Shown here: one piece after another, positions 1 to 64,000 of the stretch | Layout of the letters: each line of letters begins with the position of its first letter | Numbering within the stretch: position 1 is the first letter of the stretch | Source: Caulobacteraceae bacterium | GTDB taxonomy: Bacteria > Pseudomonadota > Alphaproteobacteria > Caulobacterales > Caulobacteraceae | NCBI GenBank assembly: GCA_019695035.1 | Contig: JAIBAU010000013.1 | Span: 1-64,000 of the forward strand | Length of the DNA: 64,000 nt | Direction of reading: 5' to 3' | Notes under the pieces: generated by a model | Told to the model about the DNA's origin: nothing | The model's input: only the letters and a program-made list of their open reading frames with translations | Database searches by the model: none | Translations under genes and position numbers: made by a program

Positions 1-127
1 TCGCGCCGCCGCTCTTCGCAAGCGTCATCGTGATCGCCGCCGTCAGCGTCGTCTTGCCATGGTCAACGTGACCAATGGTGCCGATGTTGCAGTGCGGCTT
101 CGTACGTTCGAACTTTTCCTTGGCCAT
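1..127 (-). CDS. tuf: Elongation factor Tu, N-terminal fragment (cut by window edge)
   Basis: Only the first 42 codons lie in the window; the gene runs off the left edge. The visible protein begins [20 protein letters not shown] and continues with the G1 P-loop HVDHGKTT, which is diagnostic of EF-Tu, the GTPase that delivers aminoacyl-tRNA to the ribosome. The start is the ATG at 127, preceded by a purine-rich AGAGAGAA. It is the last visible gene of the rpsL-rpsG-fusA-tuf operon, 55 bases after fusA. The rest of the protein cannot be judged here. Confidence 0.97.
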
Positions 128-182
128 TTCTCTCTAGCTCCAAGCCCCACAAGGGGCCTTCTAAATCAGGGTTTGTGGGGGT

Positions 183-2261
<2,079 letters not shown>

Positions 2262-2308
2262 TTTCAGACTCGATGGCCTCTGAGGCCTGTAGGGATGATG
2301 TGAAACGA

Positions 2309-2338
2309 CGCGGGCGGAACGATTTCGAACCGCCCGCG
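2309..2338 (-). promoter_or_regulatory. Hairpin between rpsG and fusA
   Basis: Perfect 9-base arms CGCGGGCGG (2309-2317) and CCGCCCGCG (2330-2338) enclose a 12-base loop in the rpsG-fusA spacer. There is no U-run after it on the minus strand, so it is unlikely to be a full terminator. An mRNA processing or partial attenuation element that tunes the ratio of S7 to EF-G is a reasonable inference. Confidence 0.4.
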
Positions 2339-2364
2339 CCGTGAAGCACGGGTAGAGACGGCGC

Positions 2365-2838
2365 TTACCAGCGGTAGTGCGAGAAGGCCCGGTTGGCTTC
2401 GGCCATCTTGTGGGTGTCTTCCCGCTTCTTCACCGCGGTGCCGCGGTTGTTGGAAGCGTCAAGAAGCTCGCCGGCCAGCTTTTCCGTCATGGTGTTCTCA
2501 CCACGCGAACGGGCCGCGTTCACCAGCCAGCGGATGGCGAGCGCGCGACGGCGGTCCGGACGAACTTCGACGGGCACCTGGTAGGTGGCGCCACCGACCC
2601 GGCGGGAGCGGACTTCGATGGCCGGGGCCACGTTGTCCAAGGCGGCGTGGAAGGTGGTCAGGGCTTCCTGGTCCTTGCGCTTGTCCGCAAGGATGTCGAA
2701 GGCGCCGTAGACGATGTTTTCGGCCACGGCCTTTTTGCCCTCGTACATCACGTAGTTCATGAACTTGGTGACGACGAGATCCCCGAACTTGGGATCCGGC
2801 AGGACTTCACGCTTCTCTGCGCGACGACGACGAGACAT
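2365..2838 (-). CDS. rpsG: 30S ribosomal protein S7
   Basis: This 157-residue protein begins [20 protein letters not shown] and has the standard length and sequence of bacterial S7, which nucleates the head of the 30S subunit by binding 16S rRNA. It contains the conserved stretch [18 protein letters not shown] and the C-terminal end AFSHYRW. It lies 12 bases downstream of rpsL and upstream of fusA. In enterobacteria S7 is the translational repressor of this operon; whether that holds here cannot be read from the sequence. Confidence 0.98.
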
Positions 2839-2850
2839 ATGGGATCTTCC

Positions 2851-3222
2851 TTACTTCGGACGCTTGGCGCCGTAGTGCGAACGGCGCTGCTTGCGGTCTT
2901 TAACGCCTTGCGTGTCGAGCACGCCGCGCAGGATGTGGTAGCGGACGCCCGGGAGGTCCTTCACGCGGCCGCCGCGGATCAGGACCACCGAGTGTTCCTG
3001 CAGGTTGTGGCCTTCGCCGGGGATGTAGCACACGGCTTCGATGCCCGAGGTCAGACGGACCTTGGCCACCTTACGAAGCGCCGAGTTCGGCTTCTTCGGG
3101 GTCGTGGTGTAGACGCGGGTGCAGACGCCGCGGCGCTGGGGCGAGCCCTTCAGGGCCGGCACCTTGTTGCGGGACGGCTTGGGCTGACGCGGCTTGCGGA
3201 TCAGCTGGTTGATCGTCGGCAT
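2851..3222 (-). CDS. rpsL: 30S ribosomal protein S12
   Basis: The start is the ATG at 3222, giving 123 residues beginning [20 protein letters not shown], the normal S12 length. A longer in-frame reading from 3378 would only add non-conserved sequence. The decoding-centre loop [13 protein letters not shown] (about residues 40-51) is wild type, including the lysine changed in streptomycin-resistant mutants, and the second loop KDLPGVRYH is also wild type. It is the first gene of the str operon, driven by the promoter at 3447-3475 through a leader of about 218 bases. Confidence 0.97.
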
Positions 3223-3283
3223 CGACTTCTCTTCTCCGGGGGCGTGTGCCGTATGGCCGAAGCGCCCCATTCCTTCTTTTTGA

Positions 3284-3303
3284 ACGGTCCGGGATTGGAC
3301 CGT
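3284..3303 (-). promoter_or_regulatory. Hairpin in the rpsL leader
   Basis: The leader between the promoter and rpsL contains a perfect 7-base inverted repeat, ACGGTCC (3284-3290) and GGACCGT (3297-3303), with a 6-base loop. It has no following U-run. The 323-base stretch 3223-3545 otherwise holds only the rpsL promoter and no credible gene. A role in autogenous control of the str operon is possible but unproven. Confidence 0.4.
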
Positions 3304-3446
3304 CCGGGTGAGTTTTCGACGCCGTTCACAAACAACGAAATCGACCGGAACGCGCGCTTTGGGCGCTCCGGCGGGCACAGCCCTTGGAAACTCGTTGTCG
3401 CGAAGCTGTGGAACGTTAGGCTGTTCCGGGCCTCGAAAGCGGCGCG

Positions 3447-3475
3447 TATCTACGCCCCGATTGGGGTTTCGTCAA
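3447..3475 (-). promoter_or_regulatory. Housekeeping promoter of the rpsL-rpsG-fusA-tuf operon
   Basis: On the minus strand a -35 box TTGACG (3470-3475) is followed after exactly 17 bases by a -10 box TAGATA (3447-3452). This fits the sigma-70/sigma-73 consensus closely. Transcription should start near 3440, giving a leader of about 218 bases before the rpsL ATG at 3222. Confidence 0.7.
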
Positions 3476-3545
3476 TCTTTTGCAGTGCGGCATGATGGGG
3501 AGAGCCCCTTCAGCAGACGATGTCCGCGGATCGCTCGACGCGGTT

Positions 3546-4037
3546 TCAGGTCTTGGACCGGGCGGGACGACCCGGCGCCATGCCAAGGCCAGCCTCGCGC
3601 CCCAGGTCCTCGAAGACGCTCTCATCGGCCAGGTCGCCAAGGCGCTGCAGTTCCCGCATCGCCTCCGGACTGCTCATCAACTCATAGCCCGCCACCTGGC
3701 CAAGCGCCTCGAAGGCCGACTCGAAGCCGGCTGGATCGTCCCGCAGCGCGGTCACCGATTCGGCCCGGCAATCTACCGCGATCAGGCGCGTGAACGCCCT
3801 CACGGCCTGGCGCGCGATTTCGTCCCGGTCCCGCTCGGACAGGTTCACATAGGGCAGGATCGCCGGCGTGCGGCTGATCGCAGAGAACATCCAGACCATC
3901 AGGGCCGACTTGTCCGCAGACGTCGCCCGGGTCACCAGGCAGCGGGAGAGCGCATCGGTCGACGGACTGGCCGAGGCGGTCGCGGGCGCCGACAACAGCA
4001 GACACGCGACGGTAATGGCGAAGACGGTGCGGCGCAT
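3546..4037 (-). CDS. Secreted hypothetical protein
   Basis: This 163-residue protein begins MRRTVFAITVACLLLSAPAT, a clear Sec signal peptide with likely cleavage after ASA near residue 23. The ATG at 4037 has a good ribosome site, GGGGGAG, just upstream. The mature part is mostly helical and charged with two cysteines, and I recognise no family. It is encoded between the str operon promoter and a divergent S41 protease gene, with about 150 bases shared as a divergent promoter region. A periplasmic role is inferred only from the signal peptide. Confidence 0.7.
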   Translation of the reverse strand: MRRTVFAITVACLLLSAPATASASPSTDALSRCLVTRATSADKSALMVWMFSAISRTPAILPYVNLSERDRDEIARQAVRAFTRLIAVDCRAESVTALRDDPAGFESAFEALGQVAGYELMSSPEAMRELQRLGDLADESVFEDLGREAGLGMAPGRPARSKT

Positions 4038-4191
4038 GGTTCAACTCCCCCGGGTAGGACGCAACCTTATCGCTCCGGCCGGCGAGGACAAGCGCGTGGG
4101 CGCCACAGGCTCAACAAGCATTGATCTTGCGCCAGTTGCGCAGGATGTTCCCGCCCGACGCGAACCCTCACGGTTCGTTGTGGAGTATTCG

Positions 4192-5487
4192 ATGAAGCGC
4201 GCCCTCGTCTCCGTCGCCCTCACCTGCCTGGCGATCGTTGCCGGTCTCCCGGCTGAGGCGCAGTCGCTGAAGCCGCGTGATCGGGGCGACAACCTCAAGG
4301 CCCAGAACACCTACGTGCAGGTGTGGGACAAGATGGTCGCGACCGTCGAGACGCGGTTCTACGATCCCCGCCTGAACGGCGCCGACTTCGCCGCTGCGGC
4401 GCGCAAGTACCGCGCCCAGCTGCGACTCGTGAAGACCGACGCTGACTTCCTCCAGCTGGCGACCTCTCTCCTCAACGAGCTGCGCTCCAGCCACATACAC
4501 CTCTCGATGCCAAGCGACTCTCCGGACCGGACGGTCGGCTTCGGGGCGCGCCTGCGCAAGCTGGGGCCCGACTGGGTTGTCACCGAGGTCGACCCGATGT
4601 CGGACGCACGGCGCCAGGGCCTGCGCCCCGGCGAGGTGCTGATCTCGGACCCCGCCGTGATCCGCGGCGCCCTCGGCTCGCAGGAAGCGGTTCGCGTACG
4701 TGGCTGTGACGAGGTCGAGCGCATGGTCACCATTCGTCGCGAGCGCGCGGGCTGGCCCCCGGTGAACCCGGGTTTCCGCTGGTCCACCTATGCTGCGGCT
4801 CCCGGCCGTAACGTCGGTTACTTGCGGGTGGACCGGTTCGACGACGGAGCCGCCGAGCTGGCCGACCAGGCCATGGCGGCGCTGAAGGACACTGACGGCC
4901 TGGTGATCGACCTGCGATGGAACTCCGGCGGTAACGCCTCGGCCCTGCGTCTGGCCAGCTATTTCACCGACGGCGCCGCGCCCGGTCTGGTGCTCCTGTC
5001 CCGCGCCTATCTGGACCGGCTGGGTCACGCCCCGACGCCGGCGGACATCCTGGCGGCCCCCCGGGTCGATCGGCCCTACACGGATGAGGCCGTTCTTGCA
5101 GGGCTGGCCGCGAACGGCGGCGGCGAGGCGCTCTGGACAGAGGACCTGGGAGAGCGACGCTACGGCAAGCCTGTGGTCGTCCTGATCGGCGAGAACACGG
5201 GATCGGCGGCCGAAGGGTTCGCTTGGCTGATGAAGCTCAAGACCCACGCGGTTCTGGTCGGACGCCGGACAGCCGGCGCCCTGCTTTCCGGTGAAGACTT
5301 CGACCTCGGCCACGGCTGGACGATCACCGTGCCGACCGCAGGGATCTGGGGCCCGGACGGCCAGAACTACGGCGACAAGGCGGTGCAGCCGGACGCTATT
5401 GTCCCGACCTCGCGCGCGGATCTGTGCGGCGGGCGCGACCCGGAACTGCAGGCCGGCATGGACCGGCTCTTCAGCACCCTTCCCTGA
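4192..5487 (+). CDS. S41 family peptidase, tricorn-like (S41B) type
   Basis: The chosen ATG at 4192 starts a signal peptide MKRALVSVALTCLAIVAGLP with cleavage near AEA-Q at residue 23-24, giving a 431-residue secreted serine protease. An upstream in-frame extension to 3868 lacks family features. A PDZ-like segment (KLGPDWVVTEVDPMSDARRQ and onward) is followed by the protease core, with the nucleophile region NTGSAAEGF. The core continues into VGRRTAGAL, which lacks the lysine of the Prc/CtpA group. That form and the Ser-His pair in RSSHIHL (S100, H101) resemble tricorn-type S41B enzymes. The substrate is unknown. Confidence 0.85.
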   Translation: MKRALVSVALTCLAIVAGLPAEAQSLKPRDRGDNLKAQNTYVQVWDKMVATVETRFYDPRLNGADFAAAARKYRAQLRLVKTDADFLQLATSLLNELRSSHIHLSMPSDSPDRTVGFGARLRKLGPDWVVTEVDPMSDARRQGLRPGEVLISDPAVIRGALGSQEAVRVRGCDEVERMVTIRRERAGWPPVNPGFRWSTYAAAPGRNVGYLRVDRFDDGAAELADQAMAALKDTDGLVIDLRWNSGGNASALRLASYFTDGAAPGLVLLSRAYLDRLGHAPTPADILAAPRVDRPYTDEAVLAGLAANGGGEALWTEDLGERRYGKPVVVLIGENTGSAAEGFAWLMKLKTHAVLVGRRTAGALLSGEDFDLGHGWTITVPTAGIWGPDGQNYGDKAVQPDAIVPTSRADLCGGRDPELQAGMDRLFSTLP

Positions 5488-5505
5488 CGCTCAGCGGCCC
5501 TACCG

Positions 5506-5841
5506 TCAGTCGAAGATGTCGAACAGGTCGAAACCGCGCTTCTTCTTGTGACCGCGGTGGTAGTCGTCGCTGTCGTACCGGTAGCGCTTCTCGCGATCGT
5601 CGTAGGGGTGACGCTTGCGCCAGGCGTCCGGATCGCGGTGGAAGTCAGTGATCTCCCGCTGGAAGGCCTCGTCGGCCTGGCGGCGCTCGGCCTGCTCCGC
5701 GCGGCCCCCTTCCAGAAGTTTCTCCAGCTCCCCGCGGTCGAGCCAGACGCCGCGGCAGGTGGGGCAGACATCGAGCTCCACACCGTTGCGGTTGATGGTC
5801 TGCATGGCGGCGTTGTCGTTGGGGCAAAGCAGCAACGGCAT
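5506..5841 (-). CDS. TFIIB-type zinc-ribbon protein
   Basis: This 111-residue protein starts with a compact zinc ribbon: a first cysteine in LLCPNDNAAM, then VCPTCRGVWLDRGELEKLLE, the signature of the zf-TFIIB family (PF13453) of small bacterial proteins. Only three cysteines are visible, with other ligands possibly from histidine or aspartate. The C-terminal half is highly charged (HPYDDREKRYRYD and KKKRGFDLFDIFD). No biochemical role is established for this family. It converges on the S41 protease gene with an 18-base gap. Confidence 0.8.
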   Translation of the reverse strand: MPLLLCPNDNAAMQTINRNGVELDVCPTCRGVWLDRGELEKLLEGGRAEQAERRQADEAFQREITDFHRDPDAWRKRHPYDDREKRYRYDSDDYHRGHKKKRGFDLFDIFD

Positions 5842-5942
5842 TGTCGTCGTGTCCTCTCGCTAGGGGACCCTGCAGCTAGGTACTGCGGTACCGCCGCGAA
5901 AGAGGCCATGCGAACAATTCGACTTGCCCCCCCGGGCAGCGC

Positions 5943-7229
5943 TCATACCGCGGCCAAAGCCTGCTCCAGATCCGCCCAAAGATCCTCGACGTTCTCGATC
6001 CCCACCGAGAGGCGCACGAGGTTGTCGTCGATCCCGCACCGGGCCTTGGCCTGTGGAGTGTAGTCCGAATGGGTGGTGCTCGAGGGATGCGACGCCAGGC
6101 TTTCGGTGCCTCCCAGACTGACGGCCAGCTTGAAGAGCCGGGCGGAGTTCAGGAAGCGGAACGCCTCTGTCTCCCCGCCCTTGAGCACCACCGAGAAGGT
6201 CGAGCCCCTACCCTTGCACTGGCGCGCAGCGATCGCCTGCTGGGCCGCTGAGCGTTCTGGACCACCCGCGGTCAGCACCGTCTGAACCTTCGGGTGGTTA
6301 CGGAGCCGATCAGCCAGGGTGTCGGCGTTCGTCTGCGAGCGCTCCATGCGGATGTGGAGGGTCTCCAGGCTTCGCATAAGCAGCCAGGCCGTATTCGGGT
6401 CGAGCATGGAGCCACAGATGGTGCGCATCTCGCCGATGCGGCCCATCAGATCGGCTCGCCCCATGCACGCTCCGGCGATCAGGTCCGAATGCCCGCCGAC
6501 ATACTTGGTGAGAGAGTACAATGTCAGGTCGGCCCCCAGCGTGAGGGGCTGCTGCCACAGCGGTCCCAGGAAGGTGTTGTCGACCAGAAGGACCGGCGGC
6601 TCGGCGGCGTTCAGGCTTTGGATCACTTCCGCAGCCTCGGCGACGTCCACCAGCAGGTTCGTGGGATTGGCCGGGGTCTCCACGTAGACCGCGGCGAGCC
6701 GGCCGCCAATCGACGCCGCTACCCGCGCCTCCTTGCGGATAGCCGCGGCGATCGAGCCGTCCTCCGCGCCAGGCGCAACGCTGATCGTCTTGATGCCCAT
6801 GCGAGGGAGAATTCGGTCGAACAGGTACTCCGTGCCCCCGTACGCCGGAGCCGTGTAGAGAATGGTGTCGCCGGGGCGGGTAAGCGCCATGACGCTGGTC
6901 GAGATCGCCGCCATGCCGCTCGAAAACACGAGCGCCTTGTCGGCCCCGTCCCAGACCGCGAGCCGCTCTTCCAGAATTTCCAGGTTAGGATTGTTGATGC
7001 GGGAATAGATCAGCCCCAGCGCTTCCTCCGGCTCGCGTTCACGCAAACCGTAGGCGACCTCGAAGAAGCGCTTACCGTCCTCGGCACAGCGAAAGACGAA
7101 GGTCGATGTCTGGAAGATCGGCGCCTTGATGGAACCTTCAGAGAGCGTGGGATCATAGCCGAAGCCCATCATCAGGGTTTCAGGCGTCAGTTCCCGATTT
7201 CCAAGGGTTCTGGTCTTGTGATTGTTCAT
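5943..7229 (-). CDS. Cystathionine gamma-synthase family PLP-dependent enzyme
   Basis: This 428-residue protein belongs to the Cys/Met metabolism PLP enzyme family (PF01053). The PLP lysine lies in YSLTKYVGGHSDLIAG, the cofactor-binding aspartate precedes in LLVDNTFLGPLWQQP, and ETPANPTN and SGMAAIS are the usual conserved stretches. The group includes cystathionine gamma-synthase, methionine gamma-lyase and O-acylhomoserine sulfhydrylases, and the sequence alone does not separate them. It is a single gene between the zinc-ribbon gene and the rpoC terminator, with no methionine genes nearby and no SAM riboswitch visible upstream. Confidence 0.9.
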   Translation of the reverse strand: MNNHKTRTLGNRELTPETLMMGFGYDPTLSEGSIKAPIFQTSTFVFRCAEDGKRFFEVAYGLREREPEEALGLIYSRINNPNLEILEERLAVWDGADKALVFSSGMAAISTSVMALTRPGDTILYTAPAYGGTEYLFDRILPRMGIKTISVAPGAEDGSIAAAIRKEARVAASIGGRLAAVYVETPANPTNLLVDVAEAAEVIQSLNAAEPPVLLVDNTFLGPLWQQPLTLGADLTLYSLTKYVGGHSDLIAGACMGRADLMGRIGEMRTICGSMLDPNTAWLLMRSLETLHIRMERSQTNADTLADRLRNHPKVQTVLTAGGPERSAAQQAIAARQCKGRGSTFSVVLKGGETEAFRFLNSARLFKLAVSLGGTESLASHPSSTTHSDYTPQAKARCGIDDNLVRLSVGIENVEDLWADLEQALAAV

Positions 7230-7289
7230 CTCATCTCTCCCGCGCGACCGCTCATAGGCCAGTCACCGCCGGACCGCGAGGGTGCGGCG

Positions 7290-7330
7290 AACGAAAGTAA
7301 AAGGGCCCGCGGATCGCTCCGCGGGCCCTT
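7290..7330 (-). terminator. Rho-independent terminator of rpoB-rpoC
   Basis: A perfect 13-base-pair stem is formed by AAGGGCCCGCGGA (7301-7313) and its complement (7318-7330). On the minus strand the loop is the GNRA tetraloop GCGA and the hairpin is followed by TTTTACTTT. It sits 23 bases after the rpoC stop codon. It is the strongest terminator in the window. Confidence 0.93.
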
Positions 7331-7353
7331 CCAACTCGAGCTTGACCCGGCGC

Positions 7354-11580
<4,227 letters not shown>

Positions 11581-11685
11581 ATGAACTTCCAGTTCGTCAG
11601 TGCGGCGGGGAGGCCGCGTAGAAGAGAGAGGGGCTAGGTAGGCTGCGGGGCCCTGCCCGGCTCACCGCCGGACAGGGCCGATCCG

Positions 11686-15777
<4,092 letters not shown>

Positions 15778-16092
15778 GATTTTCCCTTGGGCGCGGAGGG
15801 GAGTCCGCGCGCTAGATTGTCGATGCGTCCACCCTCGAGAGCGCCTGGGCGCCGGACGCAGACATCGAAAACCCCCGCATTCACAGGGGCGTCCCTTCGC
15901 ACGGGCCTGAGGGCTGGCCGAGCCTCGGAACGTTTACGCGCGCAGAACCGGCGAAACGGGCATGCCTATGGGCGCCTCGTACCGACGGAAATTTCGCGAG
16001 AGGGGCGAAATAGGCGATTTCCCCAGCCTTGAAAAGGGGGGCGCCGGGTTGATTTGGATAAAATCAACCGAAAAGTTGAGCCGACGCTGCGT
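15778..16092 (-). promoter_or_regulatory. rpoB leader region with stable hairpins
   Basis: This 315-base stretch upstream of rpoB has no credible gene. It holds three inverted repeats: GCGCGGA/TCCGCGC (15791-15797 and 15804-15810) ending about a dozen bases before the rpoB ATG; TGCGTCC/GGACGCA (15824-15830 and 15854-15860) enclosing a further GCGCC/GGCGC pairing; and a 9-base palindrome at 16047-16069. I do not find a convincing -35/-10 pair. Structured control of rpoBC expression is plausible by analogy, not shown. Confidence 0.45.
16047..16069. repeat. Perfect 9-base inverted repeat between dedA and rpoB
   Basis: GGTTGATTT (16047-16055) and AAATCAACC (16061-16069) flank a 5-base spacer. 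The AT-rich palindrome stands out in very GC-rich DNA. It lies 24 bases after the dedA stop on the minus strand. The lack of a T-run argues against an intrinsic terminator; an operator for rpoB is the other possibility. Confidence 0.5.
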
Positions 16093-16767
16093 TCAGGCCG
16101 CCGGCGCCCGCTCGGACGGAGGTTTTGGCGCACGAGCCGCCGCCTGGGCGTCGAGTTGCTTGCGAACCGCTTTCCACGCGAACCAGGCTGCGCCCGACGC
16201 CCCGATCACCATGACTGCAACGACGCCCAGTCCGTGCCCTCCGCTCGAACCGGCTATCTCGACGCCTTTCGCGCCGAGATAGCCCGGCGCCAGCATGATG
16301 GGCACCCAGATGGTCGCCGAACCGATGTTCGCTATCTGGAACTTGCGGTTCCGCATCCCGGTCATGCCTGCGATGAGCGGAACAAAGGCCCGCACGGGCC
16401 CCAGGAAGCGGCATATGTAAATCGAGAATACGCCGTAGCGCCTGAAGAATAGACGCGCCCGCGCCAGAGCGGCGCGATGCTGTTTGAGGCGGGGGTGAGT
16501 CCAGGCCTTCGGGCCCAGACGCCGCCCGAGCCAGTAGGAGATAGCGTCACCCAGCGACGCGCCGACGACGCACCAGATGACCAGCGACCAGGGATCGATG
16601 ACCCCTGCTCCCGCGAGGCCGCCGGCGGTCACCATCAGGACCGTCGCCGGGAAGAAGGCCCCGATCAGGACCATCGATTCGCCAAAGGTGATCAGCCCGA
16701 GAATGGGGCCGGCCCACTGAGCATGCTGGCGAATGAAGTCACCGATGTTGGCGAAGAAATCTTCCAC
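16093..16767 (-). CDS. DedA family inner-membrane protein
   Basis: This 224-residue multi-spanning protein has the DedA/SNARE-associated domain. The typical segments are visible: GESMVLIGAFFPATVLMVTA near the N terminus, GASLGDAISYWLGRRLG, the charged cytoplasmic stretch, and RFLGPVRAFVPLIAGMTGM. DedA proteins are linked to undecaprenyl-phosphate or phospholipid flipping and membrane homeostasis. The C terminus is a basic, Ala/Pro-rich tail. It stands alone upstream of rpoB, separated by 315 bases. The 215 bases on its other side, up to the VOC gene, show nothing I can name. Confidence 0.9.
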   Translation of the reverse strand: MEDFFANIGDFIRQHAQWAGPILGLITFGESMVLIGAFFPATVLMVTAGGLAGAGVIDPWSLVIWCVVGASLGDAISYWLGRRLGPKAWTHPRLKQHRAALARARLFFRRYGVFSIYICRFLGPVRAFVPLIAGMTGMRNRKFQIANIGSATIWVPIMLAPGYLGAKGVEIAGSSGGHGLGVVAVMVIGASGAAWFAWKAVRKQLDAQAAARAPKPPSERAPAA

Positions 16768-16982
16768 GGGGCTCCGGGGGGTGGTGACAGCCTCGATCGT
16801 CGAGGTCCTGCAGATGTGGGGCCCCGCGCCTGAACCGCAACTTAATTGACGGTAAGACTGACGCGACGCGCCGTCGCGGAAGGTCTCTTCTTTCAGGGTC
16901 GGGCAGAATTTTCGCTTGGTCGGTGTCGATCTCGTCGGCCCGCAATCGTCGACTTCACATCCACAACGATCGGAGCCGTCTC

Positions 16983-17462
16983 ATGCCGCGCCTCATACCC
17001 CACCTCTGGTACGCCCGGGACGCCCTTGAGGCGGCCCGCTTCTATGCGTCGATCCTGCCGGACTCGCGAGTCGACGCCGTCGAGACCCTCGCCGGCGATA
17101 GCCCCTCCGGTCCCGAAGGGTCCGTTCAGCTGGTCCAGTTCACCCTCCTTGGGCAACCTGTCTGGGCCATCAGCGCCGGACCGCACCACGACTTCAACGA
17201 CGCCGTTTCATTCATTGTCGAGTGCGACACCCAGGATGAGATCGACGGCTACTGGGATGCGTTGGGAGCCGGCGGGCGGCACGTCGCCTGCGGCTGGCTG
17301 ACGGACCGCTACGGCCTGCGTTGGCAGATCACCGGCAAACGTGTGCAGCAACTCATGCAAGATCCCGATCGAGACAAGGTGCGCCGCGTCACCAAGGCCC
17401 TGCTATCCATGGTCAAGGTCGAACTTTCGGTGCTGGAGGCAGCCGCCGAAGCTCGCGCCTGA
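16983..17462 (+). CDS. VOC family protein (PhnB/3-demethylubiquinone methyltransferase-like)
   Basis: This 159-residue protein begins MPRLIPHLWYARDALEAARF, the signature of the PhnB-like glyoxalase/VOC fold (PF06983), which also shows GPHHDFNDAVSFIVEC and DRYGLRWQI. Such proteins are metal-binding or small-molecule-binding and mostly of unknown substrate. The ATG at 16983 follows CGGAG at good spacing, and an upstream extension to 16923 adds no conserved sequence. It converges on the receiver gene with a 5-base gap. A second, different VOC protein is encoded at 25250. Confidence 0.85.
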   Translation: MPRLIPHLWYARDALEAARFYASILPDSRVDAVETLAGDSPSGPEGSVQLVQFTLLGQPVWAISAGPHHDFNDAVSFIVECDTQDEIDGYWDALGAGGRHVACGWLTDRYGLRWQITGKRVQQLMQDPDRDKVRRVTKALLSMVKVELSVLEAAAEARA

Positions 17463-17467
17463 GCCGC

Positions 17468-17839
17468 TCAGACGGTCAGTTCAAGGAGGAGGTCCCTGAT
17501 ATCGGACAGGATGTACGGCTTCTGCAGGGTGGGTCGGTCCGACCAGGGCGCGGGGAGGCTCGCGCCGTACCCGGTCGCGAAGCCGAACCGGATTCCCCTC
17601 TCCGCCAGCGCTTCAGCCACGGGAAAGGCCGTCTCGCCGGCAAGGTTCACGTCCAGGATTGCCGCGTCGATTTCGTCCGAAAGTCTGGAGACCATGTCCA
17701 CTCCTTCGACCACACGGGCCGCGGACCCGACGACTTCACACCCGAGGTCCTCAAGAATGCCTTCGATCAGGAGCGAGACAAGCGCCTCGTCCTCGATGAC
17801 TGCCACGCGAAGTCCGCGCAGGGGATCGGGACGGTTCAC
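17468..17839 (-). CDS. Single-domain response regulator (receiver only)
   Basis: This 123-residue protein is a receiver domain with no output domain. The acidic pair is in VAVIEDEALV, the phosphoacceptor is Asp63 in AAILDVNLAGE, and the switch lysine is in LQKPY. Its ATG overlaps the TGA of the kinase gene at 17836-17839, so the two are translationally coupled and almost certainly a cognate pair. With no DNA-binding domain it must act through protein contacts, for example as a phosphate sink or connector. Confidence 0.92.
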   Translation of the reverse strand: MNRPDPLRGLRVAVIEDEALVSLLIEGILEDLGCEVVGSAARVVEGVDMVSRLSDEIDAAILDVNLAGETAFPVAEALAERGIRFGFATGYGASLPAPWSDRPTLQKPYILSDIRDLLLELTV

Positions 17840-19293
17840 GACACGCCTCCATCGCTAACAGGCATGGACATGCGCCAGACCAGACCGATTGATGCAAATT
17901 CAGACGACATGTGGCCGCCCAGGTCGCGGGTGACCGAACGCTCGATCAACCGCGAACCGAAGCCTCGCCGCTCGGGTCGGCCGGTCAGAAGCGGACCGCC
18001 GCGCTCAGTCCAGCTCAAGGCGAGCACCACACTCTCCCCTTGGCGATCGAGCTTCCACTCGATGGCGACGCCGCCGCCGTCCCTCGATAGTCCGCCGTAC
18101 TTGGCGGCGTTGGTTGTGAGTTCGTGCATCACGAGGCTCAACGCGAGAGCCTCCCGGGCCGGCAGGAACAGGTTTGGCCCCTGAATGCTGACCCGATCCG
18201 GCCCGTACGGCCGCAGTTCGTCGGCCAGTATCGCCTTCAGTTCGGCGCCTTCCCACTGAGTCCGAACCAGCAGATCGTGGGCCCGAGAGAGCGCCTGCAG
18301 CCGCGCTTCGAAGGCCTGGCGGAACTCATCAGGCCCGTCGGTCGACCGTAGCGTCTGGCTGGCGATGGCCTGGACGGTCGAGAGGGTGTTCTTCACCCGA
18401 TGGTTCAGTTCATCGAGCAGCAGCCGCTGGCGTGAAGCAGCCCGCGCGCTCTCGGTGACGTCGACAGCCTGCACGAAGACGCCCAGGCGTTCGCCTTCCC
18501 GACCCAGCACGGCCTGATAAGTGAAGTCCAGCAGGCGCTCCTGGGTCGATCCGTCCGCTTGCAGCAGATTGACCGGAGCGGCCTCCATCGACACGCGCTC
18601 GCCGGTCTTCAGGACACCGTCGAGCAGCGTGATGAAGCCTTGGTCGACGATCTCCGGCAGGGCTTCCCGGAGCGGAAGCCCGATCAACTCCCGACCGGCC
18701 ACCAATCGGCCGTAGGCGTCATTGGCGAAGGCGAACACGTGGTCCGGGCCTTCCAGCACTGCGATGGCGCTTGGAGCCTGGGCGAACAGTCGCCTGAAGT
18801 CATCGCTCTCGGCCTGGACCCGCTGGCGAGCGCGTTCGACCTCCTCCACGCGCTGCAAGATATCCACCTCTCCCGGCCGAAGGGTTTGGGCGCGCGCCGC
18901 CTTCGAGCGGGTGAGTTCCGTCACGTCCACCGTGTTCTGCATGACGTAAGCGACTGCACCGTCAGCACCGCGCAGGGGCGTGTGGACCGCCGACCAGAAC
19001 CGGTCCTCGACCTCGCCCGGTCGATCCGGAATGGGGATGGCGTAATGAATGAGCGCCAGTGTGTCGGGCTCGCCCGTGGCAAGCGCCTTCTCCAGCGATG
19101 CTCGCAGACGCCGACCGCTTTCGCCTTCGTCGGGGAAGAGGTCGAACACGCCATGGCCGATCAGTTCGGCCCGGCTGCGGCCGGTGACGGCCTCATAGGC
19201 CGGGTTCGCGTCGACATACTTCAGATCCCGATCGAGGATCATGTGCGGGCTCGGAAAGGCTGCGAACAGCGCCCGATAGTCCACTTCGCTCAC
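17836..19293 (-). CDS. PAS-PAS HWE-family sensor histidine kinase
   Basis: This 485-residue kinase is soluble. PAS 1 spans about residues 6-128 and PAS 2 about 165-285. The phosphoacceptor His298 lies in LLLDELNHRVKNTLSTVQAI. The W-x-E in LSWTERGGP, together with the H-box, defines the HWE family common in alphaproteobacteria. Neither PAS domain shows the NCRFLQ cysteine motif, so it is not a LOV photosensor. It overlaps the downstream single-domain receiver gene. The signal sensed is unknown. Confidence 0.93.
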   Translation of the reverse strand: MSEVDYRALFAAFPSPHMILDRDLKYVDANPAYEAVTGRSRAELIGHGVFDLFPDEGESGRRLRASLEKALATGEPDTLALIHYAIPIPDRPGEVEDRFWSAVHTPLRGADGAVAYVMQNTVDVTELTRSKAARAQTLRPGEVDILQRVEEVERARQRVQAESDDFRRLFAQAPSAIAVLEGPDHVFAFANDAYGRLVAGRELIGLPLREALPEIVDQGFITLLDGVLKTGERVSMEAAPVNLLQADGSTQERLLDFTYQAVLGREGERLGVFVQAVDVTESARAASRQRLLLDELNHRVKNTLSTVQAIASQTLRSTDGPDEFRQAFEARLQALSRAHDLLVRTQWEGAELKAILADELRPYGPDRVSIQGPNLFLPAREALALSLVMHELTTNAAKYGGLSRDGGGVAIEWKLDRQGESVVLALSWTERGGPLLTGRPERRGFGSRLIERSVTRDLGGHMSSEFASIGLVWRMSMPVSDGGVS

Positions 19294-19356
19294 GACAAAA
19301 TCCCCGACGACGCAACCCGCACCCTCAACGCACAGCTTGGCCGTTTGTTGCGTGCG

Positions 19357-20484
19357 TCAGCGCAAGTGTTCGAGGGCGTCGCGCAAACTCGAGTGGAAAT
19401 GGGTCAGAGCGCCTTCGTAGCGGCCAAACTCAAAGACCTGGTTGCCTCCACCGGCGAGCGACCTCTGGATCGAACACGCCATCGCCCGGTCCTCGACCAC
19501 GCCGGCATCGAGAAACGCCATCGCGGCTTGGGTCGCAGCGGGATTGGCCTCGTTCTTGAGGGCCCGCCCGTTCAGGGCCCAGCTGTGGACGCGGGTTCGG
19601 TCGAGCGCGAGGGGCTCCAGGACCAGGGCGACCCTCATGTCAGGGAAGGTGATGACCATGGCGTTGGGGAACAGATGATTGTTGTAACTCAGCACCCGGT
19701 CCGCCGACCGCTCCCGGGACGCATCGCGAAACTTCTCGATGGCCCGGAACGGGAAGACCACACGGTTATTACGACCGAAGCGCTCCACCACGTTCAGGTT
19801 GTCGAAGCCGTGGGGATAGAAGCTTTCCCGGTGCGTGGGCTTGATGTGATAGCCCTCCAGGAAGCCTTCCATCAGCACCTTCCAGTTCGCAGCCACTTCG
19901 GCCACGTCGTACAGATGCAGATGCTCGTCGTCGGGTATCATTTCGGGGATCACGTCGAGGACGTCGTCACCGAAGGCTCCCGGCTCCTGGGTGACGAAGA
20001 CCAGACCGCCGCGCTCGACGGTCTGTACCGGGACCAGTCCGCGGCCCGCCTTTTCCAGTCCCGGGAAACCCTCTTCGTGGGGCACGTGAACCAGGCTTCC
20101 GTCCAGCCCGTAGCTCCAGCCGTGATAGGGGCACATGAAGCCCCCTGCCCGCCCACAGCCTTCTGCGACCTGCATCCCCCTGTGACGACACGCATTCCGA
20201 AATGCGCGGACCCGGCCGTCCGCGCCGCGCACCGCCAGCAACGGCACGCCTGCCGCTTCGCGAGTGAGGAAGGCTCCAGTCCGATCAAGCACGAGGGAAG
20301 GACAGAACACCGTTGGATAGCGGCGCAGCAGACCCAGCTCCGCCTCGAACCGATCCTGGGACAGGTAGTTCTCCACCGGCTCCAGCCATGTCTCGGTGGC
20401 TTCGTCGGTCGACCAGCCGTCAATGTGATCCAGCACGTTCTGGATCACCTCCGCGTCGGTCTTCAGGGCGGCGTCGTTCGGCAT
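19357..20484 (-). CDS. Rieske [2Fe-2S] aromatic-ring-hydroxylating-type oxygenase, alpha subunit
   Basis: This 375-residue protein carries a Rieske cluster site, C99-x-H101 in CRHRGMQ and C118-x2-H121 in CPYHGW. The mononuclear iron site has His213 and His218 in EGYHIKPTH and an Asp in VVEDRAM. The acidic residue that bridges the two sites is Glu210 rather than the usual Asp, as in quaternary-amine oxygenases such as CntA. No reductase, ferredoxin or beta-subunit gene is adjacent, so redox partners must be encoded elsewhere. The substrate is unknown. Confidence 0.9.
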   Translation of the reverse strand: MPNDAALKTDAEVIQNVLDHIDGWSTDEATETWLEPVENYLSQDRFEAELGLLRRYPTVFCPSLVLDRTGAFLTREAAGVPLLAVRGADGRVRAFRNACRHRGMQVAEGCGRAGGFMCPYHGWSYGLDGSLVHVPHEEGFPGLEKAGRGLVPVQTVERGGLVFVTQEPGAFGDDVLDVIPEMIPDDEHLHLYDVAEVAANWKVLMEGFLEGYHIKPTHRESFYPHGFDNLNVVERFGRNNRVVFPFRAIEKFRDASRERSADRVLSYNNHLFPNAMVITFPDMRVALVLEPLALDRTRVHSWALNGRALKNEANPAATQAAMAFLDAGVVEDRAMACSIQRSLAGGGNQVFEFGRYEGALTHFHSSLRDALEHLR

Positions 20485-20537
20485 TGGCCGACGCTAGGCG
20501 TGCACCGGGCGGCCATCAAGGCGCCGCAGGGGAAGCT

Positions 20538-21347
20538 TCATTCGTCCGCATGAGCGGCCGTCATGCCAAGCCTTCGCTTCAAGTCCTTGAGATAGGGACG
20601 CCCCACAGGCGCCTCGTGGCCGGTGGAGAGCGTGACCGACGCCAGCCCCCAGGAGCGTCGCTTCAGTCCGGTTACGTGCCGGAGCGCAATGATCGCCGAT
20701 CGGTGGATTCGATGAAACGACTTGCCGTCCAGTTGCCTGGCCAGACCGTTCAGCGTGGTTCGAGCGAGGTGGTTGCCGGTCTGCGTATAGATTCGGACGT
20801 AATCCCGTTCGGCCTGAAGCCAGACAATAGATCCCACGGCGACGCGCACCCGCCCCCTGGCGTCCGTGACCCAGAGCGACTGGACGACACCTTCCCCCTG
20901 GCCGGCGTGACCGGCGTGCTCTCGCCTCAGGGCCTCGAGGAGCTGACGCAGTTCCTCGGCGCGCTGGGCGGCAGTCGAATGTTCCAGTCGAACCCGGACC
21001 CGTCCCACCGCGGCTCGGACGCGTTCAAGCGCGATCGGCTTCATCAGGTAGTCGACCGCCGCCACCTCGAATGCTTCGAGCGCGTACTGGCTGTAGGCGG
21101 TGAGGAAAATGATCGCCGGTCCGTCTTCGCCAGCGAGCGCTTCGGCAAGCTTCAGGCCGTCCAATCCCGGCATGCGAATGTCGAGGAAGGCGAGGTCTGG
21201 TCGAAGCCGACGAATGAGATCGAGCCCCGTCTTGCCGTCATGCGCGGCGCCGACCACCTCGACCCCCGCAAGATCCCTCAGGGCCAACTCGAGCCGTTCC
21301 ACAGCGAGCGGCTCATCCTCGACGATCACCACTTTCAGATCAGACAT
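20538..21347 (-). CDS. LytTR-type DNA-binding response regulator
   Basis: This 269-residue regulator has an N-terminal receiver, with VVIVEDEPLAVERL and Asp56 in DLAFLDIRMPG, and a C-terminal LytTR domain from about residue 165. The LytTR part shows IVWLQAERDYVRIYT, LDGKSFHRIHRSAII and PVGRPYLKDLKRRL. LytTR regulators bind paired direct repeats in promoters. The kinase gene lies 2 bases upstream on the same strand, so they form a LytS/LytR-like two-component system. No target repeat was identified near it. Confidence 0.94.
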   Translation of the reverse strand: MSDLKVVIVEDEPLAVERLELALRDLAGVEVVGAAHDGKTGLDLIRRLRPDLAFLDIRMPGLDGLKLAEALAGEDGPAIIFLTAYSQYALEAFEVAAVDYLMKPIALERVRAAVGRVRVRLEHSTAAQRAEELRQLLEALRREHAGHAGQGEGVVQSLWVTDARGRVRVAVGSIVWLQAERDYVRIYTQTGNHLARTTLNGLARQLDGKSFHRIHRSAIIALRHVTGLKRRSWGLASVTLSTGHEAPVGRPYLKDLKRRLGMTAAHADE

Positions 21348-21349
21348 GC

Positions 21350-22402
21350 TCAGGCCAAGAGGGGAATGAGGATGCAGGCGCAGTAGCCGCGCGGCTCAGC
21401 CTTGCCGTGAGTGAAATAGGCCTGGCCGGCGTAGGCCACATCCAGCCGGCGCTGCACGTTCTCAAGGCCTACCCCCAGGCTTGGGGCGGTGACTGATGCT
21501 CCGCAGCCGTCGTCGCACACCCGGATCTCCACCCTGTCGGCTTCACGGCGAGCGATCAGTTCGATGGTGACGGGATCCGAAGTCGGCGCGACTGCGTACT
21601 TGACCGCGTTTTCGATGAGCGGTTGCAGGATGAGGCTGGGCACGAGGACCTGTTCGACATCCGCATCGATGCGTCGAACGAACCTGAGGCGCTCGCCGAA
21701 TCTGGCCTGCTCGATGCGAAGATACTCTTCCTGGGCCTGGGCCTCTTCCCGCAGCGGCACCGCTTCGTCCGGCGAGCGGGCGAGCGAGTATCTAAGGAAG
21801 CCGGAAAGGGCGAGAAGCATCTGCTCGGCCCGCTCCGTCCGCTTCTGCAGCACCAGGCTCGAGAGAGCGTTCAAGGTATTGAACAGGAAATGCGGATTGA
21901 TCTGATAGCGAAGCATGCGGTTCTGGGCGTCGGCCGCCAACGCCTGGGCCTCGATCAATCGCACCTGGTTCTCCCGTAGCCGCCGACTGTACTCGAGCGA
22001 CAGATAGATCGCGGACCAGGTGATGAAGACCCACATATAGCTTTGGGCATTGAGGACAGCGACGGTGCCCCAAGGCTGCGTACGCGGAGGCTGCAGGTCG
22101 CCGAGCATCTGGTCGAGCATCCACATGGAACTCACGGAATCGACGCCGCCGGCGATGATCGAAAACAGCAGCACCAGCCCCAGTTGGACCGGCAAGGTTC
22201 GGTGAATGTGGGGGCGGAGGACCCAATAGAGACCCCAGCAGATCAGCGCACCTGAAGCACAGGTCGCCAACCGGGGCAGAAAGGCGGGCCAGAACGGCAC
22301 CTGGGTGTTCCACAGGGAACGCACCGTGTAGAGCGTGAACACGCAAATCCATAGCCCGGTGGTCATGATCGTCACCGGACCGGGGTTCCACAGGCGCTTC
22401 AT
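21350..22402 (-). CDS. LytS/YehU-type membrane sensor histidine kinase
   Basis: Starting at the ATG at 22402 (MKRLWNPGPVTIMTTG) the protein has 350 residues; the in-frame upstream sequence to 22645 is Arg-rich and unlike the family. Four hydrophobic segments fill residues 10-160. They are followed by the His_kinase domain with RYQINPHFLFNTLNALSSLV, the LytS H-box, and an ATPase domain with LILQPLIENAVKYAV and DDGCGAS. It is encoded 2 bases before its LytTR partner. The large N-terminal membrane region suggests sensing in or near the membrane. Confidence 0.93.
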   Translation of the reverse strand: MKRLWNPGPVTIMTTGLWICVFTLYTVRSLWNTQVPFWPAFLPRLATCASGALICWGLYWVLRPHIHRTLPVQLGLVLLFSIIAGGVDSVSSMWMLDQMLGDLQPPRTQPWGTVAVLNAQSYMWVFITWSAIYLSLEYSRRLRENQVRLIEAQALAADAQNRMLRYQINPHFLFNTLNALSSLVLQKRTERAEQMLLALSGFLRYSLARSPDEAVPLREEAQAQEEYLRIEQARFGERLRFVRRIDADVEQVLVPSLILQPLIENAVKYAVAPTSDPVTIELIARREADRVEIRVCDDGCGASVTAPSLGVGLENVQRRLDVAYAGQAYFTHGKAEPRGYCACILIPLLA

Positions 22403-22554
22403 AGACTTACCCACACGCCTCCCCCGGCAACTCCGGGGGATGGGTCTCAGGATATCTGCTCGGCGACCGGAAAAGTCGGTTCCCCGCCGCAAATTCTGGG
22501 CCCTTGGTCGCAGCCGTGCACTGCGTCGCGGCGGGCGGCCCCGCGGCGCTGACG

Positions 22555-22827
22555 TCAATTGCGGAACATGCGCCCCGTGAAGCGGAAGAAGAGGATCACC
22601 AGCCCCTCGATCGCGACGGCGATTCCCGAAATCATGAGGACCCACACCATCAGATTCATGATGGCGTCCCGGAACGGGCTGGCCCCCGTTGGATTACCGT
22701 TGCCTCCCGCGCCGGAAGCGGCGGCGATGCCCCAGAGGATCGCCAGCGCCAGCATGGGGCCGAAAACGGAGATAAGCATCATCCACCCGAGGACGGACGA
22801 GCCCCGCTTGCCGCTCACAGAAGCCAT
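22555..22827 (-). CDS. Small membrane protein of unknown function
   Basis: From the ATG at 22827 (MASVSGKRGSSVLGWMMLIS) the protein has 90 residues with two hydrophobic helices at about 12-38 and 60-82, separated by a Gly/Asn-rich loop, and a basic C-terminal end. A longer in-frame start exists at 22899 but runs into the rplL terminator region. I do not recognise the family. The 152 bases between it and the LytS-type gene show nothing notable. Confidence 0.55.
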   Translation of the reverse strand: MASVSGKRGSSVLGWMMLISVFGPMLALAILWGIAAASGAGGNGNPTGASPFRDAIMNLMVWVLMISGIAVAIEGLVILFFRFTGRMFRN

Positions 22828-22900
22828 GACTCCTCTCCCTGGGGACGGACAACGGCGGGCGCCGGCTTCCGCCGCACCGCAGGCTAGACCTACGATCATT

Positions 22901-22935
22901 GCAAAGCAAAAGGCCCGGGATTGCTCCCGGGCCCT
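22901..22935 (-). terminator. Rho-independent terminator of rplJ-rplL
   Basis: A GGCCCGGGA/TCCCGGGCC stem (22912-22920 and 22925-22933) with a 4-base loop is followed on the minus strand by TTTTGCTTTG. It lies about 36 bases after the rplL stop codon. It explains why rplJL is not continuous with rpoBC. Confidence 0.88.
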
Positions 22936-22970
22936 CGCCTTGAAACGTCGAGGCTGACAGCCCCGCCAGA

Positions 22971-23363
22971 TTACTTGATCTGGACGGTGGCGCCGGCTTC
23001 TTCCAGCTTCTTCTTGATCTCTTCAGCTTCCTGCTTGGAGACGTTTTCCTTGACGTTCTGCGGAGCCGCTTCGACGAGATCCTTGGCTTCCTTGAGGCCC
23101 AGGTCGGGACGGACGCCGCGGACTTCCTTGATCACGTTGATCTTCTTGTCGCCGCCGTTGGCGAGAACGACCGTGAACTCGGTCTGCTCTTCGCCCGCCG
23201 GAGCGGCGTCGCCACCGGCGCCGCCGGCGGCCGGGCCGGCCATCATGGCGACCGGAGCGGCGGCGGAAACGCCCCACTTCTCTTCAAGCATCTTGGACAG
23301 CTCGGCGGCTTCCAGGACGGTCAGGGTGGACAGGTCTTCAACCAGCTTTTCGAGCTTGGCCAT
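22971..23363 (-). CDS. rplL: 50S ribosomal protein L7/L12
   Basis: This 130-residue protein has the typical three parts of L7/L12. An N-terminal dimerisation helix ([20 protein letters not shown]) is followed by an Ala/Gly-rich hinge around residues 37-60 and a C-terminal factor-binding domain ([20 protein letters not shown] and onward). It forms the ribosomal stalk that recruits translation factors. It is 48 bases downstream of rplJ and is followed by its own terminator rather than by rpoB. Confidence 0.98.
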
Positions 23364-23411
23364 GTGTGTGCTTCCTTCGGATGGATTGGTTTGGATGTGC
23401 AGAGATGACGG

Positions 23412-23927
23412 TTACGCCGCGCCCTTGGCGCCGTAGGCGCCGAAGACACGGGCAAGCTGGCCGGCCGGAGCCTGGAGGACGCCCGCGACCCTGGTCGCCG
23501 GGGCCTGCAGGAGGCCGATGATCTTGCCGCGGAGCTGATCCAGCGACGGCAGGGTCGCGAGCGCCGAAACGCCCTTCTGGTCCAGGACGGTCTCGCCCAT
23601 CATGCCGCCGACGACGATGAACTTGTCGTTGTCCTTGGCGTACTGGGTCGTGACCTTGGCGGCCGAAACCGGATCCGACGCGTAGGCGATCGCGACCGGG
23701 CCCTTGAAGAGGGCGTCGCCCGCTTCGCCGACCGAGCCGTTCAGAGCCTTCTGGGCCAGACGGTTCTTCACCACTTTCAGCGTGGCGCCTTCCTTGCGGA
23801 GGCGGTCACGCAGTTCCGTCATTTCCGCAACGGTCAGACCCAGGTTGTGGGTCACGACCACGGCGCCGGCGCCGGCGAAGACGCCCTTGAGCGTTTCGAT
23901 CGACTCGGCCTTTTGAGCGCGGTCCAT
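23412..23927 (-). CDS. rplJ: 50S ribosomal protein L10
   Basis: This 171-residue protein begins MDRAQKAESIETLKGVFAGA and contains VVTHNLGLTVAEMTELRDRL and LKVVKNRLAQKAL, typical of L10. L10 anchors L7/L12 dimers to 23S rRNA, and in many bacteria the L10-L12 complex represses its own mRNA by binding the leader. A 259-base structured leader and a strong promoter precede it, consistent with that control. It is separated from rplA by the ECF42 operon. Confidence 0.98.
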   Translation of the reverse strand: MDRAQKAESIETLKGVFAGAGAVVVTHNLGLTVAEMTELRDRLRKEGATLKVVKNRLAQKALNGSVGEAGDALFKGPVAIAYASDPVSAAKVTTQYAKDNDKFIVVGGMMGETVLDQKGVSALATLPSLDQLRGKIIGLLQAPATRVAGVLQAPAGQLARVFGAYGAKGAA

Positions 23928-24186
23928 TGCGGTCTCCGTTACGGTTTACGGCGCGAGGACCATTCCCCACGCCGAACGCCGCGCGGCCGGAATTGCTTCC
24001 GTACGAACGGCGGTCGTCAGTTCTGTCCGAAGGATGCGCGAACCGGACGATCCGCTCTCGCGGATGCCGATGGCTCTTTGCTTCCCCGTCTCCCAACGGC
24101 GCGAAGGGGCTCCCTCGCGATTAAGATTCAGGCGGCCCCTGAATCCCGCAGTTCTCGGACAGGCTCCCTGCAGCGAACTGCGGGAA
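23928..24186 (-). promoter_or_regulatory. rplJ leader, candidate L10 autoregulatory structure
   Basis: The predicted 5' untranslated region of rplJ is about 259 bases and contains two perfect stems. CCCGCAGTTC/GAACTGCGGG (24145-24154 and 24175-24184) sits right at the predicted 5' end, and GATTCAGG/CCTGAATC (24125-24132 and 24138-24145) is immediately adjacent. The order suits a ribosomal-protein leader; L10 binding is inferred from the gene it precedes, and I could not trace a kink-turn with certainty. Confidence 0.55.
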
Positions 24187-24192
24187 GCGGGG

Positions 24193-24221
24193 CGTATACG
24201 GGAAAGCGGTGTCGGACTCAA
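24193..24221 (-). promoter_or_regulatory. Housekeeping promoter of rplJ-rplL
   Basis: On the minus strand TTGAGT (24216-24221) and TATACG (24193-24198) are separated by exactly 17 bases, a close match to the sigma-70 consensus. The start site would be near 24186, directly at the first leader stem. Confidence 0.72.
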
Positions 24222-24314
24222 GTCCGTCCGGGCCGGGCCCGGCTGCCCGGCCTGGCCGCGCGATGCCCGGCCGGCAGACCCCCAGCCTCGCTTCGCAACA
24301 TTTTTCGGTACGCC

Positions 24315-24341
24315 TGTCGATTTCGACCTGCGCCGATCGTC
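24315..24341 (+). promoter_or_regulatory. Candidate ECF42-dependent promoter of the YCII/DGPF operon
   Basis: TGTCGA (24315-24320) and CGTC (24338-24341) are separated by 17 bases, 53 bases before the ATG of the first DGPF gene. From memory of the ECF42 literature, that family recognises TGTCGA at -35 and CGA/TC at -10, usually upstream of DGPF genes. The operon encodes just such a sigma factor, so autoregulation is inferred. Confidence 0.65.
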
Positions 24342-24393
24342 GTCTCCGTGAAAGCGGTGCTCTTTCGCCCGCTCCCGCTCATGGAGGTCGAAG

Positions 24394-24819
24394 ATGCGAT
24401 TCATGGTTCTGGTGAAGGCGAGCGAGGACTCGGAAGCGGGCGTCATGCCCTCGACCGAAATGCTGGCCGAGATGGGGCGATTCAACGAAGAGCTGGTGAA
24501 AGCCGGGGCCATGCTGGATGGCGACGGACTGAAGCCCTCCCGGTTTGGCGCGCGGATTCTGTACGACTCCGCCGGAGCTCCGACCGTGACGGACGGTCCC
24601 TTCGCGGAAACCAAAGAGCTGGTCGCGGGGTACTGGATCATCGACGTCAAGGACCGCGACGAAGCCATTGCCTGGATGAGGCGCGCACCGTTCCGGAACG
24701 CCTCGATCGAAATTCGCCCGTACCTTGCCGTCGAAGACTTCGGAGAGGCGTTGACCCCGGAGCTCTTGGCTGCGGAGAATGAATTGAGAGCACAGGCGGC
24801 CGCCAAAGCGCCCCGCTAG
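24394..24819 (+). CDS. YCII-related (DGPF) protein, first copy
   Basis: This 141-residue protein begins MRFMVLVKASEDSEAGVMPS and contains the family motif TDGPFAETKE near residues 67-76, followed by GYWIIDVKDRDEAIAWM. It belongs to the YCII-related DGPF group, small dimeric alpha-beta barrel proteins of unknown chemistry that are co-encoded with ECF42 sigma factors. A good ribosome site, ATGGAGG, precedes the ATG. It opens a four-gene operon and has the candidate ECF42 promoter directly upstream. A second, divergent copy follows. Confidence 0.9.
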   Translation: MRFMVLVKASEDSEAGVMPSTEMLAEMGRFNEELVKAGAMLDGDGLKPSRFGARILYDSAGAPTVTDGPFAETKELVAGYWIIDVKDRDEAIAWMRRAPFRNASIEIRPYLAVEDFGEALTPELLAAENELRAQAAAKAPR

Positions 24820-24860
24820 GCGCTATGCTGGAGCCGGTAGATCACCTCGTGGAACCCGCA

Positions 24861-25253
24861 ATGCTCTATGCCGTCCTTTGCTACAACGAAGAACAGGACA
24901 TCCAGCGATGGACTCCTGAGCAGGACGCAGCCTGCATGACCCGCTTGTCCGAAGCTCAGGCGCCGTTCGAGGCGGCGGGCCGCCTGGGGCCTGTGGCGCG
25001 TCTCGACTTCACCGGCGCGGCCACGACCCTGCGCAAGACCTCTGGCGATCCGGTCGTGCACGACGGCCCGTTCGCCGAGACCAAGGAGCAACTGCTCGGC
25101 TTTTATGTCATCGATGCGAACTCGATGATCGAGGCGCAGGACTTCGCCCGCCAACTGGCCCGTGCGAATCCCGGCGCGGGGTCCTACGAAATCCGCCCGC
25201 TGCGCTATCTGAAGGCCAGCCGTGGAGAGCACATCAAGGACATGCACCTGTGA
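24861..25253 (+). CDS. YCII-related (DGPF) protein, second copy
   Basis: From the ATG at 24861 (MLYAVLCYNEEQDIQRWTPE) the protein has 130 residues, matching family length. An in-frame ATG at 24825 would add 12 residues and cannot be excluded. It carries HDGPFAETKEQLLGFYVIDA, the DGPF motif, and the C-terminal SYEIRPLRYL typical of the family. It is a paralogue of the preceding gene but clearly diverged. Its TGA overlaps the GTG start of the following VOC gene, so translation is coupled. Confidence 0.88.
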   Translation: MLYAVLCYNEEQDIQRWTPEQDAACMTRLSEAQAPFEAAGRLGPVARLDFTGAATTLRKTSGDPVVHDGPFAETKEQLLGFYVIDANSMIEAQDFARQLARANPGAGSYEIRPLRYLKASRGEHIKDMHL

Positions 25254-25657
25254 CCGACCAGACCAATGCGTGGAACCCGGGGTTGAAGGGCGTCGTCCCT
25301 TACCTCAGCTCGAAGGATGCCGCTGGCCAGCTGGAATTCTACCAGAAGGCCTTCGCCGCCGAGGAGCACGGCCGCATGCCCGCCGAAGACGGCAAGCGCA
25401 TCATGCATTCGATGCTGAAGATCAACGACGGCTACCTGATGATGTCCGACTGCTTCCCAGAGCACGGCTACGAGTACAGGGCTCCCCAGGGTTCGACGAT
25501 GCACCTTCAGGTCGATGATCCGCAGGCGTGGTTCGACCGGGCGGAGGCGGCGGGATGCACCGTCACCCTCCCTATGCAGGTGATGTTCTGGGGGGACCGC
25601 TACGGTCAGCTCAAGGACCCTTACGACGTCATGTGGTCCATTGGCGGCCCGGCCTGA
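25250..25657 (+). CDS. VOC family protein (PhnB-like) of the ECF42 operon
   Basis: This 135-residue PhnB-like protein has VPYLSSKDAAGQLEFYQKAF near the N terminus and FWGDRYGQLKDPYDVMWSI at the C terminus. The start is a GTG that overlaps the stop of the preceding DGPF gene (GTGA). VOC proteins of this type often accompany DGPF genes in ECF42 clusters. A joint role in an oxidative or small-molecule response has been suggested for such clusters, but the substrate is unknown. Confidence 0.88.
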   Translation: MTDQTNAWNPGLKGVVPYLSSKDAAGQLEFYQKAFAAEEHGRMPAEDGKRIMHSMLKINDGYLMMSDCFPEHGYEYRAPQGSTMHLQVDDPQAWFDRAEAAGCTVTLPMQVMFWGDRYGQLKDPYDVMWSIGGPA

Positions 25658-25726
25658 CCACGCGCCGACGAGTGGCTCGACCTGCCGCGCTTGTCCGGCC
25701 GTGAGGCGGCGGGTTAGTCCGTAGGC

Positions 25727-26995
25727 GTGAGCACCACGGCTGCACATCGCGCCATCGAGGCGGCGTTCCGTATCGAACAGGCCAGGCTCATAGCCGGGCT
25801 GGCGCGGATGACGCGCGATGTCGGGCTCGCCGAAGAACTGGCCCAGGACGCTTTGCTGGCGGCTCTCGAGAAGTGGCCGTCCACAGGGACGCCCGCCAAT
25901 CCGGGCGCATGGCTCATGGCCCACGCGAAGAAGCGCGCCATAGACCGGTTCCGCCGGACCAAAATGCTCGAGCGAAAGCATGCCGAGATCGGTCACGGAC
26001 TTGAGCAGGACCAGGCCGTGACGCCTGACCCTGCAGAGGCGATGGACGACGATGTGGGAGACGACCTCCTGCGCCTCATGTTCACGGCCTGCCATCCATT
26101 GCTGTCGGCCGAGGCGCAGACGGCGCTGACACTCCGGCTGATAGGCGGCCTGACCACGGATGAAATCGCGCGCGCCTTCCTGACGGCTGAATCGACCATC
26201 GCCCAGCGCATCGTGCGCGCAAAGAAGACGCTGTCGGACTCGGGAATATCATTTGAACTCCCACGCGGAGAGGATCGCAGCCGCCGCCTGTCGTCGGTGC
26301 TCGGCGTGCTCTACCTGATCTTCAACGAGGGCTATTCCGCCACAGCAGGTGAGGACCTGATGCGTCCAGCGCTATGCGAGGAAGCCATGCGGATGGGCCG
26401 AATCCTGGCGGAACTGGCTCCGGATGAACCGGAAGTCCACGGGCTCGTGGCCCTGATGGAGATTCAGGCGTCCCGGACGCCCGCCCGAACAGCCGCTGAC
26501 GGCTCTCCCATCTTGCTGCCCCAGCAGGATCGGTCGCGCTGGAGCCAGCTGTTGATCCGCCGCGGCCTGACCAGCCTAAGCCGGTCCGAGGCGCTTGGTC
26601 GCCCGGGTCCGTACGCCCTCCAGGCCGCCATAGCCGCTTGCCACGCCCGCGCGCGCACGGCCGCCGAGACGGACTGGTTGAAGATCGCGGCACTGTACGC
26701 CGACCTCGCTCTGATAAACCCCTCGCCGGTTATCGAATTGAACCGCGCCATGGCCGTGTCCATGGCCCATGGGCCGGCGGCAGCCTTGTCGATTGTCGAT
26801 GCCGTGGCGGAAGCCCCGTCCATGAAGGCCTATGCGCTCCTGCCAGCCGTGCGCGGCGATCTCCTTGCTCGCCTGGGCCGTCCTCTGGAAGCGCGCCTCG
26901 CCTTCGAGACGGCCGCGGCCCTCACGCGCAACGCGCGCGAAAGAAGGGTCCTTCTGGAACGCGCCGCGACCGTCGGCGCGGAAGCAGGCTTCTGA
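25727..26995 (+). CDS. ECF sigma factor with C-terminal extension (ECF42 type, DUF6596)
   Basis: This 422-residue protein is twice the length of an ordinary ECF sigma factor. Region 2 (AEELAQDALLAALEKWPSTG, AHAKKRAIDRFRR) lies at about residues 12-80 and region 4 (LIGGLTTDEIARAFLTAEST) at about 120-175. DUF6596 and TPR-like helices fill the rest, with LYLIFNEGYSAT as the landmark. No anti-sigma gene is present, and in this family the C-terminal domain itself controls activity. It starts with GTG, 69 bases after the VOC gene, at the end of the DGPF operon. Confidence 0.93.
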   Translation: MSTTAAHRAIEAAFRIEQARLIAGLARMTRDVGLAEELAQDALLAALEKWPSTGTPANPGAWLMAHAKKRAIDRFRRTKMLERKHAEIGHGLEQDQAVTPDPAEAMDDDVGDDLLRLMFTACHPLLSAEAQTALTLRLIGGLTTDEIARAFLTAESTIAQRIVRAKKTLSDSGISFELPRGEDRSRRLSSVLGVLYLIFNEGYSATAGEDLMRPALCEEAMRMGRILAELAPDEPEVHGLVALMEIQASRTPARTAADGSPILLPQQDRSRWSQLLIRRGLTSLSRSEALGRPGPYALQAAIAACHARARTAAETDWLKIAALYADLALINPSPVIELNRAMAVSMAHGPAAALSIVDAVAEAPSMKAYALLPAVRGDLLARLGRPLEARLAFETAAALTRNARERRVLLERAATVGAEAGF

Positions 26996-27152
26996 CGCAT
27001 TTGCCTGAACGGCAGACAACGGGGTGCTCAGCTTCGGCTCAGCCGAAGGGGCGCAGTTTGCAGCCATCGATCGGCGGTCCCCTGCCCCCAACGAGTATCG
27101 CCGGTCGTAACGTCGCCTCCTTCCCCGCAGTTCGGGGCGACGGGACTGCGAG
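26996..27152 (+). other. 3' region of the ECF42 operon with hairpins
   Basis: The 316 bases between the sigma factor and the next gene hold no gene. They contain a nested structure with arms CGTCGCC and GGCGACG around an inner CCCCG/CGGGG pair (about 27110-27141), then the terminator at 27153, then a 127-base promoter-proximal stretch before 27312. The tandem hairpins could be a processed 3' end. Confidence 0.35.
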
Positions 27153-27184
27153 AGGCCCGGGAGTTCGCTCCCGGGCCTTTTCTG
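27153..27184 (+). terminator. Rho-independent terminator after the ECF42 operon
   Basis: AGGCCCGGGAG (27153-27163), a TTCG tetraloop and CTCCCGGGCCT (27168-27178) form a perfect 11-base-pair stem followed by TTTTCTG on the plus strand. It is 157 bases after the sigma-factor stop. Confidence 0.9.
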
Positions 27185-27311
27185 CTGCGAGCGGCTCCCA
27201 AGGTAGATGAACGCGAGACAACGAGCCGCTCAGGTTCGGATCAGGGGTGAAGGGACATGGTGCGGTTGTCGACGCCATCACGGCGGCGACCACAGAGCTG
27301 GAGAGCCCGAA

Positions 27312-27746
27312 ATGAAAAAGTCTGTACTCGCCCTGGCCGCCGTCTCCGCGCTGACGGTCGCCCTTCCCGCCGTCGCACAGGACTACGGACGCAGCTACGG
27401 CCACGGCGGCTATGACCGCGGCGGTGACTATGGCCGCGGAGAGTACGGCCGCGGGGACTATGGACGGGGCGGATATGGCTCCGACGTCAGCCGTCAGATC
27501 GACCGCCTCGACGCGCGCATCGACCGCGCCCAGGCCATGCGACAGATCAGCTACCGCGAGGCCCAACGCCTGAACTGGCAAGTCGACGAGTTGCGCAGGC
27601 TGCAACGCGCGTACTGGCGCAATGACGGTCGCATCAACGGCTGGGAAAGCCGTGATCTGCAGAATCGCATCTATCGTGTCGAGACGTCGCTCCGATTTGA
27701 GCGCAGCGACGACAACGGGTACCGCGGCGGCTACCACCGCTACTAG
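27312..27746 (+). CDS. Secreted Gly/Tyr/Arg-rich protein of unknown function
   Basis: From the ATG at 27312 the protein has 144 residues: a signal peptide (MKKSVLALAAVSALTVALPA, cleavage near VAQ-D at residue 24-25), then imperfect short repeats of Y-G-R-G-x-Y-G-R-G at about residues 26-57. A helical region follows (SRQIDRLDARIDRAQAMRQI, REAQRLNWQVDELRRLQRAY) and the C terminus is again Gly/Tyr-rich. Such proteins are common in Caulobacterales and sphingomonads as secreted hypotheticals, without assigned function. It sits between two strong terminators and so is transcribed alone. Confidence 0.75.
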   Translation: MKKSVLALAAVSALTVALPAVAQDYGRSYGHGGYDRGGDYGRGEYGRGDYGRGGYGSDVSRQIDRLDARIDRAQAMRQISYREAQRLNWQVDELRRLQRAYWRNDGRINGWESRDLQNRIYRVETSLRFERSDDNGYRGGYHRY

Positions 27747-27759
27747 GCCCATGGTGCAG

Positions 27760-27806
27760 CGAAAGAATAAGGCCCGGGAGTTTCCTCCCGGGCCTTGTCT
27801 TTTTCA
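27760..27806. terminator. Bidirectional terminator between the Gly-rich gene and rplA
   Basis: A perfect 12-base-pair stem AAGGCCCGGGAG/CTCCCGGGCCTT (27770-27781 and 27786-27797) with a 4-base loop serves two convergent genes. On the plus strand it is followed by GTCTTTTTC, and on the minus strand by ATTCTTTCG. It closely resembles the terminator at 27153. Confidence 0.88.
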
Positions 27807-27819
27807 TCCTGACCCGGGG

Positions 27820-28512
27820 TCAGGCGGTGAAGCTGGCCGGATCGACCTTCACGCCCGGTCCCATGGTGGACGAGAGCGAAATGCGCTTCACGAAAGCGCC
27901 CTTGGCGCCTGAGGGCTTGGCCTTGTTCAGGGCGTCGATGAAAGCCTTGGCGTTGGCTTCCAGAGCATCCTGGGTGAAGGAGGTCTTGCCGATGCCGGCA
28001 TGAACGATGCCCGCCTTCTCGACGCGGAACTCGACGGCGCCTCCCTTGGCGTCCTTCACAGCCTGGCCGACGTTGGGCGTCACGGTGCCGACCTTGGGGT
28101 TCGGCATCAGACCGCGCGGACCGAGAACCTTACCGAGGCGGCCGACCAGGGCCATCATGTCGGGCGTGGCGATGACGCGGTCGAAGTCCATGAAGCCGCC
28201 GTTGATCTTTTCATACAGATCCTCGGCGCCCACGTGTTCGGCTCCGGCCGCGGTGGCCTCGGCCGCCTTGGCGTCCTTGGCGAAGACCGCCACCTTCACA
28301 TCGCGACCGGTGCCCGACGGAAGGTTGACGACGCCGCGCACCTGCTGGTCAGCGTGGCGAGGATCGACGCCGAGGTTGACGGCGATCTCGACGGTCTCGT
28401 CAAACTTGGACTTGGCGTTTTCCTTGACGACCTTCAGAGCGTCCGAGAACGGCATCAGGGCGTTGCGGTCGAAGTCGGTGAAGGCCTTCTGGCGCTTGCT
28501 GAGCTTAGCCAT
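27820..28512 (-). CDS. rplA: 50S ribosomal protein L1
   Basis: This 230-residue protein begins [20 protein letters not shown] and contains [19 protein letters not shown] and [20 protein letters not shown], the signatures of L1, which forms the mobile stalk near the ribosomal E site. It lies 5 bases after rplK. In E. coli L1 represses the rplKA mRNA through the leader, and a leader-like hairpin is present before rplK here. Its 3' end faces a bidirectional terminator rather than rplJ. Confidence 0.98.
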
Positions 28513-28517
28513 GTCTA

Positions 28518-28949
28518 TCAGGCCCCCGTCACTTCGAGGCCCATGGAACGGGCCGAGCCGGCAATGATCTTGGTCGCTTGATCCAGATCGTTCGCGTTGA
28601 GATCCTTCATCTTCTTCTCGGCGATCTCACGGCATTGCGCCATGGTCACCTTGCCGGCCACCGTACGGCCCGGGGTCTGGGACCCCGACTTCAGCTTGGC
28701 GGCCTGCTTCAGATAGTAGGAAGCGGGCGGGGTCTTGGTGACGAAGGTAAAGGACTTGTCCTGGTAGACGGTGATCACCGTCGGCAGGGGCGTGCCCTTC
28801 TGTTCCTTTTCGGTACGGGCGTTGAACTCCTTGCAGAAGCCCATGATGTTGACGCCGCGCTGACCCAGCGCCGGCCCGATCGGGGGCGAGGGGGTGGCGG
28901 AGCCCGCAGGCACCTGCAACTTGATATAGCCCAAGATCTTCTTGGCCAT
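28518..28949 (-). CDS. rplK: 50S ribosomal protein L11
   Basis: This 143-residue protein begins [20 protein letters not shown] and contains [20 protein letters not shown] and [16 protein letters not shown], typical of L11, which forms the GTPase-associated centre with L10/L12 and is a thiostrepton-site protein. It has the normal length. It follows nusG after about 113 bases that include a ribosomal-protein leader-like hairpin, and precedes rplA. Confidence 0.98.
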
Positions 28950-28990
28950 TCTTCTCTCCTGTGTGGACTCCCCAGAGGGAGACCTGTGAG

Positions 28991-29022
28991 CCGTGGTGCG
29001 GAGTTAGCCGCTCCTCCCACGG
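28991..29022 (-). promoter_or_regulatory. rplK leader hairpin
   Basis: On the minus strand CCGTGG (29017-29022) and CCACGG (28991-28996) close a 20-base segment containing GAGGAGCGG and CTCCG that can pair further. This position and shape fit the L1/L11 leader element found before rplK in many bacteria. The assignment is by context. Confidence 0.45.
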
Positions 29023-29062
29023 ATTTGTCCGGCGGATCCGAAGGCCCGCCGGGTCGTGCAGC

Positions 29063-29644
29063 CTAGGACGATTTCTCGACCTGGCTGTATTCCAGATCGA
29101 CCGGGGTCTCCCGGCCGAAGATCGAAACAGACACGCGCAGACGCTCACGCTCCTCGTCCACGCTTTCGACGTGACCATCGAAGCTGGCGAACGGCCCGTC
29201 GGTAACGCGCACCTTCTCACCGATATCGAAGCGAATGGTCGAACGCGGACGTTCAACGCCTTCCTCGATGGCGCCGACTATGCGCTGCACTTCACGTTCG
29301 GAGACCGGAGCGGGCTTCGACTGCGAACCCAGGAAGCCCGTCACCTTCGGGGTGTTCTTCACCAGGTGATAGGCCTCGTCCGTCAGATCCATCTTCACCA
29401 GCACATAGCCCGGGAAGAACTTGCGCTCGGTGTTGACCTTTCGGCCCCGGCGGATTTCGACGACGTCCTCGGTCGGGACTAGGATTTCGGAGAACTTGTC
29501 CGCCAGGCCCTGGGCCTTGGCCTGTTCGCGCAGCGCTTCTGCGACCTTCTTCTCGAAGTTCGAATAGGCGTGAACGATGTACCACTTGTGGTTCGGGTTG
29601 GACGCCGGCTTGGCTTCGGTCGTCGCGGTTTCAATATCGGTCAT
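29063..29644 (-). CDS. nusG: Transcription termination/antitermination protein NusG
   Basis: This 193-residue protein has the NGN domain, with KWYIVHAYSNFEKKVAEALR and FFPGYVLVKMDLTDEAYHLV, and a C-terminal KOW domain with IGEKVRVTDGPFASFDGHVE. NusG binds RNA polymerase and couples transcription to Rho or to ribosomes via S10. It lies 7 bases after secE, the usual arrangement, and precedes rplK. The N-terminal leader of about 20 residues (ETATTEAKPASNPN) is slightly longer than in E. coli. Confidence 0.97.
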   Translation of the reverse strand: MTDIETATTEAKPASNPNHKWYIVHAYSNFEKKVAEALREQAKAQGLADKFSEILVPTEDVVEIRRGRKVNTERKFFPGYVLVKMDLTDEAYHLVKNTPKVTGFLGSQSKPAPVSEREVQRIVGAIEEGVERPRSTIRFDIGEKVRVTDGPFASFDGHVESVDEERERLRVSVSIFGRETPVDLEYSQVEKSS

Positions 29645-29651
29645 GTCGCGA

Positions 29652-29954
29652 TCAGCTCCCGAGCTTGATGAGGTACTTCACGGCCGTACCAAGCCCGACG
29701 TCCACAACGGCGAAGAACACCGTGGCCATGGCTACCATGATGAAGACCATCATCGAGGTGATCCAGGTCTCCTTGCGGCTCGTCCAGGTGATCTTGCGGG
29801 CCTCGGCGCGAACTTCCTTGGCGAACTGAACCGGATTGACGCGCTTCTTCTTGGGCGCATCGGCTTCCGGCGCGGCGATGGTGGTCGCCGCCGACGCCGT
29901 CGTCCCGGTATTGCGCGCGCCGCGGGTAAAGCCGCGCGTCCTGCTCTTGGCCAT
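29652..29954 (-). CDS. secE: Preprotein translocase subunit SecE
   Basis: From the ATG at 29954 the protein has 100 residues. A GTG one codon upstream is also possible, and AGAGGA lies before both. The N-terminal 35 residues are polar and Thr/Ala-rich. They are followed by the amphipathic segment NPVQFAKEVRAEARKITWTS and a single transmembrane helix near residues 65-90, the minimal SecE form. SecE stabilises SecY in the translocon. It sits between tRNA-Trp and nusG, the conserved order. Confidence 0.95.
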   Translation of the reverse strand: MAKSRTRGFTRGARNTGTTASAATTIAAPEADAPKKKRVNPVQFAKEVRAEARKITWTSRKETWITSMMVFIMVAMATVFFAVVDVGLGTAVKYLIKLGS

Positions 29955-30049
29955 CACACTCGTCCTCTGACCCGGGGCCCGGCGCCCGGATCGTCGTGAT
30001 TTGCATCGGTCGGGCCGCCAGCCGGGCGGGCGCGATCGACGTTAGATAG

Positions 30050-30125
30050 TGGCAGGAGTGGAGGGACTCGAACCCCCGGCCCTCGGTTTTGGAGACCGAT
30101 GCTCTACCAGCTGAGCTACACTCCT
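30050..30125 (-). tRNA. tRNA-Trp (CCA anticodon)
   Basis: A full cloverleaf reads on the minus strand from 30125. The acceptor stem AGGAGTG pairs with CACTCCT, the D arm contains AGCTCAGCTGGTAGAGC, the anticodon loop CTCCAAA (30088-30094) presents CCA at 30090-30092, the T arm has GGTTCGAGTCC, and the 3' CCA is encoded. The 76-nucleotide gene is directly upstream of secE, as in many proteobacteria. Confidence 0.98.
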
Positions 30126-30170
30126 ATCGCCGCGCAGCCAGCAAATGCTTGCCGCGCTTCGATCTCCGAA

Positions 30171-30213
30171 TAACGAACAGCGCGCCGGAAGGGCGTCCGG
30201 CCCCTCGGCGCGC
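30171..30213 (-). terminator. Terminator-like hairpin after the glycan locus
   Basis: GCGCGCC (30180-30186) and GGCGCGC (30207-30213) pair around an inner GGA..TCC segment. On the minus strand the hairpin is followed by TGTTCGTTATTC, a weak U-rich tract. It lies 28 bases after the last gene of the glycan locus and before tRNA-Trp, so it probably insulates the two. Confidence 0.55.
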
Positions 30214-30240
30214 ACGGCTCGATCGCCGGAGCCGGGTCGT

Positions 30241-32130
30241 TTAGCGCACGCGCCCTTGGGCGGCAAGGGGTAGGCCATCGTAGATGCGCTGCAATTTCAC
30301 AGCCTGCGCCTCCCAGGCGTGCTTCACCAGAAGGTCGGGTCGAGCGGCCAGCGCCCTCACATACCGGCTGCCGTCAGCCTCGAGCTCGACCAGCGCCCGG
30401 GCGAGCCCCGCGGTGTCCCCGGGTTCGTAGAGGGGACCGATAGGCCACTCCGCGAAGAGGCGGCGGATCGCGCCAGTTGAGCTCGAAACGACCGGCAAAC
30501 CCGCCAGGATGTAGTCGAAGATCTTGTTTGGAAGGCTCAGTTCGGCGTTGCCGTAGCTGTCCATCGGAATGATGCCGGCGTCAGCGTCGGCGATGAAGCC
30601 GGCGACCTCATCGTAGGGCAACAGCGCGCTCATGTGCACGCGGTCACGCACGCCCAGGGTCTTGGCATCATTGAGCAGGGCGTTGACGAACGGTCCGCGC
30701 GAGGCGGTGATGAGCGCCAGGTGCATGCGTGGAAACTGTGGCAAGACACGAATGACATGTTCGATGCCCCGGCCTTCCCGAACGCTTCCCGAGTGCACCA
30801 GAAGGGTCCGGTCTTCAGCAAGTCCCAGACGTTGACGCAGCGTCCGGCCTTTGTATTTCCGGCGATTGGCGAGCTTCTGAGTGTTGTAGATCACGGCATC
30901 GACGGGCCGGCCGTACTCGGCTTTCAGGCTTGCGGCCTGTTCTTCGCTCACACAGGTGACGGCGTCAGGCGCGGCGATGAAGTACCGCTCCCATTTTGAC
31001 CCTACGGCCTGTGCGTCGGGATCGATAATCTCGTACTCAGCGATGAACTCATGCACGTCGTGCACCCAGGCCGGCGGGCGGTCCAGCAACTCCCGCGCTC
31101 CACCCACGACGTAGATGGATTGGAAATCGTGGCTATGGATCACACTCGGCGGCGACGATAAGCGCTCGAGCACGCCCGCGAGCCAGCGCGAGAAGGCCGC
31201 CATCCGCAACTCACGCCGCACGCCCTGGTCTAGCGGGCCCCCGACCATCCGAAGACGCCGTTCGATCTCGACCCGCGGACTGGGGAACAGCACCACTGGA
31301 ACGCCCCCGCGGGTCTCCTCGCCAACGACATCTCCAGCCTCGCCTATCCCGACCAGAACCACGCGCTGTCCCAGATCGGCGACAGTCTCGGCGGTCTTTA
31401 CAACCCGAGCGTCTCGAAGGACGTCGTTGTCGACCACCATGAGCACCGAGGGCCGTAGATCGTTGATCTTCGCTGCGCCGGCCTGGATGGTGTCGGCGTT
31501 GGGTAGACCAGGCATCAGACTGTGCGCCCGATGGTCGGTGAACACCCGGATCTCCCTGGGCGGCGGCTCAGCCGCTTCCGGCAGCATCCGAAAGGCCATC
31601 CAGGACAGATAGCTCCGGTAAATCGGCTTGCGCGGAGCGTGAGCCACCAGCTCGAAGCAGCCTCGAAGGCATGCCGGTATGGCGGTGATCCGCCCTCTCA
31701 CCACATCGAAATCCGAGCAAAACTGCTCCGCAACCTCAGGGTCCGGCCGACTGAAATCCGGTTTCGTGAGCGCCTTCGGGTCGATCCCGAAGGTGATCCA
31801 GACACCACCGGGCTTGAGCAGCCGAGGCGCGCGCCACTCCATATCCCGAAGGTTTTGCGCGAGCTGGCCGAGAACAGGACTTACCACGACGACGTCGTAG
31901 GCCCGTTCGTCCGCTTCGAAATCACCCTCTAGCAGCCGGACGCGACCGCCAAGCTGGGTGCGGATCGCCTCAGCCGCACCTTCACGCGGGACAACATCAA
32001 TCACGCCGTCAGAGAAGGACGCCAGGTGCTCGATGCTCGCGCCGTCCTCGGAGCCCAGATCAAGCGCCCTGACTGAGCCGGAAATACCCAGCCCCTTCAA
32101 TAGATCGGGCAGGGAGTTGAGCTTGAGCAT
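30241..32130 (-). CDS. Methyltransferase-glycosyltransferase (GT4) fusion protein
   Basis: This 629-residue protein joins two enzymes. Residues 1 to about 200 form a SAM-dependent methyltransferase-like domain, with VRALDLGSEDGAS as the SAM loop and RLLKPGGVWITFG later. From about residue 225 comes a GT4-type glycosyltransferase with HSGSVREGRGIEHVIRVL and ELSLPNKIFDYILAGLPVVS. It is cytoplasmic, with no membrane segment. Its ATG overlaps the stop of the upstream 65-residue coiled-coil gene by one base (TGATG). A role in modifying a surface glycan is inferred from neighbours. Confidence 0.85.
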   Translation of the reverse strand: MLKLNSLPDLLKGLGISGSVRALDLGSEDGASIEHLASFSDGVIDVVPREGAAEAIRTQLGGRVRLLEGDFEADERAYDVVVVSPVLGQLAQNLRDMEWRAPRLLKPGGVWITFGIDPKALTKPDFSRPDPEVAEQFCSDFDVVRGRITAIPACLRGCFELVAHAPRKPIYRSYLSWMAFRMLPEAAEPPPREIRVFTDHRAHSLMPGLPNADTIQAGAAKINDLRPSVLMVVDNDVLRDARVVKTAETVADLGQRVVLVGIGEAGDVVGEETRGGVPVVLFPSPRVEIERRLRMVGGPLDQGVRRELRMAAFSRWLAGVLERLSSPPSVIHSHDFQSIYVVGGARELLDRPPAWVHDVHEFIAEYEIIDPDAQAVGSKWERYFIAAPDAVTCVSEEQAASLKAEYGRPVDAVIYNTQKLANRRKYKGRTLRQRLGLAEDRTLLVHSGSVREGRGIEHVIRVLPQFPRMHLALITASRGPFVNALLNDAKTLGVRDRVHMSALLPYDEVAGFIADADAGIIPMDSYGNAELSLPNKIFDYILAGLPVVSSSTGAIRRLFAEWPIGPLYEPGDTAGLARALVELEADGSRYVRALAARPDLLVKHAWEAQAVKLQRIYDGLPLAAQGRVR

Positions 32131-32327
32131 CAGGGAGCGGAGTTGTCGCGAAGCCCGGACTCGGCGACGTTCGGGCCCCGCTGGATCCCCAGCGTCACCT
32201 CATTGCGAAGCCGGGCGCGCGCCAGGGCACGCTCCGCCATGCGGATGCGGATCATCGCCTCCAGCAGCCGCAGATCCAGCTCGGCGCGCTCGACCCGGGC
32301 CCGAAGAGGATCCAGGGCGTCATCCAT
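32130..32327 (-). CDS. Small coiled-coil protein A of the glycan locus
   Basis: This 65-residue protein begins MDDALDPLRARVERAELDLR and is predicted helical for about 45 residues with heptad-like leucine and isoleucine spacing. It shares RVERAEL, then R-L/I-x-E-A and A-x-x-x-L-x-R, with the 53-residue protein encoded 14 bases upstream, so the two look like paralogues. Its stop overlaps the start of the fusion gene. No known family was recognised. Acting as a partner or scaffold for the glycosyltransferases is only a guess. Confidence 0.65.
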   Translation of the reverse strand: MDDALDPLRARVERAELDLRLLEAMIRIRMAERALARARLRNEVTLGIQRGPNVAESGLRDNSAP

Positions 32328-32341
32328 GATCCGACCTGACG

Positions 32342-32503
32342 TCAGCTCTTGGCGCGCCCCTGAAGGCGCTGCAGCTCTTCGCGCGCCTTGATCATCTTGA
32401 CCTGAGCCTCGATGAGGCGGGCCTGCAGCTCGGCGCGTTCGACGCGTTCCGTCAGCTCCACGAGTTCGGGACGCGGGGCGGGGGTATTGGACTTCGAGAC
32501 CAT
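32342..32503 (-). CDS. Small coiled-coil protein B of the glycan locus
   Basis: From the ATG at 32503, after AAGGAGAA, this protein has 53 residues (MVSKSNTPAPRPELVELTER and onward). After a short Pro-rich N terminus it is one long amphipathic helix containing RVERAEL, R-L-I-E-A and A-R-E-E-L-Q-R. It is a probable paralogue of the 65-residue protein just downstream. An in-frame extension to 32578 reaches past the ribosome site and is unlikely. Confidence 0.65.
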   Translation of the reverse strand: MVSKSNTPAPRPELVELTERVERAELQARLIEAQVKMIKAREELQRLQGRAKS

Positions 32504-32559
32504 GAGTTTCTCCTTGGGTTCGGTTCTAGGGATGCGGAGCAGCGTTGCAAATGGCTTTG

Positions 32560-34269
32560 CTAGGAGCGGCCCATCCAATCAGTGAAAGCCGGCAGGCGAC
32601 GGAGCCGATCCGACACGCCGGACAAGATGCGTTGCCCCTTTTCGAAAGGCGAGATCGGGGCGCCTCCCCAAAGAGAGGGATCCAGTATTGCCACGACCGG
32701 GCCGGAGGACCGTCCGACCGCGTCGATTGCAACTGTGGGCGCGGACGCGATCGCGGGCGCCGGAGGCCGTCCGATGGTCTGTTGGAGCAGGAGGCCATGG
32801 ACTTCAAGCCCTGATCCTTGGGCCAGCACTCCCACGGCATGTCCCAGTTCAGCGAGGCGCATGATCTGGAGCTTGGCCGCGCTCGACCACGGGTTGAATG
32901 CAATTCCGTCAGCGCGGATGAAGAAGGTCGCCCGAACGCCCATCTCAGCTTCAAGTTCGGCCAAGGCCACGGCGTCCTCAAGGCTCCACTCGACATCATG
33001 ACGAAGAGCGACGTCGGCCTCCCCTTCCAATTCGGCGAGCGTTACGAACCGACGCCCGGCCGCCCTCAGGGCCTCAAGCTCCCGCCGCAACTCGGCATAG
33101 CTCAGGTTCGAACGATCGATCGGCTGGGGGATCTGTCGGAACGCGCCCAGAGGATGCCAGGCCCCCTCGTCGTCTCGCTCTGCGAGCGCCTTCAGGATGG
33201 CCTTGCCCAGGTGCACCGCCGCCATGCCATCGCCAAACAGGCCCTGCGGGAGGGGCGCGGTCGGCCGGAATGTTTCCACCGCCCGCGTGAGCGGCGCCCC
33301 CGCCTCCGGCTCGACCATCAGCCAACCGGCTTCAACAATCTCGTTCCAGCCTGAGTTGGGCAAGGGGACGACGCAGGGCCGGCCGGAAAAGAAAGCTTCC
33401 CTCGAGAGTCCTCCCGAGTCTGTGACGCATACGGCGCAGCCGCGCAGCAAGCCCAGCACGTCGAAGTAGCCGACCGGATCAATCAGGCGAAGCGATCCTT
33501 TCGCCGCCCACCCCAGGTCCTTGAGCATGTTGCGCACCCGCGGGTGCACCGGCAGGACCACCGGCATTTCGACCGCGTCGAGCGCGTCCAACACCGCAAT
33601 CAACCGTTCGTTCGAAGCGGTATTTTCCTGACGGTGGATGGTGGCGAGGGCGTAGCTCCCGGGCTGCAGCCCAAGAGCGGTCGGAGTCACAGTGGCGTTG
33701 GATTCCACGAGCGGGGAGGCCCAGCAGAAGAGATCGTACATCGGATCTCCCACGCGCACGACGCGTTCGGGTGCATAACCCTCCCTCAGCAGATACTCGG
33801 TGGCCTTCTCGGTCGACGTAAGCGCCAGCCAGGCCAGTTCGTCGGTGACAACGCGATTGATTTCTTCAGGCGCGAGGCGACGGCGGTAGTTCCGCTCTCC
33901 CGCCTCGACGTGAAAGAGCGGAATGTGCAGGTGCGCAGCTGCAAGGGCCGCAGCTACGGTGGAGTTCGTGTCGCCGTAGACGAGGACGCCATCGGGCTTC
34001 TGCTCCTCGAGAACCCGGCGCAGAAGCGGCAACATCAGTCCGATCTGATCCAGGATCGGCCCCGAACCCAGATGCAGGTTCACATCGGGCGGCGCGATGC
34101 CCAGCTGCTCAAAAAATACGTCGGACAGCATGGGATCGTAGTGCTGACCGGTGTGTACCAGGAATTCGGTGAGTTCGCCGTCAGGCCAGTGCTCGCGCCA
34201 GCGACGCCCGACAATAGCCGCCTTGATGAACTGGGGCCTGTTGCCCAGGACAGTGACCAGCTTGACCAT
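32560..34269 (-). CDS. UDP-GlcNAc 2-epimerase-like protein fused to a degenerate polysaccharide-deacetylase domain
   Basis: From the ATG at 34269 the protein has 569 residues. Residues 1-365 match UDP-N-acetylglucosamine 2-epimerases: NRPQFIKA at 10-17, D100 in YGDTNST, E122 in HVEAGE, the PEEINR motif near 134-139, H212 in IHRQEN and DSGG at 284-287. The usual R-x-x-TERPE loop is replaced by PNSGWNEIVEAG. Residues 418-500 resemble a polysaccharide deacetylase (LRHDVEWSLEDA, AELGHAVGV), but the second metal Asp is Glu427 and the later metal histidines are missing. That domain is probably non-catalytic. The start overlaps the upstream GT4 stop. Confidence 0.82.
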   Translation of the reverse strand: MVKLVTVLGNRPQFIKAAIVGRRWREHWPDGELTEFLVHTGQHYDPMLSDVFFEQLGIAPPDVNLHLGSGPILDQIGLMLPLLRRVLEEQKPDGVLVYGDTNSTVAAALAAAHLHIPLFHVEAGERNYRRRLAPEEINRVVTDELAWLALTSTEKATEYLLREGYAPERVVRVGDPMYDLFCWASPLVESNATVTPTALGLQPGSYALATIHRQENTASNERLIAVLDALDAVEMPVVLPVHPRVRNMLKDLGWAAKGSLRLIDPVGYFDVLGLLRGCAVCVTDSGGLSREAFFSGRPCVVPLPNSGWNEIVEAGWLMVEPEAGAPLTRAVETFRPTAPLPQGLFGDGMAAVHLGKAILKALAERDDEGAWHPLGAFRQIPQPIDRSNLSYAELRRELEALRAAGRRFVTLAELEGEADVALRHDVEWSLEDAVALAELEAEMGVRATFFIRADGIAFNPWSSAAKLQIMRLAELGHAVGVLAQGSGLEVHGLLLQQTIGRPPAPAIASAPTVAIDAVGRSSGPVVAILDPSLWGGAPISPFEKGQRILSGVSDRLRRLPAFTDWMGRS

Positions 34270-35810
34270 CACGCTTTCCCGGTCAGGCCGCGCCAAAGCC
34301 GAGCCAACAGTCCCCGCCCCCCGGACACCGCGCCCACGGTTCCCTTCTGAGGGCTCGCGATCATATTCGCATAGGCTGCCACAAAGCGCGCGTTCTGGAC
34401 CGGCCAGGCGTACTGCTCGGTCAGCCGCTTCATCTTCCCGGCGTCGGGGCGGAAGCGCCACGGCTCGAAGAGGACGCGCCGCAGAGCTGCGGCGATCGAC
34501 ACCGGGTCGCTTTCGTCCATGGTCACGCCGATTTCCAGATCCGTAACGAACCGGCCCATGTCGGGGAAATTCGGGACCACAAGGGGCAGACCGGCGAACG
34601 CCATCTCGAACACCTTGTTGGGCAGCGCATACCGGTGGTTCAGGGTGACATCCTGAAAGGCGCACACACCGACATCGCCGGACTGAATAGTGGCAACCAA
34701 CGCCTCTGAAGGAACAGGATCCAGAAAGTGGATGCGGTCAGCCGCGTTGGTTTGAGCGACGATTTCCTTTAGCCAGTGGTCGTGCGCAGCCTTCCGCGGC
34801 CCGACGATGGCCATGTGCACCTCCGGCAGGAGCGCCACGGCGCGAACGATCTTGTCCACCCCGCGAGGCTCAAGCCCCACGCCCCCCGTGTAAACGACCA
34901 GTCGGGTTCCGGGTTCGACGCCAGCCATCGTGCGGACGTCGACTCCCGAGAGCCCCCGCCCCTCCTCCAGGCGAGGCGCATTCATGACCACGGTAGGGCG
35001 CTCGCCGGGATAGCGCCGGTCGTAGAAGTCCGCCGCGCTCTCACAGCAGACGATGATGTGGTCCACCTGCGCAAGCAGGTGCCGCTCCATTGCGTCGATG
35101 AATTGCTTCCGGTCGGGCGGCAGCGGTGGAGCCCGCTCCGTTTCGATCTCGTGGGCGTCAAACACCACGCGTGCGCCCGTTTTCCGCGCAAGCCCCACTG
35201 CCGCCGCCAGAGGGTGGAGGTCGTGAGCGTGGATTACGTCCGGACGTTCGTCATGCTGGAGCAGGAGGAAGCGCGCGGCATAGATGAAATAGTTCAGGAA
35301 GAAGCTTTCCTCGCGGTAGACCTCCCGCTCCCGCTCGAGGCTGGCGACATAGCGCGCGCGGCTCTCCTCCTTCACCTGGTTGAGGGTGGCTCGCTCCGCC
35401 CGATCGGTGTTCGCCTTTACGCGGGCCATCGCCGCCTCGTAGGCGGCTTGGTCGGTCTTCCTCTGGGCCTGCGCCTGCCGCAATGCGCTCAGCTTCCTTT
35501 GAAGCAGCGGCGCCACAGGGCCAAACAACTCAAGCGTGGCCCGCTCGTGCTCGGCGCCCAGGTCGTTGTCCGGGTCAAAACAGGTGAAGCGCCGAACCGT
35601 CATCCCTTCCACATCGAGGCGAGGAGCCTGATCGGGCAGCAGTCGGCCAAACAGTCGGACCCGATAGCCGGCGGCGTTCAGGCCGTGCGCCTCCTTCATG
35701 ACCCGCACGTCGTGGAGCACCGCGTTGTTCACGAGTGAGAACACCAGAGCTCCCGCAGGAGCTGCAGCCGGCATTGGCTCGTCGATGGGCGCGCGCGCTT
35801 GGGCGGTCAT
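34269..35810 (-). CDS. GT4-family glycosyltransferase with helical insertion
   Basis: This 513-residue protein has a GT-B fold. The N-terminal domain contains NNAVLHDVRVMKEAHGLNAA and VIHAHDLHPLAAAVGL, and the C-terminal one VYTGGVGLEPRGVDKIVRAV and ALPNKVFEMAFAGLPLVVPN with the donor-binding glutamate. Between them, at about residues 105-170, lies a charged Ala/Gln/Glu/Arg-rich helical stretch (QAQAQRKTDQAAYEAAMARV) not usual for GT4 enzymes and likely a coiled coil. It overlaps the downstream epimerase gene by one base. The sugar donor is unknown. Confidence 0.87.
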   Translation of the reverse strand: MTAQARAPIDEPMPAAAPAGALVFSLVNNAVLHDVRVMKEAHGLNAAGYRVRLFGRLLPDQAPRLDVEGMTVRRFTCFDPDNDLGAEHERATLELFGPVAPLLQRKLSALRQAQAQRKTDQAAYEAAMARVKANTDRAERATLNQVKEESRARYVASLEREREVYREESFFLNYFIYAARFLLLQHDERPDVIHAHDLHPLAAAVGLARKTGARVVFDAHEIETERAPPLPPDRKQFIDAMERHLLAQVDHIIVCCESAADFYDRRYPGERPTVVMNAPRLEEGRGLSGVDVRTMAGVEPGTRLVVYTGGVGLEPRGVDKIVRAVALLPEVHMAIVGPRKAAHDHWLKEIVAQTNAADRIHFLDPVPSEALVATIQSGDVGVCAFQDVTLNHRYALPNKVFEMAFAGLPLVVPNFPDMGRFVTDLEIGVTMDESDPVSIAAALRRVLFEPWRFRPDAGKMKRLTEQYAWPVQNARFVAAYANMIASPQKGTVGAVSGGRGLLARLWRGLTGKA

Positions 35811-35939
35811 GCGTAACCGGGATTGGATCGGGGTGGGAGGACGCCCCGCATTCGCTTTATCAGATTGCCCCGCGCACGGAACAGGCGAGGTCGATTGATG
35901 AGCGCAAAACGGTTCACCTGATTCAACCCGTGAGACGGT

Positions 35940-36851
35940 CTAGCGGACGCTTTCCTTGAGATTGCGGATGAAACGCGCGTGCTCGATGGCGAAGTTTCCG
36001 GTGACCTTCGTGTCATCGGCAACGTCTCGGACAACCGTCGCGCCGATGGTGACGTAACCCTTGCGGCCCACAGTAACCCCGTTCGAGACCGTGGCGTTTG
36101 GCCCAACGTAGGCCCCCTCTCCCATCTCGACCCGGCCCGCAAGCATGGAACAGGCGGTCAGTTTCACTCCCGGCGCCAAGAGGCAGTCATGGGCGACATG
36201 CACCAGGTTGTCGAAGCCGCACCCGTCGCCGATTTCTGTGAAAACCGGAAAGACGCTGCGAGCGACAGCGCAGTTTGACAGGAAGGTGACTCCATCACCC
36301 AGCTTCACTCCGCCCGCCTGTCGCTGGAGCCGGTCACGTCCGTCCACCTTCGTGGTTTCGAAGGCCTCGGATCCGAGGGTCGTGTTGGCGCCGATGAAGC
36401 ATTCCGCGCCAATGATCGTACGGGGCAACACCACCGCCTGCGCGTCGACCACCGTTTCCGGCCCGATGAGTACGTCATTGGGCGCGACATAGGCGGTGGG
36501 GTGAATTCGGGCCGACGGATCGATCCGGCTCTCGAAGCCGGTCCAGAAATAGTCGGGTCGATCGCAGAGTCGCACGTGCACGCGATACTGGGCGGCGAGA
36601 GGAGCTTCCGAGACGGCGACGCCGAGACCGGCGGGAATCCTGTCGACGAGTTCCTCGGGGCAAATCACCGCGGCGATGTCGGCGAGGTTGGCCAGCAGTT
36701 CCGGCAAGTGCTTCTCCGCGCCGACCGGGACCAGCTTTGCCCCGGCCCGCGTCGGTATCTTACCGGAAGTGAAAAACGCAGCGTCCCGCGCGACCCTGTC
36801 GAACAGGTCGGAGAACTCGCTGAGCCTGACGCGGCTTTCTGTGTTGAACAC
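35940..36851 (-). CDS. LpxD-like hexapeptide-repeat acyltransferase
   Basis: This 303-residue protein resembles UDP-3-O-acylglucosamine N-acyltransferase LpxD but is shorter than the usual 340 or so residues. An N-terminal uridine-binding-like domain precedes a left-handed beta helix from about residue 110 (IDPSARIHPTAYVAPNDVLI and onward). The catalytic histidine region is intact in DNLVHVAHDC. The start is GTG at 36851, after AGGAG. It is not in an lpx/fab cluster but upstream of two glycosyltransferases, so it may N-acylate a nucleotide amino-sugar for this locus rather than lipid A. Confidence 0.8.
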   Translation of the reverse strand: MFNTESRVRLSEFSDLFDRVARDAAFFTSGKIPTRAGAKLVPVGAEKHLPELLANLADIAAVICPEELVDRIPAGLGVAVSEAPLAAQYRVHVRLCDRPDYFWTGFESRIDPSARIHPTAYVAPNDVLIGPETVVDAQAVVLPRTIIGAECFIGANTTLGSEAFETTKVDGRDRLQRQAGGVKLGDGVTFLSNCAVARSVFPVFTEIGDGCGFDNLVHVAHDCLLAPGVKLTACSMLAGRVEMGEGAYVGPNATVSNGVTVGRKGYVTIGATVVRDVADDTKVTGNFAIEHARFIRNLKESVR

Positions 36852-36931
36852 GGCGGCGCTCCTGTGCTTCGGGGGTGGCCTATTGGATCAAGAACGGGCC
36901 GTAAAGCGTTCGCCGATACGGGAGGACGATC

Positions 36932-37672
36932 ATGCCGACATCCACACCTTCAAGGATTGCGCTCGTCACCGGCGGGACGCGGGGGATCGGGCGCGCGATC
37001 AGCGAACGCCTGCTCGCCGATGGAATGGGCGTGACCGCGATCTATGGGGCCAACGAGGAAGCCGCCGAAGAGTTTCGGGCGGCCACAGGGGCCTTGGCGA
37101 TACGCTGCGATGTGGCCGATTTTCCCGCCTGCGCCCGGGCTGTGGCGAGGATTGAGGCCGAGGTCGGCCCGATCGACGTGCTGGTCAACAATGCGGGCGT
37201 GACCCGCGACGGCATGGCCCACAAGTTGGGTGAGGACGACTGGCGCGCCGTTCTCGGGACGAACCTCGATTCGATGTTCAACATGAGCCGGCAGGTTCTC
37301 GACGGCATGCGGGCCCGCGGCTTCGGCCGCATCGTCAACATCAGCTCCATAAACGGGCAGAAGGGCCAGGTCGGGCAAGCTAACTACGCCGCAGCGAAGG
37401 CCGGCGTCATCGGCCTCACCAAGTCCCTCGCTCTTGAGGGGGCGGCGAAGGGTGTCACGGTCAATGCGGTCGCGCCGGGCTACATCGAGACGGCGATGAC
37501 GGCGAAGATGCCGCCGGAGGTCCTCGGACGCATTGTCGCCGGCATCCCGGTCGGGCGCATGGGCCGCCCGGACGAGGTCGCGCGTTGCGTCAGCTTCCTC
37601 GCCAGCGAGGAGGCCGGTTTCATCACCGGCGCCACCCTGGCGGTCAACGGCGGGCAGTACCTCTCCGGTTAG
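36932..37672 (+). CDS. phbB: Acetoacetyl-CoA reductase (SDR family)
   Basis: This 246-residue short-chain dehydrogenase has the NADPH loop TGGTRGIGRA at 13-22, NNAG at 86-89, and the catalytic residues Ser139, Tyr152 and Lys156. SSINGQKGQVGQANYAAAKA is the sequence that separates PhbB from FabG. It reduces acetoacetyl-CoA to (R)-3-hydroxybutyryl-CoA for polyhydroxybutyrate. The ribosome site GGAGGA is strong. phbA and phbC are not adjacent. It is convergent with aceB, with a 4-base overlap, and next to other acetyl-CoA-node genes. Confidence 0.88.
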   Translation: MPTSTPSRIALVTGGTRGIGRAISERLLADGMGVTAIYGANEEAAEEFRAATGALAIRCDVADFPACARAVARIEAEVGPIDVLVNNAGVTRDGMAHKLGEDDWRAVLGTNLDSMFNMSRQVLDGMRARGFGRIVNISSINGQKGQVGQANYAAAKAGVIGLTKSLALEGAAKGVTVNAVAPGYIETAMTAKMPPEVLGRIVAGIPVGRMGRPDEVARCVSFLASEEAGFITGATLAVNGGQYLSG

Positions 37673-39255
37673 AGCAGTGGATAGGCGGGAAGCGTCAGGA
37701 ACTCCGCACAGTCTTCGGAGAACACCAGATCCTCGAACAGGCGCGTGGCCTCGTCCAGGCGCGGCGGAGCAAACGTAGCCCGAATGGCGGCGACCTCCTC
37801 CCCCAACACCGCCCGGACCATCGCCTCGTCGACGCGCCGCCCGTCGTCCAGTTCGGCGCGGTGCCGCAGCCATTGCCAGATCTGGGTCCGGCAGATCTCC
37901 GCCGTCGCGGCGTCCTCCATCAGGTTGTAGAGCGGCACGGCGCCTCGTCCTTCGAGCCAGGCTTCTATGTACCGGATCCCGACGCGGATGTTCTCCCGTA
38001 GGCCGGCTTCGGTCCGGGGTCCCTCGTGAATGCAGAGCAGGTCGCCGCGGGTGACCCTGACGTCGTCGCGCCGCCGTTCCAGCTGGTTGGGTGTCGGCAT
38101 AAGCCGGTCGAACACCTCCCGGGCGACCGGCACGAGGTCGGGATGCGCCACCCAGGTGCCGTCGTGTCCGGCCAGCGCCTCTCGCTCCTTGTCCGCCCGC
38201 ACCTTGGCGAAGGCTGCCTCGTTGGCGGCGATGTCTCCCTTGACCGGTATTTGCGCCGCCATGCCTCCCATCGCGAAGGCCCCGCGGCGGTGGCAGGTGC
38301 GGATCAGCAGATCGGCGTAGGCGCCGAGGAAGGCCTGCCCCATCACCATGCGGCTTCGATCCGGAGTCAGCGCCTCCGGATGTCCGGCCAGTCTCTTGAT
38401 ATAGCTGAAGATGTAGTCCCAGCGCCCGCAGTTCAGGCCGACGATGTGGTCTTTCAGTTCAAACAGGATCTCGTCCATCTCGAAAGCGGCGGGAAGCGTT
38501 TCGATCAGGACTGTCACCTTGATGGCGCCGAGGGGCAGATCCAGCGCCGCCTCGGTGGCGAGGATGACGTCGTTCCAGAGTCTCGCTTCGAACCGACTCT
38601 CCAGCTTCGGTAGGTAAAAGTACGCACCGGACCCCTGCTCCACCGCGGTACGGGCGTTGTGGAAGGCGTAGAGTCCGAAGTCGAACAGGGATGCAGAGAT
38701 CGGGGCTCCGTCGATCTCCAGGTTGGCCTCGGGAAGGTGCCAGCCCCGCGGCCGCACCATGAGCACCGCGGGCTGGCCGGAGACCGTGTAGCGCTTTCCG
38801 CCGGCCTCGTGGGTCAGTGCGCCGGCCCACCGGTCCTTCAGATTCACCTGGCCGTCCAGCACGTTCGACCAGGTCGGCGCGGTCGCATCCTCGAAGTCAG
38901 CCATGAAGGCCGACGCCCCCGAATTCAGCGCGTTGATGATCATCTTGCGATCGACAGGGCCGGTGATCTCGACCCGGCGATCCTGAAGGTCCGCGGGAAT
39001 CGGGCCGACCCGCCAGGCGGCCTCGCGGATGTCCCTCGTCTCGCTCGGGAAATCAGGCGCCTCACCGGCGTCGAAGCGACGTTGGCGCTCCGCGCGGGCG
39101 GCCAGAACTTCCTTCCGTCCGCCCTCAAAGCGCCGGTGCAGGGAAGCGAGGAACGCCAGGGCCTCGGACGACAGCACCTCGATCGCCCGGCCGTGAAGCT
39201 CTCCGAGCACCCTCGCAGGGGGCGCGCCCTCCAGTGAATCGAGCGGCATGGTCAT
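37669..39255 (-). CDS. aceB: Malate synthase A
   Basis: Starting at the ATG at 39255, preceded by AGAGGG, the protein has 528 residues, the length of the A-type malate synthase and much shorter than the G type. Landmarks are NALNSGASAFMADFEDATAP, LPKLESRFEARLWNDV, and KDHIVGLNCGRWDYIFSYIK. It condenses glyoxylate with acetyl-CoA, the second step of the glyoxylate shunt. A DUF4170-like gene and aceA follow upstream on the same strand, so both shunt enzymes are in one locus. Confidence 0.96.
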   Translation of the reverse strand: MTMPLDSLEGAPPARVLGELHGRAIEVLSSEALAFLASLHRRFEGGRKEVLAARAERQRRFDAGEAPDFPSETRDIREAAWRVGPIPADLQDRRVEITGPVDRKMIINALNSGASAFMADFEDATAPTWSNVLDGQVNLKDRWAGALTHEAGGKRYTVSGQPAVLMVRPRGWHLPEANLEIDGAPISASLFDFGLYAFHNARTAVEQGSGAYFYLPKLESRFEARLWNDVILATEAALDLPLGAIKVTVLIETLPAAFEMDEILFELKDHIVGLNCGRWDYIFSYIKRLAGHPEALTPDRSRMVMGQAFLGAYADLLIRTCHRRGAFAMGGMAAQIPVKGDIAANEAAFAKVRADKEREALAGHDGTWVAHPDLVPVAREVFDRLMPTPNQLERRRDDVRVTRGDLLCIHEGPRTEAGLRENIRVGIRYIEAWLEGRGAVPLYNLMEDAATAEICRTQIWQWLRHRAELDDGRRVDEAMVRAVLGEEVAAIRATFAPPRLDEATRLFEDLVFSEDCAEFLTLPAYPLL

Positions 39256-39304
39256 GGACCCTCTATTGGCGCGCGCCCGCAAACGGGCAAGCCGGCGTCG
39301 GTCG

Positions 39305-39508
39305 TCAGCCCGGCATCCGGATTTGTTCGGCCGTGATGGCGTAGCGCGCGGTAGCCCGGGAGCGATTCTCTCGCGACAGCTCCCGCCAGGCCTGTTCAGC
39401 CTGTCCCCGCTCCTCGAACGGACCGATCGCCTGGGCCTGCCCTCGCAGGCTGTTGAACTCGGTGCAGCTGTAGTCGCCGCCCACCACCCAGTACCGTTCC
39501 TTGGTCAT
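39305..39508 (-). CDS. DUF4170-like small protein
   Basis: This 67-residue protein begins MTKERYWVVGGDYSCTEFNS and contains GPFEERGQAEQAWRELSREN and ATARYAI, which I recognise as the DUF4170 family of small alphaproteobacterial proteins. The function is unknown. The start follows GGGAGAGG. It sits between aceA and aceB on the same strand with short gaps (15 and about 50 bases), so it is probably co-transcribed with the glyoxylate shunt genes. Confidence 0.75.
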   Translation of the reverse strand: MTKERYWVVGGDYSCTEFNSLRGQAQAIGPFEERGQAEQAWRELSRENRSRATARYAITAEQIRMPG

Positions 39509-39523
39509 TGCAGCCTCTCCCTT

Positions 39524-40819
39524 CTATTCCGCCGCGACCCGGGTCGCGTCGAACTGGTCTGTTTCCGTGGATTGCGCCATGGCCGTGGTCGAGCTCCTGC
39601 CCGACGAGATGACGGTGGCGATCTGGTCGAAGTAGCCGGTGCCCACTTCGCGCTGGTGACGGGTGGCGGTGTAGCCATCCTTCTCCGAGGCGAACTCCGC
39701 CTGCTGGAGTTCCGAGTAGGCGGCCATGCCCCGGTTCCGGTAGCCAAGCGCCAGCTCGAACATGCCATGATTGAGAGCGTGGAAGCCGGCCAGGGTTACG
39801 AACTGGAACTTGTAGCCCATCGCTCCCAGTTCCCGCTGGAAGCGCGCGATGGTGTCCTTGTCCAGCTTGGCTTCCCAGTTGAACGAGGGGCTGCAGTTAT
39901 AGGCCATCAGCTTGCCCGGATGGGCTTTCTGGACGGCTTCGGCGAACCGGCGGGCATCGTCGAGGTCCGGATGTGAGGTCTCCCACCACAGGACGTCAGC
40001 GTACCGCGCGTAAGCCAGTCCGCGGGCGATGCAGTGCTCGAGACCCGTCCCTTCCTTCAGGCGGAAGAAGCCCTCCGGCGTGCGACTGTCGGGCTCGATG
40101 AACGGGCGGTCGCGCTCGTCCACGTCGGAGGTGATCAGCCGGGCGGATTCCGCGTCGGTTCGCGCCACCGTCAGCGTGGGTACGCCCATCACATCCGCGG
40201 CCAGGCGGGCCGCGATGAGATTGCGTTCATGCGCAGCGGTGGGGATCAGGACCTTGCCGCCGAGATGCCCGCACTTCTTTTCGCTGGCCAGCTGATCCTC
40301 GAAGTGAACGCCCGACGCTCCCGCCTCGATGAAGGCCTTCATGATCTCGAAGCTGTTCAGGGGACCGCCGAAGCCGGCCTCGGCGTCCGCCACGATCGGG
40401 ACGAACCAGTCCCGCCCTGCCCCGCCCTCGGCGTGCTCGATCTGATCCGCACGCTGCAGCGTCCGATTGATGCGCCGGCACAGCTCCGGGGCCGCGTTGG
40501 CGGGATAGAGCGACTGGTCGGGATACATGGCGCCGGCCGTATTGGCGTCGGCGGCGACCTGCCAGCCGGACAGGTAGATCGCCTTCAATCCGGCTCGGAC
40601 CATCTGCATCGCCTGGTTGCCGGTCACGGCTCCCAGCGCATTCACGTAATCCTCCGTATGGAGCAGTTCCCAAAGGCGGTTGGCGCCCCGTTCCGCCAGC
40701 GTATTGGCGATCACGACGGACCCCCGGAGCCTCTGCACGTCCTCGGGCGAGTACGGACGATCGATGCCGTCGAAACGTCCGACGGGCGCATTGGGAACCA
40801 GGGCGCTGAAGGTGGTCAC
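39524..40819 (-). CDS. aceA: Isocitrate lyase
   Basis: The start is a GTG at 40819, after GGAGAAG, giving 431 residues that begin [20 protein letters not shown]; the longer in-frame reading to 41056 enters the divergent promoter region. The catalytic motif KKCGH is at residues 181-185, and [20 protein letters not shown] and [15 protein letters not shown] are typical. It cleaves isocitrate to glyoxylate and succinate. It is divergent from a RamB/ScfR-like regulator, which suggests control by acetate or acyl-CoA status. Confidence 0.96.
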
Positions 40820-40952
40820 AGTCTTCTCCGTGGTAGTTCGGCGGTCCGCCCCGCCTGCTCGATGCAGGGAAACACGTCGCGAGCGCCTCCGCTGCACCCG
40901 GAGAGCGGCAATTCGAGCTAACTTGTAAATTGGGTCACTTGTTGGGATTGTG

Positions 40953-40967
40953 AAGTTGTGACAACTT
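40953..40967. promoter_or_regulatory. Palindromic operator candidate between aceA and its divergent regulator
   Basis: AAGTTGT (40953-40959), a G, and ACAACTT (40961-40967) form a perfect 7-1-7 inverted repeat ending 6 bases before the regulator ATG. Two more ACTTGT half-sites occur at 40921 and 40937. The position suggests autoregulation by the divergent HTH protein and control of aceA. Confidence 0.6.
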
Positions 40968-40973
40968 GACGGA

Positions 40974-42422
40974 ATGGCGCGCGACGATTTGCAGGCTGAC
41001 CGAAAGATGTTCCTTGGCGGGCGGCTCAAGCGGCTTCGCCGTGAGCTCGGCCACACCCAGAGCCGAATGGCCGCCGATCTGGGGGTCTCCCCCAGCTATC
41101 TCAATCACCTCGAGCGCAATCAGAGGCCGGTCACCGCCCAGGTTCTCCTGCGCCTCGCCCAAACCTACGATCTGGATCTGAGAGCCTTCTCCGGGGATGC
41201 CGACAAGGGCGGCGAGGCGGACCTGCAGGAGGTGTTCGCCGATCCCATGTTCCGGGACCTGCCGATCCCGCGCCACGAGATTTCTGATCTGGTCGAGAAC
41301 GCCCCGGGCGCCGCCGAGGCGGTCAGCCGCCTGTACCGCGCGCTCCAGGATCAGCGGCGCAGAGAGAGCCTGGGCCTCTCCCCTGCCCTGACCGACGATG
41401 GCCGTGAAGCCGGCGAGCTGACGCCCGCCGACTGGGTCCGTGACTACATCCAGGCCCATCGGAACCATTTTCCCGAACTTGACGCCCTCGGGGAAGCCCT
41501 TGCGGCCGAGTTGACGATTGGTCCCGGCTTCGAGAGCGCGGCCGCGCGCCGGCTTTCAGACGCGTGGCGGATCGACGTTCGGGTGCTCCCGATCTCGGTG
41601 ATGGTCGAGTTCGTCCGGCGATACGACCCGCACCGCCGGCGCCTGCTGCTCTCCGAAGTGCTGGGCGTTCCGGCGCGGTCGTTCGCCGTCGCCTATCAGC
41701 TGGGGTTCAACGAAGGCGGAGAAATCCTCAACAGCCTGGTCGACCAGGCGGCCGCTCCGGACCTCGCGTCGCAGCGGCTCCTGAAGGTGTCCCTCGCGAA
41801 CTACCTGGCGGCGGCGACCTTGATGCCCTATGCGGCGTTTCACGCCGCAGCCGAGGAAATGGCCTACGATATCGGGCTGCTGAGCGCCCGTTTCGGAGCC
41901 AGCTTCGAGCAGGTCTGCCACCGCCTGACGACACTCTCACGCCCGGGAGTCAGGGGCGTACCCTTCTTCCTCATCCGCACCGATAACGCGGGCAACATCT
42001 CCAAGCGCTTCGCCAGCTCCGCCTTTCCCTTCAGTCGGTTTGGCGGCGCCTGTCCCCGGTGGAACATTCACGCCAGCTTCAAGGCTCCGGGCCGCATCGT
42101 CACCCAGGTCGTCGAAACCTTTGGCGACGGCGCCCGCTACTTCACCCTTGCGCGTACGGTCGACAGAGTCGTCGGCGCCTACGGGGGGAGCGATGACGCG
42201 GAGCTGGCCGTCGGACTCGGCTGCGAGCTGAAATACGCGGGGCGGCTCGTCTACGCCCGCGGCCTGGACCTGGCCCGGCCCAGCGCCACAGAGATCGGCG
42301 CCACGTGCCGACTGTGCGAACGCCCGAACTGCCGAGAACGCGCCGCCCCACCGATCACCCGCACCTTGCGTGTCGACGAACTGGCCAAGACCGTCTCGCC
42401 CTTCCCGTTCGCGGCCCCCTAG
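40974..42422 (+). CDS. XRE-family short-chain fatty acyl-CoA-type transcriptional regulator (ScfR/RamB-like)
   Basis: This 482-residue protein has an N-terminal HTH ([40 protein letters not shown]) at about residues 15-65. A long central region contains an IrrE/ImmA-like segment ([20 protein letters not shown]). The C-terminal part carries cysteines in [16 protein letters not shown], a feature of regulators of propionate/acetate metabolism such as RamB, PccR and ScfR. Divergence from isocitrate lyase and the palindrome in the shared promoter support control of the glyoxylate shunt. Confidence 0.88.
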
Positions 42423-43024
42423 CCCGGCGCCTGGAGCGGCGTCTCACAGAGTCGGCGCAGGTCAGGCGCAATCGCGTTCAGCGCCTCCGCGAAGGCGGCG
42501 TTGGTCAGGTTCTTCAGCTCGTCCTTCGTGCTGGCCCAATTCACATTGGTGAGGCTGCCGCGATAGTCGGCGTCAATAGGCGGGCGTCCCGCCAATTCGG
42601 CCCTGATGTGCAGGACCACGTTGGCCGCCTTGTTGGTCGAGACCGCGGTTAGCCACACCGACTTCAGGCCAACGCGGACGGTGATGTCGTTCGCGCCCTG
42701 CGCCCGGGCGGGATCGGAGACCACCGCCAGGCCGCGGGCGTTCAATCCCCCCATGATCGAGGTCAGCCACGCCGTCGTGTCCGCCGGCGCCTTCACGGAA
42801 CGGCCCGCGACGACGCCGATGGTGTCCTTGGCCCGCCTGAGGTCGGCCACCTCGACGACGTTGACCGCACAGGCTGCGGGCGGCTCCTTGGACTTCTGGT
42901 ATCCCTCAGGCACCCGGTCGACGAAGACGGCGTCGATTTCGACCGGGGCCGGCACCCAGGCGGTGAGCGCCAAGGATGCGGTCGCCAGGGCAAGCGCCCC
43001 GGCCGCGCGGCGGATCCGGATCAC
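42419..43024 (-). CDS. Exported hypothetical protein
   Basis: This 201-residue protein begins MIRIRRAAGALALATASLAL, an N-terminal export signal, and is otherwise soluble. I recognise no family. The segment DTIGVVAGRSVKAPADTTAW and the later LKSVWLTAVSTNKAANVVLH resemble proteins that assemble in the outer envelope, but this is weak. Its ATG overlaps the stop of the upstream gene (43021-43024), so the two are coupled. Its 3' end overlaps the regulator gene by 4 bases in convergent orientation. Confidence 0.7.
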   Translation of the reverse strand: MIRIRRAAGALALATASLALTAWVPAPVEIDAVFVDRVPEGYQKSKEPPAACAVNVVEVADLRRAKDTIGVVAGRSVKAPADTTAWLTSIMGGLNARGLAVVSDPARAQGANDITVRVGLKSVWLTAVSTNKAANVVLHIRAELAGRPPIDADYRGSLTNVNWASTKDELKNLTNAAFAEALNAIAPDLRRLCETPLQAPG

Positions 43025-43908
43025 GCCTGCTCCTCTAGGGTCTGGATGTGCACGTAGCCGCCGTTGAACAGCAGCGTGCCGCCGTCATCGCTGTCCTGCT
43101 GGCGACCAGCAAACCCCGCCACCACGACAGCCTTGTGCGGTTTGCTGTTCATGGCCTTGGCGTCGGCCTGGGTGATCAGGGTGGCCCGAGGCGCCAGCTC
43201 GGCCACCTTGGCGAAGGCGAGAGTCAGGGCGCGTCGAGCGCGAGCGCCACCGTTCTCGGCCCAGACCCCGGCGTTGTAGTTGATATCCGTGGCCGGCCGA
43301 ACCAGCTGCACGACGCTGGTCACACTCTGACGGTAGACGATCCCGTTGGTGAGCCGCCACGTGGCCGACTTGCCTTGCGGCGTGTCCCGCGGGGCGAACT
43401 CCACGGCCATCAGGACGCGGATGGCGGAGAAGTCCGGCGAAACGTCGTAGACGAAGGTAATCAACGCGACCTGAGATGTACGGGCGGCGTCGAGAACCGC
43501 GATCCGGCCACTGGCCGAGGTGTCCCGGCTGAAGGTCATCTCTCCCGGCTGGAACCAGGGCATCTTCTCGATGGCGGAGCGCGCCGAAGCCTCCGCAAGG
43601 GCGTCCACATCGAACCCCTGGAGAGCGGTACGGATCGGCTGGATCGCCGCTTCGGCCTTTTTGGCGCGTTCGGCCTGGATCTGAATGTCAATGAGCGCGC
43701 CGAGGAGGCCGCCGCCTGTCACCATGCTGACCTGGGACGGATTGATCTCTGCGGCGATTTCCTCCTGGCCGACGTAGACGTGGACTTCCCGAGCGTCGGG
43801 AACCGGCCGCGCCGTCTCCAAAAGGATATTCTTCGGCGTGCCGGCGCTGGCCGGCATGCTCACGACCATCAACGCAGCCGCCAGGCCGCTCAACAGAGCT
43901 TTCCGCAT
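43021..43908 (-). CDS. Exported hypothetical protein, partner of the downstream gene
   Basis: From the ATG at 43908 this protein has 295 residues with a signal peptide MRKALLSGLAAALMVVSMPA, cleaved near ASA-G at residue 22-23. The mature protein is mostly beta-rich, with one hydrophobic patch (VTGGGLLGALIDIQIQAERA) at about residues 65-85. I recognise no domain. The four-base overlap with the next gene implies a shared periplasmic function. An upstream in-frame extension to 43974 lacks a signal-like structure. Confidence 0.7.
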   Translation of the reverse strand: MRKALLSGLAAALMVVSMPASAGTPKNILLETARPVPDAREVHVYVGQEEIAAEINPSQVSMVTGGGLLGALIDIQIQAERAKKAEAAIQPIRTALQGFDVDALAEASARSAIEKMPWFQPGEMTFSRDTSASGRIAVLDAARTSQVALITFVYDVSPDFSAIRVLMAVEFAPRDTPQGKSATWRLTNGIVYRQSVTSVVQLVRPATDINYNAGVWAENGGARARRALTLAFAKVAELAPRATLITQADAKAMNSKPHKAVVVAGFAGRQQDSDDGGTLLFNGGYVHIQTLEEQA

Positions 43909-44062
43909 AGACACAATCCCCCACAGCCGCGACTCCCGCGGCCCCATCAGCTTAGCAATAACGTGCGCGACCACCAGGTTTCAACTCAGACGAGCCACGC
44001 CGGCGCCCAGAACCAAACTCCGTCGCGCCCGTTACTCCGCCGAACAAACGGCAAGGCTTCAG

Positions 44063-45844
44063 ATGACGGTGCAGGAAGGGCTGGCCTTCGGGCTTGTCGG
44101 GTTGACGGTCGCCGCCTTCCTCTGGGGACGTTGGCGATTCGACGTGGTGGCCCTGGCGGCATTGGCGGGCGGCGTGCTGGTCGGCCTGATCCGTCCGCAG
44201 GACGCCTTCAAGGGATTCGCCAACGACATCGTCATCATCATCGGCAGCGCGCTGGTGCTCAGCGCCGCTGTCGCGAAATCGGGCATGGTCGACCGGCTGA
44301 TCCAGCCCTTCCTTGGACAGCTCAAGGCCGAAAACACCCAGGTCCCCTTTTTCGGGGCGACGACCGCGGTCCTGTCGATGGCGACAAAGAATGTCGGGGC
44401 CCTGGCCCTGCTGATGCCTTCGGCGCTGGGCATCGCCAAGCGCACCAACGTATCCCCGGGTCGCATCCTGATGCCCATGAGCTTCGCCTCCCTGGTCGGG
44501 GGGCTGGCGGTGCTGGTCGGGACCTCTCCAAACATCATTGTTTCAGGAGTTCGCGAACAGGAGCTGGGCAAACCTTTCCAGATGTTCGATTTCCTGCCGG
44601 TCGGCGGCTTGCTCACCTTGCTCGCCCTCGCTTACCTGACCCTCGCCTACCGCCTGCTTCCCAAGCACCGGGAGGCGCCCGTCTCGATTGATGCGGCGCT
44701 CGACGCCCAGACCTATGTGACCGAGGTCGAAGCGCCGGAAGGCTGGGCGTGGGGACGATCGACGGTCGGCGCCATCCGGGCCTTCGAGGCGGGCGATGTT
44801 GAGGTGGTCGCCCTGTTGCGAGGTCCGCGGCGGATCGACAATCCGCACCCCAATGTGAAGATCCGCCCGGGGGACCGCATCCTGCTGGAGGCCAACCAGG
44901 CCGAACTGAACGAACTCATCACACGCGCCAAGCTGAAGCTGACGCGAGCCGACCGCCCCGTGGCGCTGGACGAGCCGACCGATGAGGTCCGCATCATCGA
45001 GGCGATCATCGGCGACAATTCTGACCTCGTGGGTTCCACCGCTCGACAGGTGGACCTGCGCAGGGTCCACGGCGTCAATCTGCTGGGGGTCAGCCGGGCG
45101 GGGTTCCGGATCAAGGGGCCCCTGGGCCGCGTGCGGCTGCACACCGGCGACATCGTCATCCTTCAGGGCAGCGAGGCCAAGTTGCCCGCCGTGCTCCAGG
45201 AACTGGACTGCCTGCCGCTGGCCGAACGGGAGGTGAAGCTGGGCGGGATCCGGCATGCGGTTCTCGCCCCCGCGATCCTCACCGCCGCCATGGTCGCGGT
45301 CGCCCTCAGCCTGCTCCCGGTTGCGGTTGCCTTTTTCGCCGCCGCCGTCGCCGTGGTGGCGACCGGCGCCTTGCGCATGCGCGAAGCCTACGCCGCGCTC
45401 GACGCCCCGGTCCTCGTGCTCGTCGCCGCGTTGATCCCGGTTTCCGACACTATCGACCAGACCGGGGGCACCCGGCTGATCGCCCACCTCCTGTCGGAAA
45501 GCTTCAACGGGCTGCCGCCGCTCCTGACCCTCACCGCGATGATGTTCGTGGCCATGGCGGCGACGCCGTTCCTCAATAACGCCGCGACGGTATTGATCGT
45601 CGCGCCGATCGGCCTGGGTCTCGCGAAGCTGCTGGGGCTCAATCCTGACCCGTTCCTGATGGCGGTGGCGATCGGTGCGGGCTGCGACTTCCTCACCCCG
45701 ATCGGGCACCAGTGCAACACGCTGATCTACGGGCCGGGCGGCTATCGGTTCGCCGACTACGCCCGGCTGGGCGCGCCGTTGAGCCTGCTGATCCTCGCGA
45801 CGGCCCCGTTTCTGATCACCCTGTTCTGGCCCTTCCAAGGATAG
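44063..45844 (+). CDS. SLC13-family permease with central TrkA-C domains
   Basis: From the ATG at 44063 the protein has 593 residues. It has hydrophobic helices in residues 1-215, two soluble RCK-C/TrkA-C domains at about 220-400 (DVEVVALLRGPRRIDNPHPN, and a second with LLGVSRAGFRIKGPLGRVRL), then a second helical half. ATKNVGALALLMPSALGIAK and FLNNAATVLIVAPIGLGLAK are the paired conserved loops. The organisation matches the YfbS-like SLC13 permeases. Transport of a di/tricarboxylate, sulfate or similar anion with Na+ is likely; the substrate is unknown. Confidence 0.88.
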   Translation: MTVQEGLAFGLVGLTVAAFLWGRWRFDVVALAALAGGVLVGLIRPQDAFKGFANDIVIIIGSALVLSAAVAKSGMVDRLIQPFLGQLKAENTQVPFFGATTAVLSMATKNVGALALLMPSALGIAKRTNVSPGRILMPMSFASLVGGLAVLVGTSPNIIVSGVREQELGKPFQMFDFLPVGGLLTLLALAYLTLAYRLLPKHREAPVSIDAALDAQTYVTEVEAPEGWAWGRSTVGAIRAFEAGDVEVVALLRGPRRIDNPHPNVKIRPGDRILLEANQAELNELITRAKLKLTRADRPVALDEPTDEVRIIEAIIGDNSDLVGSTARQVDLRRVHGVNLLGVSRAGFRIKGPLGRVRLHTGDIVILQGSEAKLPAVLQELDCLPLAEREVKLGGIRHAVLAPAILTAAMVAVALSLLPVAVAFFAAAVAVVATGALRMREAYAALDAPVLVLVAALIPVSDTIDQTGGTRLIAHLLSESFNGLPPLLTLTAMMFVAMAATPFLNNAATVLIVAPIGLGLAKLLGLNPDPFLMAVAIGAGCDFLTPIGHQCNTLIYGPGGYRFADYARLGAPLSLLILATAPFLITLFWPFQG

Positions 45845-45886
45845 CGGCGAGGCTTATGATGGGGCTTCCGATGCGGGAGCACCCGA

Positions 45887-46417
45887 ATGCGCTGCAGCGT
45901 TCTGAGCCTTTGCGTTCTCGTCCTTTCCCTTGGGATCGCGGGTCCCGGCGCGCGCGCCGCGGGCGACCAGCGCGCCCAGACCGCCGGCACGCAGTGCCGG
46001 ACCGGCGAGCGCGTGGCCTGGACGTGCGAGATGGGGCGCAAGGTCCTTTCGGTCTGCCTGCAGGCCAACCGGCAGGCGGCCTACCGCTACGGTCCCCTGG
46101 GCAAGCCCGAGCTGCAGATCGTCTCCAACGGTCGGGACGGGCGGGCTCATCGCAACGAAGTCATGACCTCCGGCGGCGGCAACCAGCAGCATCTGCGTTT
46201 CACCAATGGCGGGTACGAGTACATCGTCTACAGCGGCATCACCGGCCCGCACTTCGATCCCGCCAACCTGCGCTCATCGGGCCTCGTGATTCTGCGAGGC
46301 GAGGAGCAGGTCGCAAGCCGGGAGTGCCCGCGGAACGGCGTCCTGCAACGCATCCCCTACGGCGAAATCCAGTTTATCCGCGCTGACGACAGCAACGCCT
46401 ATGAGGACGAATTCTGA
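45887..46417 (+). CDS. Secreted hypothetical protein
   Basis: This 176-residue protein begins MRCSVLSLCVLVLSLGIAGP with cleavage near ARA-A at residue 24-25. The mature part has four cysteines, two near the start (TQCRTGERVAWTCEMGRK), one in VCLQANRQ and one in SRECPRNG, so disulfides are likely. It is beta-rich and I recognise no domain. It follows the SLC13 gene by 42 bases and may be co-transcribed with it. A structured RNA element on the opposite strand ends just beyond it. Confidence 0.7.
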   Translation: MRCSVLSLCVLVLSLGIAGPGARAAGDQRAQTAGTQCRTGERVAWTCEMGRKVLSVCLQANRQAAYRYGPLGKPELQIVSNGRDGRAHRNEVMTSGGGNQQHLRFTNGGYEYIVYSGITGPHFDPANLRSSGLVILRGEEQVASRECPRNGVLQRIPYGEIQFIRADDSNAYEDEF

Positions 46418-46425
46418 AGGCCCGC

Positions 46426-46567
46426 AAACAAGAAAGGGCCGGTCCTGTGGACCGGCCCTAACTTGGGTTCGGGCGAGCCAGAGGGGCTGACCCGTCGCCA
46501 CCCAACTTGTCGGTGAGCCGCCCCGAAGGCGCTCAACCCGATTCAAATTCGTCGGCGTCGCTACACC
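46426..46567 (-). ncRNA. Candidate small structured RNA with three tandem hairpins and terminator
   Basis: Three contiguous hairpins read on the minus strand. Hairpin 1 (46510-46541) has a TTCG loop. Hairpin 2 (46460-46508) has a perfect 9-base outer stem AAGTTGGGT/ACCCAAGTT and an inner arm with CCTCT in the apical loop. Hairpin 3 (46435-46459), AGGGCCGGTCC/GGACCGGCCCT, is followed by TTTCTTGTTT, a terminator. Upstream, TTGTCT (46596-46601) and TATGTA (46574-46579), spaced 16, form a plausible promoter, predicting about 140 nucleotides. No protein gene explains this terminator. It is not 4.5S, 6S, tmRNA or RNase P RNA as far as I can judge. Confidence 0.6.
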
Positions 46568-46573
46568 TATTGA

Positions 46574-46601
46574 TACATAAGCGTAGCCATTCGCAAGACA
46601 A
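46574..46601 (-). promoter_or_regulatory. Candidate promoter of the small RNA
   Basis: On the minus strand TTGTCT (46596-46601) and TATGTA (46574-46579) are 16 bases apart. The match to consensus is moderate, but the position just before the first hairpin supports it. The rest of the 400-base stretch 46418-46817 holds only the small RNA and the upstream region of the symporter gene. Confidence 0.4.
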
Positions 46602-46817
46602 CTAACTGCGAACAGAAAGTCTAGCCTGCTCCGGCCGTGTGGCGAAGCCCCGGTTTTTCGCCAGGTGCTGAAAATGGGCGCCCCGGAACCGTCCGCCCAT
46701 GACCAGCCCCCGAACGCCAGATCAGCCGATCGCCGCCGGCGGTTCGGGGCGGTTCTAGGCTTCCCTCTCGCGATGGTTGGGCTAGCTTGCCGCCGGGCCG
46801 CTGCGCCGGGGGACTGC

Positions 46818-48083
46818 ATGAACCGCCTGACCTTCTTCATCATCATCGCCATGGTGGCCGGAATCGCGTTCGGTCTCTGGGCCTACGACAACTTCGAAGC
46901 CTACTTCGGCGCCGGGACGAAACCCCAGTTGCTGGACGGCCTGAAGGTCGTGACCGACATGTTCCTGCGGCTGATCAAGATGATCATCGCGCCGCTGGTG
47001 TTCACGACCCTGGTGGCGGGTATCGCCCACATGGAGGATGCGGGGCAGGTCGGCCGTGTCGGCGTCAAGACCATCTTCTGGTTCATCTGCGCCTCGCTGG
47101 CGTCCATCAGCATCGGCCTGGTCATGGTCCACGTGCTTCAGCCGGGCGTCGGGCTTGGCCTGCCCCTGCCCCAGGCCGGCCAGGCGGCCGAGGCGGCCGG
47201 CGCGGTGGACATGGGCAAGTTCACCATCGGCGAATTCATCACGCACGTAATCCCGACCTCGATCATCGACGCCATGGCGAAGAACGAGATCCTGCAGATC
47301 GTGGTTTTCTCCCTGTTCGTGGGAACCGCCGTGGCCTCCCTGGACGATCGCGCGCCCGAGCTGATTAAGGTCGTCGACCAGGGCGCGAAGATCATGCTGA
47401 AGGTCACCAGCTACGTGATGCTGACCGCTCCCATCGCCATCTTCGCCGCCCTGGCCCGCGCGCTCGCCGACCACGGCTACGGCATCGTCGGCACCTATGC
47501 GGCTTTCGTCGGCGGGTTCTACCTGTCGCTGGGAATCCTGTGGGGCGTTCTGCTGGTCGCCGGCTTCCTGTTTGTGGGCTACCGCATCCTCATCCTGATC
47601 GGGCTGATCCGCGAGCCGGTGCTGCTGGCCTTCTCCACCGCCAGTTCCGAGGCGGCCTATCCCAAGACCCTCGAGCTGCTGCAGAGATTCGGGATCTCGC
47701 GACGGGTCGCCAGTTTCGTGCTGCCGCTCGGCTACTCGTTCAACCTGGACGGCTCGATGATGTACTGCAGCTTCGCCACCATCTTCATCGCCCAGGCCTA
47801 TGGCATCCAGATGAGCGTGGCCCAGCAGGTGACCATGCTCCTGCTGCTCATGGTGACGTCCAAAGGCATGGCGGGCGTTCCAAGGGCGAGCCTCGTGGTG
47901 ATCGCGGCGACCCTCGCCTATTTCAATCTTCCTGAAGAGGGCTTGCTGCTCATCCTGGCGGTCGACTTCCTGCTGGACATGGGCCGTTCGGCGACCAACG
48001 TCGTCGGCAACTCGGTCGCTTCCGCCGTGGTGGCGCGCTGGGAAGGCGAGCGTGTGGACAAAGCCCCGGCCCCGGCCGCCTGA
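46818..48083 (+). CDS. Dicarboxylate/amino acid:cation symporter (DAACS family)
   Basis: From the ATG at 46818, after GGGGGA, this protein has 421 residues with the multiple helices and re-entrant loops of the DAACS/SLC1 family. Landmarks are FLRLIKMIIAPLVFTTLVAG, LLAFSTASSEAAYPKTLELL (the serine-rich loop), LPLGYSFNLDGSMMYCSFA and RSATNVVGNSVASAVVA. It takes up C4-dicarboxylates or acidic amino acids with Na+ or H+. An in-frame extension to 46665 lacks family similarity. It stands alone downstream of the small-RNA candidate. Confidence 0.93.
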   Translation: MNRLTFFIIIAMVAGIAFGLWAYDNFEAYFGAGTKPQLLDGLKVVTDMFLRLIKMIIAPLVFTTLVAGIAHMEDAGQVGRVGVKTIFWFICASLASISIGLVMVHVLQPGVGLGLPLPQAGQAAEAAGAVDMGKFTIGEFITHVIPTSIIDAMAKNEILQIVVFSLFVGTAVASLDDRAPELIKVVDQGAKIMLKVTSYVMLTAPIAIFAALARALADHGYGIVGTYAAFVGGFYLSLGILWGVLLVAGFLFVGYRILILIGLIREPVLLAFSTASSEAAYPKTLELLQRFGISRRVASFVLPLGYSFNLDGSMMYCSFATIFIAQAYGIQMSVAQQVTMLLLLMVTSKGMAGVPRASLVVIAATLAYFNLPEEGLLLILAVDFLLDMGRSATNVVGNSVASAVVARWEGERVDKAPAPAA

Positions 48084-48126
48084 CCCGACGCGAGCGGCAG
48101 CGATATGGGCGAAAACATCGGCGCTG

Positions 48127-48155
48127 CCGCCGCGTGCCTCTTGCACCCGCGGCGG
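48127..48155 (+). other. GC-rich hairpin between the symporter and lemA-like genes
   Basis: CCGCCGCG (48127-48134) and CGCGGCGG (48148-48155) form a perfect 8-base stem 44 bases after the symporter stop. There is no T-run, so termination would be Rho-dependent or partial. A second inverted repeat, GGCAGCG/CGCTGCC, overlaps just upstream. Confidence 0.4.
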
Positions 48156-48197
48156 AATAGCGCTGTGACTAATGGCAGCGCTAATCGGAGCCTCACG

Positions 48198-48866
48198 ATG
48201 TTCGCCAAACGCCTCGCCACCCTGGTGGCCGTAATCTTCCTTCCGCTCACCCTCGCCGCCTGCGGGATCAACGACATCCCCACCAAGGAAGAGGCCGCCA
48301 AGGCCAAGTGGGCCGACGTGCAGAGCCAGTACCAGCGCCGCGCCGACCTGGTTCCGAACCTGGTCGAAACGGTGAAGGGCTACGCCGCCCAGGAACGCAC
48401 GGTGCTGAACGAGGTCGTGTCGGCGCGCGCGCGCGCCACCTCGATCAACATCACCTCCGAAACGCCGCCCACCGCCGCTCAGCTCGAGCAGTATCAAAGC
48501 GCCCAGGCTGGGCTGTCGACGGCGCTCGGACGACTGCTGGCCGTGGCCGAAGCCTATCCGGATCTGAAGTCCAACCAGAACTTCCTCGAACTCCAGCACC
48601 AGCTGGAGGGCACCGAGAACCGGATCCAGGTCGCCCGGCAGGACTATAACGAGGCCGTGCGCGCCTATAACACCAGCCTGCGGACCATTCCGTCCTCGTG
48701 GTGGAAGTTCATGTATCCGGAGAGCAAGCCGATGCCGCTGTTCACCGCCAACGCCGCGGCCCAATCGGCTCCGACCGTCGACTTCGGCGCGCCCAATCCC
48801 GGCCAGCCCGCCGTTCCCGGCGCGGCGCCTGGATCCGCGCCGCCGGCGACGGCGCCCGCCCAATGA
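48198..48866 (+). CDS. LemA family lipoprotein
   Basis: From the ATG at 48198 the protein has 222 residues, a lipoprotein signal with the lipobox at Cys22 (LTLAAC), and the LemA domain: YQRRADLVPNLVETVKGYAA, ERTVLNEVVSARARAT, and YNEAVRAYNTSLRTIPSSWW. LemA proteins are helical membrane-anchored proteins that usually partner with TPM-domain proteins and proteases in envelope stress. Its TGA overlaps the ATG of the next, TPM gene (48863-48866). The C-terminal tail is Ala/Pro-rich. Confidence 0.94.
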   Translation: MFAKRLATLVAVIFLPLTLAACGINDIPTKEEAAKAKWADVQSQYQRRADLVPNLVETVKGYAAQERTVLNEVVSARARATSINITSETPPTAAQLEQYQSAQAGLSTALGRLLAVAEAYPDLKSNQNFLELQHQLEGTENRIQVARQDYNEAVRAYNTSLRTIPSSWWKFMYPESKPMPLFTANAAAQSAPTVDFGAPNPGQPAVPGAAPGSAPPATAPAQ

Positions 48867-49660
48867 GACTGAGCCTCGGCGGCGCCGCGCGATGGGCGGC
48901 GCTGGTCTTCCTCTTCCTGGCTGCGGCCGTATCCGGTCCCGCGTTCGCCGATCCGACGTTCCCGCCGCTCACGGGGCGCGTCGTCGACGAGGCGGACATC
49001 CTTCCGCCGGCCGACGAAGCGGCGCTCACCGCCAAGCTCGAGGCGCTCGAGGCGCGGACCACGGACCAGGTGGTGGTGGCGACCGTTCCCTCGTTGCAGG
49101 GCTACGCCATCGAGGAGTTTGGCTACAAGCTCGGCCGGCATTGGCAGATCGGGCAAAAGGGCGCCAACAACGGCATCGTCTTGCTGGTGGCGCCCAACGA
49201 TCGGAAGGTGCGCATCGAGGTCGGCTACGGCCTCGAGGGCGTCATGACCGACGCCTATTCCACCCGGATCATCCAGCAGGACATCCTGCCGCACTTCCGG
49301 GACGGCGACTTTCCGGGCGGCGTCAACGCCGGCGTCGACCGGATCATCGAACAGCTGACCGCCGATCCTGCCGACGCCAAGGCGCGCGCCGACAAGGCCG
49401 CGCAGGCGCCGCGTGACCTCGATCCGGATACCGTAATCTTCATCATCGTGATGCTGCTGGTGTTTGGCCCGCATGTCCTCGTCCTGCTGGGGCTGATGGG
49501 ATTGTTCGGCAAGCGCGGCCGTAGCTGGGCTCGGTCCAGCCACAGTTGGTCCTCCGGCAGCTCGAGCGGTTCGAGCTGGTCCAGCAGCTCGAGCAGCGGC
49601 GGCGGATTTTCCGGGGGCGGCGGATCGTTCGGCGGCGGCGGGTCGTCGGGAGGATGGTGA
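48863..49660 (+). CDS. TPM-domain protein with C-terminal Ser/Gly-rich tail (YgcG-like)
   Basis: From the ATG overlapping the lemA-like stop, the protein has 265 residues. It has a signal peptide (cleaved near FADPTF), a TPM domain with VVDEADILPPADEAALTAKL, QVVVATVPSLQGYAIEEFGY and VRIEVGYGLEGVMTDAYSTR, a transmembrane helix near residue 195-220, and a long Ser/Gly tail ending FGGGGSSGGW. TPM proteins have been reported as acid-phosphatase-like or scaffold domains. It is the second gene of a three-gene LemA-TPM-TPM operon. Confidence 0.93.
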   Translation: MRLSLGGAARWAALVFLFLAAAVSGPAFADPTFPPLTGRVVDEADILPPADEAALTAKLEALEARTTDQVVVATVPSLQGYAIEEFGYKLGRHWQIGQKGANNGIVLLVAPNDRKVRIEVGYGLEGVMTDAYSTRIIQQDILPHFRDGDFPGGVNAGVDRIIEQLTADPADAKARADKAAQAPRDLDPDTVIFIIVMLLVFGPHVLVLLGLMGLFGKRGRSWARSSHSWSSGSSSGSSWSSSSSSGGGFSGGGGSFGGGGSSGGW

Positions 49661-49661
49661 G

Positions 49662-50357
49662 ATGACGGTGATCAGCCCCGAAGACCACAAGCGCATCAAC
49701 GCCGCCATCGCGGAGGCCGAGACGACGACGTCGGGCGAGATCTTCTGCATCCTGGCGCGGGAATCCTCGGCCTACCGGGAAGTGCCCCTCGCGTGGGCGG
49801 CGGCGGCGGCCCTGGTGCTGCCGGCCGCGCTGATCCCTCTCGGCTTCGGTCCGGCGTGGTTCGACTGGGCTCCTCGATTCGGGGGCTGGACCGCGGCGCA
49901 CGCCGCCGCCGTCGAAACCACGACGGCCGTGACCCTGCTGGCCTACGCGGCGACGCAGGCGGTGACGTTCCTGGTCGCAGCAGCCCTCGTGGCTCTACCG
50001 CCGGTGCGGCGGGCCCTGACGCCTCGCGCGCTCAAGCGGGCGCGCACCCATCAGGCGGCGGTCGAGCAGTTCCTGGCCAAGGGACTGCATCTGACCGCGG
50101 GCCGGACGGGCGTCCTGATCTTCGCCTCCCTGAGCGACCGGCAGGCGGAGATCGTCGCCGACGAAGGCATCTACGCAAAGGTGAAGCCCGAGGTGTGGGA
50201 ACAGGCCGTCGCCCGCCTCACAGAGGGTCTGCGCGAGGGCCGCCCCGGCGACGGTTTTGTCGGCGCGATTCAGTTGTGCGGCTCGGTTCTGGCGCAACAC
50301 TTCCCCCCGGGCCTGGCCGATCGCAACGAGATCCCTGACGCCCTCGTGGAAATCTGA
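49662..50357 (+). CDS. Second TPM-domain membrane protein
   Basis: This 231-residue protein has a split TPM-like domain around two hydrophobic segments at about residues 45-66 and 85-112. The N-terminal part has INAAIAEAETTTSGEIFCIL and the C-terminal part AVEQFLAKGLHLTAGRTGVL, IFASLSDRQAEIVADEGIYA and GFVGAIQLCGSVLAQHFPPG. It starts one base after the preceding TPM gene, so the three genes form an operon. The role is probably envelope maintenance with LemA. Confidence 0.9.
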   Translation: MTVISPEDHKRINAAIAEAETTTSGEIFCILARESSAYREVPLAWAAAAALVLPAALIPLGFGPAWFDWAPRFGGWTAAHAAAVETTTAVTLLAYAATQAVTFLVAAALVALPPVRRALTPRALKRARTHQAAVEQFLAKGLHLTAGRTGVLIFASLSDRQAEIVADEGIYAKVKPEVWEQAVARLTEGLREGRPGDGFVGAIQLCGSVLAQHFPPGLADRNEIPDALVEI

Positions 50358-50408
50358 GGAACGGCCAAGGTTCGAAATTCGCGTGCAAGCGTTTAGGGTT
50401 CCAGTCTC

Positions 50409-51173
50409 ATGCCGCGGATAATGACCTACAACGTCCACCGCTGCGTCGGCGTCGACCGGAAGCTCGATGTCGACCGCATCGCCGCGGTCATCGCCGAATA
50501 TGAACCGGACGTCGTCGCTCTTCAGGAGCTCGACGTTCATCGTGCGCGGACCCGCGGAGTCGATCAGGCCCACGCCATTGCCGAACAGCTCGAGATGACC
50601 TTCCACTTCAACGCCGCCATGCGGGTCGAAGGGGAGCTCTACGGCGACGCGATCCTCACCTCCAGGCCCGAGCGCCTGATCAAGGCCGGACCGTTGCCGA
50701 CCATCTCTGGCGTGCCTGGCCTTGAACCGCGGGGAGCGCTCTGGCTGGCCATCGAATTCGATGGCGTTGAGGTCAACGTTCTGAACACCCACCTGGGCCT
50801 CGTTCCGCGCGAGCAGCGGCTGCAGGCGGCGGCGCTCACGGGCAAGGAGTGGCTGGGCGATCCACGCTGTGTCGACCCCGTGATCCTCGTCGGGGATTTC
50901 AACGCCACCGCCGTGACCCGGCCTTACCAGCAGTTGTTGACCGCCTTGAGCGACGGACAGAAAGCGGAGGGATTGCCGCGCGCGATACCCACCTTCCCTT
51001 CCAGCTTCCCGGTGCTGCGCATAGACCATGTCTTCGTCAGCTCGCGGGTCCGGGTGACCCGTGTGCAGACCCCGATGTTCCCGCTCGCGCGGGTCGCATC
51101 CGACCACCTGCCGCTGGTCATAGACTTCGAAATCCGGGCGGTTCAGTCGAGGGCGGTGCCCTCGGCGGCGTGA
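50409..51173 (+). CDS. Endonuclease/exonuclease/phosphatase (EEP) family protein
   Basis: This 254-residue protein has the EEP fold: MTYNVHRCVGVD, VVALQELDVHRARTRGVD with the metal glutamate, NTHLGLVPREQRLQAAAL, VGDFNATAVT, and a C-terminal SDHLPLVIDFEI with the catalytic Asp-His. It lacks a signal peptide. The family includes nucleases, lipid phosphatases and sphingomyelinases. Adjacency to a convergent phospholipase D-type gene, with which it overlaps by 31 bases, is a common pairing and favours a phosphodiesterase acting on lipid or DNA. Confidence 0.88.
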   Translation: MPRIMTYNVHRCVGVDRKLDVDRIAAVIAEYEPDVVALQELDVHRARTRGVDQAHAIAEQLEMTFHFNAAMRVEGELYGDAILTSRPERLIKAGPLPTISGVPGLEPRGALWLAIEFDGVEVNVLNTHLGLVPREQRLQAAALTGKEWLGDPRCVDPVILVGDFNATAVTRPYQQLLTALSDGQKAEGLPRAIPTFPSSFPVLRIDHVFVSSRVRVTRVQTPMFPLARVASDHLPLVIDFEIRAVQSRAVPSAA

Positions 51174-52609
51174 GCCCGTTGCACGGTGTCTTTCAGAACG
51201 CGTGACAGCCGCCCCCGGCGCCAGGGCCGCCACGCGTCCGCCGGCGATGCGGGATCCCCCAACTGGTAGTCCGCCAACCATCGAGCCACCGGAGACGCCG
51301 GCTCCAGTCCGATCGGCGTCATCCGCCCTTCCGTCAGGCCTTCGATCGTCTTCCCCAAGGATCCCACTACCGCGAAGGTCGCCTCAAAAACCGCTTGGTC
51401 CACACCGAGAAAATGAGCGAGCAGCCGGGCGCGAAAGCCCCGGATGACCTTGGCGTTGTCACTGTCCTCGCTGGTTTCGAACCCCAGGTCGCACTCGGTG
51501 TCGAAGCCGCAGGAGCGATTGTTCAGGTTGGTTGATCCGACCCGCAACAACGTGTCGTCGATGATCGAGACCTTGGAGTGGACGATGATCGTTTCGCCGC
51601 CGACAGTTCTCGGCGTCCAGGCGCTGAAGCGTCCATGCAGGTCGGCCCGACGCAGGCGCTCGAGAAGGGCGTGGCGGGCCCCGTCCATGGTTGCATGGTC
51701 GAACCAGCTGGGACTCTGCGCAGTCGAAACGATCACCACCTCGGGACCGTCGGACTCGTCTAGCCGGTCTGCCAGGGCCGCCGCGATCAGTGGCGAGGTG
51801 AAGTACTGGTTCTCCAGATAGATCAGACGTCGCGCCCGCGCGATGGCTTCGAGATGCAGGGCCTCGTTCTCTCGAACTCCCGCCGCGCCGCGCCACGCAG
51901 GCTCCGTTCTTGCGATGCCCACCGTCACACGGGTGAGATCGGCCTCGATCGAGGCTGGCCAGGGATCGCTGGCGACCGCAACCGGGTGAAGCGCCTCTCC
52001 CACGCCGTCCTTCCACCGCTGTCGAGCGAGGTCTCCCAGCGCACGGGCCGCTGCGCCGTCGACCATCATCATCACCTCATGGCGAGGAGGGTATGGCAGA
52101 CCATAGGGCGTGAAACGCCGCGGATCAGCGTCGAGATGCTCGGGGGTATCCCAACGGTCCACCGAGACGTCCCCGCCGCCGCAGAAGGCCAGCCTGTCGT
52201 CGATGACAACCACCTTCTGGTGATGGCATCCGCCTACGGGACGAGCTCGGTCGAGACGGAAGTCGACCGTCTTGCGGCGAAACCACCGCTGTGCTCGCTG
52301 CGGAAAGAACCCTTGCGAAAAGGCGATCGGCAGCGGCGACCGCCAGATCAGCAGGCGCACCTCCAGGTCGGGGCGTTCGACCACAAGCCGCCGAAGGATA
52401 TGCCCGATCTCGGCGGCTGGACCGCTGTCGTCGTCAACGAGGCGAGTGCGGGGGTCGAACTGCCATCCGAGAAGGATCACCGAGCGCTGGGCGTTTTCCA
52501 GCGCCTCGCGAAGGGCGGCGAAGTAGGTCCCGTTCTCCATGAGGATCGCCGCGCGGTCGGCCATTTCCGTCCGCCAGCATGTGCTTCCCGGCTGCAGCAG
52601 CACCGACAT
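51143..52609 (-). CDS. Phospholipase D-like protein (cardiolipin synthase/PLD type)
   Basis: From the ATG at 52609 the protein has 488 residues; an in-frame extension to 52975 looks unlike protein. It has two HKD motifs, GCHHQKVVVIDDRLAFCGGG and IVHSKVSIIDDTLLRVGSTN, so it is a complete two-domain phospholipase D. There is no transmembrane segment, unlike cardiolipin synthase Cls. It may hydrolyse or transphosphatidylate phospholipids. It converges on an EEP-family gene with an overlap of 31 bases. Confidence 0.9.
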   Translation of the reverse strand: MSVLLQPGSTCWRTEMADRAAILMENGTYFAALREALENAQRSVILLGWQFDPRTRLVDDDSGPAAEIGHILRRLVVERPDLEVRLLIWRSPLPIAFSQGFFPQRAQRWFRRKTVDFRLDRARPVGGCHHQKVVVIDDRLAFCGGGDVSVDRWDTPEHLDADPRRFTPYGLPYPPRHEVMMMVDGAAARALGDLARQRWKDGVGEALHPVAVASDPWPASIEADLTRVTVGIARTEPAWRGAAGVRENEALHLEAIARARRLIYLENQYFTSPLIAAALADRLDESDGPEVVIVSTAQSPSWFDHATMDGARHALLERLRRADLHGRFSAWTPRTVGGETIIVHSKVSIIDDTLLRVGSTNLNNRSCGFDTECDLGFETSEDSDNAKVIRGFRARLLAHFLGVDQAVFEATFAVVGSLGKTIEGLTEGRMTPIGLEPASPVARWLADYQLGDPASPADAWRPWRRGRLSRVLKDTVQRAHAAEGTALD

Positions 52610-52826
52610 CTCCCCCACGGTCCCCGGCGCGAGAACCGGACCCCTCAAACGCCCATCCCGCAAGCCGGTTCTCCCGCAGGCCGGGTTCCGGGATGGTAAC
52701 ACGCCTGAACCGACCCTCGCAGGCCTCCGGGGGCGCGCGGCGGCTGTCCGAAAGTTCATGTAACGATGGTTGCAGAGCGGCCCACCTTGGCCGATAAGCG
52801 TCGGGTCGCTCCAAGGGGGACCGGCG

Positions 52827-53015
52827 ATGAACGCACTATTGGAACTTCTCGCCGCCCTGATCGCCGCCCTTGCGACGGCCGCCTTCGCGCAATTCGGGAT
52901 CGACCTGCAGCCCACCGAGAAGAAGCCTGACGACCGCGAAGTGCGACGCACCGACCAGCGGACCCCCGCCAACAAGACCGACGCCGTGTTCGTTCGCTCC
53001 CGGCAGGATTGCTGA
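52827..53015 (+). CDS. Small hydrophobic protein upstream of tipN
   Basis: From the ATG at 52827, after AAGGGGGA at good spacing, this protein has 62 residues. It has a hydrophobic Ala/Leu-rich N-terminal helix (MNALLELLAALIAALATAAF) and a charged C terminus (KKPDDREVRRTDQRTPANKT). It could be a single-pass membrane protein or carry an uncleaved signal. I recognise no family. It is divergent from the phospholipase D gene; the 217 bases between them show no other feature. Confidence 0.6.
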   Translation: MNALLELLAALIAALATAAFAQFGIDLQPTEKKPDDREVRRTDQRTPANKTDAVFVRSRQDC

Positions 53016-53060
53016 GACGTCCTGCCTGTTGAGAACCTGGGGACAGCCGGCCTCGAGTCG

Positions 53061-53075
53061 TTAACAACGCCTTAA
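53061..53075. promoter_or_regulatory. CtrA-type box in the tipN promoter
   Basis: TTAA (53061-53064), seven bases, and TTAA (53072-53075) form a perfect TTAA-N7-TTAA CtrA site 98 bases upstream of the tipN ATG. A GATTC site (GANTC, CcrM methylation) lies at 53154-53158. TTAA is rare in this GC-rich DNA, which makes chance less likely. Confidence 0.68.
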
Positions 53076-53172
53076 TCTGCTTTGCTAAGCGATTACACTG
53101 CTCTAGGGTCGCTCCACGCGCGAAATTCAACGCAGAAAGCGGTGCCCGCGCGCGATTCAAAAAGAGCCGCGC

Positions 53173-55734
53173 ATGAGAATCAAAACCCGGTCCCCGCTGA
53201 ATCTGTCCGCACCGGCTGACAGCACCGACACTCCCAAACCGCTGGAATCCAAGCCGGAATCCACCGAAGCCGCCCAGGCTGCGAATGGCAAAGCTGTGGT
53301 GCGGCCCCGCACCCGCATGGCCCCGGCGGCGGTCACGTACCGGACAACGCGCCGACCGGCAGATGCCGACAAGCCGGCTGCATCGCCGTCAAAGTCGGCC
53401 CGGACGGTCGCTGAACCGGCTGACAAGCCGGTCGTTCAGCCTGTGATGCAATCCCCCGAGCCGCCCAGGGAGACACCGAAGACGTCGCCGGCTCCCCAAC
53501 CGGAGATCGCCGCCCCGCCGGCGGCCAAGGCGCACAAGCCTGCCCGCTTCGCCTACTTCATCGCCTGGCTCGCGGCCACGATCTGGGCGGCGGGCGTGTC
53601 CGCATTCGTCGTGGGCTACCAGGGTGGTTTCCGCGCGTTTGACTTCACCCCGTTCACTGTAACGGTTCTGGTGGCGTTGGCCCTTGCGCCGATCGGGCTT
53701 GTCTTCGCCATGGCCTATGTCGCGCGCCAGGGTTCGCGCCTGGCGGTCGAGACCAGCCGTGCGCGTGCGCTGTCCGAGGCGATGGTGGCTCCCGCCGCCC
53801 AGGCTTCCGGCGAAACCGCCGACGTGGTCCGGGCGATGCGAAGCGAAATCGATGAGGCGACCGCGGCCGCCAATCGCGCCCGGGACGAACTCAATGCCTT
53901 GAAGGACAGTCTCGCGCAGCAGACGCGCGACCTGAACGCTGCGGCAGAGCACGCAGCACGGACGGCCCGTGAGCTCGAGCAGTCCCTCGGCAAGGAACGC
54001 GAGCAGATGGCGAAACTGACCGCCTCGCTCGAAAGCCAGGCTATGGGGGTCGTGGAAGCCGTCGAGCGTCAGACGCGCACGACCGCCGAGGTCTCCGATC
54101 TCGCCCAGGCGCAGCTGCGCGAGGCTGAGGCCGCGCTGACGGCCCGCGCCGCCGATCTAGCCGCCGCTGCCGGGGAGGCCCAGGACGCGGCGCGTCTGGC
54201 CGCCGATGATCTGGCCCGACAAACCATTCGCCTCGAAACCGCCGGCACGGGCGTGGCGGAGCAGATCCGTTCCGTCGAGGAGGGGCTGTCCCAGCAGCGC
54301 GCCGCGCTCGTCGCGGCCGGCTACACCCTGCGTACCGACCAGGAAGACTTCGCCGCCCAGGTCGAGACCCAGCGCGCGCAGCTTTCGGAAGCGCTTGCCC
54401 ACACCCAGACCGCTTCCGCGGAACTGACTGAAGCCTCCGCCCGGGGCGCCGAGGCTCTTTCCAGCCTGGTGGTGGACGCCGCCAGCCATGCCACGGCCTT
54501 CGCCGAGCTCACGGAAAACGAGCGCGACGCCTTCCAGATCCGGATCCAGGAAGCGCTAGATCGCTTCCGGCAACTCGCTGCGGAGGCCCGCGAAGACCTG
54601 ACCAGCGAGACGAGTCAGGCGCTGGTCTCCCTTACAGCCGCGGCTGACGACGCCCGCCGCGCCGCTGACGCGGCCGCCGACGCGGCCCAGGCCCGGCTCG
54701 ACACCCTTGGCGAGGCCGCCTTTGATGCAGCGCGCCGCGCGGACGAAGCCTTCGAGGCCCGCCTGGCGGCGGCGAAGCGGCTGTTCGACGAGAGCGCCGC
54801 CCTCATCGATGCAGCCGGCGAACGCGCCCACTCGCGCCTCGACGCTAACCTCGGCGAGGTGCGAAATTCCGTCACTGACCTGGAGGCAGTGCTGGCGGAA
54901 ATCGACGAGCGCGCTGCTCAGATGCCGGCCGACGCCAAGGCGAAGGTCGACGAGATCCGCCTCTCCGTCGAACAGGGGCTGGAGTCCGTGGCCGCATCCG
55001 CGCGACGGGCCGCGGAAGAGACCAAGGAAGTCGACTCCGCGTTCCAGGACCGCGTTAAGCGCAACTATGACATGCTGTCCGAGGCGGTGAAGCTGATGGG
55101 CCTGGTGTCCGGCGGCTCGCCCCAGCCCCGCCCGCGACCGGAACCGGAGGCGGGTCGTCGCGAACGGCCTGCGCCCGTGGATGAACTCCCGCAATCCGGG
55201 CCAGCCGCCGCATTGGACGTCGCCCCTTCTCGCCCGCGCCTGAAGCTGACTACCCCTGTGGAGCCTGAACGCGAATTCGCCCAACCCGCCGCCGCCCGCA
55301 GTCGGGACAACTGGACCTGGCGCGACCTCCTCGGCTCGATGGAAGCGACGACCGAGATCGCGGAACCCGTCGAGGACGACGATCTTGCAGACCGGATGAT
55401 CGAGGAGATTCACCGGCTCGGGGTCGACCCCAATGCACTGCTCCCGCGTTCGCGGGTCGAGGCGGCGGCGGAGGCTCACCAGGTGGGTGCGCCGGACACC
55501 GCTCGCGAAATTGTCCGCCGCGTCGCGCCAGCGGCCGCGCGCCGGATCTCGCGAGCTGTCCTCACCGACAGGGCCATGCGCGAACAGGCTGATCGCTTTC
55601 TCGCCGTCTATGAGGCGCGCTTGAACGAGGCGGTCCGTCGGGACCCTGAAGGCTTCATGGTCACGGCCCTGCTCGCCTCGGAACCCGGCCGCGCCTTCCT
55701 GTTGATCGACGCCGCGATCGGCGATCTCGGCTAG
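53173..55734 (+). CDS. tipN: TipN-like polar localisation protein
   Basis: This 853-residue protein has a Pro-rich N-terminal region (1-120), two transmembrane helices at about 125-148 and 161-184, a very long Ala/Glu/Arg-rich coiled coil from about 190 to 640, and a conserved C-terminal helical domain (DRMIEEIHRLGVDPNALLPR, AARRISRAVLTDRAMREQAD). This architecture and size match TipN, the Caulobacter protein that marks the new pole, positions flagella and aids chromosome segregation. A CtrA box upstream agrees with cell-cycle control. The gene name rests on architecture, not alignment. Confidence 0.75.
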   Translation: MRIKTRSPLNLSAPADSTDTPKPLESKPESTEAAQAANGKAVVRPRTRMAPAAVTYRTTRRPADADKPAASPSKSARTVAEPADKPVVQPVMQSPEPPRETPKTSPAPQPEIAAPPAAKAHKPARFAYFIAWLAATIWAAGVSAFVVGYQGGFRAFDFTPFTVTVLVALALAPIGLVFAMAYVARQGSRLAVETSRARALSEAMVAPAAQASGETADVVRAMRSEIDEATAAANRARDELNALKDSLAQQTRDLNAAAEHAARTARELEQSLGKEREQMAKLTASLESQAMGVVEAVERQTRTTAEVSDLAQAQLREAEAALTARAADLAAAAGEAQDAARLAADDLARQTIRLETAGTGVAEQIRSVEEGLSQQRAALVAAGYTLRTDQEDFAAQVETQRAQLSEALAHTQTASAELTEASARGAEALSSLVVDAASHATAFAELTENERDAFQIRIQEALDRFRQLAAEAREDLTSETSQALVSLTAAADDARRAADAAADAAQARLDTLGEAAFDAARRADEAFEARLAAAKRLFDESAALIDAAGERAHSRLDANLGEVRNSVTDLEAVLAEIDERAAQMPADAKAKVDEIRLSVEQGLESVAASARRAAEETKEVDSAFQDRVKRNYDMLSEAVKLMGLVSGGSPQPRPRPEPEAGRRERPAPVDELPQSGPAAALDVAPSRPRLKLTTPVEPEREFAQPAAARSRDNWTWRDLLGSMEATTEIAEPVEDDDLADRMIEEIHRLGVDPNALLPRSRVEAAAEAHQVGAPDTAREIVRRVAPAAARRISRAVLTDRAMREQADRFLAVYEARLNEAVRRDPEGFMVTALLASEPGRAFLLIDAAIGDLG

Positions 55735-55739
55735 CCGGG

Positions 55740-56723
55740 ATGGTGAAGCGCCTGCGCCTCGAGGCTCGCGCCGAGGCGTGGCCGATCCACGGGCGTTTCG
55801 TCATTTCGCGGGGAGCAAAGACCCGGGCCGAGACAGTTCTGGTCACGCTCGAGGACGGGATGGGTCGTGGCGAGTGCGTGCCCTACGCGCGCTACGGCGA
55901 GACCGCGGAGAGCGTCCTGGCACAGATCGCGGCGGCCCAGCCCGACCTGGAAACAGGATGCGATACAGGGCGATTGCAGTTGCTGATGAAGCCCGGTGCC
56001 GCCCGTAACGCGGTGGACTGCGCCCTTTGGGATCTGGAAGCCAAGCGAACCGGAGTCCGGGCGTGGAAGCGCGCCGGTCTGCCGGCCCTGCTGGCGCAGG
56101 TCACGGCCTTCACCCTGTCCCTGGACACGCCGGAACGGATGGCGGCCGCGGCACGGGCGAACGCCGAGCGCCCGCTGTTGAAGCTGAAGATTGGAGGGCG
56201 CGACGATGTCGATCGGGTGGCCGCCGTGCGGGGCGCTGCGCCGAACGCCAGCCTGATCGTCGACGCCAACGAGAGCCTCGTCTTCGCGGAGTTTCAGCGC
56301 CTTGCGCCCGAACTCGCCAAGCTTCGCGTGGACCTGATCGAGCAGCCCCTCAAGGCCGGTGAGGACGAAGACCTCGAAGGCTACCCCAGCCCGGTTCCGC
56401 TCTGCGCCGACGAAAGCCTGCACACCCGCGCCGAACTTGCCGCCTGCGCACGACGCTACGCCGTGGCCAACATCAAGCTCGACAAGACCGGGGGCCTTAC
56501 GGAGGCGCTGGCGCTGAAGGCTGCGGCTCAGGCGCAGGGAATGAAGATCATGGTCGGGTGCATGGTCGCGACTTCGCTGTCGATGGCTCCCGCCATGCTA
56601 TTGGCCCAAGGCGCCGCATTCGTGGATCTGGATGGCCCGTTGCTCCTCGAGCAGGACCGGGCGCCGGGGCTGGCCTACGACGGATCGCGCGTCGAAGCTC
56701 CCTCCCCGGCCCTCTGGGGCTGA
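55740..56723 (+). CDS. Dipeptide epimerase (enolase superfamily)
   Basis: This 327-residue protein matches L-Ala-D/L-Glu epimerases of the muconate-lactonising subgroup. The acid/base lysines are in LLKLKIGG, the metal ligands in LIVDANESL, LIEQPL and CADES, and the second catalytic lysine in ANIKLDKTGG. Such enzymes recycle murein-derived dipeptides. It begins 5 bases after tipN and may be co-transcribed with it. Its last 49 bases overlap the convergent MFS gene. The alternative substrate class of other dipeptides cannot be excluded. Confidence 0.87.
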   Translation: MVKRLRLEARAEAWPIHGRFVISRGAKTRAETVLVTLEDGMGRGECVPYARYGETAESVLAQIAAAQPDLETGCDTGRLQLLMKPGAARNAVDCALWDLEAKRTGVRAWKRAGLPALLAQVTAFTLSLDTPERMAAAARANAERPLLKLKIGGRDDVDRVAAVRGAAPNASLIVDANESLVFAEFQRLAPELAKLRVDLIEQPLKAGEDEDLEGYPSPVPLCADESLHTRAELAACARRYAVANIKLDKTGGLTEALALKAAAQAQGMKIMVGCMVATSLSMAPAMLLAQGAAFVDLDGPLLLEQDRAPGLAYDGSRVEAPSPALWG

Positions 56724-57874
56724 AGCACCGTTAGCCCGCGCAGGGTGGCCGTCGCGCCCACGCCCAGGGCCGCCAGCGCGGCCATGGCGGCGTAGCCCCC
56801 CGCTCCATATTCATCGAACAGGGGCCCGGACAGGACTGTCGCAAGCCCGAGCAGGACTCCGGATGACAAAGCTGAACTCAGCATGTTGGCGACCGACACG
56901 CTCTGCGGGGGGCTCAGTCTTTCGACCATCTGCAGGCCCGCCAGGAAGGTCGCGGCGAAGGTCAGGGCGTGCAGCAGTTGCAAGGGCCAGAGAAGCCATA
57001 GGGGGGGCAGAAAGGCCATGGCGGTCCAGCGCACGACCGCCGACAGCCCGCCCAGCATCAGCATCGCCCACGGTCCCCACCGCGTCCGCCACGGCTCCAT
57101 GAGCCACATGAAGACGATCTCCGCGATCACCCCCGAGGCCCAGAGCAAGCCGATGACCCCCTCCGAGAGCCCCTGCCCGCGCCAGACCAGCGTCGAGAAG
57201 CCGTAACTGAACGCGTGCGCCGCCTGGATCAGGCCCACGCCGCCAATGGCGACCATGAACCAGCGGTCCCCAAGTAGCTGTCCGAGCCCCCGAAAGCGAT
57301 CGGACGCACGGCTGGTCTCGCCGCCCTCGTGAACGAACTCTTCTGGAAGGACGTAAAGGGCGGCGCTCGCGGCGAGGAGACAGGTAAGGCTGATGGCTAT
57401 GATGACCAGATCGCCCGGCGAGAAGGTGAGCATCCATCCCATGCCCACGCTGGCGGCGATGAAGGCGATGGATCCGGCGCTGCGCGCCACAGCGAAAACG
57501 AAACCCTGCCGACGCGACGCTCTCAGGGTGAGCACGTCGGTCAATGGGATCACGGAGCCGAACGCCGTGGCCCCGACGAACCACAGCGGCAACCACAGCG
57601 CCAGGCCGTGCACGAACCCCATCGCGCCGATGGCCGCGGAGGCTACGCCGCAGAGGATGGCGATCGGGGTGCGACGCAGCCGGAAGCTGTCGCCCCACAC
57701 GGCCAACAGGGGTCCGGTCACCAGGCGGGCCAGCATCGGGGCGGCCAGCACCACGCTGATCTCGGCGCCGCTCAGGCCCTTCTCCCGGAGCCACAGCGCA
57801 ATGAAGGGGAGGTTCACGCCGTTGGCGAGGAACACCAGGGCGTAAAACAATCCCGATCTAAAGACGCCGTTCAT
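56675..57874 (-). CDS. MFS transporter (MFS_1-like)
   Basis: This 399-residue protein has about twelve transmembrane helices of the major facilitator superfamily, with NGVNLPFIALWLREKGLSGA at the first loop and ATGP-like RLVTGPLLAVWGDSFRLRR at the cytoplasmic loop 2-3. This form resembles the MFS_1_like group that includes 3-phenylpropionate (HcaT) and nucleoside-type permeases. The substrate is unknown. It converges on the dipeptide epimerase gene with a 49-base overlap, and a role in peptide or wall-fragment transport would be only a guess. Confidence 0.88.
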   Translation of the reverse strand: MNGVFRSGLFYALVFLANGVNLPFIALWLREKGLSGAEISVVLAAPMLARLVTGPLLAVWGDSFRLRRTPIAILCGVASAAIGAMGFVHGLALWLPLWFVGATAFGSVIPLTDVLTLRASRRQGFVFAVARSAGSIAFIAASVGMGWMLTFSPGDLVIIAISLTCLLAASAALYVLPEEFVHEGGETSRASDRFRGLGQLLGDRWFMVAIGGVGLIQAAHAFSYGFSTLVWRGQGLSEGVIGLLWASGVIAEIVFMWLMEPWRTRWGPWAMLMLGGLSAVVRWTAMAFLPPLWLLWPLQLLHALTFAATFLAGLQMVERLSPPQSVSVANMLSSALSSGVLLGLATVLSGPLFDEYGAGGYAAMAALAALGVGATATLRGLTVLQPQRAGEGASTRDPS

Positions 57875-57982
57875 GAAGTCGCCCTAGCAAAGCGATGCAG
57901 CACTTCGCGCTCTATTTGAAAGAGCGGCGTTCTTCGAAGTGCTGCTCTTGACGTTACGCTTGTGGAATCGGACAGACGACGG

Positions 57983-58957
57983 ATGCCAGCTTTCGAGACC
58001 TCGCCGGACCGCCGCGACCTCTATCCCGAAATCGAGCCGTTCGCCTACGGCTGGATGCCGACCGAATCCGCGCACGAAGTCTACTACGAGGAATGCGGTT
58101 TTCCGGGAGGCAAGCCGTGCCTGATTCTTCACGGCGGCCCCGGTGGAGCCATCAACGCCGGCATGCGACGGTTCTTCAATCCGGACCGCTGGCGGATGGT
58201 GCTGTTCGACCAGCGCGGCTGCGGCCGATCGCGCCCTCACGCCTCCATCGACGACAACACGACCTGGAAGCTGATCGAGGACATCGAGCGGCTGCGCGAG
58301 AAGTGCGGTGTCGAGAAGTGGACCGTGTTCGGCGGGTCCTGGGGCTCCACGCTGGCGCTGGCCTACGCCATCACGCATCCGGAACGGGTGGAGAGCCTGA
58401 TCCTTCGCGGAATCTTCCTGCTCACCCAGAAGGAACTGCACTGGTTCTACCAGGACGGCGCCTCGATGATCTTCCCGGACGCCTGGGAACACTTCCTGGC
58501 GCCAATCCCGGAAGCGGAGCGGTCCGACCTGATGAGCGCCTACTATAAGCGCCTCACCTCGGATGATCGGAAAGTCCGCGAGGAAGCCGCCATCGCCTGG
58601 TCGAGCTGGGAAGGCGACACGGTCTCCGTCAAGGGGCCCGCAGCCCGGCCAGACAAGTTCGCGGAAGCCGAATTCGCCACCGCCTTCGCCCGCCTCGAGT
58701 GCTGGTACTTCGTCAACAAGGGCTTCCTGCCGGAGGACGGCTGGATCCTGAAGAACGTCGACAAGATCCGGCTCATTCCGACCTGGATCGTGCAGGGTCG
58801 CTTCGACGTGGTCACGCCCATGTCGGGAGCCTGGGCCTTGAAGAAGGCCTGGCCGGAGGCGCGACTGGACGTCATTCCGGACGCCGGACACGCCTCGACC
58901 GAACCTGGCATCGTGGATGCCCTGGTGCGCGCGACCGACCTCGCGGCCCGGCTTTAG
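57983..58957 (+). CDS. pip: Prolyl aminopeptidase (proline iminopeptidase)
   Basis: From the ATG at 57983 the protein has 324 residues; a GTG at 57962 would add seven. It is an alpha/beta hydrolase of the S33 family, with the oxyanion-hole motif LHGGPGGAINAG, the nucleophile in GGSWGSTLALAYA, the Asp in GRFDVVTPM and the His in DAGHASTEPG. It removes N-terminal proline from peptides. CDQRGCGRSRPH-like sequence (FDQRGCGRSRPHA) is typical of Pip. It is a single gene. Confidence 0.93.
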   Translation: MPAFETSPDRRDLYPEIEPFAYGWMPTESAHEVYYEECGFPGGKPCLILHGGPGGAINAGMRRFFNPDRWRMVLFDQRGCGRSRPHASIDDNTTWKLIEDIERLREKCGVEKWTVFGGSWGSTLALAYAITHPERVESLILRGIFLLTQKELHWFYQDGASMIFPDAWEHFLAPIPEAERSDLMSAYYKRLTSDDRKVREEAAIAWSSWEGDTVSVKGPAARPDKFAEAEFATAFARLECWYFVNKGFLPEDGWILKNVDKIRLIPTWIVQGRFDVVTPMSGAWALKKAWPEARLDVIPDAGHASTEPGIVDALVRATDLAARL

Positions 58958-58959
58958 CC

Positions 58960-59538
58960 TCAACTCCGGTTTCGCGCCTCGGATGGCGGCTGGGGCGGCG
59001 CCCCCTTCGCCGCGGCCTTCTCAAGCCTTTCATGCAAGGCGAAACCGATGCGCCGGGGCGGCTCCTCCTCGGATTCCCTGGGCTCTGCCGAAAGCATCAG
59101 ATTGAGCTGGGAATAATGCTGCATCAGCCGCACCGGCTTTCCGAACCCGTTCTTGCCGTAGAACAGGATCATGTCCGGCGCCCAGAAACCCAGGTCTTCG
59201 ATGCGGAATACGCCGTCCCCCGGCGAGCCAACCAGCTTGGCCCCGACTTCCTGGTTGGCGTCGAGCTTTGCCTCGAAATCCTGGATCAGTCGCGACATGC
59301 GCGCAAACGCCCATTCCGCCGGGCTGGCCTGGCTGGTCAGGCCGCGAGCCAGCGCCTCGCAGTCCTCCGGCGACGTCCAGGCCGTTACAGGAACGATCGG
59401 TCGCCCGTCGTCGCTGACGGCCCCGGGAGCCCCTGCCGCCGCGGGTGACGGCGGGGTGTCGCCCGTCGCGATCTCGTCAAGCAGGTTGGAAGCCGTTTGG
59501 GGTTGGGTCTCGTCGCCGGGGCGGGTCTTGCCGTTCAT
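58960..59538 (-). CDS. DUF6173-like protein
   Basis: This 192-residue protein has a low-complexity Pro/Ala-rich N-terminal part and a conserved core: PAEWAFARMSRLIQDFEAKL, then FWAPDMILFYGKNGFGKPVR and LMQHYSQLNLML. I recognise this as the DUF6173 family, mostly alphaproteobacterial, of unknown function. It has no signal peptide or membrane helix. It lies 8 bases after rodA on the same strand and may be the last gene of the mre/rod operon. Confidence 0.65.
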   Translation of the reverse strand: MNGKTRPGDETQPQTASNLLDEIATGDTPPSPAAAGAPGAVSDDGRPIVPVTAWTSPEDCEALARGLTSQASPAEWAFARMSRLIQDFEAKLDANQEVGAKLVGSPGDGVFRIEDLGFWAPDMILFYGKNGFGKPVRLMQHYSQLNLMLSAEPRESEEEPPRRIGFALHERLEKAAAKGAPPQPPSEARNRS

Positions 59539-59546
59539 CGGCCCAA

Positions 59547-60704
59547 CTAGAAGAGGCCGCGGCCCTTAGGCAACTCCATATAGCGGTGCACGCGCACGGA
59601 TTGGACGAGGCCGAAGCCGATCATGACCGTGATCATGACCGTGCCGCCGTAGCTGAGCAGCGGCATTGGAACGCCCACCACTGGGGCAAGACCCATCACC
59701 ATCGCCCCGTTGATAAGAACGTAGAGCGCGAACGTCGCCGTGACGCCGGCCGCAGCCAGCCGGCCAAAGTGGCTGTGCGACAGACTGGCGATGCGCAGGC
59801 AGGTGGCGATGATCAGGCCGAAGACGATCAGGACGGTGACGCAGCCGATGAACCCGAACTCCTCCGCCACGGTCGCGAAAATGAAGTCCGTCTGCTTCTC
59901 GGGCAGGAAGTTGAGCTGGCTCTGCGTTCCAAGGCCGTATCCCTTCCCCAACAGCCCGCCCGATCCCATGGCGATCAGCGACTGCATGATGTGGTAGCCC
60001 GATCCAGACGGGTCCTTCTCCGGTTCCAGGAAGGTGAGGACCCGCTGCCGCTGGTAGTCGTGCAGGACGAACATGACGAACGGCGGAATGGCGACCGCGG
60101 CCGCGGTGAGACCGGTCAAGATGATGCGCCAGCTCAGGCCAGCCATGAACATCACCGCAAGACCGGTGAGCGCCAGCAGCATGGCCGTACCGAGATCTGG
60201 CTGGTGAGCGACCAGGAGCGTTGGCATGCCGATCATGGCCAAAGGAATGATGAGCTTCCACGAGAAGCGGGCGTCCCGGGCGCTGGCCCCGTGGTAATAG
60301 CGGGCCAAGGCGAGGACGAGTGCGAGTTTCATGATCTCGGACGGCTGGATTCTCGTGAATCCCAGATTCAGCCACCGCGTCGCTCCAAGGGCTGTGTAGC
60401 CGACGCCCGGGATCTCGATGGCCATCAACAACAGCAGGGCGACGCCGTAGACCGGGTAGGCGACCGTCATCCAGACCCGGATGTCCACCAGCGCCAAGCT
60501 GAGCATGACGAGGAGACACGCGCCGAAGCGCAGGAGGTGCTTGGCCGCCCAGGGCTCCCAGTTTCCACCGGCGACCGAGTACAGCATCATGGCGCCCACG
60601 CCCGCGATGACGCAGGTAAGACCTGCGAGCCGCCAGTCGATCTCGGAGAACTTGACCGGCAGCCGCTCGCGTTGGCCGGGACGAGTCAGAGCTGAGGAAG
60701 TCAT
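59547..60704 (-). CDS. rodA: Rod shape-determining protein RodA (SEDS glycosyltransferase)
   Basis: This 385-residue protein has about ten transmembrane helices of the SEDS family, with GATRWLNLGFTRIQPSEIMK, LVAHQPDLGTAMLLALTGLA and GMGLAP-type MVMGLAPVVGVPMPLLSYGG. RodA polymerises lipid II glycan strands during elongation together with PBP2. It follows mrdA with a start/stop overlap, the conserved order. The last helices and the motif LLSYGGTVM are typical. Length and motifs are normal. Confidence 0.97.
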   Translation of the reverse strand: MTSSALTRPGQRERLPVKFSEIDWRLAGLTCVIAGVGAMMLYSVAGGNWEPWAAKHLLRFGACLLVMLSLALVDIRVWMTVAYPVYGVALLLLMAIEIPGVGYTALGATRWLNLGFTRIQPSEIMKLALVLALARYYHGASARDARFSWKLIIPLAMIGMPTLLVAHQPDLGTAMLLALTGLAVMFMAGLSWRIILTGLTAAAVAIPPFVMFVLHDYQRQRVLTFLEPEKDPSGSGYHIMQSLIAMGSGGLLGKGYGLGTQSQLNFLPEKQTDFIFATVAEEFGFIGCVTVLIVFGLIIATCLRIASLSHSHFGRLAAAGVTATFALYVLINGAMVMGLAPVVGVPMPLLSYGGTVMITVMIGFGLVQSVRVHRYMELPKGRGLF

Positions 60705-62698
60705 TCGGCTGCGGTCCTTCCCTGTGCGCCAACCAGTGTCGGCGCCTCCGGCAGACCCGAACCCTCACTGTCATCGATCGGTGGCGGAGCTTCCACCGTG
60801 GCCCCGGTCGCCTGGATGCGCCGAATGATGGCCGGATCCTTCAACAGGGTCGTACGCATGATTTCTCGAGCCCGCGGGGCCGCGGCGCCCGCGCCCCAAC
60901 CGCCATGTTCGACCAGCACCGTGATGGCGTAACGCGGCGCATCATAGGGCGCAAAGGCGATGAACCAGGCGTGGTCGCGCCGTTCCCATTCGAGGTGCAA
61001 GGTCGCGCGGGAGGCGCCCGAAGTGATCGAGTGCGCCTGAGCGGTGCCGGTCTTGCCGGCCATCTTTATCGGACCCAGCCCCAGCTGAGCCGCACGATAG
61101 GCGGTGCCCGACACGTCGTTGGCCACGTCGGCCATCGCCGAGCGGATGATGTCGATGTGATCTGCCGAGATCGGTAGATCGGGCACGGCACTGCCGGCGG
61201 GGCGTTCCTTGCCTCCAATCGACTTGATCAGGCGGGGATTGAGCGCCTTGCGACCGTTCGCCAGCCGCGCCGTCATGACGCACAGCTGCAGGGGATTCAC
61301 GGCAAGGGCGCCCTGACCGATCCCGAAGCTGGGAGTCTCGCCCGGATACCAGATCTGATCCTCCGGACGGCGGAAGGCGCGCTTCTTCCAGGCCCGGTCC
61401 GGCAGCACGCCCTTCTTCTGGTTGCCGATCCCGATGTCGAAAATCTGGTTGATGCCGAACTTTCGGGCCGTAGCCGCGATGATGTCCGGGCCCATCTCGA
61501 GGGCCGTCTGATAGAAGTACACATCGCACGAGGTGACGATGGCCTTGTGCATGTCCACGGTGCCGTGGCCCGAAGCCTTGTCGCAGTGGAAGACGTGGTT
61601 GCCGAACCGCCAGGCGCCGCCACAGGACCGCGTCTTGTGCGGGCTGATGCCGCTTTCAAGCGCCGCGAGCGCAACCATGGTCTTGAAGGTCGAACCCGCC
61701 GGGTAGGTGCCCGTCAGAGCCTTGTCCAGCAGAGGCTTGTGATCGTACTCGGAGTAGGCGCGATAGAGCTTGGAGCCGATGCCACCGACGAAGGCGTTGG
61801 GGTCAAAGCTGGGCGAGGACGCCAGGCAGAGCAGATCGCCGTTGTGGATGTCCATCACGACGGCTGCGCCCGACTCCTCGCCGAAGACCTCGAGCGCCCG
61901 CATCTGGATGTCCGCGTCCAGGGTCAGGACGACCTCGGCCCCGGGCTGGGGCGGCTCCCCATTGTCGCGGTCCTCTCCCACCTGCCGGCCAGTGGCGTCG
62001 ACCTCGACCCGCTGCACGCCGGGAGTGCCTCTCAGTTCCTCATCGAGCGCGGACTCGACGCCTTGCTTCCCGATGCGGAAGCCCGGGTGCATCAGGATGG
62101 GATCGACGTCCTTGCCGGACTTCTTGACCTTCTCGACATCACGGTCAGTGACCTTGCCGACGTAGCCAACCACGTGGGCGAACGCGCCGCCAAAGGGGTA
62201 GAAGCGTGCCTCATTCACGTCCGCCATCACGCCCGGCAATTGAGGCGCGTGCAGATTCACCCTGGCGAACTCTTCCCAGGTCAGGTCGGTCGCCACTGCG
62301 ACAGGAACGAACCGCGGGCTCTGGTTTATCTCGCGCAGGAGGGTGCGGCGTCGGGCCGCCGTCGCCGGGAGGAGCTGAGCCACCTCGTCCAGCGTCGTGT
62401 CGAGATCCTTGGTCTCGTCGCGAATGACCAGCAGGCGGAAGCTCGGCCGGTTGCCGGCGAGGACTACGCCGTTGCGGTCCTTAATGAGGCCCCGCGGCGG
62501 CGGGATGAGGCGCAGGTTGAACTGGTTCTCCGCCGACATCGAGCGATATCGGCTCGTCTGCAGCGTCTGCAGGTAGGCCAGGCGGGCGGTGAGCGCCGTC
62601 AGTCCGATGCCTGCAAAGCCGCCGAGGAGGAACGTCCGGCGCAGGAATCCGCCCTGCCGTTCGTTTACGTCCTCGAAAAAGATGGATGGGCCGCTCAT
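60701..62698 (-). CDS. mrdA: Penicillin-binding protein 2 (transpeptidase)
   Basis: This 665-residue class B penicillin-binding protein has a single N-terminal transmembrane helix (about residues 20-42), a pedestal domain, and a transpeptidase domain. Its catalytic motifs are S-T-F-K near residue 334 (TYPAGSTFKTM), SCD in VTSCDVYFYQ, and KTG in MAGKTGTAQ. PBP2 cross-links lateral wall peptidoglycan with RodA. Start and stop overlap with mreD upstream and rodA downstream. The final 40 residues form a Pro-rich tail. Confidence 0.96.
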   Translation of the reverse strand: MSGPSIFFEDVNERQGGFLRRTFLLGGFAGIGLTALTARLAYLQTLQTSRYRSMSAENQFNLRLIPPPRGLIKDRNGVVLAGNRPSFRLLVIRDETKDLDTTLDEVAQLLPATAARRRTLLREINQSPRFVPVAVATDLTWEEFARVNLHAPQLPGVMADVNEARFYPFGGAFAHVVGYVGKVTDRDVEKVKKSGKDVDPILMHPGFRIGKQGVESALDEELRGTPGVQRVEVDATGRQVGEDRDNGEPPQPGAEVVLTLDADIQMRALEVFGEESGAAVVMDIHNGDLLCLASSPSFDPNAFVGGIGSKLYRAYSEYDHKPLLDKALTGTYPAGSTFKTMVALAALESGISPHKTRSCGGAWRFGNHVFHCDKASGHGTVDMHKAIVTSCDVYFYQTALEMGPDIIAATARKFGINQIFDIGIGNQKKGVLPDRAWKKRAFRRPEDQIWYPGETPSFGIGQGALAVNPLQLCVMTARLANGRKALNPRLIKSIGGKERPAGSAVPDLPISADHIDIIRSAMADVANDVSGTAYRAAQLGLGPIKMAGKTGTAQAHSITSGASRATLHLEWERRDHAWFIAFAPYDAPRYAITVLVEHGGWGAGAAAPRAREIMRTTLLKDPAIIRRIQATGATVEAPPPIDDSEGSGLPEAPTLVGAQGRTAAE

Positions 62699-63213
62699 CG
62701 GAAACGCACGTCCCCGTCGTCAAAGCGCTCGATAAGATAGTTGGCGACAGGGAACAGCGCCATCGTCGCCGCCATCTGCAGGAATCCACCGACCAGCGAA
62801 GGAGGTGATCCGGCGTCCAGCGTGACGAAGGTCCAGGCCACTGCGTAGGCCACGAACGTCGCGCCGGCGTACCAGAAGAACAACACCAGGGTGTCCTGAC
62901 CCAGGATCAGGCCCCGCACCGCCAGGATCACCCCGTACACCCCCAGCATCACCACAGCCCACAGACCCAAGGTCCCTCCCCACATGAGGTCGAGGAAAAG
63001 GCCGCAGAGAAGAAGCGCCAGGGGTCCAAGGATGGAGGGCCGGATGAGCGGCCAGGCGAACGCCAGCACCATCGGGAAGACCGGCTCGGGCAGAGCCAGG
63101 CCGAAGAGCCTGGCCGGAGTTCCAAACACCACCGTAAGGGCCAGCGCGATCAGCGCCGGGTACAGGATCCAGTCCTGCGGGCCGACCACCCGGACCTGGA
63201 AGCCGCGCCTCAA
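62695..63213 (-). CDS. mreD: Rod shape-determining protein MreD (TTG start)
   Basis: This 172-residue membrane protein has five to six hydrophobic helices (ILYPALIALALTVVFGTPAR, RPSILGPLALLLCGLFLDLM with the conserved DLMWG). MreD links MreC to the elongasome. The start codon is TTG at 63213, overlapping the mreC stop (TTGA), which implies coupled translation. No ATG or GTG of similar quality is near. It overlaps mrdA at its 3' end as well. Confidence 0.88.
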   Translation of the reverse strand: MRRGFQVRVVGPQDWILYPALIALALTVVFGTPARLFGLALPEPVFPMVLAFAWPLIRPSILGPLALLLCGLFLDLMWGGTLGLWAVVMLGVYGVILAVRGLILGQDTLVLFFWYAGATFVAYAVAWTFVTLDAGSPPSLVGGFLQMAATMALFPVANYLIERFDDGDVRFR

Positions 63214-64000
63214 GGCGTCCCTCCCGGAAGCCGGTTGTAGGGGACAGGCCTCGTGGGCGTGCCATCCGGCCGGCGCGCGGGTGCAGAACTCTTCCGGGCG
63301 GGCGACGGGGTCGGGTTCGCCTTCCGGGGCGCTGTTGCGGCCGCCGGAGCCGAGGTGGTCGTCCCCTGCGCGCGAGCTGGAGTCGACGTCCGCGCGGCGG
63401 GCGCCGGCGCCGGCGCCATGGTGACGGTCGCAGGAGCGGGACGGGCAGCCGGAGGCGGGGTCGCGCCGGCTTCGCGGCGAGCGGGGGCGACCGCCTCGAT
63501 CCGCGCTGTCAACTCCGGTGACGGGGGCGGCGCTGTCTCAAGGCCGGCCAGGGGCGGCGCTTCCAGAGCGGCTGGATCGACGAGTTGGTCGAAGCTCTGG
63601 AACAGGAGGATGCGGACGTAGTCGATCGCCCCCGCGTCCGAGAAGAGCTTCACGCGCCAGCGGCCGTCGATGCCCTTGGCCGCGACGCCGACCGGCAGGC
63701 CCCTCGGAAACACGCCTCCGTCGCCAGAGGTCATGATCCGGTCGCCGGCCTTGATGGTCCCCTGCCCGCGAATGAACTCGAGGCGCGGATTGCGGCCACC
63801 ATCCCCCACCAGGATCGCGCGCGCGTCGGACCGATCCACCAGGACGGGTGTGCGGCTGGCGACGTCCGTGAGCAGCAGCACTCGGCTCACACCGGAGGTG
63901 ACCCCGACCACTCGCCCGACGAGGCCGTGCTCATTGACAACCGGGTTGCCGATACGGATGCCCTTGCGGCTGCCTGCGTCGATGAGGCGCGCATTGGCGA
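63210..64000 (-). CDS. mreC: Rod shape-determining protein MreC, C-terminal part (cut by window edge)
   Basis: The reading frame is open to the right edge, so the start and the N-terminal membrane helix are missing. The visible part begins with ANARLIDAGSRKGIRIGNPV, then NEHGLVGRVVGVTSGVSRVL and TSGDGGVFPRGLPVGVA, the beta-barrel core of MreC. It ends in a long Ala/Pro/Thr-rich tail (about 110 residues) that is disordered and typical of Caulobacterales. MreC is the periplasmic elongasome scaffold and regulator of PBP2. Confidence 0.95.
   Translation of the reverse strand, partial: ANARLIDAGSRKGIRIGNPVVNEHGLVGRVVGVTSGVSRVLLLTDVASRTPVLVDRSDARAILVGDGGRNPRLEFIRGQGTIKAGDRIMTSGDGGVFPRGLPVGVAAKGIDGRWRVKLFSDAGAIDYVRILLFQSFDQLVDPAALEAPPLAGLETAPPPSPELTARIEAVAPARREAGATPPPAARPAPATVTMAPAPAPAARTSTPARAQGTTTSAPAAATAPRKANPTPSPARKSSAPARRPDGTPTRPVPYNRLPGGTP

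Follow-up and report, generated by a model that had tools for sequence, protein, structure and literature searches.

The window analyzed here, a 64,000-nt stretch of a Caulobacteraceae genome (contig JAIBAU010000013.1), contains a gap at 46418-46817 between the gene for a hypothetical secreted protein, which has no Pfam match, and a sodium:dicarboxylate symporter gene. The minus strand of this gap carries a strong intrinsic terminator preceded by a series of hairpins, which we describe as a predicted small RNA gene. The elements of the locus are as follows.

45887-46417, plus strand: hypothetical secreted protein gene, 176 aa, codon score +48, converging on the RNA
46426-46613, minus strand: predicted small RNA gene, ~188 nt, fold -97.8 kcal/mol, z -6.6, both ends predicted
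46426-46465, minus strand: intrinsic terminator, 11-pair stem (46459-46435), loop ACA, tail TTTCTTGTTTG, z -8.2
46470-46494, minus strand: hairpin 2 of the predicted fold, apical loop CCUCU (46484-46480) as candidate seed
46496-46557, minus strand: hairpin 1 of the predicted fold, long interrupted stem with cap GCGCCUUCGGGGC
46560-46587, minus strand: hairpin 0 of the minus-strand fold, 11 continuous pairs including 2 G-U, 6-nt loop
46589-46613, minus strand: hairpin A, 8 pairs and a 9-nt loop, in the fold of 46426-46613
46618-46646, minus strand: candidate promoter by consensus match only, -35 TTCGCC (46646-46641), 17-nt spacer, -10 TAGACT (46623-46618)
46818-48083, plus strand: sodium:dicarboxylate symporter gene (SDF family; PF00375, E 2.6e-110), diverging from the RNA

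The terminator reads AGGGCCGGTCC-ACA-GGACCGGCCCT and then TTTCTTGTTTG on the minus strand, its stem being flanked by a CAAG/CUUG extension, and the stem of hairpin 2 holds a 1x1 internal loop. The region is single copy in the genome and is therefore not a dispersed repeat. A LemA-family gene (48105-49660 and L021) lies 3' of the symporter gene, an order common to the closest relative, G008. A 40% identical paralog of the secreted protein is encoded at L019 (G000:C1:34348-34755, plus strand), and relatives of this protein are rare in the family, being present in four of 149 genomes.

Strand-specific folding and an orphan terminator

The initial annotation described three contiguous perfect or near-perfect hairpins. 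Minus-strand hairpins are present at that place, the 131-nt stretch 46426-46556 folding at -73.0 kcal/mol (z -5.2, matched by 0 of 200 shuffles), but only the terminator stem is perfect, and the count rises from three to five with two more hairpins on the 5' side, at 46587-46560 and 46613-46589, the latter extending partly beyond the interval 46426-46601 first delimited. Much of the structural signal comes from these two omitted hairpins, since hairpins 1 and 2 alone reach a z-score of only -2.1.

The terminator-free part of the region (46467-46613, 147 nt) folds at -68.4 kcal/mol (z -4.55) on the minus strand and at -49.0 kcal/mol (z -1.78) on the plus strand. A z-score as low as -4.55 was found in two of 414 equal-length intergenic strands and in none of 145 coding segments, and the strand difference in z, 2.77, is larger than its 95th-percentile value of 2.20. 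The structure favors the minus strand because seven of the 67 pairs in the predicted fold are G-U, which become A-C on the plus strand. Hairpin 0 folds at -15.8 kcal/mol (z -3.1) on the minus strand and at -8.6 kcal/mol (z -0.95) on the plus strand, the corresponding z-scores of hairpin 1 (46497-46556) being -3.0 and -2.3.

The U-tract reported after the last hairpin is the tail TTTCTTGTTTG of the 11-pair terminator stem (dG -21.5). We scanned 464 kb of the genome, comprising the window and 400 kb from two other contigs, for stem-plus-T-tail sites, calling those with a dG of -18 or lower and a tail score of 2.5 or more strong, and placed them relative to genes called by a crude codon-usage caller trained on the genome itself. 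Of 26 strong terminators, 21 lie just 3' of a gene on their own strand and none is intragenic, which indicates that such sites mark transcript ends in this genome. The remaining five have no same-strand gene, one of them being an artifact of a contig edge, and the site at 46459-46435 (tail score 3.71) is among these five; the closest minus-strand gene end upstream of it is 3.5 kb off, bearing out the earlier statement that no minus-strand protein gene lies nearby. Since strong sites mark transcript ends, the orphan site at 46426 suggests a minus-strand transcript. Orphans do occur (four of the 26 besides the contig-edge case, the 46426 site included). The other three, L093 (G000:C52:156389-156417, plus strand), L088 (G000:C52:59684-59714, minus strand), and L100 (G000:C51:97787-97814, plus strand), have no Rfam match and are possibly further small RNAs or missed genes.

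The terminator might instead act as an insulator that halts stray transcription, or transcription diverging from the symporter promoter region, before it enters the secreted-protein gene in antisense, with the short RNA a functionless by-product. Its position 9 nt from the stop codon of the converging plus-strand gene, the diverging symporter gene upstream of the RNA, and the failure to find conservation of the RNA in 390 family genomes are all consistent with this explanation, which we nonetheless consider unlikely because it leaves the minus-only strong structure of 147 nt before the terminator unaccounted for. Still less probable is that the hairpin at 46420-46474 belongs to the plus-strand gene for the secreted protein, closing its 3' end as a terminator or stability hairpin, and that the minus side carries its T-rich tail by coincidence. 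This hairpin begins 2 nt past the plus-strand stop codon and, as an inverted repeat with 26-nt arms, folds on either strand; on the plus strand, however, the stem is followed by AACTTGGG, which has no T-run, and the terminator scan was positive on the minus strand only. The minus-strand bias of the remaining structure would again be left without an explanation.

Coding potential, promoter, and start

A minus-strand frame of 192 aa (46274-46852) is open across the region, but that it represents a real small protein gene or the decayed remnant of one is very improbable, as its codon score of -15.6 over 193 codons, compared with +48 for the plus-strand gene that it overlaps, marks it as noncoding, it has no Pfam match and only marginal matches in 60 related genomes, and the small frames inside the gap also have negative codon scores.

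The promoter first proposed for the RNA, TTGTCT-16-TATGTA, is not confirmed and is probably wrong. It agrees with seven of 12 consensus positions, no site reaching the limit of nine of 12, and scores 4.07; the best site in its 100-nt stretch, which overlaps it, scores 4.70, a value that 292 of 500 shuffled versions of the stretch also reach. This promoter would also overlap hairpin 0 in part. The best minus-strand sigma70-like site in the region is TTCGCC-17-TAGACT, the -10 element of which reads GCTAGACT with its upstream bases, and its score of 6.37 lies above 5.58, the 95th percentile for random stretches of 160 nt. Hairpin A begins 5 nt past this predicted -10 element, with 4 nt between the site and the hairpin. 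Judged by consensus, transcription would begin at approximately 46613, at the base of the hairpin A stem, and give an RNA of ~188 nt with five hairpins, so that the ~140-nt transcript originally envisaged is probably wrong.

Hairpin A is encoded by a perfect inverted repeat, TTCGCA-N11-TGCGAA (46590-46612), which together with a second repeat, TGGCGAA-N10-TTCGCCA (46640-46663), lies in the promoter interval between the RNA and the symporter gene, and alternatively these repeats may be operator DNA of the diverging symporter gene that mimics RNA hairpins. There is little to recommend this as a full explanation, because it accounts for hairpin A only and because hairpin 0 needs G-U pairs, which are relevant in RNA and not in DNA, although an operator at this position could be compatible with the RNA gene.

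Relatives and known small RNAs

A covariance search and a comparison across Caulobacterales had been suggested as checks. At gathering score, Rfam 15 returned nothing for the whole window but a tRNA at 30053-30125, and hence no family for the region. Searches with blastn in 60 relatives and then in 390 family genomes recovered no homolog of the region, a result that is not decisive given that the genus of the window has no second genome in these sets. The blastn matches all arose by chance: L002 and L003 are rpmB terminators, which are likewise of the GGGCCGGTCC type, and L071, L073, L075, and L004 are stretches of coding DNA or sequence that overlaps genes. The covariance model R1, built from a single sequence, likewise found no homolog in the 390 family genomes and none at the corresponding locus; it gave seven weak matches outside the source genome (E 7e-4 to 5e-3), of which those with clear context are ordinary gene-end terminators. 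Nor did the regions preceding 80 symporter genes on GTDB contigs yield a homolog of the RNA, and two scans of these contigs revealed no genus-mates, the best symporters being 65-71% identical. Relatives commonly have the symporter but not the region upstream of it: the closest relative, with a symporter 74% identical, has only the downstream LemA gene order in common, and none of the few relatives of the secreted protein that were found is beside a symporter gene. With no homolog and no second genome from the genus, the RNA can be called lineage-specific, a description that fits a young functional RNA and a nonfunctional one alike, and its stems have no covariation support.

The initial annotation likened the apical CCUCU of hairpin 2 to the anti-Shine-Dalgarno loops of known alphaproteobacterial regulatory RNAs. 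The loop itself is confirmed, being fully unpaired in the predicted ensemble (probability 1.00), but the likeness is loose, as neither UUUCCUCCCU nor CCUCCUCCC is present and the best small RNA-like Rfam match at relaxed threshold is to RF00519 (alphaR8/MmgR/SisA-D; suhB) at 17.7 bits (E 0.23 in a 321-base search). Members of RF00519 likewise have a hairpin, a C-rich stretch, and a GGGCC...GGCCC terminator with a U-tail. We reject membership of this family because the score falls below its cut-off of 41 bits and because the single-stranded core 10-mer UUUCCUCCCU that defines alphaR8 (PMC12559287) is absent. A genuine RF00519 copy occurs elsewhere in the genome (C27:16020-16097, 57.3 bits), and among the 60 relatives this family is multi-copy in the order, the highest count being 15 matches at E <= 0.1, in G028, and the genome of the window having six.

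The rhizobial cuckoo RNAs SmelA075 and SmelA099, which are anti-Shine-Dalgarno small RNAs, are also built of tandem hairpins with a pyrimidine-rich apical loop, but they have CCUCCUCCC in each hairpin (PMC3927594), whereas the predicted RNA has a single CCUCU loop and no CCUCC anywhere in 46426-46613 on the minus strand. ChvR of Caulobacter crescentus (CCNA_R0100) is likewise intergenic, species-specific, and composed of stem-loops, two of which pair with its target mRNA (PMC6237742); by description rather than by sequence, it is set apart by its length of 84 nt and its different locus (CCNA_00157/recF). GsrN uses an exposed C-rich loop as its seed (PMC5869019), in which it resembles the candidate CCUCU loop. 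GsrN, however, has homologs recovered by BLASTn throughout Caulobacteraceae, usually close to the general stress locus (PMC5869019), in contrast to the predicted RNA with no homolog in 390 family genomes, and here too the distinction is made by description and not by sequence.

Proposed mode of action and significance

With an orphan strong terminator, a fold that favors the minus strand, and no coding signal, a minus-strand small RNA, as first proposed, remains the best-supported reading of the region. Our preferred interpretation, to which we assign a probability of roughly 0.6, is that 46426-46613 on the minus strand is an intergenic small RNA gene, lineage-restricted as far as the data reach, that acts in trans by base pairing through its CCUCU loop. 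The region holds a genuine sequence feature, which is probably a lineage-specific small RNA gene of an ordinary kind. The transcript would fold into its five hairpins and end at the intrinsic terminator (46459-46426), with its ends protected, on the 5' side by the first hairpin and on the 3' side by the terminator stem. It would most likely pair in trans with mRNAs, hairpin 2 presenting its exposed CCUCU loop to G-rich ribosome-binding sites and thereby blocking translation. C-rich loops or single strands serve as seeds in GsrN (PMC5869019) and SisA-D (PMC12559287), both precedents from the same bacterial family. Scored against 441 translation starts, the CCUCU loop gave a mean pairing energy of -12.9 compared with -11.8 (sd 0.9) for shuffled loops, and the two are not separated. 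A more specific proposal, which we offer tentatively and think doubtful, is that the RNA represents an undescribed small RNA family confined to the genus, with a CCUCU seed loop among its five tandem hairpins, which would be transcribed divergently from the symporter gene and target mRNAs for nutrient uptake or others.

The RNA alone would leave the general picture unchanged. Should it be transcribed, a group with few characterized small RNAs (GsrN, ChvR, CrfA, SisA-D, and RusT) gains a regulatory RNA specific to one lineage, and the locus illustrates that orphan strong terminators combined with strand-specific folding can flag small RNA genes that have no homolog at all.
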